DNA of 64,000 nt from positions 5,426,501 to 5,490,500 of the forward strand of contig NZ_CP056030.1 of the NCBI RefSeq assembly GCF_013374995.1. The letters run 5' to 3'. Below the pieces are notes generated by a model. It ran no database searches, was not told the origin of the DNA, and was given only the letters and a program-made list of their open reading frames with translations. The DNA comes from Pseudomonas eucalypticola. Its GTDB lineage: Bacteria; Pseudomonadota; Gammaproteobacteria; Pseudomonadales; Pseudomonadaceae. The position numbers were made by a program, and so were the translations under genes. Positions 1 to 64,000 of the stretch are shown here, piece by piece. How positions within the stretch are numbered: the first letter of the stretch is position 1; every line of letters begins with the position of its first letter.

Positions 1-257
1 CTTACATCGGTGAGAAACTGGACCGATTGGAGCGCCATTTCGACAAGATCACCAACGTGCAGGTCATCATGGAGGTCGAGAAGCTGAAACAGAAAATCGA
101 GGCCACCCTGCGCGTACCCGGCGGTGAGGTAGTGGCCAACGCGGAGCATGACGACATGTACGCGGCCATCGACCTGCTCACCGACAAGCTTGACCGCCAA
201 CTCAAAAAGCATAAGGAAAAACAGCAGAGTCTGCTGCAAGGCGCGACTGCCCGCTGA
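1..257 (+). CDS. hpf: Ribosome hibernation promoting factor (5'-truncated by window edge)
   Basis: Only the C-terminal ~84 residues are present; the frame is open from the left edge and stops at 257. The segment has the charged YfiA/HPF pattern (DRLERHFDKI, ADL-like end DKLDRQLKKHKEK). The short family form (~102 aa) binds the 30S subunit and promotes 100S dimer formation in stationary phase. It sits directly upstream of ptsN, as in the rpoN-hpf-ptsN-rapZ-ptsO cluster of gammaproteobacteria, so rpoN should lie just left of the window. Identification rests on residues and this context. Confidence 0.9.
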   Translation, partial: YIGEKLDRLERHFDKITNVQVIMEVEKLKQKIEATLRVPGGEVVANAEHDDMYAAIDLLTDKLDRQLKKHKEKQQSLLQGATAR

Positions 258-269
258 CCCTCCCCACTC

Positions 270-734
270 ATGACCCAACTTCAACAGATCCTGACCCCCG
301 GCCGTTCCCTGGTGAACGTGCCGGGCGGCAGTAAAAAGAAAGCCATCGAAACCATCGCCACCCTCTTTGCCCGCGAAGTGCCGGGCCTGGAGATGCAGGT
401 GGTCTTCGACAGCCTGATTGCCCGTGAAAAACTCGGTTCCACCGGTTTTGGCAACGGCATCGCCATTCCCCATTGCCGCCTGCCCGGCCTGAAATCGCCG
501 GTCAGCGCCCTGCTGCACCTGGAACACAAGATCGACTATGACGCCATCGACGGCGCGCCGGTCGACCTGGTCTTCGTGCTGCTGGTCCCCCAGGAAGCCA
601 CCAACGAGCACCTGGCGTTGCTCAGCCAGATCGCCGGCATGCTCGATCGCGCCGACGTGCGCGAGCACCTGCGCTCGGCCAAGAGCAGCGAAGCCCTCTA
701 TCAAGTGGTTCTGGACGAACAGAAAGGTCATTGA
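270..734 (+). CDS. ptsN: Nitrogen-PTS EIIA component (EIIA-Ntr)
   Basis: This 154-aa protein is full length for PtsN. It is the cytoplasmic final phospho-acceptor of the Ntr-PTS (PtsP to PtsO to PtsN), a regulatory rather than transport chain that acts on potassium, carbon and polymer metabolism in pseudomonads. The phosphorylatable histidine is His68 in IAIPHCRL, preceded by the conserved GSTGFGNG loop. It starts 12 bp after hpf, and its stop lies 2 bp before the rapZ ATG, so the genes are almost certainly co-transcribed and translationally coupled. Confidence 0.96.
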
Positions 735-736
735 CC

Positions 737-1594
737 ATGCGCCTGATCATCGTCAGCGGTCGCTCCGGCTCGGGCAAGAGCACGGCCCTGGATGTGCTGG
801 AAGACAACGGCTTCTACTGCATCGACAACTTGCCGGCCGGGCTTCTGCCAGAGCTGGCAGAGCGCGCGTTGGTACGCACCGAGCTGGCCCAGCCGCTGGT
901 CGCCGTGTCCATCGATGCCCGCAACCTGCCCAGTGACCTGTCGCGTTTCCCGCAGCTGTTGCAGGAAGCACGGGACAAGCACATCCAGTGTGACGTGCTG
1001 TACCTGGACGCTGATGAAGAAACCCTGCTCAAGCGCTTCTCCGAAACCCGGCGGCGCCACCCCCTGAGCAACACCTCGCGCTCGCTGGCCGAGGCGATTC
1101 GAGTGGAAACCGACCTGCTCAGCCCGATCGCCGACCTGGCCGACCTGAAGATCAACACCACCCATCTGAATCTCTACCAGCTGCGCGACTCCCTGAAGTT
1201 GCGACTGCTGAACAAGCCCGAGCCGGGCACCGCGTTCCTGATCGAATCGTTCGGGTTCAAGCGTGGCATGCCGGTGGACGCTGACCTGGTGTTCGACGTG
1301 CGCTGCCTGCCCAACCCGTACTGGAAGCCCGAGCTTCGCGACCACTCCGGGCTCGAACAACCGGTCATCGACTACCTGGCGGCCCAGCCGGACGTGGAAG
1401 AGATGTACCAGGACATCGCCAGCTACCTGCAAAAGTGGTTGCCGCGCTTCGCCGCCAGCAACCGCGCCTATGTCACCGTTGCCATCGGCTGCACCGGCGG
1501 GCACCATCGTTCGGTGTACATCACCGAACGCCTGGGCCAGGCCTTGCAGCAGACGCTCAAGAACGTTCAGGTTCGCCACCGCGACCTCAGTTGA
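737..1594 (+). CDS. rapZ: RNase adapter / nucleotide-binding protein RapZ
   Basis: A 285-aa P-loop protein with Walker A GRSGSGKS at residues 8-15 and the C-terminal Cys/His-rich signature [10 protein letters not shown]. In enterobacteria RapZ presents GlmZ RNA to RNase E and so tunes GlmS; the Pseudomonas role is less clear. I start it at the ATG at 737. An upstream TTG at 731 is in frame but overlaps the ptsN stop and would add only two residues. It is part of the ptsN-rapZ-ptsO operon. Confidence 0.95.
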
Positions 1595-1610
1595 AAGGAC
1601 CCCCACCGCG

Positions 1611-1886
1611 ATGCCCGCTCGTGAAATCGAAATCATCAACAAGCTCGGCCTGCATGCTCGCGCGGCGGCCAAGTTCGTCGGCGTCGCCGGTAAGTTTCCT
1701 GATTGCCAGGTACGCATAGGCCGCAACCCCGAGAGCCTAATCGACGGCAAGAGCATCATGGCCGTGATGATGCTCGCGGCCGGCAAAGGTACCCAGGTGC
1801 ACTTGCAGACCGAAGGTGCGCAACAGGAAGAAGCCATGGCGGCGATTGTCGAACTGATCAACAACAAGTTCGACGAGGGCGAATGA
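1611..1886 (+). CDS. ptsO: HPr-family phosphocarrier of the nitrogen PTS (NPr)
   Basis: A 91-aa HPr-like protein with the active-site histidine at residue 15 (LGLHARAA) and the regulatory-serine region near residue 48 (DGKSIM). It carries phosphate from PtsP to PtsN. It lies 16 bp after rapZ and is followed at once by a strong intrinsic terminator, which makes it the last gene of the operon. Confidence 0.95.
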   Translation: MPAREIEIINKLGLHARAAAKFVGVAGKFPDCQVRIGRNPESLIDGKSIMAVMMLAAGKGTQVHLQTEGAQQEEAMAAIVELINNKFDEGE

Positions 1887-1905
1887 CCGCCCTGCCCCGC
1901 TCAGC

Positions 1906-1934
1906 AAGAAGCCCGGCCTAGTGCCGGGCTTCTT
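1906..1934 (+). terminator. Intrinsic terminator of the hpf-ptsO operon
   Basis: A perfect 12-bp inverted repeat (1906-1917 and 1923-1934, arm AAGAAGCCCGGC) with a 5-nt loop begins 20 bp after the ptsO stop and has T residues within its 3' arm. It is nearly symmetrical, so it can also end transcripts arriving from the minus-strand sodA operon, whose last small gene stops at 1953. Confidence 0.85.
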
Positions 1935-1952
1935 CGTACAGCGCTCCCGGCT

Positions 1953-2066
1953 CTACAACGGCGCAAACCGTGCCAGCGCTTCGGTGACGATGATCGCCGC
2001 GCCCGCCAGCAATAGCGCACTGCCCAACAGCAACCGCAAGCGCGTCAACACCATGCGCCGGTTCAT
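1953..2066 (-). CDS. 37-aa putative single-pass membrane peptide coupled to sodA
   Basis: The ATG overlaps the sodA stop codon (TGATG at 2068-2064), the typical arrangement for translational coupling. The peptide starts [11 protein letters not shown] and continues with a hydrophobic run (LLLGSALLLAGAAIIV), so it reads as a basic N terminus plus one membrane helix, ending at TAG. In P. aeruginosa the gene after sodA in this operon encodes a ZIP-type metal transporter (from memory). This ORF could be an independent small protein or a remnant of such a gene. Function unknown. Confidence 0.55.
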   Translation of the reverse strand: MNRRMVLTRLRLLLGSALLLAGAAIIVTEALARFAPL

Positions 2067-2677
2067 CAGGCAATGGCAGCCCGGTAGCGACGCTCTACTT
2101 CGGCCCAGTTGACCACGTTGTAGAAAGCGTTGATGTATTCAGGGCGACGGTTCTGGTACTTCAGGTAATAGGCATGCTCCCAGACGTCCAGGCCAAGGAT
2201 AGGCGTGTTGCCGCTCATCAATGGGCTGTCCTGGTTGCCGCTGCTTTCCACGACCAGCTTCTTCTGCGGGGTGACGCTCAGCCACGCCCAGCCGCTGCCG
2301 AAACGAGTCAGCGCGGCCTTGGTGAAGGCCTCCTTGAAGGCATCGAAACCACCCAGCTCCTTGTCGATGGCCTGGGCCACGGTGCCCTGGGGCTGGCCGC
2401 CGCCCTTGGGCGCCATCACCTCCCAGAACAGCGAATGGTTGGCATGGCCGCCGCCCTGGTTGATGACCGCCCCTTGCAGTTTCTCAGGCAGCTGCTTGAC
2501 GCTGCCCACCAGCTTCTCGATGGGCCACTCGGCATACTCGGTGCCTTCGACGGCGGCGTTGAGGTTGTTGATGTACGTCTGGTGGTGCTTGGTGTAGTGA
2601 ATCTCCATGGTCGCCGCATCGATGTGCGGTTCCAGGGCATCATAGGCGTAAGGCAGCGCAGGCAAGGTATAAGGCAT
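2066..2677 (-). CDS. sodA: Manganese superoxide dismutase
   Basis: A 203-aa protein starting [18 protein letters not shown]. Metal ligands are visible: His27 (MEIHYTKHH), His81 ([10 protein letters not shown]), and the Asp and His of LDVWEHAYY. The GNQDSPLM segment supplies the Gln typical of Mn forms. It converts superoxide to peroxide in the cytoplasm without needing iron. I chose the ATG at 2677 because a GGAG lies 9 nt upstream; an in-frame ATG at 2692 (MEFTE) would contain that SD. It is the fourth gene of the Fur-regulated fagA operon, which fits its role of replacing Fe-SOD during iron starvation. Confidence 0.95.
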
Positions 2678-2678
2678 T

Positions 2679-3110
2679 TCAGTGAACTCCATAGTGAGGG
2701 GCCGTCTGGCCCCGTTGCTCCTGGCCAAACAACAGCCGGCTGGTACGCGGGTACTCGCCATGCTCGCTGATGAAAGCCAGCAACTCGGCGTAGGTCTTGC
2801 TGCTGTGGCGTAACGCGGCTTCACGCAGCGCAGGCGTCAACCGGGGGTCCTGGGCGGCCTGGAGCAGGCGCTGGTGAATGGCGCACAGGTATTCGGCGCT
2901 CTCCTCCGGCTGCATCAGGCGCAGGTGCAGGTCGGCCAGGTTGTGATGGGAAATCACGCAGGCCGCCACCGCCTCGTCGACATCCGCCCAGCGTTCGAAC
3001 AACACCTGGGCCAGCGCCAGAGCTTGCAGGTACAGCTCTCGCGCATCGACCAGTTCGCCCCGGGCAAAGCAGGCGTTGGCCATTTCGATGGTGCGTTTCC
3101 AGTGCTGCAT
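2679..3110 (-). CDS. Conserved hypothetical protein between fumC and sodA (orfX)
   Basis: A 143-aa cytoplasmic, helix-rich protein with no signal peptide. The pattern [19 protein letters not shown], then [13 protein letters not shown] and [11 protein letters not shown], resembles tetratricopeptide-like helices. It sits where P. aeruginosa carries an uncharacterised orfX in the fagA-fumC-orfX-sodA operon. Its stop lies 1 bp before the sodA ATG. Co-regulation suggests a link to iron starvation or oxidative stress, but no activity can be read from the sequence. Confidence 0.8.
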
Positions 3111-3138
3111 GGTGTGCCTCCGAAACGGTGAACGGCGG

Positions 3139-4515
3139 TCAGATGCCGCCGGCAGTGAGCTTTTCCGGGTCCAGCAGGGTTTCCAGCTGGCTGCGCGACA
3201 AATCCGTGTGCTCCAAGGCCACGTCGATGATCGGGCGGCCTTCCTTGTAGGCGGTCTTGGCGATCTCGGCGGCCTTGAGGTAGCCGATGATCGGGTTCAA
3301 CGCCGTGACCAGAATGGGGTTGCGCGACAAGGCTTCCTTGAGCTTGGCCTCGTTGACCTTGAAGCTGGCAATGGCTTTGTCGGCCAACAGGCGGCTGGCA
3401 TTGGCCATCAGCTCGATGCTCGACAAAAGGTTCTGGGCAATGATGGGCAACATCACGTTGAGCTCGAAGTTACCCGACTGCCCCGCCACCGCGATGGTGG
3501 TGTCGTTGCCGATGACCTGGGCAGCGACCATGGCGGTGGCTTCCGGGATTACCGGGTTGACCTTGCCGGGCATGATCGAAGAGCCCGGCTGCAGGCCTTC
3601 CAGCTCGATCTCGCCCAGGCCGGCCAGCGGGCCGGAGTTCATCCAGCGCAGGTCGTTGGCGATTTTCATCAGCGACACGGCCGTGCCCTTGAGCTGGCCG
3701 GAAACGGCCACGGCGGTGTCCTGGGAGCCGATCAAGGCGAACAGGTTCTCGCCCTGGGTGAATTCGACACCGGTCAGCAGGCTCAGTTGGTGGCTGAAAC
3801 GCCCGGCGAACTGCGGGTGGGCATTGATGCCGGTGCCCACTGCGGTGCCGCCCTGGGCCAACGCTTGCAGGCTGGGCAGCAAGCCACGCAGGTGGCCGAT
3901 ATTGGCGCGGATCTGCGCCGACCAGCCGTTGAGCACCTGGCTGAGACGCACGGGCATGGCGTCCATCAGGTGGGTACGCCCGGTTTTCACGTAGGCATGT
4001 ACCTGCTCGGCCTTGCGATCGAGCACCTGCACCAGGTGCTCCAGCGCCGGCAACAGCTGCTCGTGCAGGGCCAGGGCCGCGCTGACGTGGATGGTGGTGG
4101 GAATGATGTCGTTGCTGCTCTGGCCGCAGTTGACGTGATCGTTGGGGTTCACCGTCTCGCCCAGGTGTCGGGTAGCCAGGGTGGCGATCACTTCGTTGGC
4201 GTTCATGTTCGAGCTGGTGCCGGACCCGGTCTGGAAGATATCCACCGGGAAATGCTGCATGAAGTCTTCGCGCAACAATTGCTGGCAGGCCTGGACGATG
4301 GCATCGCCCTGGGCGGCGCTGATCTGTTCGAGCTCGACGTTGGCCTTGGCCGCCGCAGCCTTGGCCAGGACCAGGGCGCGAATGAACTGGGTAGGCATGC
4401 GTTGCTGGCTGATCGGGAAGTTATCCACCGCGCGCTGGGTCTGGGCTCCGTAGAGGGCCGCCTCCGGCACCTGCAGTTCGCCCATGCTGTCACGCTCGAT
4501 TCGGGTATTACTCAT
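3139..4515 (-). CDS. fumC: Class II (iron-independent) fumarate hydratase
   Basis: A 458-aa enzyme with the fumarase/aspartase signature GSSIMPGKVNP and catalytic-site segments TGSGTSSNMNANEV and TGRTHLMDA. It interconverts fumarate and malate without an Fe-S cluster. Start is the ATG at 4515 (MSNTRIERDSMGE); the frame is open further upstream but that part is fagA in another frame. The start overlaps the fagA stop by 8 nt. Its place behind a Fur box fits replacement of Fe-S fumarases when iron is scarce. Confidence 0.96.
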   Translation of the reverse strand: MSNTRIERDSMGELQVPEAALYGAQTQRAVDNFPISQQRMPTQFIRALVLAKAAAAKANVELEQISAAQGDAIVQACQQLLREDFMQHFPVDIFQTGSGTSSNMNANEVIATLATRHLGETVNPNDHVNCGQSSNDIIPTTIHVSAALALHEQLLPALEHLVQVLDRKAEQVHAYVKTGRTHLMDAMPVRLSQVLNGWSAQIRANIGHLRGLLPSLQALAQGGTAVGTGINAHPQFAGRFSHQLSLLTGVEFTQGENLFALIGSQDTAVAVSGQLKGTAVSLMKIANDLRWMNSGPLAGLGEIELEGLQPGSSIMPGKVNPVIPEATAMVAAQVIGNDTTIAVAGQSGNFELNVMLPIIAQNLLSSIELMANASRLLADKAIASFKVNEAKLKEALSRNPILVTALNPIIGYLKAAEIAKTAYKEGRPIIDVALEHTDLSRSQLETLLDPEKLTAGGI

Positions 4516-4903
4516 CGGGATGTCCTTGCAGCAGATCGGAAAAGGAAATCGATGGCTCCAGCGTGCACACGGCCAGTTGCCGTCCGTGCTGGTGCCACAG
4601 TTGCAGGTGTTCGGCGTTGCGCGCGGCCAGGCGCATGTCGCGCAAGGGGCGGTAGGCCTGGTCAAGGCACAGGCAACGCCAGTGCCAGGGCAATGCGGGG
4701 TCGGTGGCGGTGTCCAGCAGCAGGCGGAAGGCCGTGCGCGCCACGGTCCAGGCGCTGGCGGCACCGCAACTGATGAGAAAACGGCCTTCGGCCATGTAGT
4801 CTTCGATGATGCGCGGATCGTTCGGACTCAGTGCGCAACGGATCTGCCGGCTTAACCAGCGCCAGTTTTCCAGGTAGGACTGTTCTTGAACGGCAGACTT
4901 CAT
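4508..4903 (-). CDS. fagA: FagA-like protein, first gene of the Fur-regulated operon
   Basis: A 131-aa small soluble protein with many Trp and Cys residues (YLENWRWLSRQIRCALSPND; SCGAASAWTVARTAF). It occupies the position of FagA (Fur-associated gene) ahead of fumC. No biochemical function is established for the family. Its start lies 18 bp from a near-consensus Fur box, and its last codons overlap the fumC start. Symbol assigned from context plus size. Confidence 0.8.
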   Translation of the reverse strand: MKSAVQEQSYLENWRWLSRQIRCALSPNDPRIIEDYMAEGRFLISCGAASAWTVARTAFRLLLDTATDPALPWHWRCLCLDQAYRPLRDMRLAARNAEHLQLWHQHGRQLAVCTLEPSISFSDLLQGHPDE

Positions 4904-4920
4904 CGACGCGGCCTCATGGC

Positions 4921-4939
4921 GATAATGATATTTATTATT
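4921..4939 (-). promoter_or_regulatory. Fur box upstream of fagA-fumC-orfX-sodA
   Basis: GATAATGATATTTATTATT matches the 19-bp Fur consensus GATAATGATAATCATTATC at 16 positions. A further GATAAT repeat lies at 4944-4949, suggesting an extended Fur site. It is just upstream of the fagA ATG (4903) in an AT-rich stretch that contrasts with its surroundings. It should repress the operon when Fe2+ is plentiful. Confidence 0.88.
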
Positions 4940-4971
4940 AAGTGATAATGGGAATCAAGACAAGCACAAAC

Positions 4972-5004
4972 AAAAAAGGCCTGTCGCTGGGCAAGCGACA
5001 CGCC
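4972..5004 (-). terminator. Intrinsic terminator after pmbA
   Basis: Read on the minus strand, a 10-bp stem with one mismatch (arms 4995-5004 and 4978-4987, 7-nt loop) is followed by six T residues (4977-4972). It lies about 85 bp past the pmbA stop and separates pmbA from the Fur box. Confidence 0.75.
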
Positions 5005-5038
5005 TTCAGTTGTGGAGTGGAGCCTTCACCTGGCTCCA

Positions 5039-5065
5039 CGCAATTCCCCTGTGGACCGGGCGAAG
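5039..5065. repeat. Single REP-like half element (GGACCGGGCGAAGCTCGGGA type)
   Basis: The core GTGGACCGGGCGAAGCTCGG matches, apart from one missing G, the arms of the REPIN at 48360-48448. It lies between the pmbA stop and its terminator and is preceded by a short hairpin (TGGAGCC / GGCTCCA, 5021-5037). It is a solitary half, not a paired REPIN. Confidence 0.6.
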
Positions 5066-5088
5066 CTCGGGAAAAGAACGATGCGGTG

Positions 5089-6435
5089 TCAGCTACCCGC
5101 CACGGTCATCCTTTCGATCAACACCGAGCCAGTGCGCACGTTGCTGCGCAACTCCAGGTCGCTGCCAATGGCGACGATCTGGCGGAACATGTCCTTCATG
5201 TTGCCGGCAATGGTCACTTCCTGCACCGGGAACTGGATTTCACCATTTTCCACCCAGAAGCCCGCCGCACCGCGGGAATAATCGCCCGTGACCATGTTCA
5301 GGCCGTGGCCCATCAGCTCGGTCACCAGCAGGCCACGGCCCATCTGCTTGATCAGCGCCGCCTGGTCCTGGTCGCCGTGGGTGACGAACAGGTTGTGTAC
5401 GCCGCCGGCGTTGGCGGTGCTCGGCAGGCCCAGTTTGCGGCCCGAGTAGGTGCTGAGCACGTAGGACACCAACCGGCCATTTTCGACGAACGGCTTGGCG
5501 TAGGTGGCGAGGCCGTCGCCGTCGAAGGCGGCGCTGCCCATGGCGCGTTGCAGGTGCGGGCGCTCATCCAGGGTCAACCACTCCGGGAACAGTACCTGGC
5601 CCATGGCGCCTTCCAGGAAAGACGATTTGCGGTACAGGTTGCCACCGGAAATGGCCCCCAGGAAGCTACCGAACAGCCCCCCCGCCAGTTCGGCGCTGAA
5701 CAGCACTGGCACTTCGCAGGTAGGCACCGGGCGGGCGCCCAGGCGGCTGGCAGCCCGTTGCGCGGCGCGCAGGCCGATACTGCTGGCATCGGCCAGCAGT
5801 TCACCCTGACGGTTGACGTCGTACCAGTAATCGCGCTGCATCTGGCCGTCAGCTTCGGCGATCATTACGCAACTGAGGCTGTGACGGGTCGATGCGTATC
5901 CGCCGATGAAACCATGGCTGTTGCCGTATACACGGCAGCCCTGGTGGCTGCTCAGCGTGGTGCCATCGGCGTTCTTGATGCGTGGATCGGCATCGAACGC
6001 GGCGGCCTCGCAGGCCAGGGCACGCTCGATGGCCTGTTCGGGGCTGATGTCCCAGGCGTGGTACAGGTCGAAGTCCGGCAGGTCACGGGCCATCAGGCTG
6101 GCGTCGGCCAGGCCGGAAGCCTCGTCTTCGGAGGTATGCTTGGCGATGGCCAGCGCCGCCGCCACGGTTTCACGGATAGCGTCCGGGCCGCTGGCCGACG
6201 TGCTGGCCGAGCCTTTGCGCTGGCCTACATACAAGGTAATGCCGAAACCCTGGTCGCGGTTGAACTCCACGGTTTCCACTTCGCGCTGGCGCACCGAGGT
6301 CGACAAGCCCTGTTCCAGCGAAACCGCCACTTCACAGGCACTGGCACCCTGGCGCTTGGCTTCGGCGACGATCTGTTCGACCTGCTCCTGCAGGGCCGGC
6401 AGTGCCGCGGGACCGACGCTTTGAATTGCGTTCAT
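5089..6435 (-). CDS. pmbA: TldE/PmbA metalloprotease partner subunit
   Basis: A 448-aa member of the TldD/PmbA family (peptidase U62). TldE forms a heterodimer with the catalytic subunit TldD (encoded at 7084-8526) and together they degrade or process unfolded peptides, such as microcin precursors in E. coli. Family segments include DQGFGITLYVGQRKGSAS and the C-terminal ITVAG-like end. It lacks the HExxxH of TldD, as expected for TldE. The start is the ATG at 6435, preceded by GGAG 7 nt upstream; a GTG at 6447 would place the SD inside the gene. Confidence 0.93.
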   Translation of the reverse strand: MNAIQSVGPAALPALQEQVEQIVAEAKRQGASACEVAVSLEQGLSTSVRQREVETVEFNRDQGFGITLYVGQRKGSASTSASGPDAIRETVAAALAIAKHTSEDEASGLADASLMARDLPDFDLYHAWDISPEQAIERALACEAAAFDADPRIKNADGTTLSSHQGCRVYGNSHGFIGGYASTRHSLSCVMIAEADGQMQRDYWYDVNRQGELLADASSIGLRAAQRAASRLGARPVPTCEVPVLFSAELAGGLFGSFLGAISGGNLYRKSSFLEGAMGQVLFPEWLTLDERPHLQRAMGSAAFDGDGLATYAKPFVENGRLVSYVLSTYSGRKLGLPSTANAGGVHNLFVTHGDQDQAALIKQMGRGLLVTELMGHGLNMVTGDYSRGAAGFWVENGEIQFPVQEVTIAGNMKDMFRQIVAIGSDLELRSNVRTGSVLIERMTVAGS

Positions 6436-6545
6436 GGTGTTCTCCACTCAAATTCTGCGTTCGTCAGGGGGGTCAAGCTACGACCGGGCCGGACAAGCGG
6501 CCCCTGACTGGTTATCATGGCGGCGTTTATTAGCGGACTGCCCCC

Positions 6546-7067
6546 ATGGTTGATTCTTACGACGACTCCCTCGACGAGGGAAAAAGCAAAACTCAGGTCA
6601 AACGCGAGCTGCACGCGCTGGTTGACCTCGGCGAGCGCCTGACCACACTCAAGGCCGATGTACTGGCCAAGCTGCCGTTGACCGACGGTTTGCGCCGTGC
6701 CTTGGCCGAAGCGCCGAAGCACACCGCCAACATCGCGCGCAAGCGGCATATCCTGTTCATTGGCCGGCTGATGCGCGACCAGGACACGGCTGCGATCCTG
6801 CAACTGCTCGATCAACTCGATGCCTCCACTCGCCAGTACAACGAACGTTTCCACAACCTCGAGCGCTGGCGCGACCGCCTGGTGACGGGCAATGACGAAG
6901 TTCTGGAGAAGTTCGTCAACGAGTACCCGGACGCCGATCGCCAGCACCTGCGCCAGCTGATCCGCCAGGCTCAGCACGAAACCGCGCAAAACAAGCCACC
7001 AGCGGCCACTCGCAAGATCTTCAAATACATCCGCGAGCTGGACGAGACTCAGCGCGGACTGCGCTGA
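6546..7067 (+). CDS. yjgA: Ribosome-associated protein YjgA (DarP, DUF615)
   Basis: A 173-aa highly charged cytoplasmic protein ([32 protein letters not shown]), the usual size for the family, which associates with late 50S assembly intermediates. It is divergent from pmbA (110-bp gap) and convergent with tldD (16-bp gap). The pmbA-yjgA-tldD grouping is conserved in Pseudomonas. Confidence 0.92.
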
Positions 7068-7074
7068 GCAACTG

Positions 7075-7094
7075 CAGGCGCCGTCAGGCGCCTG
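7075..7094. terminator. Short hairpin between yjgA and tldD
   Basis: A perfect 8-bp stem CAGGCGCC / GGCGCCTG with a GTCA loop lies where the two convergent genes meet and overlaps the last codons of tldD. It has no T tract, so it may be only a weak bidirectional terminator. Confidence 0.4.
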
Positions 7095-8526
7095 TGCCCC
7101 CGACCGTGATCGCGTCAATCTTCAGCGTCGGCTGGCCCACGCCCACCGGCACTGACTGGCCGTCCTTCCCGCAGGTACCCACGCCGCTGTCCAGCGACAG
7201 GTCGTTACCCACCATCGACACCTTGCTCATGGCCTCCGGGCCGTTGCCGATCAAGGTCGCACCCTTGACCGGGGCGGTGATCTTGCCGTCCTCGATCAGG
7301 TAGGCCTCGCTGGTGGAGAACACGAACTTGCCGCTGGTGATGTCCACCTGCCCGCCACCCAGGTTGGCGCAATAGATGCCGCGCTTCACCGACGCGATGA
7401 TCTCGGCCGGGTCGCTTTCGCCACCGAGCATGTAGGTATTGGTCATGCGCGGCATAGGCAGGTGCGCATAGGACTCGCGGCGGCCGTTGCCGGTCGCGGC
7501 CATGCCCATCAGTCGGGCGTTGAGCTTGTCCTGCATGTAGCCCGTGAGCACGCCGTTCTCGATCAGCGTGGTGCATTGGGTTGGGGTCCCCTCGTCGTCC
7601 ACGCTCAGCGAGCCACGACGGCCGGCCAGGGTCCCGTCATCGACAATGGTGCACAGCTTGGAGGCCACCATCTCGCCCATGCGGCCGCTGTAGTTGGAGC
7701 TGCCCTTGCGGTTGAAGTCACCTTCCAGGCCGTGGCCCACGGCTTCATGCAGCAGCACACCAGACCAGCCCGAGCCCAGGACCACTGGCAAGGTGCCCGC
7801 CGGCGCCGGAATGGCTTCCAGGTTCACCAGTGCCTGGCGCAAGGCTTCGCGGGCATAGCCCATGGCGCGGTCTTCCTGCAGGAAGTAACGGTAGTCGGTA
7901 CGCCCGCCACCACCATGGCCGCCGCGCTCGCGCCGGCCGTTGTGCTCGACGATCACGCTGACGTTGAAGCGCACCAGCGGCCGCACATCGGCGGCCAGGC
8001 TGCCGTCGGCGGCGGCCACCAGAATACGCTCCCACACGCCAGCCATGCTCACGCTGACCTGCTGGATACGCGGGTCCAGGGCGCGGGTGGCGATATCGAC
8101 GCGCTTGAGCAACTCGACCTTCTCGGCGCGGGTCAGCACGTCCAGGGGGTTGTCAGGGGCATAGAGCTGCGCCACGTCCTGGCTGCTGAACGCTTGCACG
8201 CGGCCGTTCTGGCCGGCCCGGGAAATCGAACGGGCCGCCCGCGCCGCTTGCAGCAGGGCGTCCTGGTTGATGGTATTGCTGTAGGCGAAACCGGTTTTCT
8301 CGCCGGACTGGGCACGCACGCCCACGCCCTGGTCGAGGTTGAAACTGCCTTCCTTGACGATGCCGTCTTCCAGCGACCAGGACTCGGAAATCTGCCCCTG
8401 GAAATACAGGTCAGCAGCGTCGATACCTGGCCCGGCGAGTTCGCCCAGCACCGATTGCAGGCTGTCCAGCGTCAAGCCGCCGGGGGCCAGCAGGTGTTCA
8501 CTGACGGTGGATAACATCTCGCTCAT
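7084..8526 (-). CDS. tldD: TldD metalloprotease catalytic subunit
   Basis: A 480-aa family-typical protein. The zinc-binding HExxxH motif is present near residue 260 ([13 protein letters not shown]), and the conserved C-terminal region ends with [15 protein letters not shown]. It partners with PmbA/TldE (5089-6435). Its start lies 3 bp after the stop of the nitrilase-family gene at 8529-9380, so those two form an operon continuing from the yhdP-like gene. Confidence 0.95.
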
Positions 8527-8528
8527 AA

Positions 8529-9380
8529 TTACTCCGCGATAGACGCAGGCCGCGTGGCGCCCTGCGAGAAAAAGCGCCGGTGACTGGCCACCGGCATCCG
8601 CGCCCGTATGGACGCCTGTTCGCTGCTGTCACGTTCGGCCAGCAGCACGGCTTCGCCCTGATCCTGTTCGGCGACGATGCGCCCCCACGGATCGACGATG
8701 GCCGCGTGCCCGTAGGTCTCGCGCGGCCCTGGGTGGGTGCCGCCCTGGGCCGCCGCCAGGACGTAGCACTGGGTTTCGATGGCACGGGCGCGAATCAGCA
8801 CTTCCCAGTGCGCCGCCCCGGTCACCGCCGTGAAGGCCGAGGGCGCGGTGATCAGCTCGGCCCCGGCCTTGCGCAGCTCGCTGTACAGCTCGGGAAAGCG
8901 CAGGTCATAACACACCGTCAGCCCCAGGCGCCCTACCGGCGTTTGCGCGACCACGACGTCCTGACCATGAGCATAGTCGTCCGACTCACGGTAGCGGCCA
9001 CGGCTGTCGGCCACGTCCACATCGAACAGGTGCAGCTTGTCGTAGCGGGCCACTTCCTGGCCCTGGTCATCGACCAACAGCGAACAGGCGCGCACCTTCG
9101 CCTCGGGCTGGCCCAGGGGCGGCAAAGGCAAGGTGCCGGCCACTATCCATAAGTTGAGGTCACGAGCCGCCTGTTTCAACCATGGCAGGATCGGGCCCTG
9201 ACCAAGGGCTTCGTTGCGACCTGTTTCGGCGCTGTCGCGACGGCCCAAGGCCGAGAAATTCTCCGGCAACACCGCCAGCTTGGCGCCACCGGCGGCGGCC
9301 TGTTCCAACAGGCGACGCGCGCTGGCCAAGTTGGCCAGGATATCGCTCTGGCTGACCATTTGAATCACTGCCAAGGACAT
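8529..9380 (-). CDS. Carbon-nitrogen hydrolase (nitrilase superfamily, Nit1/YbeM-like)
   Basis: A 283-aa protein with the full Glu-Lys-Cys triad: Glu40 in LPENFSALG, Lys in [11 protein letters not shown] and Cys in [12 protein letters not shown]. This branch includes deaminated-glutathione amidases (metabolite repair) and omega-amidases; the former is the likelier role but is not proven here. It starts 18 bp after the stop of the large YhdP-like gene and is followed 3 bp later by tldD. The yhdP-nit-tldD order is common in gammaproteobacteria. Confidence 0.88.
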
Positions 9381-9398
9381 GACGGGCTCCTGCTTCTG

Positions 9399-12300
9399 TC
9401 AGTTTGCTTTCTGGAAAGGCTTGTCGAACGTAATCTTAGGCTCTTTCCACGGTCCTTCGACCTTGTATTGCACACTGGCGAAGCGCGCCACGCGATCGCC
9501 CAGCAGCTTGTCGACCAGAAACAGCGCGCCGCCAACCGCCGGGGCGCCCACCAGCAAGGCGGCGATCGGCAGGTTGGTGGTCACCGGCAAGGTGACCAGC
9601 AGCTTGGCATCGACGCGGTCCTGGTTCATGTCCAGGGTGCCGTTGAGCTCAAGGTTGGTGGATGGCCCGGTCATGGTGATCGGCTCGCGGGTGACGAACA
9701 CCCCATTGCTGGCCACCAGCAGGCCCTTGACCCGGTCGTAGCTCAACCCTTTGTCCACCAGGTCGGAAAAGTCCAGGCGCAGGCGTCGCCCGATGGAGTT
9801 GAAGTTGAGCAGGCCAAATACCCGCAGCGCCTGGGCCCCGCCCTCCACTTCGACGAACTGGCCACGGTTGAGGGTAGCGTCCAGGCTGCCGGAGAAACGC
9901 TTGAGCGCGGCCCACGCGGGCGAGCCCGGCCAGCTGCCATCGACATTCAGTTCGAAGTTCTGGCTGGTGGTGCTGGGCGCGTAGCCCCAGGCCTTGAGCA
10001 CGTCAGCCAGGTTCTTGCCCTTGAGGTTACCCTTCAGCCAACTGGCCGATGCCCCCGGGGCACCCTCCCAACTGCCCTGGCCCACCAGGCTGATGCCCTT
10101 GAGACCCAGGTCCAGGTCCTTGAGGGCGATGCCCTTGCCGTTGGGGCGAATTTTCAGCGCCCAGGCGCCCATCAGGTCATTGCCCTGGTACAGCTTGAGG
10201 ATCTTCACGTCCACGGCGGGAATTTTGCGTGGGTCGACGGAAGCCAGCGGGTCCGGGGCGTTTTCGTCGGTCACGGCCTTGGGGTCGGGAGCGGGCAGGC
10301 GCACGGACTGCATGTCCACCAGGATCGGCACGCCCTTGGCGTCGGGCAGGCTGGCGGTCCCGTTGAGCTGCTGGCTGTCCACCGACAGGTTCCAGGCACT
10401 GGCACTGCGGTTGAGCAGCACGCGGGCCTGGTCGAGGTCGAAGCCAAAACCGGTGATCTTGCCGATCTTCAGGTCGACGCTGTTGAGCGCCTGCCGCGCG
10501 CTGCCGCCCGGATCGTCACCGGCGTAGCGGTCTACCTGGGCCTTCCACGGCGTGACATCCAGGCTGTCCAGGCTGCCGCGCACGCGCAGCCCCTTGTCGG
10601 CAGGCAGTTGTGGCGTGCCCTTGCCCAACAGCAATTCACCGCGGCCATCGGCCAGCTTGCCGCCCGGCGCCAGGTAGCCCAACGTGGCGAGATCAGCGTA
10701 ACTGACGTCGATACGACGGTCGGGCCCTTGCAGGTTCATCTGGAATTGGGTATCCCGGCTGTCCGTGGCGGCCTTGCCGAAAGGCGCAGGCAGATCGATG
10801 GCCAGGCCCTTGAGGTCACTCTTGATGCTCAACTGGCTATTGCTGCCGCCCAGGGCGACCTGCAACTGGTAGGGCAATTCGCCCGAGGCCGGCAGTTTGG
10901 CCGTCACCTGCAGCCAATCGGTCAGGCGTTGCAGGGCGATGCTGCCCTTGGCCGTGATGCGGGTCAGCGGGCTGCCTGGCTTGCCTTCGGCGAAGATCTG
11001 CGCGCTCACTGGCTTGTCGAACGCCTGGGCAGTGATGCCCTGGCCGCTGAGGCCCTTGTCGTAGTCGAAGCGAAAATCACCCTTGAGCTGGCTCAGGTCC
11101 AGGGCCGGCTCCTTGATCTTGAGGTCCGCACCTTCGGTCTTGAAGTCCACCACGACCTTCGGTTCTTCGCCCTTGACCAAGGGGATATCCAGGTTGAGGT
11201 TGCCAGTGAGCGGGCCGGTGCCCTGCCAACCAGCGAAAATAGGCCCGGTGCCGATGGGTGCGTCCTGGAGAATTTTGATACCGTCGCCCAGGGTGCCGTC
11301 GAAGCCCCCCTTCACGTACAAATGCGAATGCTGGTCGGCCGGTACATGGGGCACGGTCACCTGCACATCGCTGACCTGGGTGCCCAGCAATTGGCCCTTG
11401 CTGGCCTGGATGCGCACGTCGCCGTCCTGGATGAACACATCCCCCGCTACCTTCGACACTTCCGGCCAACCGGGCTGGAACGCCAGGCGGGCATCGTGCA
11501 CCTTGAAATACAGGGTGATGCTGCGGGCGTGGTCCGGCGCCGCATGGCTGAGCGAGCCCTGGTACTGGAAGTAACCCTGGTCCACGGCCCCTTCCAGGAT
11601 GGCGGTGCGCAGCCAGTGGTCTACCGCCGGGCTCAGCACCTGGGGCAAGTACTTGGCCGTGTAGCGACCGTCGCCGTGGGTAAGGCCGACGCGCAGGTCC
11701 ATGTAGGGTTCCACGTCCGGGGAGAACGGCAGGCGGATCAGGAAGTCGCCGGCGATATCACCCTCGTCGCCCTTGACCTTCAAGTACGGCGCCACCAAGG
11801 TGAAGCCGTCGTGGTTGAGGGTCCAGACCAGGCGGGCGTTGGCCTGGTGGTAGTACCAGGGGTTGGCGAAAATGGGGTCCAGGTGCAGCATGAATTTATC
11901 GGTGGCCAGGCGTAGTTCGCCATGGCCCAGGTCGCCGCTGACGGCACCGCTGACGCTGCCGGCGGCCGGCGCGCCATGGGTGGCCTGGAAGCCGACGTTG
12001 TCCAGGTTCGCGGCAAAGCTCAGGCGGTCATCCCCCGTTGATTGCGGGCGATAGTCGAGCAATACGTTGCGCAGCCCACCGGTCACCTTCAGCTGGTCGA
12101 TAACGGCGGCGACCTTGTCGGGAATGGGCACCAGACTGTCCAGCACCGGCGTGATCGGCGTCAGGTCCAGGCGGTCGGCCTGCAGGTGGTAGCTTTGCGG
12201 GGCAGTGTCGGTGGCGTCGGCTTCGCGCAGTTGCAGGCGCGACTCCCAGCGAGCCTTGCCCAGGCTCAAGGCCAGGGAGTTGACGGTCAGCTCGTAGCCG

Positions 12301-13214
12301 CCGCTGTTGCGCTGGAACCAGGCATCAAGGGCCAGGTTATCGATGCGCGTGGCCTTGCGGTCGGCGTAGGCACCCTGAAGAGTCGGCGCATTCAGGCGCA
12401 CAGCGGCGCTTTGCAGCGCCCCCTTGTCCCAGTCGAGCCAGAATTCGCCGCCAGCCTTGAGCTGGTCGGCCTTCCATTTTTGCAGCCATTGCGGGGGCAG
12501 CCAGCGCGACCAGTCGCTCTGGGGCAGGCTCAGGTAGGCCTGCACCCCGGCGTCCTGCCAATGGGCGGCGTCAATGCGGGTACGCAGGTTCAGGGCCACC
12601 GGCTGGCCATCGGGCAGGGTCAGGCGCAGGTCGAGCCGCTGCCGGCTGTACCCGGTGGTCAGGCTGGCGCCGACATACGTGAGGGTCAGGGGGGCGCGGT
12701 CGTAGGGCTCCAGCGTCAGCTGGCTGTCGAGCAATGACACCTTGGCCACTTGCTGCAAGCGGGTGAGGACCTGCCCCGGGTCCATGGGCTCGTCGTTCTG
12801 GGCTGGCACACCCTTGAGGGACCACTTGCCATCCTGGTCCTCCTCGGCAGTCAGTTGCAGGCCGCTGACCAGCAGGTGGGCCAAGCGTACCTGCCGGCTG
12901 CGCAGGCTGGCCCACAAGGCCGGAACCACGCGTACCTGGTCCAGGCGCAAGGCGCTGTCGCCCTCGCCCACCATCACGTCATGGGCCAACAGCACCGGCG
13001 CCATGCCGCTCCAGCGCCCTTCCAGGCTGCCGATGCTCACGGGCAGGCCCAAGGCCTGGGTGGCCTTGTCCTGGACGTCATCACGGTATTGGTCCACCAA
13101 CGGCACCAGCTGGCGCCCCAGGCTGACGTACAGCGCCACCAGCACCAGCACCAAGGCGCACAGCCCCAGGCCCCAGCGGGTCAGTGCGCCGAGAAAACGG
13201 CTCACGGACGCCAT
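9399..13214 (-). CDS. yhdP: Giant AsmA-like envelope protein (YhdP family, DUF3971)
   Basis: A 1271-aa protein with one N-terminal transmembrane anchor (LGLCALVLVLVALYVSLG), then a very long beta-rich periplasmic part of the AsmA/TamB bridge type and a C-terminal AsmA-like domain (ATLNRGQFVEVEGG, MTGPSTNLELNGTLDM). Family members are thought to carry phospholipids between the inner and outer membranes. I use the ATG at 13214; a TTG two codons upstream and a GTG (MSRFLG) just inside are alternatives, and no strong SD decides. It follows rng by 64 bp. An 851-aa antisense frame inside it is a GC-driven shadow. Confidence 0.9.
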   Translation of the reverse strand: MASVSRFLGALTRWGLGLCALVLVLVALYVSLGRQLVPLVDQYRDDVQDKATQALGLPVSIGSLEGRWSGMAPVLLAHDVMVGEGDSALRLDQVRVVPALWASLRSRQVRLAHLLVSGLQLTAEEDQDGKWSLKGVPAQNDEPMDPGQVLTRLQQVAKVSLLDSQLTLEPYDRAPLTLTYVGASLTTGYSRQRLDLRLTLPDGQPVALNLRTRIDAAHWQDAGVQAYLSLPQSDWSRWLPPQWLQKWKADQLKAGGEFWLDWDKGALQSAAVRLNAPTLQGAYADRKATRIDNLALDAWFQRNSGGYELTVNSLALSLGKARWESRLQLREADATDTAPQSYHLQADRLDLTPITPVLDSLVPIPDKVAAVIDQLKVTGGLRNVLLDYRPQSTGDDRLSFAANLDNVGFQATHGAPAAGSVSGAVSGDLGHGELRLATDKFMLHLDPIFANPWYYHQANARLVWTLNHDGFTLVAPYLKVKGDEGDIAGDFLIRLPFSPDVEPYMDLRVGLTHGDGRYTAKYLPQVLSPAVDHWLRTAILEGAVDQGYFQYQGSLSHAAPDHARSITLYFKVHDARLAFQPGWPEVSKVAGDVFIQDGDVRIQASKGQLLGTQVSDVQVTVPHVPADQHSHLYVKGGFDGTLGDGIKILQDAPIGTGPIFAGWQGTGPLTGNLNLDIPLVKGEEPKVVVDFKTEGADLKIKEPALDLSQLKGDFRFDYDKGLSGQGITAQAFDKPVSAQIFAEGKPGSPLTRITAKGSIALQRLTDWLQVTAKLPASGELPYQLQVALGGSNSQLSIKSDLKGLAIDLPAPFGKAATDSRDTQFQMNLQGPDRRIDVSYADLATLGYLAPGGKLADGRGELLLGKGTPQLPADKGLRVRGSLDSLDVTPWKAQVDRYAGDDPGGSARQALNSVDLKIGKITGFGFDLDQARVLLNRSASAWNLSVDSQQLNGTASLPDAKGVPILVDMQSVRLPAPDPKAVTDENAPDPLASVDPRKIPAVDVKILKLYQGNDLMGAWALKIRPNGKGIALKDLDLGLKGISLVGQGSWEGAPGASASWLKGNLKGKNLADVLKAWGYAPSTTSQNFELNVDGSWPGSPAWAALKRFSGSLDATLNRGQFVEVEGGAQALRVFGLLNFNSIGRRLRLDFSDLVDKGLSYDRVKGLLVASNGVFVTREPITMTGPSTNLELNGTLDMNQDRVDAKLLVTLPVTTNLPIAALLVGAPAVGGALFLVDKLLGDRVARFASVQYKVEGPWKEPKITFDKPFQKAN

Positions 13215-13278
13215 GGGCAACGGTTCCCGGCACAGGCAGCGAGGTCAGTGGCCGCAAGCCACGCAGGGGTGAACGAAA

Positions 13279-14736
13279 TCAGAGCAGCACCACGTCGTAT
13301 TGTTCCTGGGAGTACATGGACTCTACCTGAAAGCGAATGGTTCGCCCGATAAAAGCCTCCAGTTCGGCCACATTGCCCGATTCTTCATCCAGCAGGCGGT
13401 CGACCACCCGCTGGTTCGCCAACACTCTATAGCCTTCGGCCTGGTAAGCGCGGGCCTCGCGAAGAATTTCACGGAAAATCTCGTAACAGATCGTCTCCGG
13501 GGTCTTCAGCTTGCCGCGGCCCTGGCAGCTCACGCAGGGCTCGCACAGCACCTGTTCCAGGCTCTCGCGGGTGCGCTTGCGAGTCATCTGCACCAGGCCC
13601 AGTTCGGTAATGCCGATGATGTTGGTCTTGGCGTGGTCGCGCTCCAGTTGCTTTTCCAGAGTGCGCAGCACCTGGCGCTGGTGCTCTTCGTCTTCCATGT
13701 CGATGAAGTCGATGATGATGATGCCGCCGATATTGCGCAGCCGCAGTTGCCGGGCGATGGCGGTGGCCGCTTCCAGGTTGGTCTTGAAGATGGTTTCTTC
13801 CAGGTTGCGATGGCCGACGAAGGCGCCGGTGTTGACGTCGATGGTCGTCATGGCCTCGGCAGGGTCCACCACCAGGTAACCGCCGGACTTGAGCGGCACC
13901 TTGCGGTCAAGGGCGCGTTGAATCTCGTCTTCCACGCCATACAGGTCGAAGATCGGCCGCTCGCCTGGGTAATGCTCCAGGCGATCGGCGATCTCGGGCA
14001 TCAGTTCGGCAACGAACTGCGTGGTTTTCTGGAAGGTTTCCCGCGAGTCGATGCGGATCTTCTCGATCTTGGGGCTGACCAGGTCGCGCAACGTGCGCAA
14101 GGCCAGGCCCAGGTCTTCATAGATTTCCGTTGGCGCGCCCACGGTCTTGATCTGTAGCCCGATCTGGTCCCACAACCGGCGCAGGTAGCGGATGTCCATC
14201 ATGATTTCATCGGCACCGGCCCCCTCGGCGGCGGTGCGCAGGATGAACCCACCGGCTTCCTTGATGCCTTCCTGGGCCACGCAGTCGCTGACCACCTTCT
14301 TCAAGCGTTCGCGTTCGGCTTCTTCCTCGATCTTCAAGGAAATGCCGACATGACTGGTGCGCGGCATGTACACCAGGTACCGCGACGGGATCGACAACTG
14401 CGTGGTCAGGCGCGCGCCCTTGGAGCCGATGGGGTCCTTGGTGACCTGCACCACCAGGCTCTGGCCTTCGTGCACCAGGGCGCTGATGGTCTCCACCGCA
14501 GAACCTTCGCGCAGGGAAATTTCCGAGGCATGGATGAACGCCGCCCGCTCGAGGCCAATGTCGACGAAGGCTGCCTGCATGCCCGGCAGCACCCGTACCA
14601 CCTTGCCCTTGTAGATATTGCCGACGATGCCGCGGCGCTGGGTGCGCTCCACATGCACTTCCTGCAGCACACCGTTTTCCACCACTGCCACGCGTGATTC
14701 CATCGGCGTGATGTTGATCAGGATCTCTTCACTCAT
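13279..14736 (-). CDS. rng: Ribonuclease G
   Basis: A 485-aa RNase E/G-family endoribonuclease. It has an N-terminal S1 domain (GIVGNIYKGKVVRVLPG), the two Mg2+-binding Asp segments (TIDVNTGAFVG and IIIDFIDMED) and the Zn-link Cys motif CEPCVSCQGRG. It matures the 16S rRNA 5' end and degrades some mRNAs. It lacks the long C-terminal scaffold of RNase E, as RNase G should. It lies downstream of maf in the mreB/C/D-maf-rng order. Confidence 0.96.
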   Translation of the reverse strand: MSEEILINITPMESRVAVVENGVLQEVHVERTQRRGIVGNIYKGKVVRVLPGMQAAFVDIGLERAAFIHASEISLREGSAVETISALVHEGQSLVVQVTKDPIGSKGARLTTQLSIPSRYLVYMPRTSHVGISLKIEEEAERERLKKVVSDCVAQEGIKEAGGFILRTAAEGAGADEIMMDIRYLRRLWDQIGLQIKTVGAPTEIYEDLGLALRTLRDLVSPKIEKIRIDSRETFQKTTQFVAELMPEIADRLEHYPGERPIFDLYGVEDEIQRALDRKVPLKSGGYLVVDPAEAMTTIDVNTGAFVGHRNLEETIFKTNLEAATAIARQLRLRNIGGIIIIDFIDMEDEEHQRQVLRTLEKQLERDHAKTNIIGITELGLVQMTRKRTRESLEQVLCEPCVSCQGRGKLKTPETICYEIFREILREARAYQAEGYRVLANQRVVDRLLDEESGNVAELEAFIGRTIRFQVESMYSQEQYDVVLL

Positions 14737-14823
14737 GGCAGGGTCTCGTCAAGGATAGTCAGCGAAAATGATGGATTTCGTCGAGAATGTCGACGTTTCC
14801 ATTCTTGCTTGTGGCAGCGCGGC

Positions 14824-15429
14824 TCAGCGCGCCGGCAGATGCTGCCAACAGGGTATGCCGAAATGCCCCAACAGGTCTGCGGTTTCGCACAGGGGCAAGC
14901 CCACTACCGCAGAATAACTGCCTGCCAGGCTTTCGACGAATATTGCCGCCAGGCCCTGGATGGCGTAGGCGCCTGCCTTGTCCCGCGGCTCGCCACTGGC
15001 CCAGTAGGCGTGGGCCTGTTCGGCACTGATGGGGCGAAAGCGCACGCGGCTGGCGACGTTGCGCACCTCGCAGCGTTGCTCGTCGACCACGGCGATGGCC
15101 GTGAGCACCTCATGTTCGCGGCCAGAAAGTGCCGCCAGCATGGCCAGGGCATCGGCCTCATCGACCGGTTTGCCAAGAATGCGACCGTCGAGCACCACGG
15201 CTGTGTCGGCCCCCAATACCACGCCGCCAGGCTGCCCGGCGCTGGCGCGCAGCAAGGCAAGCCCAGCCATGGCCTTGTCGCGCGCGAGACGCTCGACATA
15301 GGCCGGCGCGGGCTCGCCCGGCAGCGGGGTTTCGTCGATGGAGGCACTGAGGGGGGTGAACGCCACGCCGATCTGGGTGAGCAGTTCGCGCCGTCGGGGA
15401 GAGCCGGAGGCCAGGTAAAGCGGATTCAT
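14824..15429 (-). CDS. maf: Maf-family nucleotide pyrophosphatase
   Basis: A 201-aa protein starting [17 protein letters not shown], the Maf signature. [14 protein letters not shown] is the metal/substrate loop. YhdE-type enzymes hydrolyse dTTP/UTP and modified pyrimidine nucleotides and inhibit septum formation when overproduced. The start is the ATG at 15429 with GGGAG upstream; the longer frame to 15522 overlaps mreD and has no family N terminus. It lies in the mre-maf-rng cluster. Confidence 0.93.
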
Positions 15430-15481
15430 CAAGACGTCTCCCTGTCGGTTTTCAGGTGCCGGGCTCACGCCCGGATCACGC

Positions 15482-15973
15482 TCAGTTGATACCCAGGCGG
15501 CGGCGCAGGCCTCGCAGGGCAAAGCTGACCCATGGCCACAGTAGCGCGCTCATCAGGGCCGGGAGCAGCAACGCCAGGGTCGGCTGGCGGTTGCCGGTCA
15601 GGGCGCTCAGCCACAGCTGGGCCAACTGCCCCAGGCCGAACACCACCAGAATCACCAGGCTCTGCTGCCACACATGGAAGGTGCGCATGCGCTGCAGCAG
15701 GGACAGGATCAGGAAACTGATCAAGGTCAGGATCATCGCGTTCTGGCCCAGGTAAGTGCCGTACAGCACATCCTCGGCCAGGCCCAGCACGAACGCGGTG
15801 GTCATGCCTATCTTGTGCGGCAGGGCCATGGTCCAGAAGGTCACCAGCAGCGCCAGCCACAGCGGCCGCAGGATTTCCATGAACTGCGGCAACGGCGAAA
15901 CACTCAGCAACAGACCAAGGACGAAGGTGAACCAGACGAACCAGCCGTTGCGCGGCCGTGTGCTGTTGACCAT
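15482..15973 (-). CDS. mreD: Rod shape-determining protein MreD
   Basis: A 163-aa polytopic inner-membrane protein with five or six hydrophobic helices ([44 protein letters not shown]). It is part of the elongasome with MreB, MreC, RodA and PBP2. Its ATG overlaps the mreC stop (TGATG), so translation is coupled. Confidence 0.94.
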
Positions 15974-17055
15974 CAGTGTCTCTCCCGCGATGTGCCATGG
16001 GCAGGCTTGGCCGGTGCCGCAGCTGGCGCCGCCGCGGCCGGGGTGGCGGGTGCGTGCCCCGTGGCGGCGGGTGCCGGATGGCCGCTGACCGGGGCGGCGG
16101 CCGCAGCAGGCGGGGTAGTGGCCGGGGCAGCGGCGGTACCGGGTACGGCCTGGGCCGGCGCGCCAGCAGCCTGCCCCTGGTGATCAGCGGCCTCCTGGGC
16201 CTGCGCCGCTTCGGTGGCACGCTGCTCGGGCGAGCGGCTGTCGGAGAACACCAGCAACAGGTAGCGGCTGCGGTTCAGGGCAGCCGTGGGCACGGCGCGG
16301 ACGATGGCGAATGGCTGCCCGGAGTCATGGATGACCTCCTTCACCGTGGCCACCGGGTAACCCGCGGGGAAACGCTGACCCAGGCCAGAGCTGACCAGCA
16401 GGTCGCCTTCCTTGATGTCGGCGGTATCGGCGACATGGCGCAGCTCCAGGCGTTCCGGGTTACCGGTGCCGCTGGCGATGGCGCGCAGGCCGTTGCGGTT
16501 CACCTGCACCGGAATGCTGTGGGTGGAGTCGGTCAGCAGCAGCACCCGCGAGGTGTAAGGCATCAACTCCACCACCTGGCCCATCAGCCCGCGGGCGTCG
16601 AGCACCGGCTGGCCCAGGAACACGCCATCGCGCTCACCCTTGTTGATCAGGATGCGCTGGGTGAACGGATTAGGGTCCATGCCGATCAGCTCGGCGACCT
16701 CCACCTTCTCGTTCACCAACGCCGAGGAGTTGAGCAACTCGCGCAGGCGTACGTTCTGCTCGGTCAGGGCCGCCAGTTTCTGCAGGCGACCTTGCAGCAG
16801 CAAGGCTTCGGTCTTGAGTTTCTCGTTCTCGGCGACCAGCTCGGTGCGGCTGCCGAACTGGCTGGCCACGCCCTGATACAGGCGCTGAGGCAAGTCGGTG
16901 ATCCAGTACGATTGCATGAGTACCAGCGACATCTGGCTACGCACTGGCTGCAGCAACGTGAACCGCGCATCGACCACCATCAGGGAGATCGACAGCACGA
17001 CCAGTACCAGCAGGCGCACGCCCAGCGAGGGACCCTTGGAGAAAAGCGGTTTAAT
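15973..17055 (-). CDS. mreC: Rod shape-determining protein MreC (probable ATT start)
   Basis: A bitopic inner-membrane protein: N-terminal helix (RLLVLVVLSISLMVVDAR), a coiled coil near residues 70-110 (ELVAENEKLKTEALLLQGRL), a beta-rich periplasmic domain (VNRNGLRAIASGTGN; VSSGLGQRFPAGYPVATV) and a low-complexity Ala/Pro tail. The frame has no ATG before the helix. The best start is ATT at 17055, giving KPLFSKGPSLG ahead of the helix, with a strong GGAGGAG 6 nt upstream. The only conventional alternative is GTG at 17019, which has a poor SD and leaves no cytoplasmic segment. Length is 360 aa with ATT and 348 aa with GTG. Confidence 0.9.
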   Translation of the reverse strand: MKPLFSKGPSLGVRLLVLVVLSISLMVVDARFTLLQPVRSQMSLVLMQSYWITDLPQRLYQGVASQFGSRTELVAENEKLKTEALLLQGRLQKLAALTEQNVRLRELLNSSALVNEKVEVAELIGMDPNPFTQRILINKGERDGVFLGQPVLDARGLMGQVVELMPYTSRVLLLTDSTHSIPVQVNRNGLRAIASGTGNPERLELRHVADTADIKEGDLLVSSGLGQRFPAGYPVATVKEVIHDSGQPFAIVRAVPTAALNRSRYLLLVFSDSRSPEQRATEAAQAQEAADHQGQAAGAPAQAVPGTAAAPATTPPAAAAAPVSGHPAPAATGHAPATPAAAAPAAAPAKPAHGTSRERH

Positions 17056-17095
17056 AAGCCGCTCCTCCCAGGCTGATGTTCATTGGCTCATTCAT
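17051..17095 (-). other. Possible 14-codon leader ORF overlapping the mreC start
   Basis: An ATG at 17095 opens MNEPMNISLGGAAY and ends at TAA (17053-17051), which overlaps the proposed ATT start of mreC (17055-17053) in another frame. The mreC Shine-Dalgarno lies inside it. This is the geometry of a coupled leader peptide. Its own ribosome site is weak, so translation is unproven. Confidence 0.35.
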
Positions 17096-17210
17096 ACGGC
17101 TTCAAACCGGCCCGGATGCAGATTGACAGAAAATGCGCCAACGACAGGCGCAGGCCCGAGGTCGACAGCGCAAACTGTAGACCGGGCCCCGTGGTTGCCG
17201 CCAGCGAAGT

Positions 17211-18470
<1,260 letters not shown>

Positions 18471-18758
18471 ATGGCGCTTGATCGCTCCGACGTGGAAAAA
18501 ATCGCTCATCTGGCCCGCCTGGGCCTGACTGAAGCCGATCTACCACGCACCACCGATGCACTCAACAGTATCCTGGGTCTGGTCGACCAGATGCAGGCGG
18601 TCGACACCAGCGGCATCGAGCCCCTGGCCCACCCGCTGGAAGCCAGTCAGCGCCTGCGCGCCGACCAGGTCACCGAAAGCAACCACCGCGAGGCCTACCA
18701 GGCCATCGCGCCCGCGGTCGAGAACGGCCTGTACCTGGTTCCGAAAGTCATCGACTAA
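18471..18758 (+). CDS. gatC: Glu/Asp-tRNA amidotransferase subunit C
   Basis: A 95-aa protein starting [17 protein letters not shown], the typical GatC N terminus. It stabilises GatA in the GatCAB complex, which converts Glu-tRNA(Gln) and/or Asp-tRNA(Asn) to the amidated forms. GGAG lies 6 nt upstream of the ATG. The longer frame starting upstream lacks conservation. It is the first gene of gatCAB. Confidence 0.95.
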
Positions 18759-18776
18759 AAGGGAAAAGAGCCTGCC

Positions 18777-20228
18777 ATGCATCAAATGACTCTGGCCGAG
18801 ATCGCCCGCGGACTCGCCGACAAGAAGTTTTCTTCCGAAGAGCTGACCCGTTCCCTGCTGGCGCGCATCGCCCAGCTGGACCCCCAGCTCAACAGCTTCA
18901 TCACCGTCACCCCGGAGCTGGCCATCGCCCAGGCCCAGGCCGCCGATGCCCGTCGCGCCGCCGGTGAAACCGGTGCCCTGCTGGGCGCGCCGCTGGCCCA
19001 CAAGGACCTGTTCTGCACCCAGGGCGTGCGCACCAGCTGCGCCTCCAGGATGCTCGACAACTTCACCGCCCCCTACGACGCCACCGTGGTGTCGCGCCTG
19101 GCCGAGGCCGGTGCGGTCAGCCTGGGCAAGACCAACATGGACGAGTTCGCCATGGGCTCGGGCAACGAAAGCAGCTTCTACGGCGCGGTGAAGAACCCGT
19201 GGAACCTGGCCCACGTACCGGGTGGCTCGTCGGGTGGTTCGGCCGCCGCAGTGGCAGCTCGCCTGCTGCCAGTTGCGACAGGCACCGACACCGGCGGCTC
19301 TATCCGACAACCGGCAGCCTTTACCAACCTCACCGGCCTGAAACCGACGTACGGTCGCGTTTCACGCTGGGGCATGATCGCCTACGCCTCCAGCCTGGAC
19401 CAGGCCGGTGCCTTCGCCCGCACGGCTGAAGACTGCGCACTGCTGCTGCAAGGCATGGCCGGCTTCGACCCACAGGACTCCACCAGCATCGACGAGCCCG
19501 TGCCGGACTACAGCGCCAGCCTGAATGGCTCGCTGCAAGGCCTGCGCATCGGCCTGCCGAAAGAGTACTTCGGCGCTGGCCTGGACCCGCGCATCGGTGA
19601 CCTGATCCAGCAAGCGGTCAAGGAACTGGAAAAACTGGGCGCCACGGTCAAGGAAGTCAGCCTGCCGAACATGCAGCACGCCATTCCGGCGTACTACGTG
19701 ATCGCCCCGGCCGAAGCGTCCTCCAACCTGTCGCGTTTCGATGGCGTGCGCTTCGGCTACCGCTGCGAGAACCCGGCCGACCTCACCGACCTGTACAAGC
19801 GCTCCCGTGGCGAAGGCTTCGGCAGTGAAGTGCAGCGCCGCATCATGGTCGGTGCCTACGCCCTGTCGGCCGGTTACTACGACGCCTACTACCTGCAGGC
19901 GCAGAAGATTCGCCGCCTGATCAAGAACGACTTCATGGCCGCGTTCCACGACGTCGACGTGATCCTGGGCCCGACCACGCCTAACCCGGCCTGGAAGATC
20001 GGTGCCAAGAACGCCGACCCGGTCGCCGAGTACCTGGAAGACGTGTACACCATCACCGCCAACCTGGCGGGCCTGCCGGGGCTGTCCATGCCGGCAGGGT
20101 TCGTAGACGGCTTGCCGGTGGGCGTGCAACTGCTGGCCCCGTACTTCCAGGAAGGCCGCCTGCTCAACGTCGCGCACCAGTATCAGCAGGCGACTGACTG
20201 GCACACCCGCTCGCCCGAAGGCTTCTAA
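18777..20228 (+). CDS. gatA: Glu/Asp-tRNA amidotransferase subunit A
   Basis: A 483-aa amidase-signature enzyme that releases ammonia from glutamine. The Ser-cisSer-Lys triad is visible: Lys in LAHKDLFC, cis-Ser in [11 protein letters not shown] and the nucleophile Ser in [12 protein letters not shown]. It begins 18 bp after gatC and ends 12 bp before gatB. A second ATG three codons in (MTLAEIARG) is a possible alternative start. Confidence 0.97.
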
Positions 20229-20240
20229 GGAGAATTTTGT

Positions 20241-21686
20241 ATGCAATGGGAAGTCGTCATCGGGCTGGAGATTCATACTCAGCTCACCACCCAGTCGAAG
20301 ATTTTCTCCGGCAGTTCCACGACGTTCGGCTCCGAGCCCAACACCCAGGCCAGCCTGGTAGACCTGGGCATGCCCGGCGTGCTGCCAGTACTGAACCAGG
20401 AAGCCGTGCGCATGGCGGTCAAGTTCGGCCTGGCCATCGACGCCGAGATCGGCCAGCACAACGTGTTCGCCCGCAAGAACTACTTCTACCCTGACCTGCC
20501 CAAGGGTTACCAGATCAGCCAGATGGAACTGCCGATCGTCGGCAAGGGCCACCTGGACATCACCCTGGAAGACGGCACCGTCAAGCGTATCGGCGTGACC
20601 CGTGCGCACCTGGAAGAAGACGCTGGCAAAAGCCTGCACGAAGACTTCAACGGCCTCACCGGCGTCGACCTCAACCGTGCCGGCACGCCGCTGCTGGAAA
20701 TCGTTTCCGAGCCGGACATGCGCAGCGCCAAGGAAGCCGTTGCCTACGTCAAGGCCATGCACGCCTTGGTGCGCTACCTGGGCATCTGCGACGGCAACAT
20801 GGCCGAAGGCAGCCTGCGCTGCGACTGCAACGTGTCGGTGCGCCCCAAGGGCCAGGTCGAGTTCGGCACCCGCTGCGAGATCAAGAACGTCAACTCGTTC
20901 CGCTTCATCGAGAAGGCGATCAACAGCGAGATCACACGCCAGATCGAACTGATCGAAGACGGCGGCAAGGTCATCCAGCAGACCCGCCTGTACGACCCGA
21001 ACAAGGACGAGACTCGTCCGATGCGCAGCAAGGAAGAAGCCAACGACTACCGTTACTTCCCCGACCCGGACCTGCTGCCGGTGGTCATCGAGGACGCGTT
21101 CCTGGAGGCCACCCGCGCCACCCTGCCCGAGCTGCCACCCGCCAAGCGCGAGCGCTTCCAGAGCCAGTTCGGCCTGTCGGCCTACGATGCCAGCGTACTG
21201 GCTTCCAGCCGCGAACAGGCGGACTACTTCGAGAAAGTGGTGGGCATCAGCGGCGACGCCAAGCTGGCCGCCAACTGGACCATGGTCGAGCTGGGCAGCC
21301 TGCTGAACAAGCTGGGTGTGGAGATCGAACAGTCGCCGGTCAGCGCTGAACAACTGGGCGGCATGCTGCTGCGCATCAAGGACAACACCATCAGCGGCAA
21401 GATCGCCAAGATGGTCTTTGAAGCCATGGCCAATGGCGAAGGCAGCGCGGACGAGATCATCGAAGCCCGTGGCTTGAAGCAGGTTACCGACAGCGGCGCC
21501 ATCGAGAAGGTGCTGGACGAAGTGCTGGCGGCCAACGCCGAGCAGGTCGAACAATACCGCGCCGCCGACGAAGCCAAGCGCGGCAAGATGTTCGGCTTCT
21601 TCGTGGGCCAGGCCATGAAAGCCTCCAAGGGCAAGGCCAACCCGCAACAGGTGAACGAACTGCTGAAAAGCAAGCTCGAAGGCTAA
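20241..21686 (+). CDS. gatB: Glu/Asp-tRNA amidotransferase subunit B
   Basis: A 481-aa GatB of normal size. It starts [15 protein letters not shown] with AAGGAG 8 nt upstream. It contains the kinase-type cradle segments ([29 protein letters not shown]) and the C-terminal YqeY-like tail domain. It phosphorylates the tRNA-bound acid and amidates it with ammonia channelled from GatA. Confidence 0.97.
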
Positions 21687-21714
21687 CCTGCCCCACTGTT
21701 CCGCGCTTCACCAC

Positions 21715-21751
21715 CCCCTGAGGGACCGAGCTTCGCCCGGCCGCTCAGGGG
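21715..21751. repeat. Hairpin with REP-like core after gatB
   Basis: An 8-bp inverted repeat CCCCTGAG / CTCAGGGG encloses GGACCGAGCTTCGCCCGG, a diverged relative of the REP arm at 48360. It lies 28 bp after the gatB stop, without a T tract, and may act as an mRNA 3' end stabiliser or weak terminator. Confidence 0.5.
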
Positions 21752-21794
21752 AATGGCGAGCCTGGAGCAGCGCTGGACAACTGGAGACCGTTGC

Positions 21795-22166
21795 ATGCTG
21801 CGCCTGGCCTTCCCCCTGCTGTTACTCACCCTCCTCGCCGGCTGCGCCAACCACATCATCGACCCCCGCGGTTACGATGAAACCGGCATGGCCACTTTCT
21901 ACGGCGCCCAGCATCAGGGCAAGCCTACCGCCAGTGGCGAGCGGTTCGACCAGCATTCCCTTACCGCCGCCCACCGCCAACTGCCGTTCGGCACCCGCGT
22001 GCTGGTGACCAACCTGGCCAACGGCCGCAAGGTAGCCGTGCGCATCAACGACCGTGGCCCCCACACCCGCGGCCGGCTGATCGACCTGTCACATGAAGCG
22101 GCAGAGCAGTTGGGCATGATCGGTAGCGGAAGCGCGCGAGTGCGGGTACAAAGTCTCAGCGACTGA
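21795..22166 (+). CDS. RlpA-like double-psi beta-barrel lipoprotein
   Basis: A 123-aa protein with an N-terminal lipoprotein signal peptide (lipobox LLAGC at about residues 14-18) and a DPBB domain: MATFYGAQHQGKPTASGE, the His/Asp residues of RINDRGPHTRGRLIDLS. RlpA-type enzymes are lytic transglycosylases acting on denuded glycan. This copy is short and has no SPOR domain, so it is a compact relative of true RlpA. Start is the ATG at 21795, immediately ahead of the signal peptide. Confidence 0.85.
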   Translation: MLRLAFPLLLLTLLAGCANHIIDPRGYDETGMATFYGAQHQGKPTASGERFDQHSLTAAHRQLPFGTRVLVTNLANGRKVAVRINDRGPHTRGRLIDLSHEAAEQLGMIGSGSARVRVQSLSD

Positions 22167-22190
22167 TTCCTTACCTGCGGAGCCTTTCCC

Positions 22191-23276
22191 ATTTTCGACC
22201 TGGATTCCCTCACCACCTTCAGCCTGCTGCAACTGGGCGCGGGCCTGATATTGCTATTGCTCGGTGCCGAGCTGATGGTGCGCGCCGCCGTGCGCCTGGC
22301 CGCCAGTTTCCACGTAAGGCCGTTGATCATCGGCCTGAGCGTGGTTGCCCTGGGCAGCAGCGCACCGCAGATGGCGGTCAGCCTGCAAGCGGCCTTTAAC
22401 GCCGCGCCCGACATTGCCGTGGGCAGCGTATTTGGCAGCAACATCTTCAATGTGCTGGTGACCCTGGGACTGTGCGCGCTGATCATTCCCCTGCGCGTGT
22501 CGCGGCAACTGGTGCGTCTTGATATCCCTTTGATGATTGCCGCCAGCGCCCTGGTCTACGGCCTGGCGCTGAACCAGACCATCGGCCGGCTCGAAGGCGC
22601 GGTGCTGTTGATGGGGCTGGGCGGTTACTGTTACCTGCTGGTGCGCCAGTCGCGGCACCACGGCCGGCCCCATGCCCGCGCCCATACCCCTGCCCGGCCC
22701 GGCCCAGCGCCTTGGCTGAGCACCGTGCTGCTGGCAGTCGCTGGCCTGGGCCTGCTGATCTGGGCGGGGCACCTGATTCTGGATGCAGCGGTGGAACTGG
22801 CGACCGACTACGGTTTCTCGGACAGGATCATCGGGCTGACCATCGTCGCGGTCTGCACCTCGCTCCCTGAGCTGGCCACATCACTGATCGCCGCCATCCG
22901 TGGCGAACGGGAGATTGCCGTGGGCAACGTGGTAGGCAGCAACCTGTTCAACCTGCTGGGCGTGCTGGGGCTGACCGCCGTCATCGCTCCGGCGCCCTTG
23001 TCGGTGTCGCCCAATGCCCTGGACTTCGACCTGCCCGTGATGCTCGGCGTGGCCGTGCTGTGCCTGCCGCTGTTCTACTCCGGCTACCGCATCACCCGTG
23101 CCGAAGGCCTGGTGCTGCTGGGGCTGTTCACCGCCTATGGCCTGCACGTGATCACCTTCACCACCGGCATGGCCCTGGCCGGGCGGCTGGAACACCTGAT
23201 GCTGTTTTACGTCCTGCCGGTGCTGGCGCTCTTCGTGCTTGTCAGCACGCTGCATGCCTGGCGCCGCCAACACTGA
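22191..23276 (+). CDS. CaCA-family Na+/Ca2+-type antiporter (probable ATT start)
   Basis: A polytopic membrane protein with two inverted CaCA halves, each with an alpha repeat: GSSAPQMAVS...GSNIFNVLVTLG and CTSLPELATS...GSNLFNLLGVLG. YrbG-like members exchange Na+ or H+ for Ca2+. The first helix (TFSLLQLGAGLILLLLGAELM) begins before any ATG, GTG or TTG; the first such codon, TTG at 22251, falls within that helix. ATT at 22191 gives IFDLDSLTTFS ahead of the helix and has GGAG 8 nt upstream. Length is 361 aa with ATT. A stop codon (rlpA's own TGA) closes the frame upstream at 22164. Confidence 0.87.
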   Translation: MFDLDSLTTFSLLQLGAGLILLLLGAELMVRAAVRLAASFHVRPLIIGLSVVALGSSAPQMAVSLQAAFNAAPDIAVGSVFGSNIFNVLVTLGLCALIIPLRVSRQLVRLDIPLMIAASALVYGLALNQTIGRLEGAVLLMGLGGYCYLLVRQSRHHGRPHARAHTPARPGPAPWLSTVLLAVAGLGLLIWAGHLILDAAVELATDYGFSDRIIGLTIVAVCTSLPELATSLIAAIRGEREIAVGNVVGSNLFNLLGVLGLTAVIAPAPLSVSPNALDFDLPVMLGVAVLCLPLFYSGYRITRAEGLVLLGLFTAYGLHVITFTTGMALAGRLEHLMLFYVLPVLALFVLVSTLHAWRRQH

Positions 23277-23290
23277 GAGAGGGGAAGCCG

Positions 23291-23668
23291 ATGTCCGACA
23301 ACAACCAATCAGGCGTTCAAATGCGCCGCCAGGTCATGGGTGACGCTTTCGTCGACCGCGCCCTGGGCAATGCCACCGAGTTCAGCCAACCGCTGCAGGA
23401 CTTCGTCAACGAACACGCCTGGGGTAGCGTGTGGAACCGCGGCGGCCTCGAGCTAAAAACCCGCAGCCTGATCACCCTGGCCGCGCTGACGGCGCTCAAA
23501 TGCCCGCAAGAGCTCAAGGGCCACGTGCGTGGCGCCTTGAACAATGGCTGTACGGTAGAAGAAATTCGCGAAGCGCTGCTGCACTGTGCGGTGTACGCCG
23601 GCGTGCCGGCGGCCATCGATGCCTTCCGGGCGGCCCAGGAAGTCATCGACAGCTATCAGCAGCCTTAA
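23291..23668 (+). CDS. Carboxymuconolactone decarboxylase-family protein
   Basis: A 125-aa AhpD-fold protein related to PcaC: VMGDAFVDRALGNATEFSQPL, then NRGGLELKTRSLITLAAL and the helix EEIREALLHCAVYAGVPAAIDAF. It carries a His-Cys pair (LLHC) rather than the CxxC of AhpD, as in gamma-CMD enzymes. The PcaC role (4-carboxymuconolactone to enol-lactone) is possible, but no other pca gene is adjacent, so it may be a paralogue with another substrate. Its TAA overlaps the converging aroP-like stop codon. Confidence 0.82.
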   Translation: MSDNNQSGVQMRRQVMGDAFVDRALGNATEFSQPLQDFVNEHAWGSVWNRGGLELKTRSLITLAALTALKCPQELKGHVRGALNNGCTVEEIREALLHCAVYAGVPAAIDAFRAAQEVIDSYQQP

Positions 23669-25020
23669 GCGCGCAGGCGGCGCTTGAGCGTATACGCCAG
23701 CGCCAGGGCAACCAGCCAGACTGGCATCAGGATGACCGAGATACGGATGCCGGGCGTCAGGTACATCACCAGGATGATCCCGGCGACGAACACCAGGCAC
23801 AGGTAGTTGGTGAACGGGTAGCCCCAGCTCTTGAAGAAGGTGTCTTCGCCGGCCTGGCGCTTGGCCTTGCGGAACTTCAGGTGGGTGATGCTGATGATCA
23901 CCCAGTTGATCACCAGCGCCGCCACCGCCAAGGCCATCAGCAACGGGAACGCCTGGCCCGGCATCAGGTAATTGATCAGCACGCATACGCCAGTGGCCAC
24001 GGCCGAGACGCCCAGTGCGGTCAGGGGTACGCCGCGCTTGTTGACCTTGAGCAGCGCCTTGGGCGCATCACCCTGCACCGCCAGCCCGAACAGCATGCGG
24101 CTGTTGCTGTAGACGCAGCTGTTGTACACCGACAGCGCCGCCGTTAGCACCACGGCGTTGAGCAGCGTGGCCACCAGGTTGCTGTCCAGGGCGTGGAAGA
24201 TCAGCACGAACGGGCTGCCGCCGGTCACCACTTTCTGCCACGGGTACAGCGACAGCAGCACCGCCAGGGCGCCCACGTAGAACAGCAGGATGCGGTAGAT
24301 CACCTGGTTGGTGGCGCGCGGAATGCTGTGCCGGGGGTCGGCCGCTTCGGCCGCGGTGATGCCCACCAACTCCAGGCCGCCGAACGAGAACATGATTACC
24401 GCCATGGCCATGGCCAGGCCGGCGATGCCGTTGGGGAAGAAGCCGCCGTGCTGCCACAGGTTGGCGACGGAGGCCTCGGGCCCGCCGTTGCCGCTGGCCA
24501 GCAGCCAGGCACCGAAGCCGATCATGCAGATAATGGCCGCGACCTTGACCAGCGAGAACCAGAACTCCATCTCGCCGAACACTTTCACCTGGGTGAGGTT
24601 GATCAGGTTGATGAGCACGAAGAACACGGCCGCCGACACCCAGGTCGGCACACTCGGCCACCAGTACTGCACGTAGATGCCCACGGCCGTCAGTTCGGCC
24701 ATGCCCACCAGCACATACACCACCCAGTAGTTCCAGCCCGAGGTGAAACCTGCCAGCTCCCCCCAGTAGCGGCTGGCGAAGTGGCTGAAAGAGCCGGCCA
24801 CCGGCTCGTCCACCACCATTTCACCCAGTTGGCGCATGATGAAGAAGGCCATCAGGCCGGCGATGGCGTAACCGAGGATCACCGACGGCCCGGCCATGTT
24901 GATGGTCTGGGCGATACCCAGGAACAGCCCGGTGCCGATGGCGCCGCCCAGCGCGATCAGCTGGATATGACGGTTCTTCAGGCCCCGATGCAAACCCTCG
25001 GGGGATGATTGTTGGTCCAT
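23665..25020 (-). CDS. aroP: Aromatic amino acid permease (AroP-type APC transporter)
   Basis: A 451-aa APC-superfamily transporter with about twelve helices. The N terminus has the substrate-binding unwound helix GGAIGTGLFLG; signature stretches include GEMVVDEPVAGSFSHFA, GWNYWVVYVLVGMAELTA and MFSFGGLELVGITAAEA, which track closely with E. coli AroP. It imports Phe/Tyr/Trp by proton symport. Substrate assignment within the APC family is an inference; a related neutral amino acid permease is the alternative. The start is the ATG at 25020; the frame upstream is non-homologous. Confidence 0.82.
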   Translation of the reverse strand: MDQQSSPEGLHRGLKNRHIQLIALGGAIGTGLFLGIAQTINMAGPSVILGYAIAGLMAFFIMRQLGEMVVDEPVAGSFSHFASRYWGELAGFTSGWNYWVVYVLVGMAELTAVGIYVQYWWPSVPTWVSAAVFFVLINLINLTQVKVFGEMEFWFSLVKVAAIICMIGFGAWLLASGNGGPEASVANLWQHGGFFPNGIAGLAMAMAVIMFSFGGLELVGITAAEAADPRHSIPRATNQVIYRILLFYVGALAVLLSLYPWQKVVTGGSPFVLIFHALDSNLVATLLNAVVLTAALSVYNSCVYSNSRMLFGLAVQGDAPKALLKVNKRGVPLTALGVSAVATGVCVLINYLMPGQAFPLLMALAVAALVINWVIISITHLKFRKAKRQAGEDTFFKSWGYPFTNYLCLVFVAGIILVMYLTPGIRISVILMPVWLVALALAYTLKRRLRA

Positions 25021-25075
25021 TGAAGCTTCCTTGAGCTCGGATGACTGCTGGCTGGCAGGTGAAGGCGCACAGGAT

Positions 25076-26017
25076 CTAGATCCAGCCGCCCCACTGCAAT
25101 AGGAAAATGCCGATATTCGTCGTAATAGCGGCGGCAACGGTAGTAATCACAATGATTGCCGCCGCCAATTGATGGTTGCCATTGGCCGCGCGGGCCATGA
25201 CATAGCTGGCCGCCGCGGTCGGGCTGCCGATGTACAGAAACAAAATACCCAGCTCGGCGCCGCGAAAACCCAGCAGCCAGGCCACCAGGGTACCCAGCAG
25301 TGGCAGCCAGACCATTTTCACCAGGCTGGCGCTTATCGCCAGGTCACCGCTTTCGCGCAAGGCGGCCAGCGACAAGGTGCCGCCGATGCAGATCAACGCC
25401 AGGGGCAGGCTCATCTGCGCCAGGTAGTCGCCGCTGGTCAGCAACCAGTTGGGCAGGCCGATCTGCAGGTAGGCCATGGGGGCCGCCACCAGCACGCTGA
25501 TGATCAGCGGGTTGCACAGCACGCTCTTGAAGATGCTCCACGGGTCTGACTTGATGTTCGGGCTGTAGATGGCCAGGATCACGGTGGACAGGCTGTTGTA
25601 GAGCAGGATCACCAGCCCGGCCAGAATGGCCCCCAGGGAAATGCCCTGGTCGCCATACATACTGCCAGCCAGGGCCAGGCCAACCACGCCGTTGTTGCCG
25701 CGAAAGGCGCCCTGGGTATAGATGCCGCGGTCCTCGGGCGGGCAGCGCCACAACGCCATCCCCCAGGAGAAGGCGAAGCTGGCGAAGGTCGCGGCAACGA
25801 AGTAGATCAGCAGCCCTGGCTTCATGGCCGCATGCAGGTCGGCGTGGTAAATGCCCAGGAACAGCAGCGCGGGCATGCACACGTTGAAGACCAGGGCGGA
25901 CGCGGTGTAGATGAAACTGTCGTTGATAGCGCCGATGCGCTTGAGGAAAATGCCCAGGAACAGCATGGCGAACACCGGTGCGGTGATGTTCAGCGTCTGT
26001 ATGAAGATGGCCAGCAT
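25076..26017 (-). CDS. AEC (auxin efflux carrier) family transporter
   Basis: A 313-aa membrane protein with about ten helices (MLAIFIQTLNITAPVFAML; SALVFNVCMPALLFLGIY; AAIIVITTVAAAITTN). Bacterial AEC members include malonate and other carboxylate carriers. It lies between garD and aroP, with a 98-bp gap to garD, so co-expression with the sugar-acid genes is possible but not shown. Substrate unknown. Confidence 0.8.
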   Translation of the reverse strand: MLAIFIQTLNITAPVFAMLFLGIFLKRIGAINDSFIYTASALVFNVCMPALLFLGIYHADLHAAMKPGLLIYFVAATFASFAFSWGMALWRCPPEDRGIYTQGAFRGNNGVVGLALAGSMYGDQGISLGAILAGLVILLYNSLSTVILAIYSPNIKSDPWSIFKSVLCNPLIISVLVAAPMAYLQIGLPNWLLTSGDYLAQMSLPLALICIGGTLSLAALRESGDLAISASLVKMVWLPLLGTLVAWLLGFRGAELGILFLYIGSPTAAASYVMARAANGNHQLAAAIIVITTVAAAITTNIGIFLLQWGGWI

Positions 26018-26115
26018 GCCGTGGAAACCTGATTGCCCGTGTTAGGGCGCCAATGATAAGCCCTGCGCCCTTCCACCGACACCACCCAATCCATGGCTTG
26101 CGGCCTTGGGTGTGG

Positions 26116-27669
26116 TCAAGTCACCGGGGCGGGGTTGAACAGCACGATGTCGTTATGCAGCTTGTGCCGCTCGGCCCAGGTCTGCTGCTTGCCGCTGGCG
26201 ACATCCAGATAGTAATGGAACAGCTCCCAGCCCAGCTCCTCGATGGTGGCCCGGCCGGTGGCGATTCGGCCGGCGTCGATATCGATCAGGTCCGGCCAGC
26301 GCCGTGCCAGCTCGGTGCGGGTAGAGACCTTCACCACAGGTGCCATCGCCAGGCCGTAGGGGGTACCGCGTCCGGTGGTGAACACGTGCAGGTTCATGCC
26401 GGCCGCCAATTGCAGGGTGCCGCAGACAAAGTCGCTGGCCGGGGTAGCGCAGAAGATCAGGCCTTTGCGTTGAGCCCGCTCGCCCGGCCCCACCACCGCG
26501 TTGATAGCGCTGTTGCCGGACTTGACGATAGAGCCCAGTGACTTCTCGACGATGTTCGACAGGCCGCCCTTCTTGTTGCCCGGCGTGGTGTTGGCGCTGC
26601 GGTCGGCCTCGCCCTTGGCCAGGTAGCGGTCGTACCAGTCCATCTCGCGCACCAGCGCTTCGGCCACCGCCGGCGTTTCGGCCCTGGAGGTCAGCAGGTA
26701 GATGGCGTCGCGCACTTCGGTCACTTCAGAGAACATCACCGTGGCGCCAGCGCGCAGCAGCAAGTCGCTGGCATACCCCAGCGCCGGGTTGGCGGTGATG
26801 CCGGAAAACGCATCGCTACCGCCGCACTGCATGCCCAGGATCAGTTCGCTGGCCGGGACCGTCTCACGGCGGCGGGCATCGAGTTTTTTCAGGCGCACCT
26901 CGGCCAGCTCCATGATCTGCTCGATCATTTCGGTGAAGCCGTGGCTGGAGTCCTGCAAGCGGTACAGCCAGGGCTCGCTGAGGTCTACGGAAGCATCGTC
27001 CTCGTGCATCACCTGCCCGGCCTGCAGTTTCTCGCAGCCCAGGCTGATGACCAGGGCTTCGCCACCCAGGTTGGGGTTGCGCGCCAGGTTGCGCACGGTA
27101 CGGATAGGAATGTAGGCATCCGCCGCGGTAATGGCCACGCCGCAGCCGTAACTGTGGGTCAGGGCCACCACGTCGTCGACGTGCGGGTACTTGGGCAGCA
27201 GTTCGTCACGGATGCGCTTGACCGCATGGTCCAGCACCCCGGTCACGCACTGCACCGTGGTGGTGATACCCAGGATGTTGCGCGTACCTACCGTGCCGTC
27301 AGCATTGCGGTAGCCCTCGAAGGTAAAGCCTTCCAGGGCCGGCAGCGCCTCGGGCACCGCGTCCGACATCGGCAGGCTGTCCAGCGCCGGGGCGGTGGGC
27401 ATGCGCAGCAGGTCCTCGCGCACCCAGGTGCCGCGGGGGATGGGCTGCAGGGCATAGCCGATGACCTGGCCATAGCGGATCACTTCGCCGCCCTGGGGAA
27501 TGTCCACCAGGTTCACCTTATGGCTCTGCGGCACGTGTTCAAGGGTCACCAGGGCGCCGGGCAGCTCGGTGCCGGCAGGCACGCCCTGGTCATTGACGAT
27601 TACCACGACGTTGTCGCGCTCGTGCAGGCGAATTACCCGCGGCGAGTCAGCGTGCTCAATCAACTGCAT
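26116..27669 (-). CDS. garD: Galactarate dehydratase
   Basis: A 517-aa UxaA/GarD-family enzyme that dehydrates galactarate to 5-dehydro-4-deoxyglucarate. It has an N-terminal SAF-like domain ([14 protein letters not shown]) and a large catalytic part with conserved cysteines ([30 protein letters not shown]). The product is the substrate of KdgD encoded upstream (29197-30108). The altronate dehydratase UxaA is the main alternative, but length and neighbours favour GarD. It starts 12 bp after the MFS gene. Confidence 0.88.
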
Positions 27670-27681
27670 GAAACCCGCTCC

Positions 27682-29046
27682 TCAAATTTTGGCTGGGGCC
27701 AGTTGCTCGACCGGTTTGCGCGAGCCTTTGCTCGGCGGGTCGGTCAACTCGACCCGTTTGATCTGGCCAACAATCACCAGGTAACTGATCACGGCTACCA
27801 GTGCGTTGGCGCCGACGAACACCAGGGCCCACTTGAACGAGCCGGTGGTGCTGATGATGTAGCCGATGACGATGGGCGTGGTGATCGAAGCGATGTTGCC
27901 GAACATGTTGAACAAGCCACCGCTCAGGCCGGCGATCTGCTTGGGCGAGGTGTCCGACACCACCGCCCAGCCCAGTGCGCCAACCCCTTTGCCGAAGAAC
28001 GCCAAGGCCATGAAGCCCACGACCATCCACTCAATGTCCACGTAATTGCAGGCCACGATGGTGGTCGACAGCAACAGGCCACCGATGATGGGCGCCTTGC
28101 GGGCGAACGTCAGGGAATGGCCGCGGCGCAGGAGCCAGTCGGAAATGATGCCGCCGAGTACGCCGCCGATGAAACCGCAGATAGCGGGCAGCGAGGCGAT
28201 GAAGCCAGCCTTGAGGATGGTCATGCCCCGTTCCTGCACCAGGTATACCGGGAACCAGGTCAGGAAGAAATAGGTGATGCCGTTGATGCAGTACTGGCCC
28301 AGGTACACCCCGAGCATCATGCGGTTGGTCAGCAACTGGCGCACGTAGTCCCATTTCGGTCCTTCGCGCTTGCCCTTGGGCTTGTCGTCCATGTCGACCA
28401 TGCCGCCATTGCCAGCGATGTGTTCCAGCTCCGCCCGGTTGATCATCGGGTGCTGGCGCGGGCTGTGGATGACTTTCAGCCAGACCAGGGAGAACACGAT
28501 ACCGATGCCGCCCATGATCATGAACACATGCTGCCAACCGAAGGTGAACACGATCCAGCCCATCAGCGGCGCGAACAGCACGGTGGCGAAGTATTGCGCG
28601 GAGTTGAATATCGCCGAGGCGGTGCCACGTTCAGCGGTGGGAAACCACGCGGCGACGATGCGCGCGTTGCCTGGGAACGATGGCGCTTCGGCCAGGCCCA
28701 CCAGGAAACGCAGCATGAACAGCGCGACCACCGCGGTGGACACGCCGAAATCACCGACGAAGCCTTGCATCACGGTGAACAGTGACCAGGTAAAAATGCT
28801 CAGGGCGTAGACCTTCTTCGAGCCGAAGCGGTCCAGCAGCCAGCCACCGGGAATTTGCCCGGCCACGTAGGCCCAACCGAAGGCAGAGAAGATGAAACCC
28901 AGGGTGACGGCGTCGATGCCGAGGCTTTTTTGCAGGCTGGAACCGGCAATGGCGATGGTCGCACGGTCGGCGTAGTTGATCGTGGTCACGACAAAAAGCA
29001 TGAGCAGGATCAAATAGCGGACGTGCGTCTGCTTGGCGGCTTGCAT
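27682..29046 (-). CDS. gudP: MFS sugar-acid (D-glucarate/galactarate) transporter
   Basis: A 454-aa major facilitator of the anion:cation symporter branch. It has twelve helices, the loop 2-3 motif GGWLLDRFGSKKVY, and the helix 1 stretch VVTTINYADRATIAI typical of GudP/GarP/ExuT permeases. Location between kdgD and garD makes galactarate/glucarate the likely substrate. A REP-like hairpin (29115-29164) separates it from kdgD. Confidence 0.87.
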   Translation of the reverse strand: MQAAKQTHVRYLILLMLFVVTTINYADRATIAIAGSSLQKSLGIDAVTLGFIFSAFGWAYVAGQIPGGWLLDRFGSKKVYALSIFTWSLFTVMQGFVGDFGVSTAVVALFMLRFLVGLAEAPSFPGNARIVAAWFPTAERGTASAIFNSAQYFATVLFAPLMGWIVFTFGWQHVFMIMGGIGIVFSLVWLKVIHSPRQHPMINRAELEHIAGNGGMVDMDDKPKGKREGPKWDYVRQLLTNRMMLGVYLGQYCINGITYFFLTWFPVYLVQERGMTILKAGFIASLPAICGFIGGVLGGIISDWLLRRGHSLTFARKAPIIGGLLLSTTIVACNYVDIEWMVVGFMALAFFGKGVGALGWAVVSDTSPKQIAGLSGGLFNMFGNIASITTPIVIGYIISTTGSFKWALVFVGANALVAVISYLVIVGQIKRVELTDPPSKGSRKPVEQLAPAKI

Positions 29047-29114
29047 GAAGGTGTACTCCCACTGATTATTTTTTTTAACGCGGGTCTTTCATTCACGGTG
29101 TCACAGTGCGGGAA

Positions 29115-29164
29115 CTGCCTTGCCAACGCGCTTTCACGGCCTCGAAAACTCGCTGGCAAGCCAG
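29115..29164. repeat. Long imperfect hairpin, same family as 39305-39353
   Basis: Two 21-bp arms (29115-29135 and 29144-29164) pair at 17 positions around an 8-nt loop; the core GCTGGCAAGCCAG matches the element after dppA2. It lies 33 bp downstream of the kdgD stop and ahead of gudP, where it could reduce read-through or stabilise the kdgD message. Confidence 0.6.
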
Positions 29165-29196
29165 CCCCACAGGCTTGCTGCAGGCGCGTCTTGAGC

Positions 29197-30108
29197 TTAC
29201 TGCGGGCCCATCTTGTCCATCAGGGCGGCGAGCATTTCGTACTCTTCGCCGGTCAGGTCGGTCAGCGGGGTGCGCACGGGGCCTGCGTCGTAACCGGCGA
29301 TCTTGGCGCCTGCCTTGACGATGCTGACGGCATAGCCCGCTTTGCGGTTGCGGATGTCCAGGTACGGCAGGAAGAAGTCGTCGATCAGCTTGCCAACGGT
29401 GGCGTGATCGTCGCGGGCGATGGCGTGGTAGAAGTCCATCGCGGTTTTCGGGATGAAGTTGAACACCGCCGAGGAGTAGACCGGCACGCCCAGCGCCTTG
29501 TAGGCCGCGGCGTAGACTTCGGCGGTAGGCAGGCCACCCAGGTAGCTGAAGCGGTCGCCCAGGCGGCGGCGGATGGACACCATCAGTTCGATGTCACCCA
29601 GGCCGTCCTTGTAACCGATCAGGTTCGGGCAGCGCTCGGCCAGGCGTTCCAGCTGCGTGGCATTGAGGCGGCACACGTTGCGGTTGTAGACGATCACGCC
29701 AATGTTCACCGACTTGCACACCGCTTCCACGTGGGCAGCGACGCCGTCCTGGCTGGCTTCGGTCAGGTAGTGCGGCAGCAGCAACAGGCCCTTGGCACCC
29801 AGGCGCTCGGCTTCCTGGGCGTATTCGATGGCCTGGCGAGTGGCACCGCCGACGCCGGCCAGGATAGGTACGCTCTTGGCGCAGGTATCGACTGCCGTCT
29901 TGATGACTTGCGAATACTCGCTGGCAGCGAGGGAGAAGAACTCACCGGTACCGCCGGCAGCGAACAGCGCGCTGGCGCCATAGGGGGCCAGCCACTCCAG
30001 GCGCTTGATGTAGCCAGAGCGGTCGAAGTCGCCCTGGGCATTGAAATCGGTCACCGGGAAAGACAGCAGGCCGGCGGAGAGGATGGACTTCAGTTCTTGT
30101 GGATTCAT
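29197..30108 (-). CDS. kdgD: 5-dehydro-4-deoxyglucarate dehydratase
   Basis: A 303-aa DapA-superfamily class I aldolase-like enzyme. The Schiff-base Lys is in [10 protein letters not shown], and the catalytic Tyr is in [10 protein letters not shown]. The phosphate/carboxylate loop is GGTGEFFSL. It decarboxylates and dehydrates KDG to 2,5-dioxovalerate (alpha-ketoglutarate semialdehyde). It is the first gene of the kdgD-gudP-garD block and has a palindromic operator 48 bp upstream (30156-30178). Confidence 0.92.
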
Positions 30109-30155
30109 TATTCGAACACCCTGGTTTGCATGGAATGTGCGCTCAGCCTTCGCTG

Positions 30156-30178
30156 ATGTCGTACGTCATCGTACAACT
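30156..30178 (-). promoter_or_regulatory. Candidate GudR/FadR-type operator upstream of kdgD
   Basis: The stretch ATGTCGTACGTCATCGTACA carries two TCGTAC half-sites, forming an interrupted palindrome (GTTGTACGA TGA CGTACGACAT on the minus strand). A closely related perfect palindrome lies upstream of the regulator gene (31186-31195). GntR/FadR proteins often bind such GTAC-centred sites. Assignment to the neighbouring regulator is inference. Confidence 0.6.
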
Positions 30179-30262
30179 GAAATAACGAATGCTCAATAGG
30201 GTGTGCGACGAAATGTCATGGGATTGCGGCGGCCGCTTCCCGAGCAAGCCGGCAAGCAGGCA

Positions 30263-30310
30263 CAGCCTTCGGTGGCACCGCAGGTCTATCTGCAGTGCCA
30301 CCAAAGGCTG
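30263..30310. repeat. 21-bp-arm hairpin between kdgD and its regulator
   Basis: Arms 30263-30283 and 30290-30310 pair at 19 of 21 positions around GTCTAT. The hairpin is framed by CTTCCCGAGCA (30236-30246) and a GTGGGACCGAGCG...CTCGGGAAG block (30348-30371), both resembling the REP arm at 48360. The 277-bp gap thus looks like an old or composite REPIN between divergently controlled units. Confidence 0.6.
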
Positions 30311-30385
30311 AGTGCTGGAGGCTATTGATTAAACGGCCGCGAAAGGTGTGGGACCGAGCGTGCTCGGGAAGCAGGTACAACCGAC

Positions 30386-31132
30386 CTAGGCAGTCGCCTG
30401 CGCTTCTTCATGAGCCTGGCGCAGCCGCTCGCGGCTGTTGGTCAGGTGCAGGCGCATGGCCGCGCGGGCGGCATCGGAGTCCTGACGGGCGATGGCCTCG
30501 TATATCTCTTCATGCTCGCGGCTCAGGCGGCTCATGTAGTGCTGCTGGTCATCATGGGCCAGGCGCGCGGAGTTGAGCCGGGTACGCGGAATGATACTGG
30601 TGCCCAGGTGGGTCATGATGTCGGTGAAGTAGCGGTTGCCGGTGGACAGGGCGATCTGCAGGTGGAACTGGAAGTCCGAGGCCACTGCATCGCTGGCGTG
30701 GGCCGCGCTCTCAGCCAGGGCGTCCAGCGCCGCGCGCATGGCGGCCAGTTGCTCGGGCGAGCGGCGCTGGGCAGCCAGCCCTGCCGACTCCACTTCCAGG
30801 CTGATGCGCAATTCCAGCACCGCCAGCACGTCACGCAAGGTGACGATGGTGGCGGGGTCGATACGGAAGCCGCTTGGGCTGGGCGTGTCGAGCACGAAGG
30901 TGCCGATGCCATGGCGGGTTTCCACCTGCCCCGCCGCCTGCAGGCGCGAAATGGCTTCACGCACCACGGTGCGGCTGACGCCCTGCTCCTGCATGATCGC
31001 CGACTCGGTGGGCAACTTGTCGCCGCGCTTGAGCTCACCCTTGAGGATGCGCTCGGTCAGCACGGTGACCAGTTCCTGGGCAAGGCTGCGGGGCTTGCGG
31101 CGCCCGCGCGGCTGGGCGGTTGGGGTATCCAT
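30386..31132 (-). CDS. gudR: FadR-subfamily GntR regulator of the sugar-acid genes
   Basis: A 248-aa protein: N-terminal winged helix-turn-helix (LKRGDKLPTESAIMQEQGVSR; EAISRLQAAGQVETRHGIG) and an all-helical FCD effector domain with metal-binding His residues (FQFHLQIALSTGNRY; SREHEEIYEAI). It is transcribed in the same direction as kdgD-gudP-garD, upstream of them. By analogy with Pseudomonas clusters, it probably represses the pathway until galactarate/glucarate arrives. The symbol is a contextual suggestion. Confidence 0.75.
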   Translation of the reverse strand: MDTPTAQPRGRRKPRSLAQELVTVLTERILKGELKRGDKLPTESAIMQEQGVSRTVVREAISRLQAAGQVETRHGIGTFVLDTPSPSGFRIDPATIVTLRDVLAVLELRISLEVESAGLAAQRRSPEQLAAMRAALDALAESAAHASDAVASDFQFHLQIALSTGNRYFTDIMTHLGTSIIPRTRLNSARLAHDDQQHYMSRLSREHEEIYEAIARQDSDAARAAMRLHLTNSRERLRQAHEEAQATA

Positions 31133-31185
31133 GGCGAACTTCTTATCTCGAAATCACGTTGATAGGCGCATCATAGCGCATTCCA

Positions 31186-31195
31186 GTCGTACGAC
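31186..31195. promoter_or_regulatory. Perfect GTCGTACGAC palindrome upstream of the regulator gene
   Basis: This 10-bp perfect palindrome sits 54 bp upstream of the gudR start and repeats the half-site of the kdgD operator. It suggests autoregulation by the FadR-type protein. Confidence 0.55.
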
Positions 31196-31201
31196 CACAG
31201 T

Positions 31202-32941
31202 TCACACCGTGGTCGCCTCCCCCATCGCCTGTGGCTGCAAATGCCCGCCTTCCAGGCGAATATGCCGGGAGTGGAAGCGCTTGAGGCTGCTGCGGTGGCC
31301 GACGCTGATCAGGGTCAGCCCCGGCAGTTCATCGATCAGCGCCTGGTACAGGCTGGCCTCGTCTTCCTCGTCCATGGCCGACGTGGCTTCGTCCAGGTAC
31401 AACCACTGCGGCGCGTACAACAGCGTGCGGGCGAATGCTACGCGCTGCTGCTCACCCGGCGACAGCAGGCTTTGCCAGTGGGCCGGTTCGTCCAGCCGCT
31501 CGATCAGTTGCGGCAGGCGGCACAGCTGCAGGACGTGGGCGTAGCGCTCTTGGCTGTACACATCACCCGGCTGTGGATAACTCAAGGCCTCGCGCAGGGT
31601 GCCGATGGGCAGGTACGGCTTCTGGGGCATGAACATCGTGCGCCCTTCGGGCATGTCGATGCGGCCCCGGCCGTGGGTCAACAAATTGCCCATGGCCCGC
31701 AACAAGGTGCTCTTGCCACTGCCGGAGCGGCCGCTGAGCAGCACACGGTCGCCGGCAGCGACGTCCAGGGCGGCGTTTTGCAGCAGTTGGCGACCGTTGC
31801 CCAGGGTCAGGTCCAGGTCCTTGATGTGCAGCTGGTGCCCGTGGCGCTTCACCTCCACGCCCGGCGCGCGCTGTTCGTTGTCGTCCATGGCCTGGCGGAA
31901 ACTCAGCAGACGGTCGCACGTGGCGCGCCAGGTGGCCAGGTCGGTATAGGCATTGATGAACCAACTGAGGCTACCCTGCACGCTACCGAAGGCATCGGCT
32001 ACCTGCATGAGCACGCCCAGCTCGATGGCCCCGGAGAAATAGCGCGGCGAGGCCACGACGATGGGGAAAATGTTGGCGATCTGCGCGTAACCATTGGTGA
32101 AGATATTCATGCGCTTCTGCACGCGCATGATCGCCCAGTAATTTTTCCAGATCTGGTTGAAGCGCGCGCTCAGGCGCTGGTTTTCCACAGGCTCGCCGTC
32201 CAGCAGGGCGATGGTCTCGGCGTTTTCGCGCACTCGGATCAAGCCAAAACGCAGGTCGGCCTCGAAACGTTGCTGGTTGTTGCTCAAACTGATCAGGCGG
32301 CGCCCCAACAAATGGGTGATCAGGCTGCCGGCCAGGGCGTACAGGAATGCGGCCCAGAACATGTACCCGGGGATGTTGATGCCGAACAGCTCGATAGTGC
32401 CGGAAATACCCCACAGGATCACCGAAAACGACACCAGGTTGACGATGTTGCTGATCAGCCCCAGGCCGATGCTCAGGGTATCGGAAGTGAAATCGCGCAA
32501 GTCTTCGCTCAGGCGCTGGTCAGGGTTATCGGTAACGCCCTGCTGCTCCAGGCGGTAGTAGCTCTTGTGCGCCAGCCACTGCTTGAAGTGTTTCTCGGTG
32601 AGCCAGCGCCGCCAGCGGATGGTGAGCATCTGCGTCAGGTAGATGCGCGTCACCCCCATGGCGATGTACACCGCCGCCATGCCACAGAAATACAGGATCA
32701 GCTGAATGAACTGCTCATAATGTTTTTCCTGCAGCGAGTTGTACATGTCGCGGTTCCAACTGTTGAACCACACCGACATGGCCACGCTGGCCAGCGACAA
32801 CACAATGATGGTCACCAGCAGCGACCAGGCTTTGCCCTTTTCTTCGCTTTTCCAGTACGGGGTAATCAGTTTCCAGACCCGGCGGGCAAAATGACCGCGC
32901 ACGGCGTCGTTGACCGCGGAGTGTTCAGCGTTCTGATTCAT
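31202..32941 (-). CDS. ABC transporter, fused permease-ATPase (SbmA/BacA-like, YddA type)
   Basis: A 579-aa half transporter. The N-terminal ~330 residues are the SbmA/BacA-type membrane domain (ARRVWKLITPYWKSEEK; six helices; NPDQRLSEDLRDF). The C-terminal ATPase has Walker [14 protein letters not shown], signature LSPGEQQRVAFAR and Walker B WLYLDEATSAMDE. Relatives handle peptides, vitamin B12 or long-chain lipids; the substrate here is not evident. It likely works as a homodimer. It lies upstream of the galactarate regulator and downstream of roxR but seems independent of both. Confidence 0.85.
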   Translation of the reverse strand: MNQNAEHSAVNDAVRGHFARRVWKLITPYWKSEEKGKAWSLLVTIIVLSLASVAMSVWFNSWNRDMYNSLQEKHYEQFIQLILYFCGMAAVYIAMGVTRIYLTQMLTIRWRRWLTEKHFKQWLAHKSYYRLEQQGVTDNPDQRLSEDLRDFTSDTLSIGLGLISNIVNLVSFSVILWGISGTIELFGINIPGYMFWAAFLYALAGSLITHLLGRRLISLSNNQQRFEADLRFGLIRVRENAETIALLDGEPVENQRLSARFNQIWKNYWAIMRVQKRMNIFTNGYAQIANIFPIVVASPRYFSGAIELGVLMQVADAFGSVQGSLSWFINAYTDLATWRATCDRLLSFRQAMDDNEQRAPGVEVKRHGHQLHIKDLDLTLGNGRQLLQNAALDVAAGDRVLLSGRSGSGKSTLLRAMGNLLTHGRGRIDMPEGRTMFMPQKPYLPIGTLREALSYPQPGDVYSQERYAHVLQLCRLPQLIERLDEPAHWQSLLSPGEQQRVAFARTLLYAPQWLYLDEATSAMDEEDEASLYQALIDELPGLTLISVGHRSSLKRFHSRHIRLEGGHLQPQAMGEATTV

Positions 32942-33022
32942 GTAGGAACTCGATGATGGAAGGCCCGCGCACGCGCATCGATCCTGATGCGCAGCGAGGC
33001 GAAATCAACAAGGGGCAGGCGC

Positions 33023-33583
33023 TCAGCGCCGAACCGGGCGCTTCTGCAGTTTGCGCTGCAGCGTTCGCCGATGCATGCCCAGGGCGCGGGCAGTGGCGGA
33101 GATGTTGCCTTCGTGCTCGGTGAGCACGCGCTGGATGTGTTCCCACTGCAGGCGGTCCACCGACATGGGGTTTTCCGGCACCAGGGTGTCCAGGTCGGCG
33201 TGCTCGGACAGCAGAGCCGCCAGCACGTCGTCGGCGTCGGCCGGCTTGCACAGGTAGTTGCAGGCACCGCGCTTGATGGCTTCCACCGCGGTGGCGATGC
33301 TGGAGTAACCGGTCAGGATCACCACGCGCATCTCCGGGTCCAATTCCAGCAGCTTGGGCAGCAGCACCAGGCCCGAATCGCCTTCCATTTTCAGGTCCAG
33401 GGCGGCGTAGTCGGGTACGTCGTCCTGGGCCAGCTTCAGCCCTTCGTCGGCGCTGGCGGCGGTGCTGACGCGAAAGCCCCGGCGGGCCATGGCGCGGGCC
33501 ATGACGCGGGTAAAGGTCGAATCGTCATCGACCAGCAACAGATGCGGCAGCTCTTCGCCTTCGACCTGGTTTTCATCACTCAT
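33023..33583 (-). CDS. roxR: Redox response regulator RoxR (RegA/PrrA family)
   Basis: A 186-aa response regulator. The receiver domain has phospho-Asp in YAALDLKMEGDSG, the acidic pocket LLLVDDD and Lys in YLCKPADADD. A short linker leads to a Fis-type helix-turn-helix at the C terminus (GNISATARALGMHRRTLQRKL). RoxR controls terminal oxidases and redox genes. It starts at 33583, overlapping the roxS stop by 8 nt. The upstream frame extension overlaps roxS and is not conserved. Confidence 0.93.
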   Translation of the reverse strand: MSDENQVEGEELPHLLLVDDDSTFTRVMARAMARRGFRVSTAASADEGLKLAQDDVPDYAALDLKMEGDSGLVLLPKLLELDPEMRVVILTGYSSIATAVEAIKRGACNYLCKPADADDVLAALLSEHADLDTLVPENPMSVDRLQWEHIQRVLTEHEGNISATARALGMHRRTLQRKLQKRPVRR

Positions 33584-34838
33584 GTCTGTCTCCTCGGGCG
33601 TCACGGGGCAGGCGCAACTCGGTGAGTGTACCGCCCTGCTCATGACTATAGAGTTTTACCGAGCCGCCGGCGCGTGTCACGCTGGCCTTGCTCAAAAACA
33701 GGCCCAGGCCGAAGCCCTTGCCCTTGGTCGTAAAGAAAGGTTTGCCGATTTGCTCGGCGATTGCCAGAGGCACACCGGGGCCGTGATCGCGAATCACGAT
33801 GAAGATATCTTCAGCGTTCCAGTCCAGGTGCACTTCCAGGCCTTCGGCGCAGGCGTCGGCGGCGTTGTTCAGCAGGTTGAGCAACGCCTGGGTGAGGTCC
33901 GGAGGTGGTGCCAGCTCGGGCACTTCGCCCTGGCCCAGGCGCTGGAAGCGGTAGGTGGCTTCCGGGCGCATCAGGTGCCAGCGGTTCAGGGCCTCGTCGA
34001 GCCAGGCGGTCACGGGCTGCTCCATCACCGCCATGCGCCGGTTGGCCTCGGCGGCGCGCACCAGTTGCTGCAGGGTTTCCTTGCACAGCTTGACCTGGTC
34101 CTGAAGCACCGCCAGGTCTTCCTGCAGGGCCGGGTCCGGGTGGTCCTGGCGCATTTCCTTGAGCAGCACGCTCATGGTCGCCAGCGGCGTGCCCAGTTCA
34201 TGGGCGGCACCGGCGGCTTCAGTGGCCACGGCCAGCAATTGCTGGTCACGCAGCCCCTCTTCGCGCCGCTGAGCACGCATCTGCTCTTGGCGGCGCAGCT
34301 CCTCGGCCATCTTGGCGGCGAAGAAGGTAATCACCCCGGCCGCCAGGGCAAAACTCAGCCACATCCCGTAGTTCTGCAGGTTTTCCCGGGCGATCGGCAG
34401 CGTTGGCAGCGGGTAGAACCGCACCAGCAGCACCGAATAGCACGCCAGGGCAATACCCGACAGAATCACCGAATAGAGCCAGGGCAGTGTGACTGCCGCG
34501 ATGGTCAACGGCACCAGGTAATACGACACGAACGGGTTGGTGGAGCCACCCGAGTAATACAGCAGGGCACTGTGCAACAGCAGGTCACAGGTCAACTGCA
34601 GGGCGTATTCCTGCTCGGTCACCGGGAGTGAAGCGCGCACTCGCAGTGCGGTCACGGTACACAGCAGCAACGACACGGCCAGGGTGGCGCTCAGTTGCAA
34701 CCAGGGCAGCGGCAGCAGGTGCGTCAGGTAGGCGAAGCCCACCGACCCGGCTTGGGCGGCCAATACCAGAAAACGGATGAATGTCAGGCGCCAGAGGTTC
34801 TGGCGAGTAGCGGACAACGGCATAGATGGGGCGAGCAT
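33576..34838 (-). CDS. roxS: Redox-sensing histidine kinase RoxS (RegB/PrrB family)
   Basis: A 420-aa kinase with six membrane helices, the quinone-binding GGSTNPF motif at about residues 96-102, the H-box GAAHELGTPLA (His near 211) and N/G boxes (LLNLLNNAADAC; DHGPGVPL; GKGFGLGLFLSK). The RegB redox Cys equivalent is present near residue 251 (QVKLCKETL). It senses the ubiquinone pool and phosphorylates RoxR. The start is the ATG at 34838, with AGGAGAG upstream. Confidence 0.93.
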   Translation of the reverse strand: MLAPSMPLSATRQNLWRLTFIRFLVLAAQAGSVGFAYLTHLLPLPWLQLSATLAVSLLLCTVTALRVRASLPVTEQEYALQLTCDLLLHSALLYYSGGSTNPFVSYYLVPLTIAAVTLPWLYSVILSGIALACYSVLLVRFYPLPTLPIARENLQNYGMWLSFALAAGVITFFAAKMAEELRRQEQMRAQRREEGLRDQQLLAVATEAAGAAHELGTPLATMSVLLKEMRQDHPDPALQEDLAVLQDQVKLCKETLQQLVRAAEANRRMAVMEQPVTAWLDEALNRWHLMRPEATYRFQRLGQGEVPELAPPPDLTQALLNLLNNAADACAEGLEVHLDWNAEDIFIVIRDHGPGVPLAIAEQIGKPFFTTKGKGFGLGLFLSKASVTRAGGSVKLYSHEQGGTLTELRLPRDARGDRHE

Positions 34839-35011
34839 GAGCTCTCCTGATGAGCGCTCCAGGCAGATCGTTGCAAGTATAACCAACTCGGGGGCCAGGC
34901 AGACAAATGTGCGGCAAAGCGCCACAGCCCGCCATACAAACGGTTACACATCCGCGATGAACCGCCCCCGGACGACTACAGTCTTAGCGGTTTGCCCACA
35001 AGGAGCTCCCC

Positions 35012-35722
35012 ATGCACATCTCCCGTCGCAGCGCTGCCCTCGTCCTCGGCGCCGGCCTGCTTGCCAGCCTGCCGGCCCTGGCCGACGAAGCGCCCCGCTA
35101 CAATCAGATTTCCCTGCGTGCCGAAGTCAGCCGGGAAGTGCCGCGCGACCTGATGCTGGTCACCCTGTACAGCGAAGAACAGAACGCCGACCCCGCCAAG
35201 CTCGCCGCCCAGGTCACCGAGGCCATGAACAAGGCGCTTGGCAAAGCCCGTGAAGCAAAGGAAGTGAACGTCAGCCAAGGCAGCCGCAACAGCTACCCCA
35301 TTTATGACGACAAGGGCCAGAAAATCACCGGTTGGCGCGAGCGGGCCGAGCTGCGCCTGGAAAGCGCCGACTTCCCGGCCCTGTCCACCCTGACCGGGCA
35401 ACTGTTGCAAGACCTGAAGATGGGCGGCATGACCTTTACCCTGTCGCCCAAGACCCGCACCGCCAGCGAAGACGCCCTGCTCAAGGACGCCGTGGCCGCC
35501 TTCAAGGCCCGCGCCCAGCTGGCTACCGAGGCGTTAGGCGGCAAGGGCTACAAAGTGGTCAGCATGAACCTCAACAGCAGCGGCTACCAGCAGCCGTTCC
35601 CACGGGCGGCGATGATGATGAAATCGGCCATGGCCGACGCGGCGCCCACGCCTGAAGTGGAAGCGGGCACCAGTCAGGTCAGCATGAACGCCGACGGCAC
35701 CATCGAAGTGCAGATGCCCTGA
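35012..35722 (+). CDS. Periplasmic SIMPL-domain protein (DUF541)
   Basis: A 236-aa protein with a Sec signal peptide (VLGAGLLASLPALA, cleavage around residue 24) and a SIMPL domain (RYNQISLRAEVSREVPRDLM; GWRERAELRLESADF). Family members include BP26 of Brucella and E. coli YggE, linked to oxidative stress or large oligomeric assemblies, with no defined activity. It is divergent from roxS (173-bp gap) and precedes dppA1 by 70 bp. Confidence 0.85.
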   Translation: MHISRRSAALVLGAGLLASLPALADEAPRYNQISLRAEVSREVPRDLMLVTLYSEEQNADPAKLAAQVTEAMNKALGKAREAKEVNVSQGSRNSYPIYDDKGQKITGWRERAELRLESADFPALSTLTGQLLQDLKMGGMTFTLSPKTRTASEDALLKDAVAAFKARAQLATEALGGKGYKVVSMNLNSSGYQQPFPRAAMMMKSAMADAAPTPEVEAGTSQVSMNADGTIEVQMP

Positions 35723-35792
35723 CGGTCTGCGGCTACGGGTCATGCAGCGGATGGGGTAATCTGCGAGCCACACTGTATTCAGAGAGGCTTTC

Positions 35793-37391
35793 ATGGACAA
35801 AACCGCCTTCAAACCCCTGCTGCTCGCCGCTGCCCTGCTGGCCGCACCGCTGGCCCAGGCCGCCGGCACGCTGGTCTACTGCTCGGAAGCGAGCCCTGCG
35901 GGGTTCGACCCCAGCCAATACACCAGCGGCACCGACTTCGACGCCTCGGCCGAAACGGTGTTCAACCGCCTGACCCAGTTCAAACGCGGCGGCACCGAGG
36001 TGGAACCGGGCCTGGCGACTTCCTGGGATGTGTCCAAGGATGGCCTGGCGTACACCTTTCACCTGCGCCAAGGGGTGAAGTTTCACACCACCGAGTATTT
36101 CAACCCTACCCGCACGTTCAATGCCGATGACGTACTGTTTACTTTCGATCGCCTGCTGAACCCCCAACAGCCGTTTCGGCAGGCCTACCCATCCGAGTCT
36201 CCATACTTCAACGACATGGACTTGAACACCACCATCAAGTCGGTGACCAAGACCGACGACAACACCGTGGTGTTCACCCTCAACCATATCGACGCCGCCT
36301 TCGTGCAGAACCTGGCCATGAGCTTCGCCTCAATCCAGTCGGCCGAGTACGCCAACCAGTTGCTCAAGCAAGGCAAGGCCGCGGACATCAACCAGAAGCC
36401 GATCGGCACCGGGCCGTTCGTGTTCAAGCGCTACCAGAAAGACGCGCAGATCCGTTACACGGCCAACAAGGACTACTGGAAGCCGGAAGACGTGAAGCTC
36501 GACAATCTGATCTTCTCCATTACCCCGGACGCTGCGGTGCGCTTGCAGAAGCTCAAGCGCGGCGAGTGCCAGGTCAGCGGCTACCCGCGCCCCGAAGACA
36601 TCGAGGTGGCCAAGCAGGACCCGGATTTGCGGGTGCTCAGCCAACCCGGCTTCAACCTGGGCTTCCTGGCCTACAACGTGACCCACAAACCCCTGGACCA
36701 GTTGAAGGTGCGCCAGGCCCTGGACATGGCCATCGACAAGCCGGCGATCATCAAGGCGGTGTACCAGAGCGCCGGTCAGTTGGCCCAGAACGCCTTGCCA
36801 CCGGCCCAATGGTCCTATGACCCGACCATCAAGGACGCCCCCTACAACCCTGACAAGGCCCGCCAACTGCTGAAAGAGGCCGGGGTCAAGGAAGGTACCA
36901 CCATCGACCTGTGGGCCATGACCGTGCAACGCGCCTCCAACCCCAATGCGCGCATGTCTGCGCAGATGATCCAGAGCGACTGGGCCAAGATCGGTATCAA
37001 GGCCAACATCGTCAGCTATGAATGGGGCGAGTACATCAAGCGGGCCAAGGCCGGCGAGCATGACGTGATGATCTACGGCTGGACCGGCGACAACGGTGAT
37101 CCGGACAACTGGCTGGGCGTGCTCTATAGCTGCGCCGCGGTGAAAGGCAGCAACTACGCCAAGTGGTGCGACCCTGCGTATGACAAGCTGATCCAGAAAG
37201 CCAAGCTGAGCGCCGACCGTGACGAGCGCATCAAGCTGTACCAGCAGGCCCAGCACATTCTCAAGGCCCAGGTGCCGATCACCCCGATCGCCAACTCCAC
37301 GGTGTTCCAACCCATGCGCAAAGAAGTACAGGACTTCCGCATCAGCCCGTTCGGCCTGACGCCGTTCTATGGCGTCAGCGTGCAACAGTAG
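35793..37391 (+). CDS. dppA1: Di/tripeptide ABC transporter substrate-binding protein (DppA paralogue 1)
   Basis: A 532-aa SBP_bac_5 (cluster C) periplasmic protein with signal peptide (LLLAAALLAAPLAQAAG) and the DppA-type segments VYCSEASPAGFDPSQY, GDNGDPDNWLGVLYSC and FRISPFGLTPFYGVS. DppA captures short peptides and delivers them to DppBC. It is the first of four paralogues here. A 9-bp hairpin follows its stop (37424-37446), so it may be transcribed separately. Confidence 0.9.
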   Translation: MDKTAFKPLLLAAALLAAPLAQAAGTLVYCSEASPAGFDPSQYTSGTDFDASAETVFNRLTQFKRGGTEVEPGLATSWDVSKDGLAYTFHLRQGVKFHTTEYFNPTRTFNADDVLFTFDRLLNPQQPFRQAYPSESPYFNDMDLNTTIKSVTKTDDNTVVFTLNHIDAAFVQNLAMSFASIQSAEYANQLLKQGKAADINQKPIGTGPFVFKRYQKDAQIRYTANKDYWKPEDVKLDNLIFSITPDAAVRLQKLKRGECQVSGYPRPEDIEVAKQDPDLRVLSQPGFNLGFLAYNVTHKPLDQLKVRQALDMAIDKPAIIKAVYQSAGQLAQNALPPAQWSYDPTIKDAPYNPDKARQLLKEAGVKEGTTIDLWAMTVQRASNPNARMSAQMIQSDWAKIGIKANIVSYEWGEYIKRAKAGEHDVMIYGWTGDNGDPDNWLGVLYSCAAVKGSNYAKWCDPAYDKLIQKAKLSADRDERIKLYQQAQHILKAQVPITPIANSTVFQPMRKEVQDFRISPFGLTPFYGVSVQQ

Positions 37392-37423
37392 GCAGCTGCT
37401 CATCCTTCAAACCAGTCCTATCC

Positions 37424-37446
37424 ATGCGCACCAAAACGGTGCGCAT
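37424..37446 (+). terminator. Hairpin after dppA1
   Basis: A perfect 9-bp stem ATGCGCACC / GGTGCGCAT with a 5-nt loop lies 32 bp past dppA1; only a short TGTT tail follows. It may be a weak terminator or processing site. Confidence 0.5.
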
Positions 37447-37491
37447 TGTTGACCGAATGATCAGTTTTCGGGCGAGCTACGCCCCAGAATA

Positions 37492-37507
37492 AACGTACGC
37501 AAACGTT
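37492..37507. promoter_or_regulatory. AACGTACGCAAACGTT motif upstream of dppA2
   Basis: This 16-mer matches 14 positions of the perfect palindrome AACGTTTGCAAACGTT found before the opdP porin (41229-41244). It lies 167 bp upstream of the dppA2 ATG. It could be an operator common to parts of the dpp locus. A perfect GGGTCGACCC palindrome also lies in this leader at 37621-37630. Confidence 0.45.
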
Positions 37508-37673
37508 CAACTGGGTCATTTCTTACACCGATGCGACATTCTAGTACGACCGTTCCACGTATGAGCCTTTCCCTCCGCCTAAAGTATTGCTTTGGGTATG
37601 CGGCCTGCATAAGTATCGGCGGGTCGACCCACAAGGTCCCCCTCAATCAAAAAACACAACAACTGAGGCCAAC

Positions 37674-39287
37674 ATGCTCAAACACGCGGTCATTCCGTTT
37701 CTGATCGGCGCCGGCATGCTTGCCAGTGCTCCTTTTGCCCTGGCAGCCCCCACCAGCCTGGTGTTCTGCTCCGAGGGCAGCCCGGCCGGTTTTGACCCGG
37801 GCCAGTACACCACCGGCACTGACTTCGATGCTTCGGCCGAAACCATCTTCAACCGCCTCAGCCAGTTCGAGCGCGGGGGCACCGCCGTGGTCCCAGGCCT
37901 CGCTACCCGCTGGGACGTATCCCCGGACGGCCTGACCTACACCTTCCACCTGCGCGAAGGGGTCAAGTTCCACACCACCGATTACTTCAAGCCGACGCGC
38001 GACTTCAATGCCGACGACGTGCTGTTCACCTTCAACCGCATGCTCGACAAGGACATGCCGTTCCGCAAGGCGTACCCCACGGAGTTTCCGTACTTCACCG
38101 ACATGGGCATGAACGACAACATCACCAAGGTCGAGAAAGTCGACGACCACACCGTCACGTTCAGCCTCAAGACCGTCGACGCTGCATTCATCCAGGACAT
38201 GGCGATGAGCTTCGCCTCCATCCAGTCCGCCGAATACGCCGCGCAGCTGCTCAAGGAAGGCAAGCCCCAGGACCTGAACCAGAAGCCCATCGGCACCGGC
38301 CCCTTCGTGTTCAGCGAGTACCAAAAGGACGCGCAGATCCGTTACAAGGGCAACAAGGAGTACTGGAACCCGTCTGACGTAAAGGTCGACAACCTGATCT
38401 TTGCCATCACCACCGACGCTTCGGTGCGCATGCAGAAGCTCAAGAAGAACGAGTGCCAGATCACTGCCTACCCGCGTCCGGCCGACATCGAGCCGCTCAA
38501 GGCCGACCCGAACCTGAAGATGCCTGAGCAGGCCGGTTTCAACCTCGGGTATATCGCCTACAACGTCACCCACAAGCCGTTCGACAACCTCAAGTTCCGC
38601 CAGGCGCTGGACATGGCGGTGAACAAGCAGCAGATCATCAAGTCGGTGTACCTGGGCGCCGGCCAACTGGCGGTCAACGCCATGCCGCCGACCCAGTGGT
38701 CGTACGACACCACCATCAAGGATGCGGCCTACGACCCCGAGAAAGCCAAGGCCCTGCTCAAGGAAGCCGGGGTACCGGAGGGCACCACCATCAACCTGTG
38801 GGCCATGCCCGTGCAGCGCCCCTACAACCCCAATGCCAAGCTGATGGCCGAAATGCTGCAGTCGGACTGGGGCAAGATCGGCATCAAGGCCAACATCGTC
38901 AGCTACGAGTGGGGCGAGTACATCAAGCGTGCCCACAACGGCGAGACCGACGCCATGCTGATTGGCTGGAGCGGCGACAACGGTGACCCGGACAACTGGC
39001 TGGGCACGCTGCTGGGCTGCGATGCTGTCAATGGCAACAACTTCGGCAAATGGTGCGACGCCGACTTCGACAAGCTGATCAAGGCGGCCAAGGCCACCTC
39101 CGACCAGGCCAAGCGCATCGAGCTGTACAAGCAGGCGCAACACCGCATGAAGGACCAGGTGCCGATCACCCCGATCGCCAACTCCACGGTCTACCAGCCG
39201 ATGCGCAGCAACGTCGTGGACTTCAAGATCAGCCCCTTCGGCCTGAACTCGTTCTACGGCGTGGGTCTCGACGAAAGCAAGAAATAA
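37674..39287 (+). CDS. dppA2: Di/tripeptide substrate-binding protein (DppA paralogue 2)
   Basis: A 537-aa paralogue with signal peptide (FLIGAGMLASAPFALAAP). It shares long blocks with paralogues 1 and 3 (EGSPAGFDPGQYTTGTDFD; SYEWGEYIKRAHNGE; SPFGLNSFYGVG). Start ATG at 37674, directly ahead of the signal peptide; the frame extends upstream without homology. It has its own ~280-bp leader, so it probably has its own promoter. Confidence 0.9.
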   Translation: MLKHAVIPFLIGAGMLASAPFALAAPTSLVFCSEGSPAGFDPGQYTTGTDFDASAETIFNRLSQFERGGTAVVPGLATRWDVSPDGLTYTFHLREGVKFHTTDYFKPTRDFNADDVLFTFNRMLDKDMPFRKAYPTEFPYFTDMGMNDNITKVEKVDDHTVTFSLKTVDAAFIQDMAMSFASIQSAEYAAQLLKEGKPQDLNQKPIGTGPFVFSEYQKDAQIRYKGNKEYWNPSDVKVDNLIFAITTDASVRMQKLKKNECQITAYPRPADIEPLKADPNLKMPEQAGFNLGYIAYNVTHKPFDNLKFRQALDMAVNKQQIIKSVYLGAGQLAVNAMPPTQWSYDTTIKDAAYDPEKAKALLKEAGVPEGTTINLWAMPVQRPYNPNAKLMAEMLQSDWGKIGIKANIVSYEWGEYIKRAHNGETDAMLIGWSGDNGDPDNWLGTLLGCDAVNGNNFGKWCDADFDKLIKAAKATSDQAKRIELYKQAQHRMKDQVPITPIANSTVYQPMRSNVVDFKISPFGLNSFYGVGLDESKK

Positions 39288-39304
39288 CCCTCGGCGTGCA
39301 GAAA

Positions 39305-39353
39305 CTGGCTTGCCAGCGAGCTTTTCAGCCCGAAAAGCACGCTGGCAGGCCAG
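39305..39353. repeat. 22-bp-arm hairpin after dppA2
   Basis: Arms 39305-39326 and 39332-39353 pair with only two mismatches around a 5-nt loop. The core GCTGGCAGGCCAGC recurs after kdgD (29115-29164). It lies 18 bp after dppA2 and probably limits read-through into dppA3. Confidence 0.65.
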
Positions 39354-39549
39354 CGCTTCGACGATCGGTGCAAGCTCCCTTAAACCTTTGATTACTGCAT
39401 TTTCAAGCAGGGCCCTCGTGCATTTCAGAAACGTCCTACAAGCCCCGGCGATTTCGCGCATTTACGGTCATGGCTGACGCCCCTAGTTTCGAACCCCTGC
39501 CCAATCGACCCGCGGGCACTTCGAACCAGACAACAAGGAATAGACCGTC

Positions 39550-41151
39550 ATGCGTCATCATCACCTGGTTGCATCCCTATTGAGCGTCGGCCTGCTGGCC
39601 GAGATTCCGCTCGCCCACGCCAATGGCAAGAGCCTGGTATTTTGCTCCGAAGGCAGCCCTGCCGGCTTCGATATCGCCCAGTTCACCGGCGGTACCGACA
39701 ACGACGCGGCCGAGCCGTTGTACAACCGCCTGACCGAGTTCGAGCGCGGCGGCACCGCCGTGGTCCCAGGGCTGGCCACGCACTGGGATGTGTCCGAGGA
39801 CGGGCTGACGTATACCTTTCACCTGCGCGAAGGGGTGAAATTCCACAGCAACAAGGCCTTTACCCCCAGCCGCGACTTCAATGCCGACGACGTGCTGTTC
39901 AGCTTCAACCGCATGCTCGACCGCAACCACCCGTTCACCCAGGCCTACCCCACCGAATTTCCCTACTTCGGTTCAATGAGCCTGGACAAGAACATCGCCA
40001 AGGTGGAGAAAACCGGCCCCCACACCGTGGTGTTCACCCTGCGCAGTGTCGACGCTGCGTTCGTGCAGAACATCGCCATGAGCTTCGCCGCCATTCTTTC
40101 GGCCGAATACGCCGACCAACTGCTCAAGGCTGGCAAGGCCAGTGATATCAACCACAAGCCCATCGGTACCGGGCCTTTCGCACTGGCGCGCTACCAGAAG
40201 GATTCGCAGATCCGCTACAAGGCGCACGACCAGTACTGGGACCCCAGCAAGGTCAAGGTGGGACAGCTGATCTACTCGATCAACATCGACCCGTCGGTGC
40301 GCATCCAGAAGCTGCGCAAGAACGAATGCCAGGTCACCCTCAACCCACGCCCGGCCGACCTGGCGGTGCTGGAGGCTGACAGCAAGTTGAAGGTGCTGCA
40401 GGCGCCGGGCTACAACCTGGGCTACATCGCCTACAACGTGCAGCACCCACCGTTCGACAACCTCAAGGTGCGCCAGGCCATGGACATGGCCGTGAACAAG
40501 CAGGCCATCCTGGAGTCGGTGTACCAGCAAGCCGGGCAGCTGGCGGTCAATGCCATGCCGCCCACCCAGTGGTCTTACGACACCAGCATCAAGGACGCGC
40601 CATTCGATCCGGAAAAAGCCCGACAGCTGCTCAAGGAAGCCGGCATCAAGGAAGGTCATGAGTTCACCCTGTGGGCCATGCCGGTGCAGCGCCCCTACAA
40701 CCCCAACGCCAAGCTGATGGCGCAGATGCTTCAGGCCGACTGGGCGAAAGTGGGCCTCAAGGCCCGCATCGTCAGTTATGAGTGGGGCGAGTACCTCAAG
40801 CGCGCCAAGGCCGGCGAGCACGACGTGATCCTGATGGGTTGGACCGGCGACAACGGTGACCCCGACAACTGGCTGGGCACCCTGTACAGCTGCGACGCCA
40901 TTGGCAGCAACAACGCCGCCATGTGGTGCGACCCTGCCTATGACGCCCTGGTGAAGAAAGCCAAGACCCTCAACTACCAGGAGCAGCGCAGCGAGCTGTA
41001 CCTGCAGGCTCAGCGGCGGCTGAAAGAACAGGTGCCGATCACTCCGATCGCCCACTCCACCGTCAGCCAACCCATCAGCGCCAAGGTGCAGGACTTCAAG
41101 GTCAGCCCTTTTGGCCGCAACTCTTTTGACGGAGTGTCACTGACCGACTGA
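39550..41151 (+). CDS. dppA3: Di/tripeptide substrate-binding protein (DppA paralogue 3)
   Basis: A 533-aa paralogue with signal peptide (LLSVGLLAEIPLAHANG). It differs from paralogues 1 and 2 in the N-terminal lobe (DIAQFTGGTDNDAAEPLYNR instead of a DFDASAET motif), which may alter ligand choice. It precedes the porin gene as in P. aeruginosa dppA3-opdP. A 262-bp leader with two TTCGAA sites (39487-39492, 39520-39525) separates it from dppA2. Confidence 0.9.
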   Translation: MRHHHLVASLLSVGLLAEIPLAHANGKSLVFCSEGSPAGFDIAQFTGGTDNDAAEPLYNRLTEFERGGTAVVPGLATHWDVSEDGLTYTFHLREGVKFHSNKAFTPSRDFNADDVLFSFNRMLDRNHPFTQAYPTEFPYFGSMSLDKNIAKVEKTGPHTVVFTLRSVDAAFVQNIAMSFAAILSAEYADQLLKAGKASDINHKPIGTGPFALARYQKDSQIRYKAHDQYWDPSKVKVGQLIYSINIDPSVRIQKLRKNECQVTLNPRPADLAVLEADSKLKVLQAPGYNLGYIAYNVQHPPFDNLKVRQAMDMAVNKQAILESVYQQAGQLAVNAMPPTQWSYDTSIKDAPFDPEKARQLLKEAGIKEGHEFTLWAMPVQRPYNPNAKLMAQMLQADWAKVGLKARIVSYEWGEYLKRAKAGEHDVILMGWTGDNGDPDNWLGTLYSCDAIGSNNAAMWCDPAYDALVKKAKTLNYQEQRSELYLQAQRRLKEQVPITPIAHSTVSQPISAKVQDFKVSPFGRNSFDGVSLTD

Positions 41152-41228
41152 CCGTACAGGCCCAGAAGGTCCGGCCCTCGGCCGGGCACCTCCGCCCAGG
41201 GCAAGCCTTGCCACCATGAACGATGGCA

Positions 41229-41244
41229 AACGTTTGCAAACGTT
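41229..41244. promoter_or_regulatory. Perfect 16-bp palindrome AACGTTTGCAAACGTT upstream of opdP
   Basis: It is fully self-complementary and lies 70 bp before the porin ATG, within the 163-bp dppA3-opdP gap; a near copy precedes dppA2. The form resembles LacI-family operators (AAACG/CGTTT arms). The cognate regulator is unknown; none is encoded next to it. Confidence 0.5.
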
Positions 41245-41314
41245 GTTGTACCCAAAGTTGACCAGGCACCCGAATGTGCCCGGCATAAAAAAAAGAAAAC
41301 CAAGGAGCTTCACC

Positions 41315-42691
41315 ATGAACATAACAAGAAAAACCATGCTGGCATTGTCCATCAGCAGCCTGTCTGCCGTGGCCTTCGCCGACGAACCCAGCCAGGCCTT
41401 CACGCCCACCACGTTGAAGACCACCAGTGCCCAGGCCGAGGCTAACGGCTTCGTGGAAGACCAGAGCCTGTCGGGCTGGACACGCAACTGGTATGCCCGC
41501 GAACAGTCCAAACGGGGGCCACTGTTCACCCACAGCAAGGACGGCACCCGGGAGCCTATGAACAACCGTACCAACTGGCTGCAAGGTACCACGCTGAACT
41601 ACACCTCTGGTTTCACCCAGGGCACCGTCGGCTTCGGTGTCGAGGCGGCGATGTACAACGTGGTGGCGCTGGAGCGCGGCAGTGCCCGCAACGGTGGTTC
41701 CAACAACCGCACGCTGGCTGACAGCGACGGCGACACCGTGGGCCAGTGGAGCAAGCTGGGCCTGGGCAACGTCAAGGCGCGGGTCTCCAACACCACCCTC
41801 ACCCTGGGCCGCCAGGCCATGAACACGCCCATGGTCGCTACCATTGGCAACCGTGCCTTGCCGTCGAGCTTCGAAGGCGTGGCCATCGACAGCAAGGAAT
41901 TCAACAATTTGTCGTTTCAGGCCGGCACGTTTGACCGCGTGTCGCCGCGTACCGAGCAGAGCTTGAGCAAGTTCCGCACCGAATACGGCGCCACCGGCGT
42001 GGAAACCGACCGTGTCACCACCGCCGGCGCCAACTACCAGCCGTTCGAAAGCCTGACCACTACCCTGTTCGCCACCCAGGCCGATGATTTCTGGAACCAG
42101 TACTACTTCGGTGCCGAACATGTGCTGGGCGACAGCGCGGTAGTAAGCCTGACCACCGGCCTGAACTACTACAAGACCCGCGATACCGGCGCCCGCAAGA
42201 TGGGCAAGATCGACAACGACACCGGCAGCCTGTCGCTGACCGCCACGCACCAGGCCCACAGCCTGACCCTGGCGTACCAGCAGGTGAACGGCAACGAGTA
42301 CTTCGACTACCTGCACGAAACCAACGGCATCTTCCTGGCCAACTCCCTGCTGTCGGACTTCAACGGCCCGAACGAGAAGTCCTTCCAGGTGGCCTACGGC
42401 CTGAACATGGCCCAGTACGGCGTGCCGGGCTTGAAATTCAATGCCTACACCGCCCGCGGCTGGGGTATCGACGGTACCCACTACACCGGCACCGCCTACG
42501 ACGTGCGCAAGATGGATGGCGAGACCCACTATGAATATGGCGTGGGCACCAGCTACGTGATTCAGAGCGGCGCCCTGAAAGACACCAGCGTGCGGGCGAC
42601 CTACACCGCCCACCGCGCCAGTGCCAACCAGGCTGATGGCAGCCTGGACGAATTGCGGATCGTGACCACGATTCCATTCAACATTCTTTAA
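41315..42691 (+). CDS. opdP: OprD-family outer membrane porin (dipeptide-specific type)
   Basis: A 458-aa porin with signal peptide (MLALSISSLSAVAFA). OprD features: the early segment ANGFVEDQSLSGWTRNWYARE, GRQAMNTPMVATIGNRALP, and a strand-rich body ending in the aromatic-hydrophobic terminus TIPFNIL. It is embedded among dppA genes, so glycine-glutamate/dipeptide uptake (OpdP) is the likely role. AAGGAG lies 8 nt before the ATG at 41315. Confidence 0.88.
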   Translation: MNITRKTMLALSISSLSAVAFADEPSQAFTPTTLKTTSAQAEANGFVEDQSLSGWTRNWYAREQSKRGPLFTHSKDGTREPMNNRTNWLQGTTLNYTSGFTQGTVGFGVEAAMYNVVALERGSARNGGSNNRTLADSDGDTVGQWSKLGLGNVKARVSNTTLTLGRQAMNTPMVATIGNRALPSSFEGVAIDSKEFNNLSFQAGTFDRVSPRTEQSLSKFRTEYGATGVETDRVTTAGANYQPFESLTTTLFATQADDFWNQYYFGAEHVLGDSAVVSLTTGLNYYKTRDTGARKMGKIDNDTGSLSLTATHQAHSLTLAYQQVNGNEYFDYLHETNGIFLANSLLSDFNGPNEKSFQVAYGLNMAQYGVPGLKFNAYTARGWGIDGTHYTGTAYDVRKMDGETHYEYGVGTSYVIQSGALKDTSVRATYTAHRASANQADGSLDELRIVTTIPFNIL

Positions 42692-42702
42692 GTAAACCGA
42701 GG

Positions 42703-42742
42703 CAAGCTGCAAGCAAAAGCCGTTCGCGGTGCTTGCAGCTTG
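42703..42742 (+). repeat. 13-bp perfect hairpin between opdP and dppA4
   Basis: CAAGCTGCAAGCA and its exact complement enclose a 14-nt loop, just after the opdP stop and 33 bp before dppA4. There is no T tract. It may protect the porin mRNA 3' end or trim read-through. Confidence 0.6.
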
Positions 42743-42775
42743 AAGTTCAAAACCTGCAGCTCCCAGAGGGCCTAT

Positions 42776-44371
42776 ATGAAAGCGCTACCCCTTCGTGCCG
42801 CCATCGCGGCAGCCTTGTTCAGCGTGGCCGTCGGTATTTCGGCCAAGCCCCTGGTGGTCTGTACCGAAGCCAGCCCGGAAGGTTTCGACATCGTCCAATA
42901 CACGGCGGCCACCACCGCCGACGCGTCGTCGGAAACCCTGTTCAACCGCCTGGCCAGCTTCAAGCCCGGCACCACCGACATCGAACCGGACCTGGCGCAA
43001 AGCTGGGACATCAGCGCCGACGGCAAGCGCTACACCTTTCACCTGCGCAAGGGCGTGAAGTTCCAGACTACCGATTACTTCAAGCCCAGCCGCGACTTCA
43101 ACGCCGATGACGTGCTGTGGAGCTTCGAGCGCCAGCTCGACCCCAAGCACCCTTGGCACGACAAGGCCCCCATGGGCTTTCCCTATTTCGAAGCCATGGG
43201 CATGAAAGACCTGATCGACAGCATCGACAAGGTCGACGACTACACTGTTCGTTTCAACCTCAAGCGTCCCGAGTCGCCCTTCCTGAGGGACATGGCCATG
43301 GCCTTTGCGTCGATCTATTCCGCCGAATACGGCGACCAATTGCTCAAGGCAGGCAAGACCGGCGACATCAACAGCAAACCCATCGGTACCGGGCCATTCA
43401 TTCTGGTGCGCTACAACAAGGACGCGATGGTGCGCTACAAGGCCAACCCCGACTACTACAAGGGTGTGCCGCCCAGCGAAGCGCTGGTGTTCGCCATCAC
43501 CACCGACAGCAACGTACGCCTGCAGAAACTGCGCGCCAATGAATGCCAGGTGGCTGTGTACCCCAAGCCGGACGACATTCCCAGCATCAAGGCCGACCCG
43601 AACCTGCGCATCGACGAGATGGAAGCACTGATGACCAGCTACGTGGCCATCAACACCTCGCACAAATACCTGGGGGACGTGCGCGTGCGCCAGGCCATCG
43701 CCATGGCCCTGGACAAGCCCACCCTGGTCAAGACCCTGTTCGGTGAAGGGGGCGCCACCCAAGGCACCGGCCCCTACCCTCCGACCTTGCTGGGGTTCGA
43801 CAAGACCATCGTTGAGCCGCCCCATGACCTGGACAAGGCACGGGCGCTACTCAAGGAAGCCGGGGTGCCGACCGGCACCCGTTTCACCGTATTCGTGCGT
43901 AACGGTAGCGGCCCCACCAACCCCAACCCCACGCTCGCGGCCCAGTTGTTGCAGGCAGACCTTGCCAAGATCGGTCTCAACCTCGATATTCGCGTGTTCG
44001 AGTGGGGGGAAATGGTCAAGCGCCTGAAACAGGGCGAACACGACATGGCCTTCTACGGTTGGGCCGGCGACAACGGCGACCCCGACAATTTCCTCAGCCC
44101 CAACCTGAGCTGCGACGCAGCCAGCAGTGGGGAAAACGCGGCACGGTGGTGCAACAAGGAGTTCGACAGTCTGCTAGCCCAGGCACGCGCCAGCAGCGAC
44201 CCGACCGAACGCGCCCACGCGTACCAGCAAGCCCAGGCCATTTTCGCCCAGGACATTCCTTGGCTGAGCCTGGCTTACCCACGCTTATTCACTGCTTTGC
44301 GCAAAAACGTCGAGGGCTACCACATCAACCCCCTGACCAATAACAACTTCGCCACCACCCTGGTGAAGTAA
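42776..44371 (+). CDS. dppA4: Di/tripeptide substrate-binding protein (DppA paralogue 4, divergent)
   Basis: A 531-aa SBP with signal peptide (RAAIAAALFSVAVGISAKP). It is clearly more diverged than the other three: CTEASPEGFDIVQYTAATTADA, RVFEWGEMVKRLKQGE and NPLTNNNFATTLVK. It is the one nearest the permease genes. Start ATG at 42776, just upstream of the signal peptide, with AGAGGG upstream. Confidence 0.9.
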   Translation: MKALPLRAAIAAALFSVAVGISAKPLVVCTEASPEGFDIVQYTAATTADASSETLFNRLASFKPGTTDIEPDLAQSWDISADGKRYTFHLRKGVKFQTTDYFKPSRDFNADDVLWSFERQLDPKHPWHDKAPMGFPYFEAMGMKDLIDSIDKVDDYTVRFNLKRPESPFLRDMAMAFASIYSAEYGDQLLKAGKTGDINSKPIGTGPFILVRYNKDAMVRYKANPDYYKGVPPSEALVFAITTDSNVRLQKLRANECQVAVYPKPDDIPSIKADPNLRIDEMEALMTSYVAINTSHKYLGDVRVRQAIAMALDKPTLVKTLFGEGGATQGTGPYPPTLLGFDKTIVEPPHDLDKARALLKEAGVPTGTRFTVFVRNGSGPTNPNPTLAAQLLQADLAKIGLNLDIRVFEWGEMVKRLKQGEHDMAFYGWAGDNGDPDNFLSPNLSCDAASSGENAARWCNKEFDSLLAQARASSDPTERAHAYQQAQAIFAQDIPWLSLAYPRLFTALRKNVEGYHINPLTNNNFATTLVK

Positions 44372-44386
44372 AAAAGAAGAACACCT

Positions 44387-44413
44387 GCCCACACCCGCGA
44401 TCGGGTCGTGGGC
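44387..44413 (+). terminator. Hairpin between dppA4 and dppB
   Basis: GCCCAC-x2-CCG / CGG-x2-GTGGGC forms a GC-rich stem with a CGAT loop 16 bp after dppA4. It has no strong T run. Such hairpins often keep binding-protein mRNA more abundant than permease mRNA. Confidence 0.5.
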
Positions 44414-44450
44414 GGGCCATGCCTAACCGGCTGATGAGGTACCAATCAAG

Positions 44451-45461
<1,011 letters not shown>

Positions 45462-45471
45462 GGGCTCGAAC

Positions 45472-46383
45472 ATGACTACCCCAACCCCTGCGGTCGTTGT
45501 CGACCAAAGCCTGCTGTACCCATCGCCCTACAAGGAGTTCTGGCAAGCGTTCGCCAAGAACAAGGGTGCCGTCGCCGGCCTGGCGTTCATGCTGCTGATC
45601 ATCTTCTGCGCGCTGTTCGCGCCGTGGGTGGCGCCCCATGACCCCAGCGAGCAATTTCGTGATGCACTGCTGACCCCGCCCGTGTGGCTGCAGGGCGGCC
45701 AATGGCAGTACCTGCTGGGTACCGACGAGCTGGGCCGTGACCTGCTGTCACGGCTGATCCACGGTTCGCGCCTGTCGCTGCTGATCGGCCTGTCGTCGGT
45801 GGTGATGTCGCTGATCCCGGGTATCTTCCTGGGCCTGGTGGCCGGGTTCTTCCCGCGTGTCATGGGCCCCGGCATCATGCGCCTGATGGACGTGATGCTG
45901 GCCCTGCCCTCGCTGCTGCTGGCCGTGGCGATCGTCGCCATCCTCGGCCCAGGCCTGATCAACACCGTGATCGCCATCGCCGTGGTGTCGCTGCCGTCCT
46001 ACGTGCGCCTGACCCGCGCCGCGGTCATGGGCGAACTGAACCGCGACTACGTCACCGCCGCGCGCCTGGCCGGTGCCAGCCTGCCGCGCCTGATGTTCGT
46101 CACCGTGCTGCCCAACTGCATGGCGCCGCTGATCGTGCAGGCCACCCTGAGCTTCAGCTCGGCCATCCTCGACGCCGCCGCCCTGGGTTTCCTGGGCCTG
46201 GGCGTGCAGCCGCCCACCCCTGAGTGGGGCACCATGCTGGCCTCGGCCCGCGACTACATCGAACGTGCCTGGTGGGTGGTGAGCCTGCCTGGCCTGACCA
46301 TCTTGCTCAGCGTGCTGGCAATCAACCTGATGGGCGACGGACTGCGCGATGCGCTGGACCCGAAACTCAAGAATGCCGCCTGA
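45472..46383 (+). CDS. dppC: Dipeptide ABC transporter permease DppC
   Basis: A 303-aa permease with the N-terminal OppC_N segment ([19 protein letters not shown]), the loop [21 protein letters not shown] and the EAA motif [21 protein letters not shown]. It pairs with DppB. It ends 10 bp before dppD. Confidence 0.95.
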
Positions 46384-46393
46384 GGGAACGACC

Positions 46394-47362
46394 ATGTCAC
46401 TGTTGCAAATCAAGAATCTGAACGTGCGCTTTGGCGACGCCAAGGCGGTGCCCGTGGTCGACGGCCTGGACCTGTCCGTGGACAAGGGTGAAGTGCTGGC
46501 CATCGTCGGCGAGTCCGGTTCCGGCAAGTCCGTGACCATGATGGCGCTGATGGGCCTGATCGATCACCCGGGCATCATCACCGCCGACGCCCTGGCGTTC
46601 GACGGCCGCGATATGCTCAAGCTCAGCGCCCGGCAGCGTCGCCAAGTAGTGGGCAAGGACCTGGCAATGATCTTCCAGGACCCCATGACCGCGCTCAACC
46701 CCAGCTACACCGTGGGCTTCCAGATCGAAGAAGTGCTGCGCCAGCACCTGGGCCTGTCCGGCAAGGCCGCGCGCCAGCGTGCCCTGGAGCTGCTGAAGAA
46801 GGTGGAGATTCCCGGCGCCGAAAGCCGCCTGGACGCCTACCCGCACCAGTTGTCCGGCGGCATGAGCCAGCGCGTGGCAATCGCCATGGCCATCGCCGGC
46901 GAGCCCAAGCTGCTGATCGCCGACGAACCCACTACCGCCCTGGACGTGACCATCCAAGCGCAGATCATGGAGCTGCTGCTCAACCTGCAACGCGAGCAGA
47001 ACATGGCCCTGATCCTCATTACCCACGACCTCGCCGTGGTCGCCGAGACCGCCCAGCGCGTATGCGTGATGTACGCAGGCCAGGCGGTGGAAGTCGGCCA
47101 GGTGCCGCAGTTGTTCGATATCCCGGCCCACCCGTATACCGAAGCATTGCTCAAGGCGATCCCCGAGCACAGCGAAGGTGCCGAGCGCCTGGCCACGCTG
47201 CCCGGCATCGTGCCTGGCCGCTACGACCGGCCCCAGGGCTGCCTGCTGTCGCCGCGCTGCCCTTACGTGCAAGACAGCTGCCGCGCCCAGCGCCCCGGCC
47301 TGGACCCCAAGGCCCACAGCCTTGCCCGTTGCTTCTACCCGTTGAACCAGGAGGTGGCTTGA
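46394..47362 (+). CDS. dppD: Dipeptide ABC transporter ATP-binding protein DppD
   Basis: A 322-aa ATPase. Walker A GESGSGKS, signature [14 protein letters not shown] and Walker [13 protein letters not shown] are intact. The C terminus has the OppD_C region with the Cys pattern [14 protein letters not shown], which in this family can coordinate an Fe-S cluster. Start ATG at 46394; its stop overlaps the dppF start (TGATG). Confidence 0.95.
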
Positions 47363-48333
47363 TGGCCGTCGTACTCACTGCCCGCGACCTCACCCGTCAC
47401 TATGAGGTCTCCCGTGGCCTGTTCAAGGGCCACGCCCTGGTGCGCGCCCTCAACGGCGTATCGTTCGAACTCGAAGCCGGCAAGACCCTGGCCGTGGTCG
47501 GCGAGTCCGGGTGTGGCAAGTCCACCCTGGCCCGGGCGCTTACCCTGATCGAAGAGCCCACTGCCGGTTCGCTGAAAATAGCCGGCCAGGAAGTGCACGG
47601 CGCTACCAAGGCCGAGCGCAAGCAACTGCGCAAGGACGTGCAGATGGTCTTCCAGAGCCCCTATGCCTCGCTCAACCCGCGGCAGAAGATCGGTGACCAA
47701 CTGGGTGAACCGCTGCTGATCAACACCGACCTGAGCAAGGCCGAGCGCCGCGAAAAGGTCCAGGCGATGATGCAACAGGTGGGCCTGCGCCCCGAGCACT
47801 ACCAGCGCTACCCACACATGTTCTCCGGCGGCCAGCGCCAGCGCATCGCCCTGGCCCGTGCCATGATGCTGCAGCCCAAGGTGCTGGTGGCCGACGAACC
47901 GACCTCGGCACTGGACGTCTCCATCCAGGCCCAGGTACTGAACCTGTTCATGGACCTGCAGAAGGAGTTCAACACCGCCTACGTGTTCATCTCCCACAAC
48001 CTGGCGGTGGTACGCCACGTGGCTGATGACGTGCTGGTGATGTACCTCGGCCGCCCGGCGGAAATGGGTCCCAAAGAAGACATCTACAAACGCCCGCTGC
48101 ACCCTTACACCCAGGCGTTGTTGTCGGCCACCCCGACTATCCGGCCGGACCCGGCCAAGCCGAAGATCAAGATCGTCGGCGAACTGCCCAACCCGCTCAA
48201 CCCACCGTCGGGCTGCGCCTTCCATAAACGCTGCCCGCATGCCACCGAGCGTTGCGCCAGCGAAGTGCCCGAGCTGCGCCAGGTAGATACCCGTCAGGTG
48301 GCGTGCCACTATGCCGAGCAGTTTCTGAACTGA
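47362..48333 (+). CDS. dppF: Dipeptide ABC transporter ATP-binding protein DppF
   Basis: A 323-aa ATPase with Walker A GESGCGKS, signature FSGGQRQRIALARA, Walker B VLVADEPTSALD and the C-terminal GCAFHKRCPHATERC cluster. It couples with DppD to power DppBC. Coupled by a one-base stop/start overlap to dppD. It is the last gene of the dpp locus; a REPIN follows 26 bp later. Confidence 0.95.
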   Translation: MAVVLTARDLTRHYEVSRGLFKGHALVRALNGVSFELEAGKTLAVVGESGCGKSTLARALTLIEEPTAGSLKIAGQEVHGATKAERKQLRKDVQMVFQSPYASLNPRQKIGDQLGEPLLINTDLSKAERREKVQAMMQQVGLRPEHYQRYPHMFSGGQRQRIALARAMMLQPKVLVADEPTSALDVSIQAQVLNLFMDLQKEFNTAYVFISHNLAVVRHVADDVLVMYLGRPAEMGPKEDIYKRPLHPYTQALLSATPTIRPDPAKPKIKIVGELPNPLNPPSGCAFHKRCPHATERCASEVPELRQVDTRQVACHYAEQFLN

Positions 48334-48359
48334 TTCGCCTCTAAAGCAACTCCACTGTG

Positions 48360-48448
48360 TGTGGGACCGGGCGAAGCTCGGGAAGGGGACAATGCGTATT
48401 TCATGGAAGAACGCATTGCCTGTTTCCCGAGCTTCGCCCGGTCCCACA
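48360..48448. repeat. REPIN with 25-bp perfect arms after dppF
   Basis: Arms 48360-48384 and 48424-48448 are exact inverted copies (TGTGGGACCGGGCGAAGCTC...). The spacer contains a second pairing, CAATGCGT / ACGCATTG-like, so the RNA would fold into one long hairpin. Half or diverged copies occur at 5039, 21715 and 30348. REP doublets of this kind are mobilised by RAYT transposases; none is encoded here. Confidence 0.85.
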
Positions 48449-48525
48449 GAGTGACAGCCCCCCTGCGGTCGCCGTGGAATTTGCAGCTAATCTGAATTCC
48501 ATCCCCCTATCAATGGAGCAAGCCC

Positions 48526-49932
48526 ATGACAGCGTGGCGCGGCATCAGCCTATGGATGGACCAACTGGAAGACTCCCTCACGCCACGCCCGACGCTGGAA
48601 CACGACCTGGACGTCGACGTCGTCATCATTGGCGCCGGCTACACCGGCCTGTGGACCGCCTATTACCTCAAGCTGCAGGCCCCTGGCCTGAACATCGCCA
48701 TCCTCGAAGCCCAGACCGCCGGTTTTGGTGCTTCCGGCCGCAACGGCGGCTGGTTGATGGGCAACCTGCTCAACGATGATCGCCTGCTGGCGACACTGCC
48801 CGCCGAGCAGCGGCGTGCTTCGTTCGACTTGCTGCACGGCATTCCCGATGAAGTCGCCCAGGTGGCCGCCATCGAAGGCATCGACTGCCATTACCGCAAG
48901 GGCGGCGCGCTGTATTGCGCGGCCCGTTACCCTGAGCAGGAAACCAGCCAGCGCCAATACCTCGAACATCTGCACAAACTGGGGCTGGGCGACCAGGACT
49001 ACCGTTGGCTGACCCCGGCGCAGGTCGCCGACCAGGTGCGCGTTGACCGCTGCTATGGCGCGATCTTCACGCCGCACATGGCGACCATTCAACCGGCACG
49101 CCTGGCACGTGGCCTGGCGCGCACGGTGCAGCGCATGGGCGTGCGGCTATACGAGAACAGCCCTGTCACCGATTGGCAGCCCCGCCAGGTGCGCACGGCG
49201 AAGGCCACTGTGCGCAGCCACTGGGTGGTGCCGGCCGTGGAAGGCTACAGCGCCAACCTGCCGCCCCTGGGCCGGTATCACTTGCCGGTACAAAGCCTGC
49301 TGGTGGCCACCGAGCCATTGAGCGACGCGCAATGGCAAGGCATCGGCCTGGAACACGGCCAGGCCTTCGGCGAAGCCAGCCGCCAAGTCACCTATGGCCA
49401 ACGCTCCGCCGACGGCCGCCTGGTGTTCGGTGCCCGGGGTGGCTACCGTTTTGGCGGCCAACTGCGCCACGACTTCACCCTCAGCGACCAGGAAATCGGC
49501 CTGCGCCGCTACCTGTTCGGTGAACTGTTCCCGCAGCTCAAGGACGTGCGCATCACCCACGCCTGGGGTGGCAACCTGGGCATGGCCCGGCGCTTTCGCC
49601 CGCACATGCTCTGCGACCACGCCAGCGGCCTGGCGCTGGCCGGTGGCTACGGCGGCGAAGGCGTGGGGGCCAGCAACCTGGGCGGCCGCACCCTGGCGGC
49701 GCTGATACTGCAGCAGCACAACGAACTGGTGCGCCAGCCCTGGGTAACCTGCACGGGCGGCCTGGCCAACCTGAAAGCCTGGGAGCCGGAACCGTGCCGC
49801 TGGCTCGGCTACAACGCCATCATCAAGAGCTTCGTCCATGAAGACCAGACCCTGGCAAACCCGGCGGCCGCACCCTGGCGGCGGCAGCTGGCCAGCCGGT
49901 TGGCGGATGTGATGGAGGGGTTGATGCGGTGA
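48526..49932 (+). CDS. FAD-dependent amine/amino-acid oxidoreductase (DAO family, PuuB-like)
   Basis: A 468-aa DAO-superfamily flavoenzyme. The FAD-binding motif DVVIIGAGYTGLWTAYYL is near residues 32-49, followed by the acidic ribose contact IAILEAQTAGFGASGRNGGW. The C-terminal SGLALAGGYGGEGVGASNLGG closes the fold. Gamma-glutamylputrescine oxidase and related secondary-amine oxidases have this layout. The next gene is a PotF-like polyamine binder, which supports an amine substrate, but specificity is unproven. Confidence 0.82.
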   Translation: MTAWRGISLWMDQLEDSLTPRPTLEHDLDVDVVIIGAGYTGLWTAYYLKLQAPGLNIAILEAQTAGFGASGRNGGWLMGNLLNDDRLLATLPAEQRRASFDLLHGIPDEVAQVAAIEGIDCHYRKGGALYCAARYPEQETSQRQYLEHLHKLGLGDQDYRWLTPAQVADQVRVDRCYGAIFTPHMATIQPARLARGLARTVQRMGVRLYENSPVTDWQPRQVRTAKATVRSHWVVPAVEGYSANLPPLGRYHLPVQSLLVATEPLSDAQWQGIGLEHGQAFGEASRQVTYGQRSADGRLVFGARGGYRFGGQLRHDFTLSDQEIGLRRYLFGELFPQLKDVRITHAWGGNLGMARRFRPHMLCDHASGLALAGGYGGEGVGASNLGGRTLAALILQQHNELVRQPWVTCTGGLANLKAWEPEPCRWLGYNAIIKSFVHEDQTLANPAAAPWRRQLASRLADVMEGLMR

Positions 49933-50015
49933 GCCGCGAGCCGCCTCGATTCGCCCTGTCGACAATTCCCGAGCTGGCGTATGCTTCAGCAGCCTCTTTC
50001 TCAAGGCTTGTCCCA

Positions 50016-51116
50016 ATGCTGCTGAAGATTACCGCCACCCTGCTGCTCGCCCTTGTTGCCAGCGCCGCCCAAGCCGCGGACACGGTGCGCATCTACAACT
50101 GGTCGGAATACATCGCACCGGACACGTTGAAGCATTTTCAGGCCCAGACCGGCATCGTGCCGAGCTACTCGCTGTACGACAGCAACGAGGTGCTCAACGA
50201 CAAGCTGGTGGCACGCCACTCCGGCTATGACGTGGTGTTTCCGTCCACGCACTTCATGGCGCATCAGGTCCAGGGCAATCTGCTGATGGACCTGGACCGC
50301 AGCCAACTGCCCAATTGGGGCAACCTGAACCCGGTGCTGCTCAAGGTGCTGGAGGTCAACGACCCGGGCAACCGCCACGGTTTTCCTTACCTGTGGGGCA
50401 GCACGGGCATCGGCTACAACATCGACAAGGTCAAGGCGGCGCTGGGGCCCAACGCGCCGGTAGACTCCTGGGACCTGATCTTCAAGCCGGAAAACATCAG
50501 CAAGCTGAAAGCCTGCGGCGTCGCATTCGTCAATAGCGGGCCGGAACTGCTGCCCATCACCTTGAATTACCTGGGCCTGCCTCCTCACAGCACCAACCCC
50601 GACGACTACCTGAAAGCTCAAGCGCTGCTGATGAACATTCGGCCCTATGTGGCTTACTTCGATACTGCGCGGTACATCGACGACCTCACCCAGGGCAAGG
50701 TCTGCGTGGTGGTGGGCTACAACGGCGACGTGCTGCAGGCCCAGACCAACGCCCGCCAGGCCAACAACGGTGTGAACATCGCATACTCGGTCCCGAAGGA
50801 AGGCGCCCCGCTATGGTTCGACATGGTCGCCATGCCCGCCGATGCCCCCGACGCGAAGGCTGGCTATGCCTTCATGAACTACCTGCTGGAGCCCAAGGTA
50901 ATGGCGGGTATCAGCAACTACGTGCACTACGCCAACGCCAACGAAAAGGCCGATGCGTTGATCTCGCCGTCGTTGCGGGGCAACAGCCTGGTGTACCCGG
51001 ATGAAGACACCATGAGCCGCCTGTTCCCGCTGCAGGCAATGCCTGCGGCGATCGACAAGGTGCGGTTGCGGGTGTGGAACAAGGTGATGGCGGGTGAGCA
51101 GGCCGCGCAGAATTGA
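50016..51116 (+). CDS. PotF/SpuD-like polyamine-binding periplasmic protein (no transporter genes adjacent)
   Basis: A 366-aa cluster-D binding protein with signal peptide (ITATLLLALVASAAQAAD). PotF-type ligand residues are partly kept: Trp and Tyr of YNWSEYIAPD, Glu of GPELLPITL, Asp of GYNGDV and Asp of WFDMVAMP. The Trp of the E. coli PotF motif GWAGDV is Tyr here, and the Phe before FD is Trp. It is followed by catR, not by ABC permease or ATPase genes, so it is an orphan binder in this window. The start is the ATG at 50016; the frame upstream overlaps the oxidase gene. Confidence 0.85.
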   Translation: MLLKITATLLLALVASAAQAADTVRIYNWSEYIAPDTLKHFQAQTGIVPSYSLYDSNEVLNDKLVARHSGYDVVFPSTHFMAHQVQGNLLMDLDRSQLPNWGNLNPVLLKVLEVNDPGNRHGFPYLWGSTGIGYNIDKVKAALGPNAPVDSWDLIFKPENISKLKACGVAFVNSGPELLPITLNYLGLPPHSTNPDDYLKAQALLMNIRPYVAYFDTARYIDDLTQGKVCVVVGYNGDVLQAQTNARQANNGVNIAYSVPKEGAPLWFDMVAMPADAPDAKAGYAFMNYLLEPKVMAGISNYVHYANANEKADALISPSLRGNSLVYPDEDTMSRLFPLQAMPAAIDKVRLRVWNKVMAGEQAAQN

Positions 51117-51133
51117 TTTTCTGTCAAACGCGC

Positions 51134-52027
51134 TTACTCTGCGGCCGGTACACGCAGTTGACGGATCACCTCCAGGCAATACCCCACTGCTGGCGACACA
51201 TCCCCCACGCGCCGGCTGAGAATGATCGGTGACGTCGCATTGGCTTCCTGCAATGGGCTATAGCCGATGTCATCGCGGTGCAGGATCTGCACCGACTCCG
51301 GCACCAGTGTGATGCCAATCCCCGCCCCCACCAGGCCGATCGCGGTCTGCAGTTCGTTGGTCCACTGCGCTACCTTGATGCTCAGGCCGTGGGCGGAAAA
51401 CAGGGCCAGTACGTGGTCGGCGTAGCTAGGCCTGGGGTTGCCGGGGTAAAGCACGAACGGTTCGCTGGCGAGTTGCGCGAGGGAGGCCGTATGGCCCAGC
51501 AACGGGTGCCCGGCAGGCAGCACCGCGATCAAGCGGTCTTCGCGCAGAACCGTTTGCGTGATGGCTGGGTCATCGATGTGGATGCGGCCAAACCCCACGT
51601 CGATGCGCCCGGCTTTCAGCGCCTCGACCTGCTGCACCGTGGTCATCTCTGAGAGGCCCAATTCCAGCTCGATCTCGGCGTCGTCGCCACGCAGGCGGCG
51701 GATCATCTCAGGCAAGACGCCATAGAGCGTCGAGGGCGCGAAGCCGATGCCCATCCAGGTTTTCTTGCCCTGCCCGATGCGCCGTGTGTTGCCACACAGG
51801 CTGTCGAGTTGATGCAGCAAGGCATTGCTGTGTTCGAAGAAATAGCGTCCTGCTTCGGTCAGCCGTAGCGGGCGGGCACGCTCCAGCAAACTGACGCCCA
51901 GCTCGTCTTCCAACTGCTGGATCTGCCGGCTCAGGGGCGGCTGGGCAATGTGCAGGCGCTCTGCGGCGCGGGTGAAGTTCAACGTCTGGGCCAATACCTG
52001 AAAATAGCGCAGATGCCTGAGTTCCAT
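51134..52027 (-). CDS. catR: LysR-type activator of the catechol genes (CatR)
   Basis: A 297-aa LTTR. The winged helix-turn-helix is at residues 1-60 (ELRHLRYFQVLAQTLNFTR; AAERLHIAQPPLSRQI), then a cis,cis-muconate-binding domain with GIGFAPSTLYGVLPE and LYPGNPRPSYADHVL, which closely match CatR/BenM. It is divergent from catB with a 121-bp gap. I prefer the ATG at 52027 because GGAGG lies 5 nt upstream; the GTG two codons earlier overlaps that SD. Confidence 0.93.
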   Translation of the reverse strand: MELRHLRYFQVLAQTLNFTRAAERLHIAQPPLSRQIQQLEDELGVSLLERARPLRLTEAGRYFFEHSNALLHQLDSLCGNTRRIGQGKKTWMGIGFAPSTLYGVLPEMIRRLRGDDAEIELELGLSEMTTVQQVEALKAGRIDVGFGRIHIDDPAITQTVLREDRLIAVLPAGHPLLGHTASLAQLASEPFVLYPGNPRPSYADHVLALFSAHGLSIKVAQWTNELQTAIGLVGAGIGITLVPESVQILHRDDIGYSPLQEANATSPIILSRRVGDVSPAVGYCLEVIRQLRVPAAE

Positions 52028-52047
52028 GATCACCTCCGTTTCAGACG

Positions 52048-52062
52048 ATACCCTGAGGGTAT
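52048..52062. promoter_or_regulatory. CatR/BenM-type operator ATAC-N7-GTAT
   Basis: ATACCCTGAGGGTAT is a perfect dyad matching the known ATAC-N7-GTAT consensus of the CatR/CatM/BenM regulators. It is 20 bp from the catR start and 86 bp from catB, as expected for the recognition site of a divergent LTTR promoter. Confidence 0.85.
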
Positions 52063-52148
52063 AAAACCAGACTCATTCTATATTGGATTCAACGCGTGCG
52101 GCGGATCACTATCGGGTTATACAAGAACACAACCTGACGGGTATCGAA

Positions 52149-53297
52149 ATGAGTCATCCCATCATCGAGTCGCTGGAGACGATCATCGTCGACCTGCCGA
52201 CCATTCGCCCGCACAAACTGGCCATGCACACCATGCAAAACCAGACGCTGGTGTTGCTGCGCCTGCGCTGCAGCGACGGCGTGGAAGGCATTGGCGAGTC
52301 CACCACCATCGGTGGCCTGAGCTACGGCAACGAAAGCCCCGAAAGCATCAAGGTCAACATCGACGCCCATTTCGCACCTTTGCTCATCGGCCAGCCCGCC
52401 GACAACGTCAACGCCGCCATGCAGCGCATCGAACGTAGCGTGCGTGGCAACACCTTTGCCAAATCCGGTATCGAAAGCGCCTTGCTGGACGCTCAGGGCA
52501 AACGCCGTGGACTGGCCGTGAGCGAATTGCTGGGCGGGCGCCTGCGCGACAGCCTGCCAGTAGCCTGGACCCTGGCCAGTGGCGACACGGCGCGCGATAT
52601 CGCCGAAGCGGAAAAAATGCTCGATGTGCGCCGCCACCGCATCTTCAAATTGAAGATCGGTGCCGGCGAGGTCAACAAGGACCTGGCCCACGTGATCGCC
52701 ATCAAGAAAGCCGTGGGCGAGCGCGCCAGCGTGCGGGTGGACGTCAATCAGGCCTGGGACGAAGCAGTGGCCCTGCGGGCCTGCCGCATACTCGGTGACA
52801 ACGGCATCGACCTGGTCGAGCAGCCTATCTCGCGTTACAACGGCGTTGGCATGGCGCGGTTGAGTGCCAGCAGCCCGGTCCCGATCATGGCCGACGAAGC
52901 CATCGAATCAGTAGAAGATGCGTTCAACCTGGCCCGCATCGGCGCCGGTACCATTTTCGCCCTGAAAATCGCCAAGACCGGTGGCCCCCGCGCGGCGCTG
53001 CGGGCTGCCGCCATCGCCGACGCGGCGGGTATCGGCCTGTATGGCGGCACCATGCTCGAAGGCGGCATCGGTACCCTGGCCTCGGCGCAGGCCTTTGTCA
53101 CGTTGCCGAAAATGGCCTGGGACACCGAGCTGTTCGGCCCGTTGCTGCTGACCGAGGACATCCTCGCCAACCCGCCGGTTTACCGCGACTTTCACCTGCA
53201 TGTTCCCAACACCCCCGGCCTTGGGCTGGAATTGGATGAAGACCGCGTGGCCTTCTTCCGTCGTGACAAGACCACCACGGCTTACAGCCACAGCTAA
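52149..53297 (+). CDS. catB: Muconate cycloisomerase
   Basis: A 382-aa enolase-superfamily enzyme that lactonises cis,cis-muconate to muconolactone. The catalytic KxK is in RIFKLKIGAG, the metal ligands are in RVDVNQAWDE, LVEQPISRYN and MADEAIES, and the second lysine is in FALKIAKTGG. LPTIRPHKLAMHTMQ is the CatB N-terminal lid. Start ATG at 52149 has only a weak SD (ACGGGT). It heads catBCA. Confidence 0.95.
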   Translation: MSHPIIESLETIIVDLPTIRPHKLAMHTMQNQTLVLLRLRCSDGVEGIGESTTIGGLSYGNESPESIKVNIDAHFAPLLIGQPADNVNAAMQRIERSVRGNTFAKSGIESALLDAQGKRRGLAVSELLGGRLRDSLPVAWTLASGDTARDIAEAEKMLDVRRHRIFKLKIGAGEVNKDLAHVIAIKKAVGERASVRVDVNQAWDEAVALRACRILGDNGIDLVEQPISRYNGVGMARLSASSPVPIMADEAIESVEDAFNLARIGAGTIFALKIAKTGGPRAALRAAAIADAAGIGLYGGTMLEGGIGTLASAQAFVTLPKMAWDTELFGPLLLTEDILANPPVYRDFHLHVPNTPGLGLELDEDRVAFFRRDKTTTAYSHS

Positions 53298-53310
53298 GGA
53301 GAAGCCCGCC

Positions 53311-53601
53311 ATGCTGTTCCACGTGAAGATGACCGTGAACCTGCCCCCTGACATGGACCCGGCCAAGGCCACTGCCTTGAAGGCCGATGAGAAGGAACTC
53401 GCCCAGCGCCTGCAACGCGAAGGCAAATGGCGCCACCTGTGGCGGATCGCCGGGCTATACGCCAATTACAGCGTGTTCGACGTGAACAGTGTCCAGGAGC
53501 TGCACGACCTGCTGATGCAATTGCCGCTTTACCCCTACATGAAGATCGAACTGGATGCGATGTGCCGTCATCCTTCCTCGATTCACCAAGACGATCGCTG
53601 A
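53311..53601 (+). CDS. catC: Muconolactone delta-isomerase
   Basis: A 96-aa protein starting MLFHVKMTVNLPPDMDPAKA, the CatC signature; RLQREGKWRHLWRIAGLYAN and LPLYPYMKIEL complete the fold, which assembles as a decamer. It converts muconolactone to beta-ketoadipate enol-lactone. AAGGAG lies 9 nt upstream. It is 13 bp after catB and 52 bp before catA. Confidence 0.95.
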   Translation: MLFHVKMTVNLPPDMDPAKATALKADEKELAQRLQREGKWRHLWRIAGLYANYSVFDVNSVQELHDLLMQLPLYPYMKIELDAMCRHPSSIHQDDR

Positions 53602-53653
53602 AAAGACCTGAACCAACCGAATTGCCTAATAACTACAAGATGAGGCTACACCC

Positions 53654-54583
53654 ATGAATATCAAAATCTCGCAAACCGAATCGGTACAGCAGTTCTTCAA
53701 ACAAGCCACCGGGGCGTTCAACGATGCTGGCAACGCCAGGTCCAAAACCCTGATACACCGCATTGTCACCGACGCGGTGAAGATCATCGAAGAGCTGGAC
53801 GTCACGCCAGAAGAGTTCTGGAAGGCGGTCAACTACGTCAACGTGCTGGGTTCCCACCAGGAAGCCGGACTGCTGATGGCAGGCCTTGGCCTGGAGCATT
53901 ACATGGACCTGCAACTGGACGCCCAGGACGAGGCGGCCGGGCAACTGGGCGGTACGCCGCGCACCATCGAAGGCCCGCTGTACGTGGCCGGCGCGCCTCT
54001 GGTCCAACACCAGGCGCGCCTAGACGACGGCACCGACCCAGGCACCGTGCTGTTCATGCAGGGCCAGGTCACCGACACCGACGGCAAGCCGCTGGCGGGC
54101 GCCATCGTCGACGTCTGGCATGCCAATACAGGCGGTACCTACTCCTATTTCGACCCGTCCCAATCGGAGTTCAACCTGCGTCGCCGCATCGAGACAGATA
54201 GCGAGGGGCGCTATCGCTTCCGCAGCATCGTGCCCTCGGGCTATGGCGTGCCCCCTACCGGGCCAACCCAGCAACTGCTCGACGAACTGGGCCGCCATGG
54301 CCAACGCCCGGCGCACATCCATTTCTTCATCTCAGCGCCGGGTCACCGGCACCTGACCACCCAGATCAACCTGGCAGGTGATCCATACCTGTATGAAGAC
54401 TTCGCCCATGCCACCCGGGATGGGCTGATTGCAGAAATCCATTTCAGTAATGATCAGGCGCGCGCGCAGCAGCACGGCGTGACGGGCAAGTTTGCCGAAA
54501 TCGATTTTGACTTCACCTTGCAGCCAACCGAGAAACCCAAGGCAGACCAGCGCCCACCGCGAGTTCGCGCCCTGGAAGCCTGA
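53654..54583 (+). CDS. catA: Catechol 1,2-dioxygenase
   Basis: A 309-aa intradiol dioxygenase with an N-terminal helical dimerisation domain. The Fe(III) ligands are visible: Tyr in GGTYSYFD, Tyr in VPSGYGVP, and two His in RPAHIHFFIS. It opens catechol to cis,cis-muconate, the inducer of CatR. It closes catBCA; no ben genes are adjacent. Confidence 0.96.
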   Translation: MNIKISQTESVQQFFKQATGAFNDAGNARSKTLIHRIVTDAVKIIEELDVTPEEFWKAVNYVNVLGSHQEAGLLMAGLGLEHYMDLQLDAQDEAAGQLGGTPRTIEGPLYVAGAPLVQHQARLDDGTDPGTVLFMQGQVTDTDGKPLAGAIVDVWHANTGGTYSYFDPSQSEFNLRRRIETDSEGRYRFRSIVPSGYGVPPTGPTQQLLDELGRHGQRPAHIHFFISAPGHRHLTTQINLAGDPYLYEDFAHATRDGLIAEIHFSNDQARAQQHGVTGKFAEIDFDFTLQPTEKPKADQRPPRVRALEA

Positions 54584-54592
54584 GACCAGCCC

Positions 54593-54838
54593 GCGTCACA
54601 AACCCCGAGCAGCATCAGGTACACCGCATGTACCGCCGACGCGGCCAGGTCCGCTGCTACGCCGACCGCTGTAGCAGCGGACCTGGCCGCGTCATAAACA
54701 CCGCGCAGCATCAGGCACACCGCCTACACCGCCAACGCGGCCAGGTCCGCTGCTACGCCGACCGCTGTAGCAGCGGACCCGGCCGCGTCAAAAACACCGC
54801 GCAGCATCAGGTACACCGCCTACACCGCCGACGCGGCC
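54593..54838. repeat. Tandem 96-bp REPIN array
   Basis: A unit of 96 bp occurs about 2.6 times (unit starts at 54593, 54689 and 54785). Each unit holds a 23-bp REP in two orientations: GTAGCAGCGGACCTGGCCGC-type at 54671-54693 and 54767-54789, and its complement at 54638-54660 and 54734-54756. The last arm is cut after 54838. The same element occurs singly at 61865-61950. Confidence 0.88.
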
Positions 54839-54854
54839 TGGGAGCGGATACCCC

Positions 54855-54882
54855 AAAAAAAGGGCAACCCGTGGGCTGCCCT
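54855..54882 (-). terminator. Intrinsic terminator of prfC
   Basis: On the minus strand, AGGGCAGCCCACGGGTTGCCCT folds into a stem and is followed by seven T residues (54861-54855). It begins 10 bp after the prfC stop. Confidence 0.9.
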
Positions 54883-54891
54883 GCTTTCAAC

Positions 54892-56475
<1,584 letters not shown>

Positions 56476-56808
56476 GGGAAATCGCCTGCGAGGTGATTCA
56501 AAAAAGGGCGCAGATTATAGCTCAAACTCAACGCCCAGCTAAACCGTTGAGTCAATTAAGGGTGGCCAAATGCTGCCGCAGATGGGAACCTTTTAATACG
56601 TGGAGGCGTCCACTCCCCTGATATGACCGTTCGTCAGGGTGCCGAAACACTAGCAACAGCTGCCTGACGAGGCTGCGCTTATGGCACGCATCGGCCCTGT
56701 TTTCACAGCCCGCCGAACGTGCTGCTTCTCGCGAACCCACCGTTGACCGCCAGGAATGGCCGGTTGCCACTGACGGTGTGTGCGCCGACTGAAAAAAGGA
56801 GTCCGCCT
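56476..56808. promoter_or_regulatory. 333-bp gap upstream of the osmoprotectant operon
   Basis: It carries the prfC promoter (AT-rich, 56490-56560) and the promoter of the plus-strand ABC operon. GAACCT-N17-TCCACT at 56586-56614 resembles an AlgU/sigma-E promoter (GAACTT-N16/17-TCTGA), which would fit osmotic-stress control; the match is partial. A 7-bp inverted repeat CGTCAGG / CCTGACG spans 56632-56669. A 72-aa minus-strand frame here has no sign of being a gene. Confidence 0.35.
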
Positions 56809-57522
56809 GTGGCTATTCGCTATGGCAAAGGGCTAATGGGGTGCGCGGCCGTCGTCGTCATCCTGGCCCTGCTGGTCCACTGGATCGGCATCAGTACCAT
56901 CGAGCAGTACCGTGAAGATTTACTGTTTTACCTGCAAGCGCATCTGATACTGGTGGTGGCCTCCATGGCCGCGGCACTGGTGGTGGGGATTCCAGCGGGC
57001 ATTGCCCTCAGCCGACCGAACATGGTTGGCCGCGCCGAACGTTTCATGCAGATCTTCAACATCGGTAACACCGTCCCGCCCCTGGCCGTACTGGCCATCG
57101 CCCTGGGCATACTTGGCATCGGCAGCGGCCCGGCCATCTTTGCCCTGTTCCTCGCGTCACTGTTGCCCATCGTGCGCAACACCTACGAAGGCCTGAAAAA
57201 CGTTCAGGGCTCCCTCAAGGAAGCGGCCGTCGGCATCGGCATGACCCCGCGCCAAGTGCTGTTCCAGGTCGAGTTGCCCAACGCCGTGCCCATCATCATC
57301 GGTGGCGTGCGCGTGGCCCTGGCCATCAACGTCGGTACCGCCCCCCTGTCATTCCTGATTGGCGCCAACAGCCTGGGCAGCCTGATCTTCCCCGGCATCG
57401 CCCTGAACAATCAGCCGCAACTGCTGCTGGGCGCCGCGTGCACCGCGCTGCTGGCGCTGTTGCTCGACGGCCTGGTGTCGATGGCCAGCCGCCTATGGCT
57501 GGAACGTGGTCTGACTCGCTGA
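56809..57522 (+). CDS. Glycine betaine/choline-type ABC transporter permease (OpuCB/YehW-like)
   Basis: A 237-aa permease with about six helices (IVVASMAAALVVGIPAGIALS; EAA-like loop SLKEAAVGIGMTPRQVLFQVELPNA). It starts at GTG 56809, with AAAAAAGGAG 7 nt upstream; no ATG fits. It is the first gene of a permease-SBP-permease-ATPase operon for quaternary amines. Confidence 0.87.
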   Translation: MAIRYGKGLMGCAAVVVILALLVHWIGISTIEQYREDLLFYLQAHLILVVASMAAALVVGIPAGIALSRPNMVGRAERFMQIFNIGNTVPPLAVLAIALGILGIGSGPAIFALFLASLLPIVRNTYEGLKNVQGSLKEAAVGIGMTPRQVLFQVELPNAVPIIIGGVRVALAINVGTAPLSFLIGANSLGSLIFPGIALNNQPQLLLGAACTALLALLLDGLVSMASRLWLERGLTR

Positions 57523-57536
57523 GCGAAGGAACCTAC

Positions 57537-58451
57537 ATGAAAGTATCAAGCATGCTGCTGGGCCTGGCCCTGCTGTGCGCGGGCGTCACCAACGCCGCGG
57601 AAAAACCGGTGATCCGCCTAGGCGCCCGGGTGTTCACCGAACAGTCGGTGCTGGCTGCCATCACCGCGCAGTACCTCAACACCAAAGGCTACAACGTCCA
57701 GGTCACCAGTGGCCTGGGCAGCAACCTGGCGCGCAGTGCCCAGGAAACCAACCAGCTTGACATGGTGTGGGAATACACCGGCGTGTCGCTGGTGGCCTAC
57801 AACCACGTCAACGAGAAACTCGACAGCGCCGCCACCTACCAGCGGGTCAAGGAACTCGACGCGAAGAAAGGCCTGGTGTGGCTGGCCCCGTCCAAATTCA
57901 GCAACACCTATGCCCTGGCCCTGCCGGAAAAGATCGCCAAGGCCTACCCCCAGGTCAACACCATCACCCAGCTCAACCAGGTGCTGATGGATGAACCGAA
58001 CAAAGGCCACGTGCTGGCCCTGGACACCGAGTTCGCCAACCGCTCCGACGGGCTGGTGGGCCTGACCAAAACCTATGACCTGAAATTCACCCGCCCCGAC
58101 ATCCGCCAGATGGATGCCGGCCTGGTCTATACCGCGCTGCGCAATGGCCAGGTGTTCACGGGCCTGGTGTACACCACCGACGGGCGCCTGAACGCCTTCC
58201 ATCTCAAGCTGCTGGAAGACGACAAGCACTACTTCCCCGACTACACGGCCGCCCCCGTGGTGCGCCAGGACTTCCTCGACAAGCACCCGGACCTGGCCGC
58301 CGACCTCAAGCCGCTGGCCGAGCGGCTGGACGACGAAACCATGCGCCAGCTCAACGCCAAGGTCGACGTGGACCACCTGAGCCCGACGGTCGTGGCCGAC
58401 CAGTTCCTGCGCGACCACCCCGTGCCTGCCGCCGCGAAGGAGCAACCATGA
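57537..58451 (+). CDS. Quaternary-amine ABC transporter substrate-binding protein (OsmF/OpuCC-like)
   Basis: A 304-aa periplasmic protein (OpuAC/QAT family) with signal peptide (LGLALLCAGVTNAAEKP). LGARVFTEQSVLAAITAQYL and DMVWEYTGVSLVAYN are the family segments that build the aromatic cage for trimethylammonium groups. There is no lipobox Cys, so it is soluble. Substrate could be glycine betaine, choline or carnitine. Stop overlaps the next gene by 4 nt (ATGA). Confidence 0.87.
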   Translation: MKVSSMLLGLALLCAGVTNAAEKPVIRLGARVFTEQSVLAAITAQYLNTKGYNVQVTSGLGSNLARSAQETNQLDMVWEYTGVSLVAYNHVNEKLDSAATYQRVKELDAKKGLVWLAPSKFSNTYALALPEKIAKAYPQVNTITQLNQVLMDEPNKGHVLALDTEFANRSDGLVGLTKTYDLKFTRPDIRQMDAGLVYTALRNGQVFTGLVYTTDGRLNAFHLKLLEDDKHYFPDYTAAPVVRQDFLDKHPDLAADLKPLAERLDDETMRQLNAKVDVDHLSPTVVADQFLRDHPVPAAAKEQP

Positions 58452-59101
58452 ATTTTATCGATACCTTCTCTCTGCTGGACTGGTCGCAGGTGCTGCACCT
58501 GACCGGCCAGCACATCGCCCTGGTCGGCGTGGCCGTGAGCCTGGCCATTCTGGTGGGTGTGCCCCTGGGCATCCTCATGACCCGCTTCCCGGCCGCCGCC
58601 GGCGTCATGCAGGCCAGCGCCACGGTGCTGCTGACCATTCCGTCCATCGCCCTGTTCGGCCTGCTGCTGCCCTTCTATTCGAAGTTCGGCCAAGGGCTGG
58701 GGCCGTTGCCTGCCATCACCGCGGTGTTCCTCTACTCGTTGCTGCCGATCATGCGCAACACCTACCTGGCGCTGACCGGCGTGGAGCCTGGCATTCGTGA
58801 AGCCGCCCGCGGTATCGGCATGACCTTCGGCCAGCGCCTGCGCATGGTCGAACTGCCCATCGCCGTACCGGTGATCCTGGCGGGCGTGCGCACCGCCGTG
58901 GTCATGAACATCGGCGTCATGACCATTGCCGCCACCATCGGCGCCGGTGGCCTGGGCGTTCTCATCCTCACTTCCATCAGCCGCAGCGACATGTCGATGC
59001 TCATCGTCGGCGCCGTGCTGGTGAGCGTCCTGGCGATCATCGCCGACCTCGCCCTGCAATGGCTGCAACGCGCCCTGACTCCCAAAGGATTACTCAAATG
59101 A
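58448..59101 (+). CDS. Second permease of the quaternary-amine ABC transporter
   Basis: A 217-aa permease with SIALFGLLLPFYSKFGQGLGP and the EAA loop GIREAARGIGMTFGQRLRMVELPIA. It probably heterodimerises with the first permease. It overlaps the binding-protein gene by 4 nt and the ATPase gene by 4 nt. Confidence 0.88.
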   Translation: MNFIDTFSLLDWSQVLHLTGQHIALVGVAVSLAILVGVPLGILMTRFPAAAGVMQASATVLLTIPSIALFGLLLPFYSKFGQGLGPLPAITAVFLYSLLPIMRNTYLALTGVEPGIREAARGIGMTFGQRLRMVELPIAVPVILAGVRTAVVMNIGVMTIAATIGAGGLGVLILTSISRSDMSMLIVGAVLVSVLAIIADLALQWLQRALTPKGLLK

Positions 59102-60267
59102 TCGAACTTCAGAACCTGACCAAGACTTTCAACAGCAACGGCAAAGACGTCAAGGCCGTGGACTCCGTGAGCCTGACCGTCAACGAAGGCGAGATCTGCG
59201 TGTTCCTGGGCCCGTCGGGCTGCGGCAAGAGCACCACGCTGAAAATGATCAACCGCCTGATCATGCCCACCTCGGGCAAGGTGCTGATCAACGGCGAAGA
59301 CACCACGGACCTGGACGAAGTGACCCTGCGCCGCAACATCGGCTATGTGATCCAGCAGATCGGCCTGTTCCCCAACATGACCATCGAGGAAAACATCACC
59401 GTGGTGCCGCGCCTGCTGGGTTGGGACAAGCAGAAATGCCACGAACGCGCCCGCGAGCTGATGAGCATGATCAAGCTCGAACCCAAGCAGTACCTGCACC
59501 GCTACCCGCGCGAACTGTCGGGCGGCCAGCAACAGCGCATCGGCGTAATCCGCGCCCTGGCGGCCGATGCGCCCTTGTTGCTGATGGACGAACCGTTCGG
59601 TGCCGTGGACCCGATCAACCGCGAGATGATCCAGAACGAATTCTTCGAGATGCAGCGGGCGTTGAACAAGACCGTGATCATGGTCAGCCACGACATCGAC
59701 GAGGCCATCAAGCTGGGTGACAAGATCGCCATCTTCCGCGCCGGCAAACTGCTGCAGATCGACCACCCGGACACCCTGCTGGCGCACCCGGTGGATGATT
59801 TCGTCAGCAACTTCGTGGGCCAGGACAGCACCCTCAAGCGCCTGTTGCTGGTAAAAGCCGAGGACGCTGCCGACAACGCGCCGTCCGTCAGCCCGGAAAC
59901 CCCGGTGGCCGATGCCTTGGAGCTGATGGACGAGCACGATCGTCGCTACGTGGTCATGACCGATGCGCAGAACAAGGCCATGGGCTACGTGCGCCGCCGC
60001 GACCTGCACCGCCAGCAGGGCACCTGCCACGACTACCTGCGCCCGTTCAACGCCACCGCCGCCTACGACGAACACCTGCGCATCCTGCTGTCGCGCATGT
60101 ACGAGTTCAACCGCGCCTGGTTGCCGGTGCTGGACGCGGAGAATGTGTTCCTGGGTGAGGTGACCCAGGAGTCCATCGCCGCGTACCTGAGTTCGGGCCG
60201 CTCGCGGGGCATGAAGACCAACATCGTCTCCCCGGCCGAATTGGTCGAGCAGACCACCGTCGCATGA
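59098..60267 (+). CDS. Quaternary-amine ABC transporter ATPase with C-terminal CBS domains
   Basis: A 389-aa ProV/OpuCA-type ATPase. Walker A GPSGCGKST, signature LSGGQQQRIGVIRA and Walker B LLLMDEPFGAVDP are intact. Residues ~265-375 form a CBS pair (TPVADALELMDEHDRRYVVM; LRILLSRMYEFNRAWLPVLD), which in OpuA senses ionic strength or nucleotides. It ends the operon; a hairpin with six T residues follows at 60358-60382. Confidence 0.9.
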   Translation: MIELQNLTKTFNSNGKDVKAVDSVSLTVNEGEICVFLGPSGCGKSTTLKMINRLIMPTSGKVLINGEDTTDLDEVTLRRNIGYVIQQIGLFPNMTIEENITVVPRLLGWDKQKCHERARELMSMIKLEPKQYLHRYPRELSGGQQQRIGVIRALAADAPLLLMDEPFGAVDPINREMIQNEFFEMQRALNKTVIMVSHDIDEAIKLGDKIAIFRAGKLLQIDHPDTLLAHPVDDFVSNFVGQDSTLKRLLLVKAEDAADNAPSVSPETPVADALELMDEHDRRYVVMTDAQNKAMGYVRRRDLHRQQGTCHDYLRPFNATAAYDEHLRILLSRMYEFNRAWLPVLDAENVFLGEVTQESIAAYLSSGRSRGMKTNIVSPAELVEQTTVA

Positions 60268-60357
60268 GCCTGTCGGTCGTGCGCGAACCAGGTGGGGGGA
60301 ACATCAGCCTGTCATGCAGGTCGGTTATCAAGGGTGTACCCAAGGCTCAGCGACGAA

Positions 60358-60382
60358 CGCGTGTAAAAACGCGACATTTTTT
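60358..60382 (+). terminator. Probable terminator of the osmoprotectant operon
   Basis: CGCGT and ACGCG pair around GTAAAA, followed by ACA and six T residues (60377-60382). The stem is short, so efficiency is uncertain. Confidence 0.5.
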
Positions 60383-60383
60383 G

Positions 60384-60412
60384 TTGATCTTGAGCCCCTC
60401 ACGTCCTAAAGT
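60384..60412 (+). promoter_or_regulatory. Candidate sigma-70 promoter upstream of speC
   Basis: TTGATC (60384-60389) and TAAAGT (60407-60412) are separated by exactly 17 bp and match the -35 and -10 consensus at 4/6 each. A transcript would begin near 60419. Confidence 0.5.
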
Positions 60413-60473
60413 TCGCGCCGACCGTCCATGCTGGAAACGATCCATCCGGCTCAAGTACTGACGACGAGACAGC

Positions 60474-60509
60474 AGGCCATGGGGAAGCACGTCTTCCTGT
60501 GGCCTTTTT
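60474..60509 (+). terminator. Strong intrinsic terminator inside the speC leader
   Basis: A stem of about 13 bp (AGGCCATGGGGAAG with CTTCCTGTGGCCT, two G-U pairs and one bulged G, 5-nt loop) is followed directly by TTTTT (60505-60509). It lies 130 bp before the speC ATG, so it would stop transcripts from the promoter at 60384 unless antitermination occurs. Confidence 0.7.
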
Positions 60510-60638
60510 GCTTTCGGCGACATGCCTTGGGAAGTAGGCGAACCAAAGTGGGGATACGGAGGGCGGTCAAGAGAGGTGTGCATCCGGTGCCACCTTCACC
60601 CATGAATATTTTCAATGTTTGCCAGCAGGAGTCCCAGC

Positions 60639-61802
60639 ATGTCGATCCAGGTCGAAGACTATTTCGCGCGCGAAACCTTCCAGAAAATGAAGGCGTTCGC
60701 CGACAAGCAAGAAACCCCTTTCGTACTCATCGACACCCAGATGATCAGCCAGGCCTACGACGACCTGCGCGCCGGTTTCGAATTCGCCAAGGTCTACTAC
60801 GCGGTCAAGGCCAACCCTGCGGTCGAGATCATCGACCTGCTGCGCGACAAGGGTTCGAGCTTCGACATCGCCTCGATCTACGAGCTGGATAAAGTCATGG
60901 GCCAGGGCGTTGGCCCTGAGCGCATCAGCTACGGCAACACCATCAAGAAGTCCAAGGACATTCGCTACTTCTACGAGAAGGGCGTGCGCCTGTTCGCCAC
61001 CGACTCCGAAGCCGACCTGCGCAACATTGCCAAGGCCGCCCCGGGCTCGAAAGTGTACGTGCGTATCCTGACCGAAGGTTCCACCACCGCTGACTGGCCG
61101 CTGTCGCGCAAGTTCGGCTGCCAGACCGACATGGCCATGGACCTGCTGATCCTGGCCCGCGACCTGGGCCTGGTGCCTTACGGCATCTCGTTCCACGTAG
61201 GGTCGCAACAGCGCGACATCAGCGTGTGGGACGCCGCCATCGCCAAGGTGAAGGTGATCTTCGAACGCCTGAAGGAAGAAGACGGTATCCACCTGAAGCT
61301 GATCAACATGGGTGGCGGCTTCCCGGCCAACTACATCACCCGTACCAATAGCCTGGAAACCTACGCGGAAGAGATCATCCGCTTCCTGAAGGAAGACTTC
61401 GGTGACGATCTGCCGGAAATCATCCTGGAGCCGGGCCGCTCGCTGATCGCCAACGCTGGCATCCTGGTCAGTGAAGTAGTGCTGGTGGCCCGCAAGTCGC
61501 GCACCGCCGTCGAGCGCTGGGTATACACCGACGTGGGCAAATTCAGCGGCCTGATCGAAACCATGGACGAAGCCATCAAGTTCCCGATCTGGACCGAGAA
61601 GAAAGGCGAAGTGGAAGAAGTGGTCATCGCCGGCCCGACCTGCGACAGCGCCGACATCATGTACGAGAACTACAAGTACGGCCTGCCACTGAACCTGGCC
61701 ATCGGTGACCGCCTGTACTGGCTGTCCACCGGCGCCTACACCACCAGCTACAGCGCCGTGGAGTTCAACGGCTTCCCGCCGCTGAAATCGTTCTACATCT
61801 AA
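60639..61802 (+). CDS. speC: Ornithine decarboxylase (PLP fold III, group IV)
   Basis: A 387-aa eukaryotic-type decarboxylase. The PLP lysine is in YYAVKANPA; GGGFPAN and EPGRSLIANAG bind the cofactor phosphate; the cross-subunit Cys is in GPTCDSADIMYENY. It makes putrescine from ornithine; lysine may also be used in some relatives. AGGAG lies 9 nt upstream of the ATG at 60639. A terminator follows 19 bp after the stop. A promoter/terminator pair upstream suggests attenuation. Confidence 0.94.
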   Translation: MSIQVEDYFARETFQKMKAFADKQETPFVLIDTQMISQAYDDLRAGFEFAKVYYAVKANPAVEIIDLLRDKGSSFDIASIYELDKVMGQGVGPERISYGNTIKKSKDIRYFYEKGVRLFATDSEADLRNIAKAAPGSKVYVRILTEGSTTADWPLSRKFGCQTDMAMDLLILARDLGLVPYGISFHVGSQQRDISVWDAAIAKVKVIFERLKEEDGIHLKLINMGGGFPANYITRTNSLETYAEEIIRFLKEDFGDDLPEIILEPGRSLIANAGILVSEVVLVARKSRTAVERWVYTDVGKFSGLIETMDEAIKFPIWTEKKGEVEEVVIAGPTCDSADIMYENYKYGLPLNLAIGDRLYWLSTGAYTTSYSAVEFNGFPPLKSFYI

Positions 61803-61820
61803 GCATTCGCTGAACAACGA

Positions 61821-61846
61821 AACCGGGCCTCGCGCCCGGTTTTTTT
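61821..61846 (+). terminator. Intrinsic terminator of speC
   Basis: AACCGGGC / GCCCGGTT forms an 8-bp stem with a CTCGC loop and a run of seven T residues. Confidence 0.93.
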
Positions 61847-61864
61847 ACGCCCCCCACACCGCCC

Positions 61865-61950
61865 GTAGCAGCGGACCCGGCCGCGTCAAGAACGCCGCGT
61901 AGCATCAGGCACACCCCATGCATCGCCGACGCGGCCGGGTCCGCTGCTAC
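61865..61950. repeat. REPIN with 23-bp perfect arms overlapping the Sel1 gene's stop
   Basis: GTAGCAGCGGACCCGGCCGC-type arm at 61865-61887 and its exact complement at 61928-61950, 40-bp spacer. It is the same family as the array at 54593-54838. The outer edge of its right arm (GTAGC on the minus strand) contributes the TAG stop of the Sel1-repeat gene at 61947. Confidence 0.88.
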
Positions 61951-62696
61951 GCCAGGGAATCGGCTTTCGCCTGGTACAGCGTCGCCATGGCCCGGATGCG
62001 GGTGTCGCTGGCCTGCAGCAACGCAGGCCCGCTGACACGCAGGAAATTCAGGTTGCCACCTTCCAGCGCCCGCTGCAGCCAATGCAGCGCGTCTTCCACC
62101 CTGCCGGCCTCGGCCAGCACCGCGGCGTGGCTGAACTGCCCACGAAAATCACCGGCTTCGGCCGAACGTCGGTACCAGTCGTGCGCCTGGGCAGGGTCGG
62201 CTGCGCACGCCATGCCGTTTTCCAGGTAACGCCCCAGCAGGTTCATCGACTTGGCATGCCCCATCAGCGCCGCACGGCGGTAGCAGGCCAGCGCCAGTTC
62301 ATGGTCAAGGGCCACGCCACGCCCGGTGCCCAGCAGGTTGGCGTAGTTGTACAACCCCCAATCCAGCCCGGCTGCCGCGGCCTCACGGTAATGCACCGCC
62401 GCCTGCCTGGCGTCCACCGCCCCGCCCCAACCGTGTTCGTGGCAACGCCCGAGCATGTTGCGGGCCATGGCATGCCCGCCGTTGGCGGCGATAGCGAACC
62501 ATGTACGCGCCAGCGCGGGGTCGCGCTCGATGCCTTGGCCGTCCAGCAGAATCTGCCCCAGCAACGCCTGGGCGTCGGCCATGCCGGCGCGCGCGGCAGT
62601 CAGGATCGCCTGGGCGGCACGGGCGGGGTTGTCGTCCAGCATCGCACGCAGGCGCTGGGCGTCGAGCACTTCCTCGCGGCGCAGTTGGTAGCCCAT
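61947..62696 (-). CDS. Sel1-repeat protein downstream of piuC
   Basis: A 249-aa soluble protein made of about five SEL1-like repeats (ADAQALLGQILLDGQG; GHAMARNMLGRCHEHG; GLYNYANLLGTGRG; GHAKSMNLLGRYLENG). Such alpha-solenoids act as protein-binding scaffolds. No signal peptide. It starts 1 bp after the piuC stop, as in the P. aeruginosa piuC cluster, so it should share iron control. Its stop codon lies within a REPIN arm. Confidence 0.88.
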   Translation of the reverse strand: MGYQLRREEVLDAQRLRAMLDDNPARAAQAILTAARAGMADAQALLGQILLDGQGIERDPALARTWFAIAANGGHAMARNMLGRCHEHGWGGAVDARQAAVHYREAAAAGLDWGLYNYANLLGTGRGVALDHELALACYRRAALMGHAKSMNLLGRYLENGMACAADPAQAHDWYRRSAEAGDFRGQFSHAAVLAEAGRVEDALHWLQRALEGGNLNFLRVSGPALLQASDTRIRAMATLYQAKADSLA

Positions 62697-62697
62697 G

Positions 62698-63378
62698 TCA
62701 GACGTCCACCCAGCGCCGCAACAGGTTGTGGTAGGTGCCCGTCAGGCGGATCAGCGAGGGGTGGTCGGGCACATCACGGGTCAGGCTCTGGATGGCACCG
62801 TCCATCTCGAACAGCAGCGCCCGCTGGCTGTCCTCGCGCACCAGGCTCTGGGTCCAGAAAAACGAGGCGTAACGTGCGCCGCGGGTCACGGCGTTGACCT
62901 TGTGCAGGCTGGTACCGGGGTACAGCACCAGGTCACCGGCCGGCAACTTGACCCGCTGGGTGCCAAAGGTGTCCTGGATCTCCAGCTCCCCGCCTTCATA
63001 TTCGTCAGGGTCACTGAAGAACAGCGTCGATGACAGGTCGGTGCGCACCCGCTCCGGGTTGCCACGGGCCTGGCGCACGGCATTGTCGATGTGAAAGTCG
63101 AAATTGCCGCCTGCCGTGTAACAGTTCAGTAACGGTGGGAACACCTTGTGGGGCAGCGCGGCCGACATGAACAGCGGGTTCTGCCACAGCCTTTCCAGCA
63201 TGGCCGCGCCAATCTCGACCGCCAATGGGTGGCCCTCAGGCAGTTGCAGATTGTGCTTGGCCTTGGCCGACTGATGGCCGGCGGTGGCCTTGCCATCGGC
63301 CCAATCGGCTGCTTCCAGGGCCTGGCGAATGCGCGCCACCTCCTCTCGGGAGAAGATTGCGGGGATGTGCAAAAGCAT
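62698..63378 (-). CDS. piuC: Fe(II)/2-oxoglutarate PKHD-type hydroxylase PiuC
   Basis: A 226-aa dioxygenase. The 2-His-1-Asp facial triad shows as HxD in FDFHIDNAV and the distal His in [12 protein letters not shown], with the 2-oxoglutarate Arg in RGARYASFF. PiuC is encoded beside the PiuA siderophore receptor and is iron-repressed; its substrate is not settled. A Fur-like box lies 34 bp upstream. Confidence 0.93.
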
Positions 63379-63411
63379 GGCGGTGGCACCTGGAGGAGGA
63401 AAGATGCCAAT

Positions 63412-63430
63412 GGTATTGATTCTTATTGAC
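63412..63430 (-). promoter_or_regulatory. Fur-like box between piuC and piuA
   Basis: On the minus strand GTCAATAAGAATCAATACC matches the Fur consensus at 13 of 19 positions, in the AT-rich divergent region. It is close to piuC (34 bp) and 157 bp from the receptor ATG, so it may serve piuC mainly. Confidence 0.65.
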
Positions 63431-63453
63431 TGTGTACAACGGCTCGACGTACG

Positions 63454-63529
63454 AATTTGTTAAAAACGTAACAACAAATTGTAAAGAACGTAAATTAGAT
63501 ACGAATGGCAGGGTATCTCAATTGATACC
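63454..63529. promoter_or_regulatory. Two inverted repeats in the piuA promoter region
   Basis: AATTTGTT / AACAAATT (63454-63461, 63473-63480) and GGTATC-TCAATT-GATACC (63512-63529) lie in the AT-rich stretch before the receptor. Either could be an operator for a second regulator or form RNA hairpins. I cannot assign a protein. Confidence 0.4.
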
Positions 63530-63587
63530 GAGTTTCATTTACCCTACATTCCGCCGCCTCGACACACCTTGGGGAAGGCCAAAAACA

Positions 63588-64000
63588 ATGTCACGCCAAC
63601 ACGTTCACGTACCTGTCAGCTCGCCACGCCTGCTGGTCTCGGCCATCGGCATGGCTCTGGGCGCCGCTTCGGTCTCGCAGTTCGCCCAGGCCGCCGAAGA
63701 CACCGATGCCAAGCAGAACGGTGCCATTTCGCTCGGCGCTACCAGCATCACCGGTGAGGCCCAGGAGCCTTCCTACCAGGTCGAGAAGTCAGCTTCCAAT
63801 AAATACACCGCACCGCTGACCGACACCCCACGCTCTGTCACCGTCATCCCTCAACAGGTGATCAAGGACACAGCAGCCACGTCGCTACAAGATGCCCTTC
63901 GTACTGTGCCGGGCATTACCTTCGGCGCTGGCGAAGGCGGCAACCCGCAAGGCGACCGACCGTTCATCCGCGGCTTCGACGCCCAGGGTGACACGTACCT
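63588..64000 (+). CDS. piuA: TonB-dependent siderophore receptor PiuA (3'-truncated by window edge)
   Basis: The first 137 codons only. A signal peptide (VSAIGMALGAASVSQFAQAA) is followed by a TonB-box-like region and the start of the plug domain (TDTPRSVTVIPQQVIKDT; LQDALRTVPGITFGAG; DRPFIRGFDAQGD). The Fiu/PiuA class imports catechol- or hydroxamate-type iron complexes. Divergent from piuC, sharing the Fur region. SD is weak (AAGG then AAAAACA before ATG). Confidence 0.88.
   Translation, partial: MSRQHVHVPVSSPRLLVSAIGMALGAASVSQFAQAAEDTDAKQNGAISLGATSITGEAQEPSYQVEKSASNKYTAPLTDTPRSVTVIPQQVIKDTAATSLQDALRTVPGITFGAGEGGNPQGDRPFIRGFDAQGDTY

Follow-up and report, generated by a model that had tools for sequence, protein, structure and literature searches.

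The mreC gene of Pseudomonas eucalypticola is close to certain to begin at the ATT codon at 17055, the only plausible start that comparison of related sequences leaves for it, and AUU, AUC and AUA together are the commonest class of mreC start in the gammaproteobacterial families sampled. Below, AUH denotes AUU, AUC or AUA, canonical starts are ATG, GTG and TTG, and the window is the whole stretch of 64,000 nucleotides that was analysed. The features concerned, all on the minus strand, are the following.

15482..15973, minus strand: mreD, whose ATG has one base in common with the mreC stop
15973..17055, minus strand: mreC, read from ATT 17055, 360 codons before the stop
17037..17070, minus strand: predicted hairpin (prediction only), with arms 17070-17059 (containing the Shine-Dalgarno sequence) and 17049-17037 (codons 3-7)
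17055-17053, minus strand: ATT start codon of mreC, without an upstream in-frame ATG, GTG or TTG, aligned with residue 1 of the solved chain 7eft
17068-17062, minus strand: Shine-Dalgarno (SD) sequence GGAGGAG, with a 6-base spacer to the ATT and an anti-SD duplex dG of -10.2 kcal/mol
17051..17095, minus strand: leader ORF, from ATG 17095-17093 over 14 codons, MNEPMNISLGGAAY, to TAA 17053-17051
17211..18248, minus strand: mreB, with an ATG start, upstream of mreC and used as the control gene

The identity of mreC is given by a PF04085 match in its own genome (E 2.5e-42), by the N-terminal helix, by its place between mreB and mreD and by its match to solved MreC chains. Between the upstream TGA and the ATT the frame holds 8 codons, none of them ATG, GTG or TTG (locus L088), and a canonical codon first appears with GTG 17019, which is residue 13 if the ATT is residue 1; therefore the list of open reading frames opens mreC at this GTG. 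The original prediction had placed the start at the ATT behind a GGAGGAG six bases away, and the sequence reads so. The ATT has one base in common with the TAA of the leader ORF, and the initiator tRNA should put formylmethionine at this position.

The start was compared in the best 80 of 308 confirmed loci from one scan of genome contigs, 79 of them labelled Pseudomonas and one a metagenome-assembled Paucimonas, and ATT stands at the mreC start position in all 80. Among their 72 distinct sequences, codons 2-5, 7, 9, 10 and 12 each encode a single residue, several with synonymous change, while codon 13 is GTG in 46, GTT in 12, GTA in 7, GTC in 5 and another codon in 2. The prediction had named a lack of conservation before the GTG as the outcome that would speak against it; what was found instead is that residues 2-12 are conserved as protein, with synonymous change present. 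Upstream of the ATT strong conservation is seen only at the SD bases: codons -4 to -2 track the SD and codons farther upstream are less conserved. The predicted N terminus KPLFSKGPSLG has its counterpart in E. coli K-12 MreC, which begins MKPIFSRGPSL from an ATG with which the ATT of the window aligns, and residue 1 of 7eft (367 residues, as long as E. coli MreC) aligns with the ATT-encoded residue. Of 95 loci, 79 from the named 80 and 16 from the family, 89 have no canonical in-frame start upstream; locus L020 misses the stricter pattern behind this count and behind the leader count of 79 loci given below.

Two other placements of the start have to be weighed, and we consider each of them very improbable. 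The GTG at 17019 (in P. aeruginosa GTG 17), as first canonical codon of the frame, might be the start of MreC, the residues before it being untranslated; this is what the ATG/GTG/TTG set permits, and the residue numbering in the accessible part of one P. aeruginosa study (PMC8137920) matches such a start. However, 26 of the 72 distinct relatives lack GTG at codon 13, codons 2-12 bear the marks of protein conservation with synonymous change, residues of the same kind follow the ATG of E. coli MreC, and the P. aeruginosa GTG falls inside the helix; inspection of the usual distance before GTG 17019 showed no SD-like sequence. The non-conserved codon 13, set against the conserved codons 2-12, rules out GTG 17019. 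The AUH codon might otherwise be an internal isoleucine, with the start farther upstream at another non-canonical codon or with entry by frameshift from the leader. AUU, AUC and AUA are synonymous, so that their interchange alone is no proof of a start, and in some genomes the frame is open for dozens of codons upstream; yet in many genomes the open frame before the AUH spans only 0 to 7 codons, protein conservation stops at the AUH codon, the SD lies 5-10 bases before it and ATG, GTG and TTG are found at the same position. Loci with ATC or ATA lose the leader stop, so no common frameshift site is kept. On the short upstream frames, the SD placement and the lost leader stop, both the upstream start and the frameshift were rejected, and the ATT at 17055 is retained as the start.

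That gene callers would trim MreC, as had been predicted, fits the numbering of the P. aeruginosa protein. In one sampled genome (L387), whose MreC is 100% identical to the solved chain 6zlv over 176 residues, mreC reads TAG GAG CGG ATC ATC AAA CCG, with GAG CGG ATC, none of them canonical, before the start ATC; its first canonical codons are TTG 16 and GTG 17, inside the helix. As far as the accessible part of PMC8137920 goes, its numbering (Glu188, Arg190, constructs 36-330 and 97-258) fits offset 16 alone among the offsets 0-24 tried, and hence a start at GTG 17 inside the helix for that protein, although such a start gives 328 residues in the sampled genome and the paper has 330. The numbering, from which the annotated start was deduced, fits an MreC that is 16 residues short, lacking the cytoplasmic tail and the first part of the helix, and at least one published MreC study seems to have missed the AUH start. 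The start of mreC in L387 is a tandem ATC, of which SD spacing favours the second. In the P. aeruginosa-like loci L361-L363, L384 and L387 the gap between mreB and mreC is only about 30-36 bases, and a leader ORF was not seen.

The AUH start extends over the family. Of 198 family genomes, 158 matched a pattern neutral as to the start, DTN and then the KPxF..GP codons. Among the matches listed the start is ATT, ATC or ATA with these exceptions: one ATG match in G013, on a different contig from the mreC of that genome, and two GTG matches in G169 that come in addition to an ATC match there. A protein re-search of 22 Pseudomonadaceae genomes (21 of the 40 pattern-negative ones and G013) found mreC in 20, with an AUH start in all 20 and no canonical codon upstream in 17; in one of these loci (L122) an ATC stands one codon ahead of the aligned start. 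The pattern matched 71 of 293 genomes in the order and 42 of 274 in the class. In single loci just one codon of open frame precedes the AUH start (L135, L187, L195), or ATG, GTG or TTG takes the same position (L140, L141, L168, L169, L192); L158, L159, L173, L179, L182-L186, L188 and L191 were rejected as mreC, being short or unrelated frames. Within genus code g34 of the order (L137-L142) mreC starts with ATT, ATC, GTG or TTG, a natural series of start strength, and L409 of the same order has a divergent mreC without the KPLF motif and without a canonical start before the helix.

At the level of the class the test was made without the motif, by walking the frame from the PF04085 domain to the upstream stop. 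The domain was present in 186 of 203 class genomes, and the set comprises 148 of these 186 from 124 family codes, 29 as loci from the search and 119 as regions fetched separately (of 120); L310, which runs off its contig, the L164 of the window itself and genomes beyond the printed list were excluded. In 67 of the 148 mreC frames (58 of 124 families) the stretch before the predicted membrane helix contains no ATG, GTG or TTG, and in each of them it contains an AUH codon; L205 and L211 meet the contig end before a stop, and L205 belongs to the 67. For the control gene mreB, 169 loci gave 148 motif hits, 144 of them with a canonical start within 30 codons before the conserved motif and 4 cut by an edge, and 21 loci had no hit; this set of loci and the zone tested differ from those of the 148 mreC frames. 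The starts assigned in the 148 frames, some of them doubtful and those of GUG/UUG most, are AUH in 85, AUG in 38 and GUG/UUG in 25; counted by family, 71 have AUH only, 32 AUG only, 18 GUG/UUG only and 3 are mixed. With about one genome per family code in this sample, species-rich ATG families weigh little in these counts. In a later sample, of which 23 of the 30 returned loci were examined, the four further class loci all start with ATG, three of them with MKPIF like E. coli, and the 14 loci from outside the class, all such among the 30, have canonical starts, by which an AUH start outside the class was rejected. A distant DNA search for E. coli genomes gave no match. Given the 38 AUG and 25 GUG/UUG frames and the later ATG loci, AUH is widespread in the class and not universal; the original observation is confirmed, and its spread is wider than had been claimed.

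The start codon goes together with the strength of the SD. Median SD energies in the 148 class frames are -7.1 kcal/mol for AUH, -2.5 for AUG and -3.2 for GUG/UUG, against -3.0 in random upstream windows (AUH versus AUG, p 7e-12), a comparison in which a few motif-less AUH starts had been picked by their SD; with motif-defined starts only, the medians are -7.1 for AUH (n=81) and -2.45 for AUG (n=18; p 1.3e-5). An SD core lies 5-10 bases before 72 of the 81 motif-defined AUH starts, and any SD core was found for 5 of 18 AUG and none of 4 GUG/UUG starts. For mreB the median is -4.1 (59 starts, only 2 from AUG-type genomes), and single values for mreC are -3.0 kcal/mol in E. coli, -10.2 in the window and -6.9 in the P. 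aeruginosa genome. It is as if AUH with a strong SD and AUG with hardly any SD were two routes to weak initiation. The best tree of 151 MreC domains calls for 15 changes for AUH and AUG, and well-supported branches force at least 4 changes of the AUH label; only 2 independent pairs were usable for the contrast of start and SD (p 0.5), so the trade-off could still reflect descent. In the same operon, E. coli mreD (L225) has a GTG start after GGGAGGG, that is, a weaker start with a strong SD.

On the comparative evidence, translation of mreC begins at AUU 17055, giving fMet-KPLFSKGPSLG, and we propose that selection would keep this initiation low, leaving MreC and the overlapping MreD scarce relative to MreB; the rare weak start of mreC probably keeps its protein scarce. 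IF3, by destabilising initiation at AUH codons, would enforce the low output, and the base common to the mreC stop and the mreD ATG could hand the brake on to MreD. In the window's clade there may be a second layer, to which we give about an even chance: the SD would be held in a hairpin with the AUU in its loop, and ribosomes on the leader would open the hairpin and stop at the UAA overlapping the AUU, ready to reinitiate. We infer low dosage, IF3 control and leader coupling, and hold with good confidence that the AUU start, scarce MreC and MreD, and a leader opening the site in this clade form the best explanation as a whole. The consulted part of PMC5472188 describes IF3 as repressing initiation at codons other than AUG, GUG and UUG, for example in infC and sigR. 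According to the part of PMC7793260 available, an excess of MreC alters cell shape in E. coli, and MreD offsets part of this effect, so a brake on mreC is reasonable; against a low dosage stands the amount of MreC given there for E. coli, about twice that of MreD.

The predicted, putatively translated leader ORF belongs to the clade of the window, in which its coupling to mreC is plausible. An ATG-opened frame reaching the TAA of ATTAA exists in 79 of the 80 named loci. Most distances to the nearest ATG give a leader of 13, 14, 15, 16 or 20 codons, lengths that are whole codons by construction and no evidence in themselves, since the test counts in-frame ATGs alone. The leader's own SD has -4.3 kcal/mol (in the window and as the median of 48), like that of mreB and much weaker than that of mreC. 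Of the named ATT loci 78 of 79 have the leader frame, as have all 19 ATT loci sampled from genus g1, a sample that includes the window itself and possibly shares species with the named set. Of the g1 loci with ATC or ATA 1 of 11 has it, and elsewhere in the family and order 3 of 31 loci. Being confined to this clade and mostly absent elsewhere, the leader was rejected as a family-wide device; of the coupling that had been predicted, the overlapping leader stands within the clade and is mostly missing beyond it.

The fold predicted for the leader group pairs the SD with codons 3-7 and leaves the AUU in the loop, which in the window has 9 bases (17058-17050). The predicted unpaired fraction of the SD is 0.04 in the leader group versus 0.31 and 0.21 in leaderless relatives, and averages 0.07 across the 80 named loci. 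In a pair table of 48 distinct sequences, 47 of which entered the alignment (L042 was left out), the core pairs are well kept and no clear covariation is seen by inspection, because both arms are fixed by other needs. Synonymous resampling gave the leader group a median z of -0.18, so that selection for the hairpin through synonymous codons in this clade is unsupported, and the leaderless group a median z of +1.32, with 0 of 34 sequences more stable than 90% of resamples. Codon 4 is CTT or CTC in 47 of 48 leader sequences and CTA or TTA in 22 of the 34 others. The whole 205-base stretch has no extra stability (z -1.06). Leaderless species seem to avoid the hairpin and leader species to tolerate it; in such a model the pattern of codons and hairpin would be expected if leader translation opens the site, and a single shared origin could explain it too.

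That the AUH start is real and the leader ORF and hairpin are incidental has a probability only a little short of even. ATTAAA itself yields a TAA, the SD together with Pro-Leu-Phe codons yields the hairpin, and the leader is mostly missing outside the clade. The leader peptide varies: in 17 distinct 13-codon leaders, pairs with a single difference are nonsynonymous in 14 cases and synonymous in 9, and selection on the peptide sequence is unsupported; the hairpin stays within the range of synonymous resampling, 6 of 48 sequences beating 90% of resamples, and one shared origin could account for the co-occurrence of leader and hairpin. Against this reading, the leader-frame ATG is present in 97 of 98 clade ATT loci versus 10 of 85 class AUH genomes, and the other two frames carry such an ORF in only 10 and 1 of the named 80. 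The median hairpin energy is -17.1 kcal/mol in the leader group (55 distinct) versus -6.2 (8) and -7.7 (41) in leaderless groups, counted over loci that have a recognised SD core and flanks of sufficient length, and the synonymous codons of leaderless relatives weaken the structure. As to the purpose of the start codon, AUH might be kept for IF3 sensing, wall elongation tracking IF3 or 30S availability in place of a fixed low dosage. All three AUH codons interchange, no GUG/UUG mreC start was placed among the listed Pseudomonadaceae rows, and infC of the window's genome also has ATT at its expected start; we nevertheless judge this rather unlikely, many lineages having AUG with a weak SD, which keeps the dosage but is expected to lose the sensing.

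A rare AUU start is known in E. coli pcnB, as in mreC, and translational coupling to a leader ORF is a general kind of control, with overlapping stop and start and a masked SD. The mreC leader resembles such coupling in its stop overlapping the start and in an SD predicted to be masked; it differs in that the restart codon is an AUU in a predicted hairpin loop and the leader is putative. A further close case is infC, whose AUU or AUC start is misplaced in annotations according to the consulted parts of PMC5472188 and PMC5559785. Both genes have an AUH start, but infC is autoregulated through IF3, whereas mreC is a cell-wall gene without an autogenous loop, for which an effect of IF3 would hold by analogy. 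Streptomyces sigR, as far as the same part of PMC5472188 describes it, shares with mreC a non-canonical start, an operon in which one partner is kept below the other, and misannotation; its start is GTC, described for Streptomyces, whereas mreC has AUH across a class and the contrast in SD.

In the literature searched, mostly outside subscription journals and largely as titles and abstract openings, we found no description of an AUH start in mreC. Tentatively, and with the odds against the whole of it, mreC may be the second conserved AUH-start gene beside infC across a class, tying rod elongation to initiation fidelity (IF3, 30S state), with AUH plus a strong SD and AUG without an SD interchangeable, and with the Pseudomonas leader peptide and the SD-masking hairpin with its AUU loop forming a ribosome-gated switch. 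A central cell-shape gene with a conserved start codon apparently lies outside ATG/GTG/TTG gene calling, which excludes an AUH start, and the N terminus of MreC is then likely wrong wherever it was so called. The gene joins the few whose start codon itself seems selected, and its AUH and AUG starts with strong and weak SDs offer a natural series for how operons set unequal protein amounts. The infC gene of the window's genome (G000:C1 near 4452569, L386) reads GGAG TAATA ATT ATT AAG, a tandem ATT pair after GGAG at the expected start position, with an ATG a few codons downstream.
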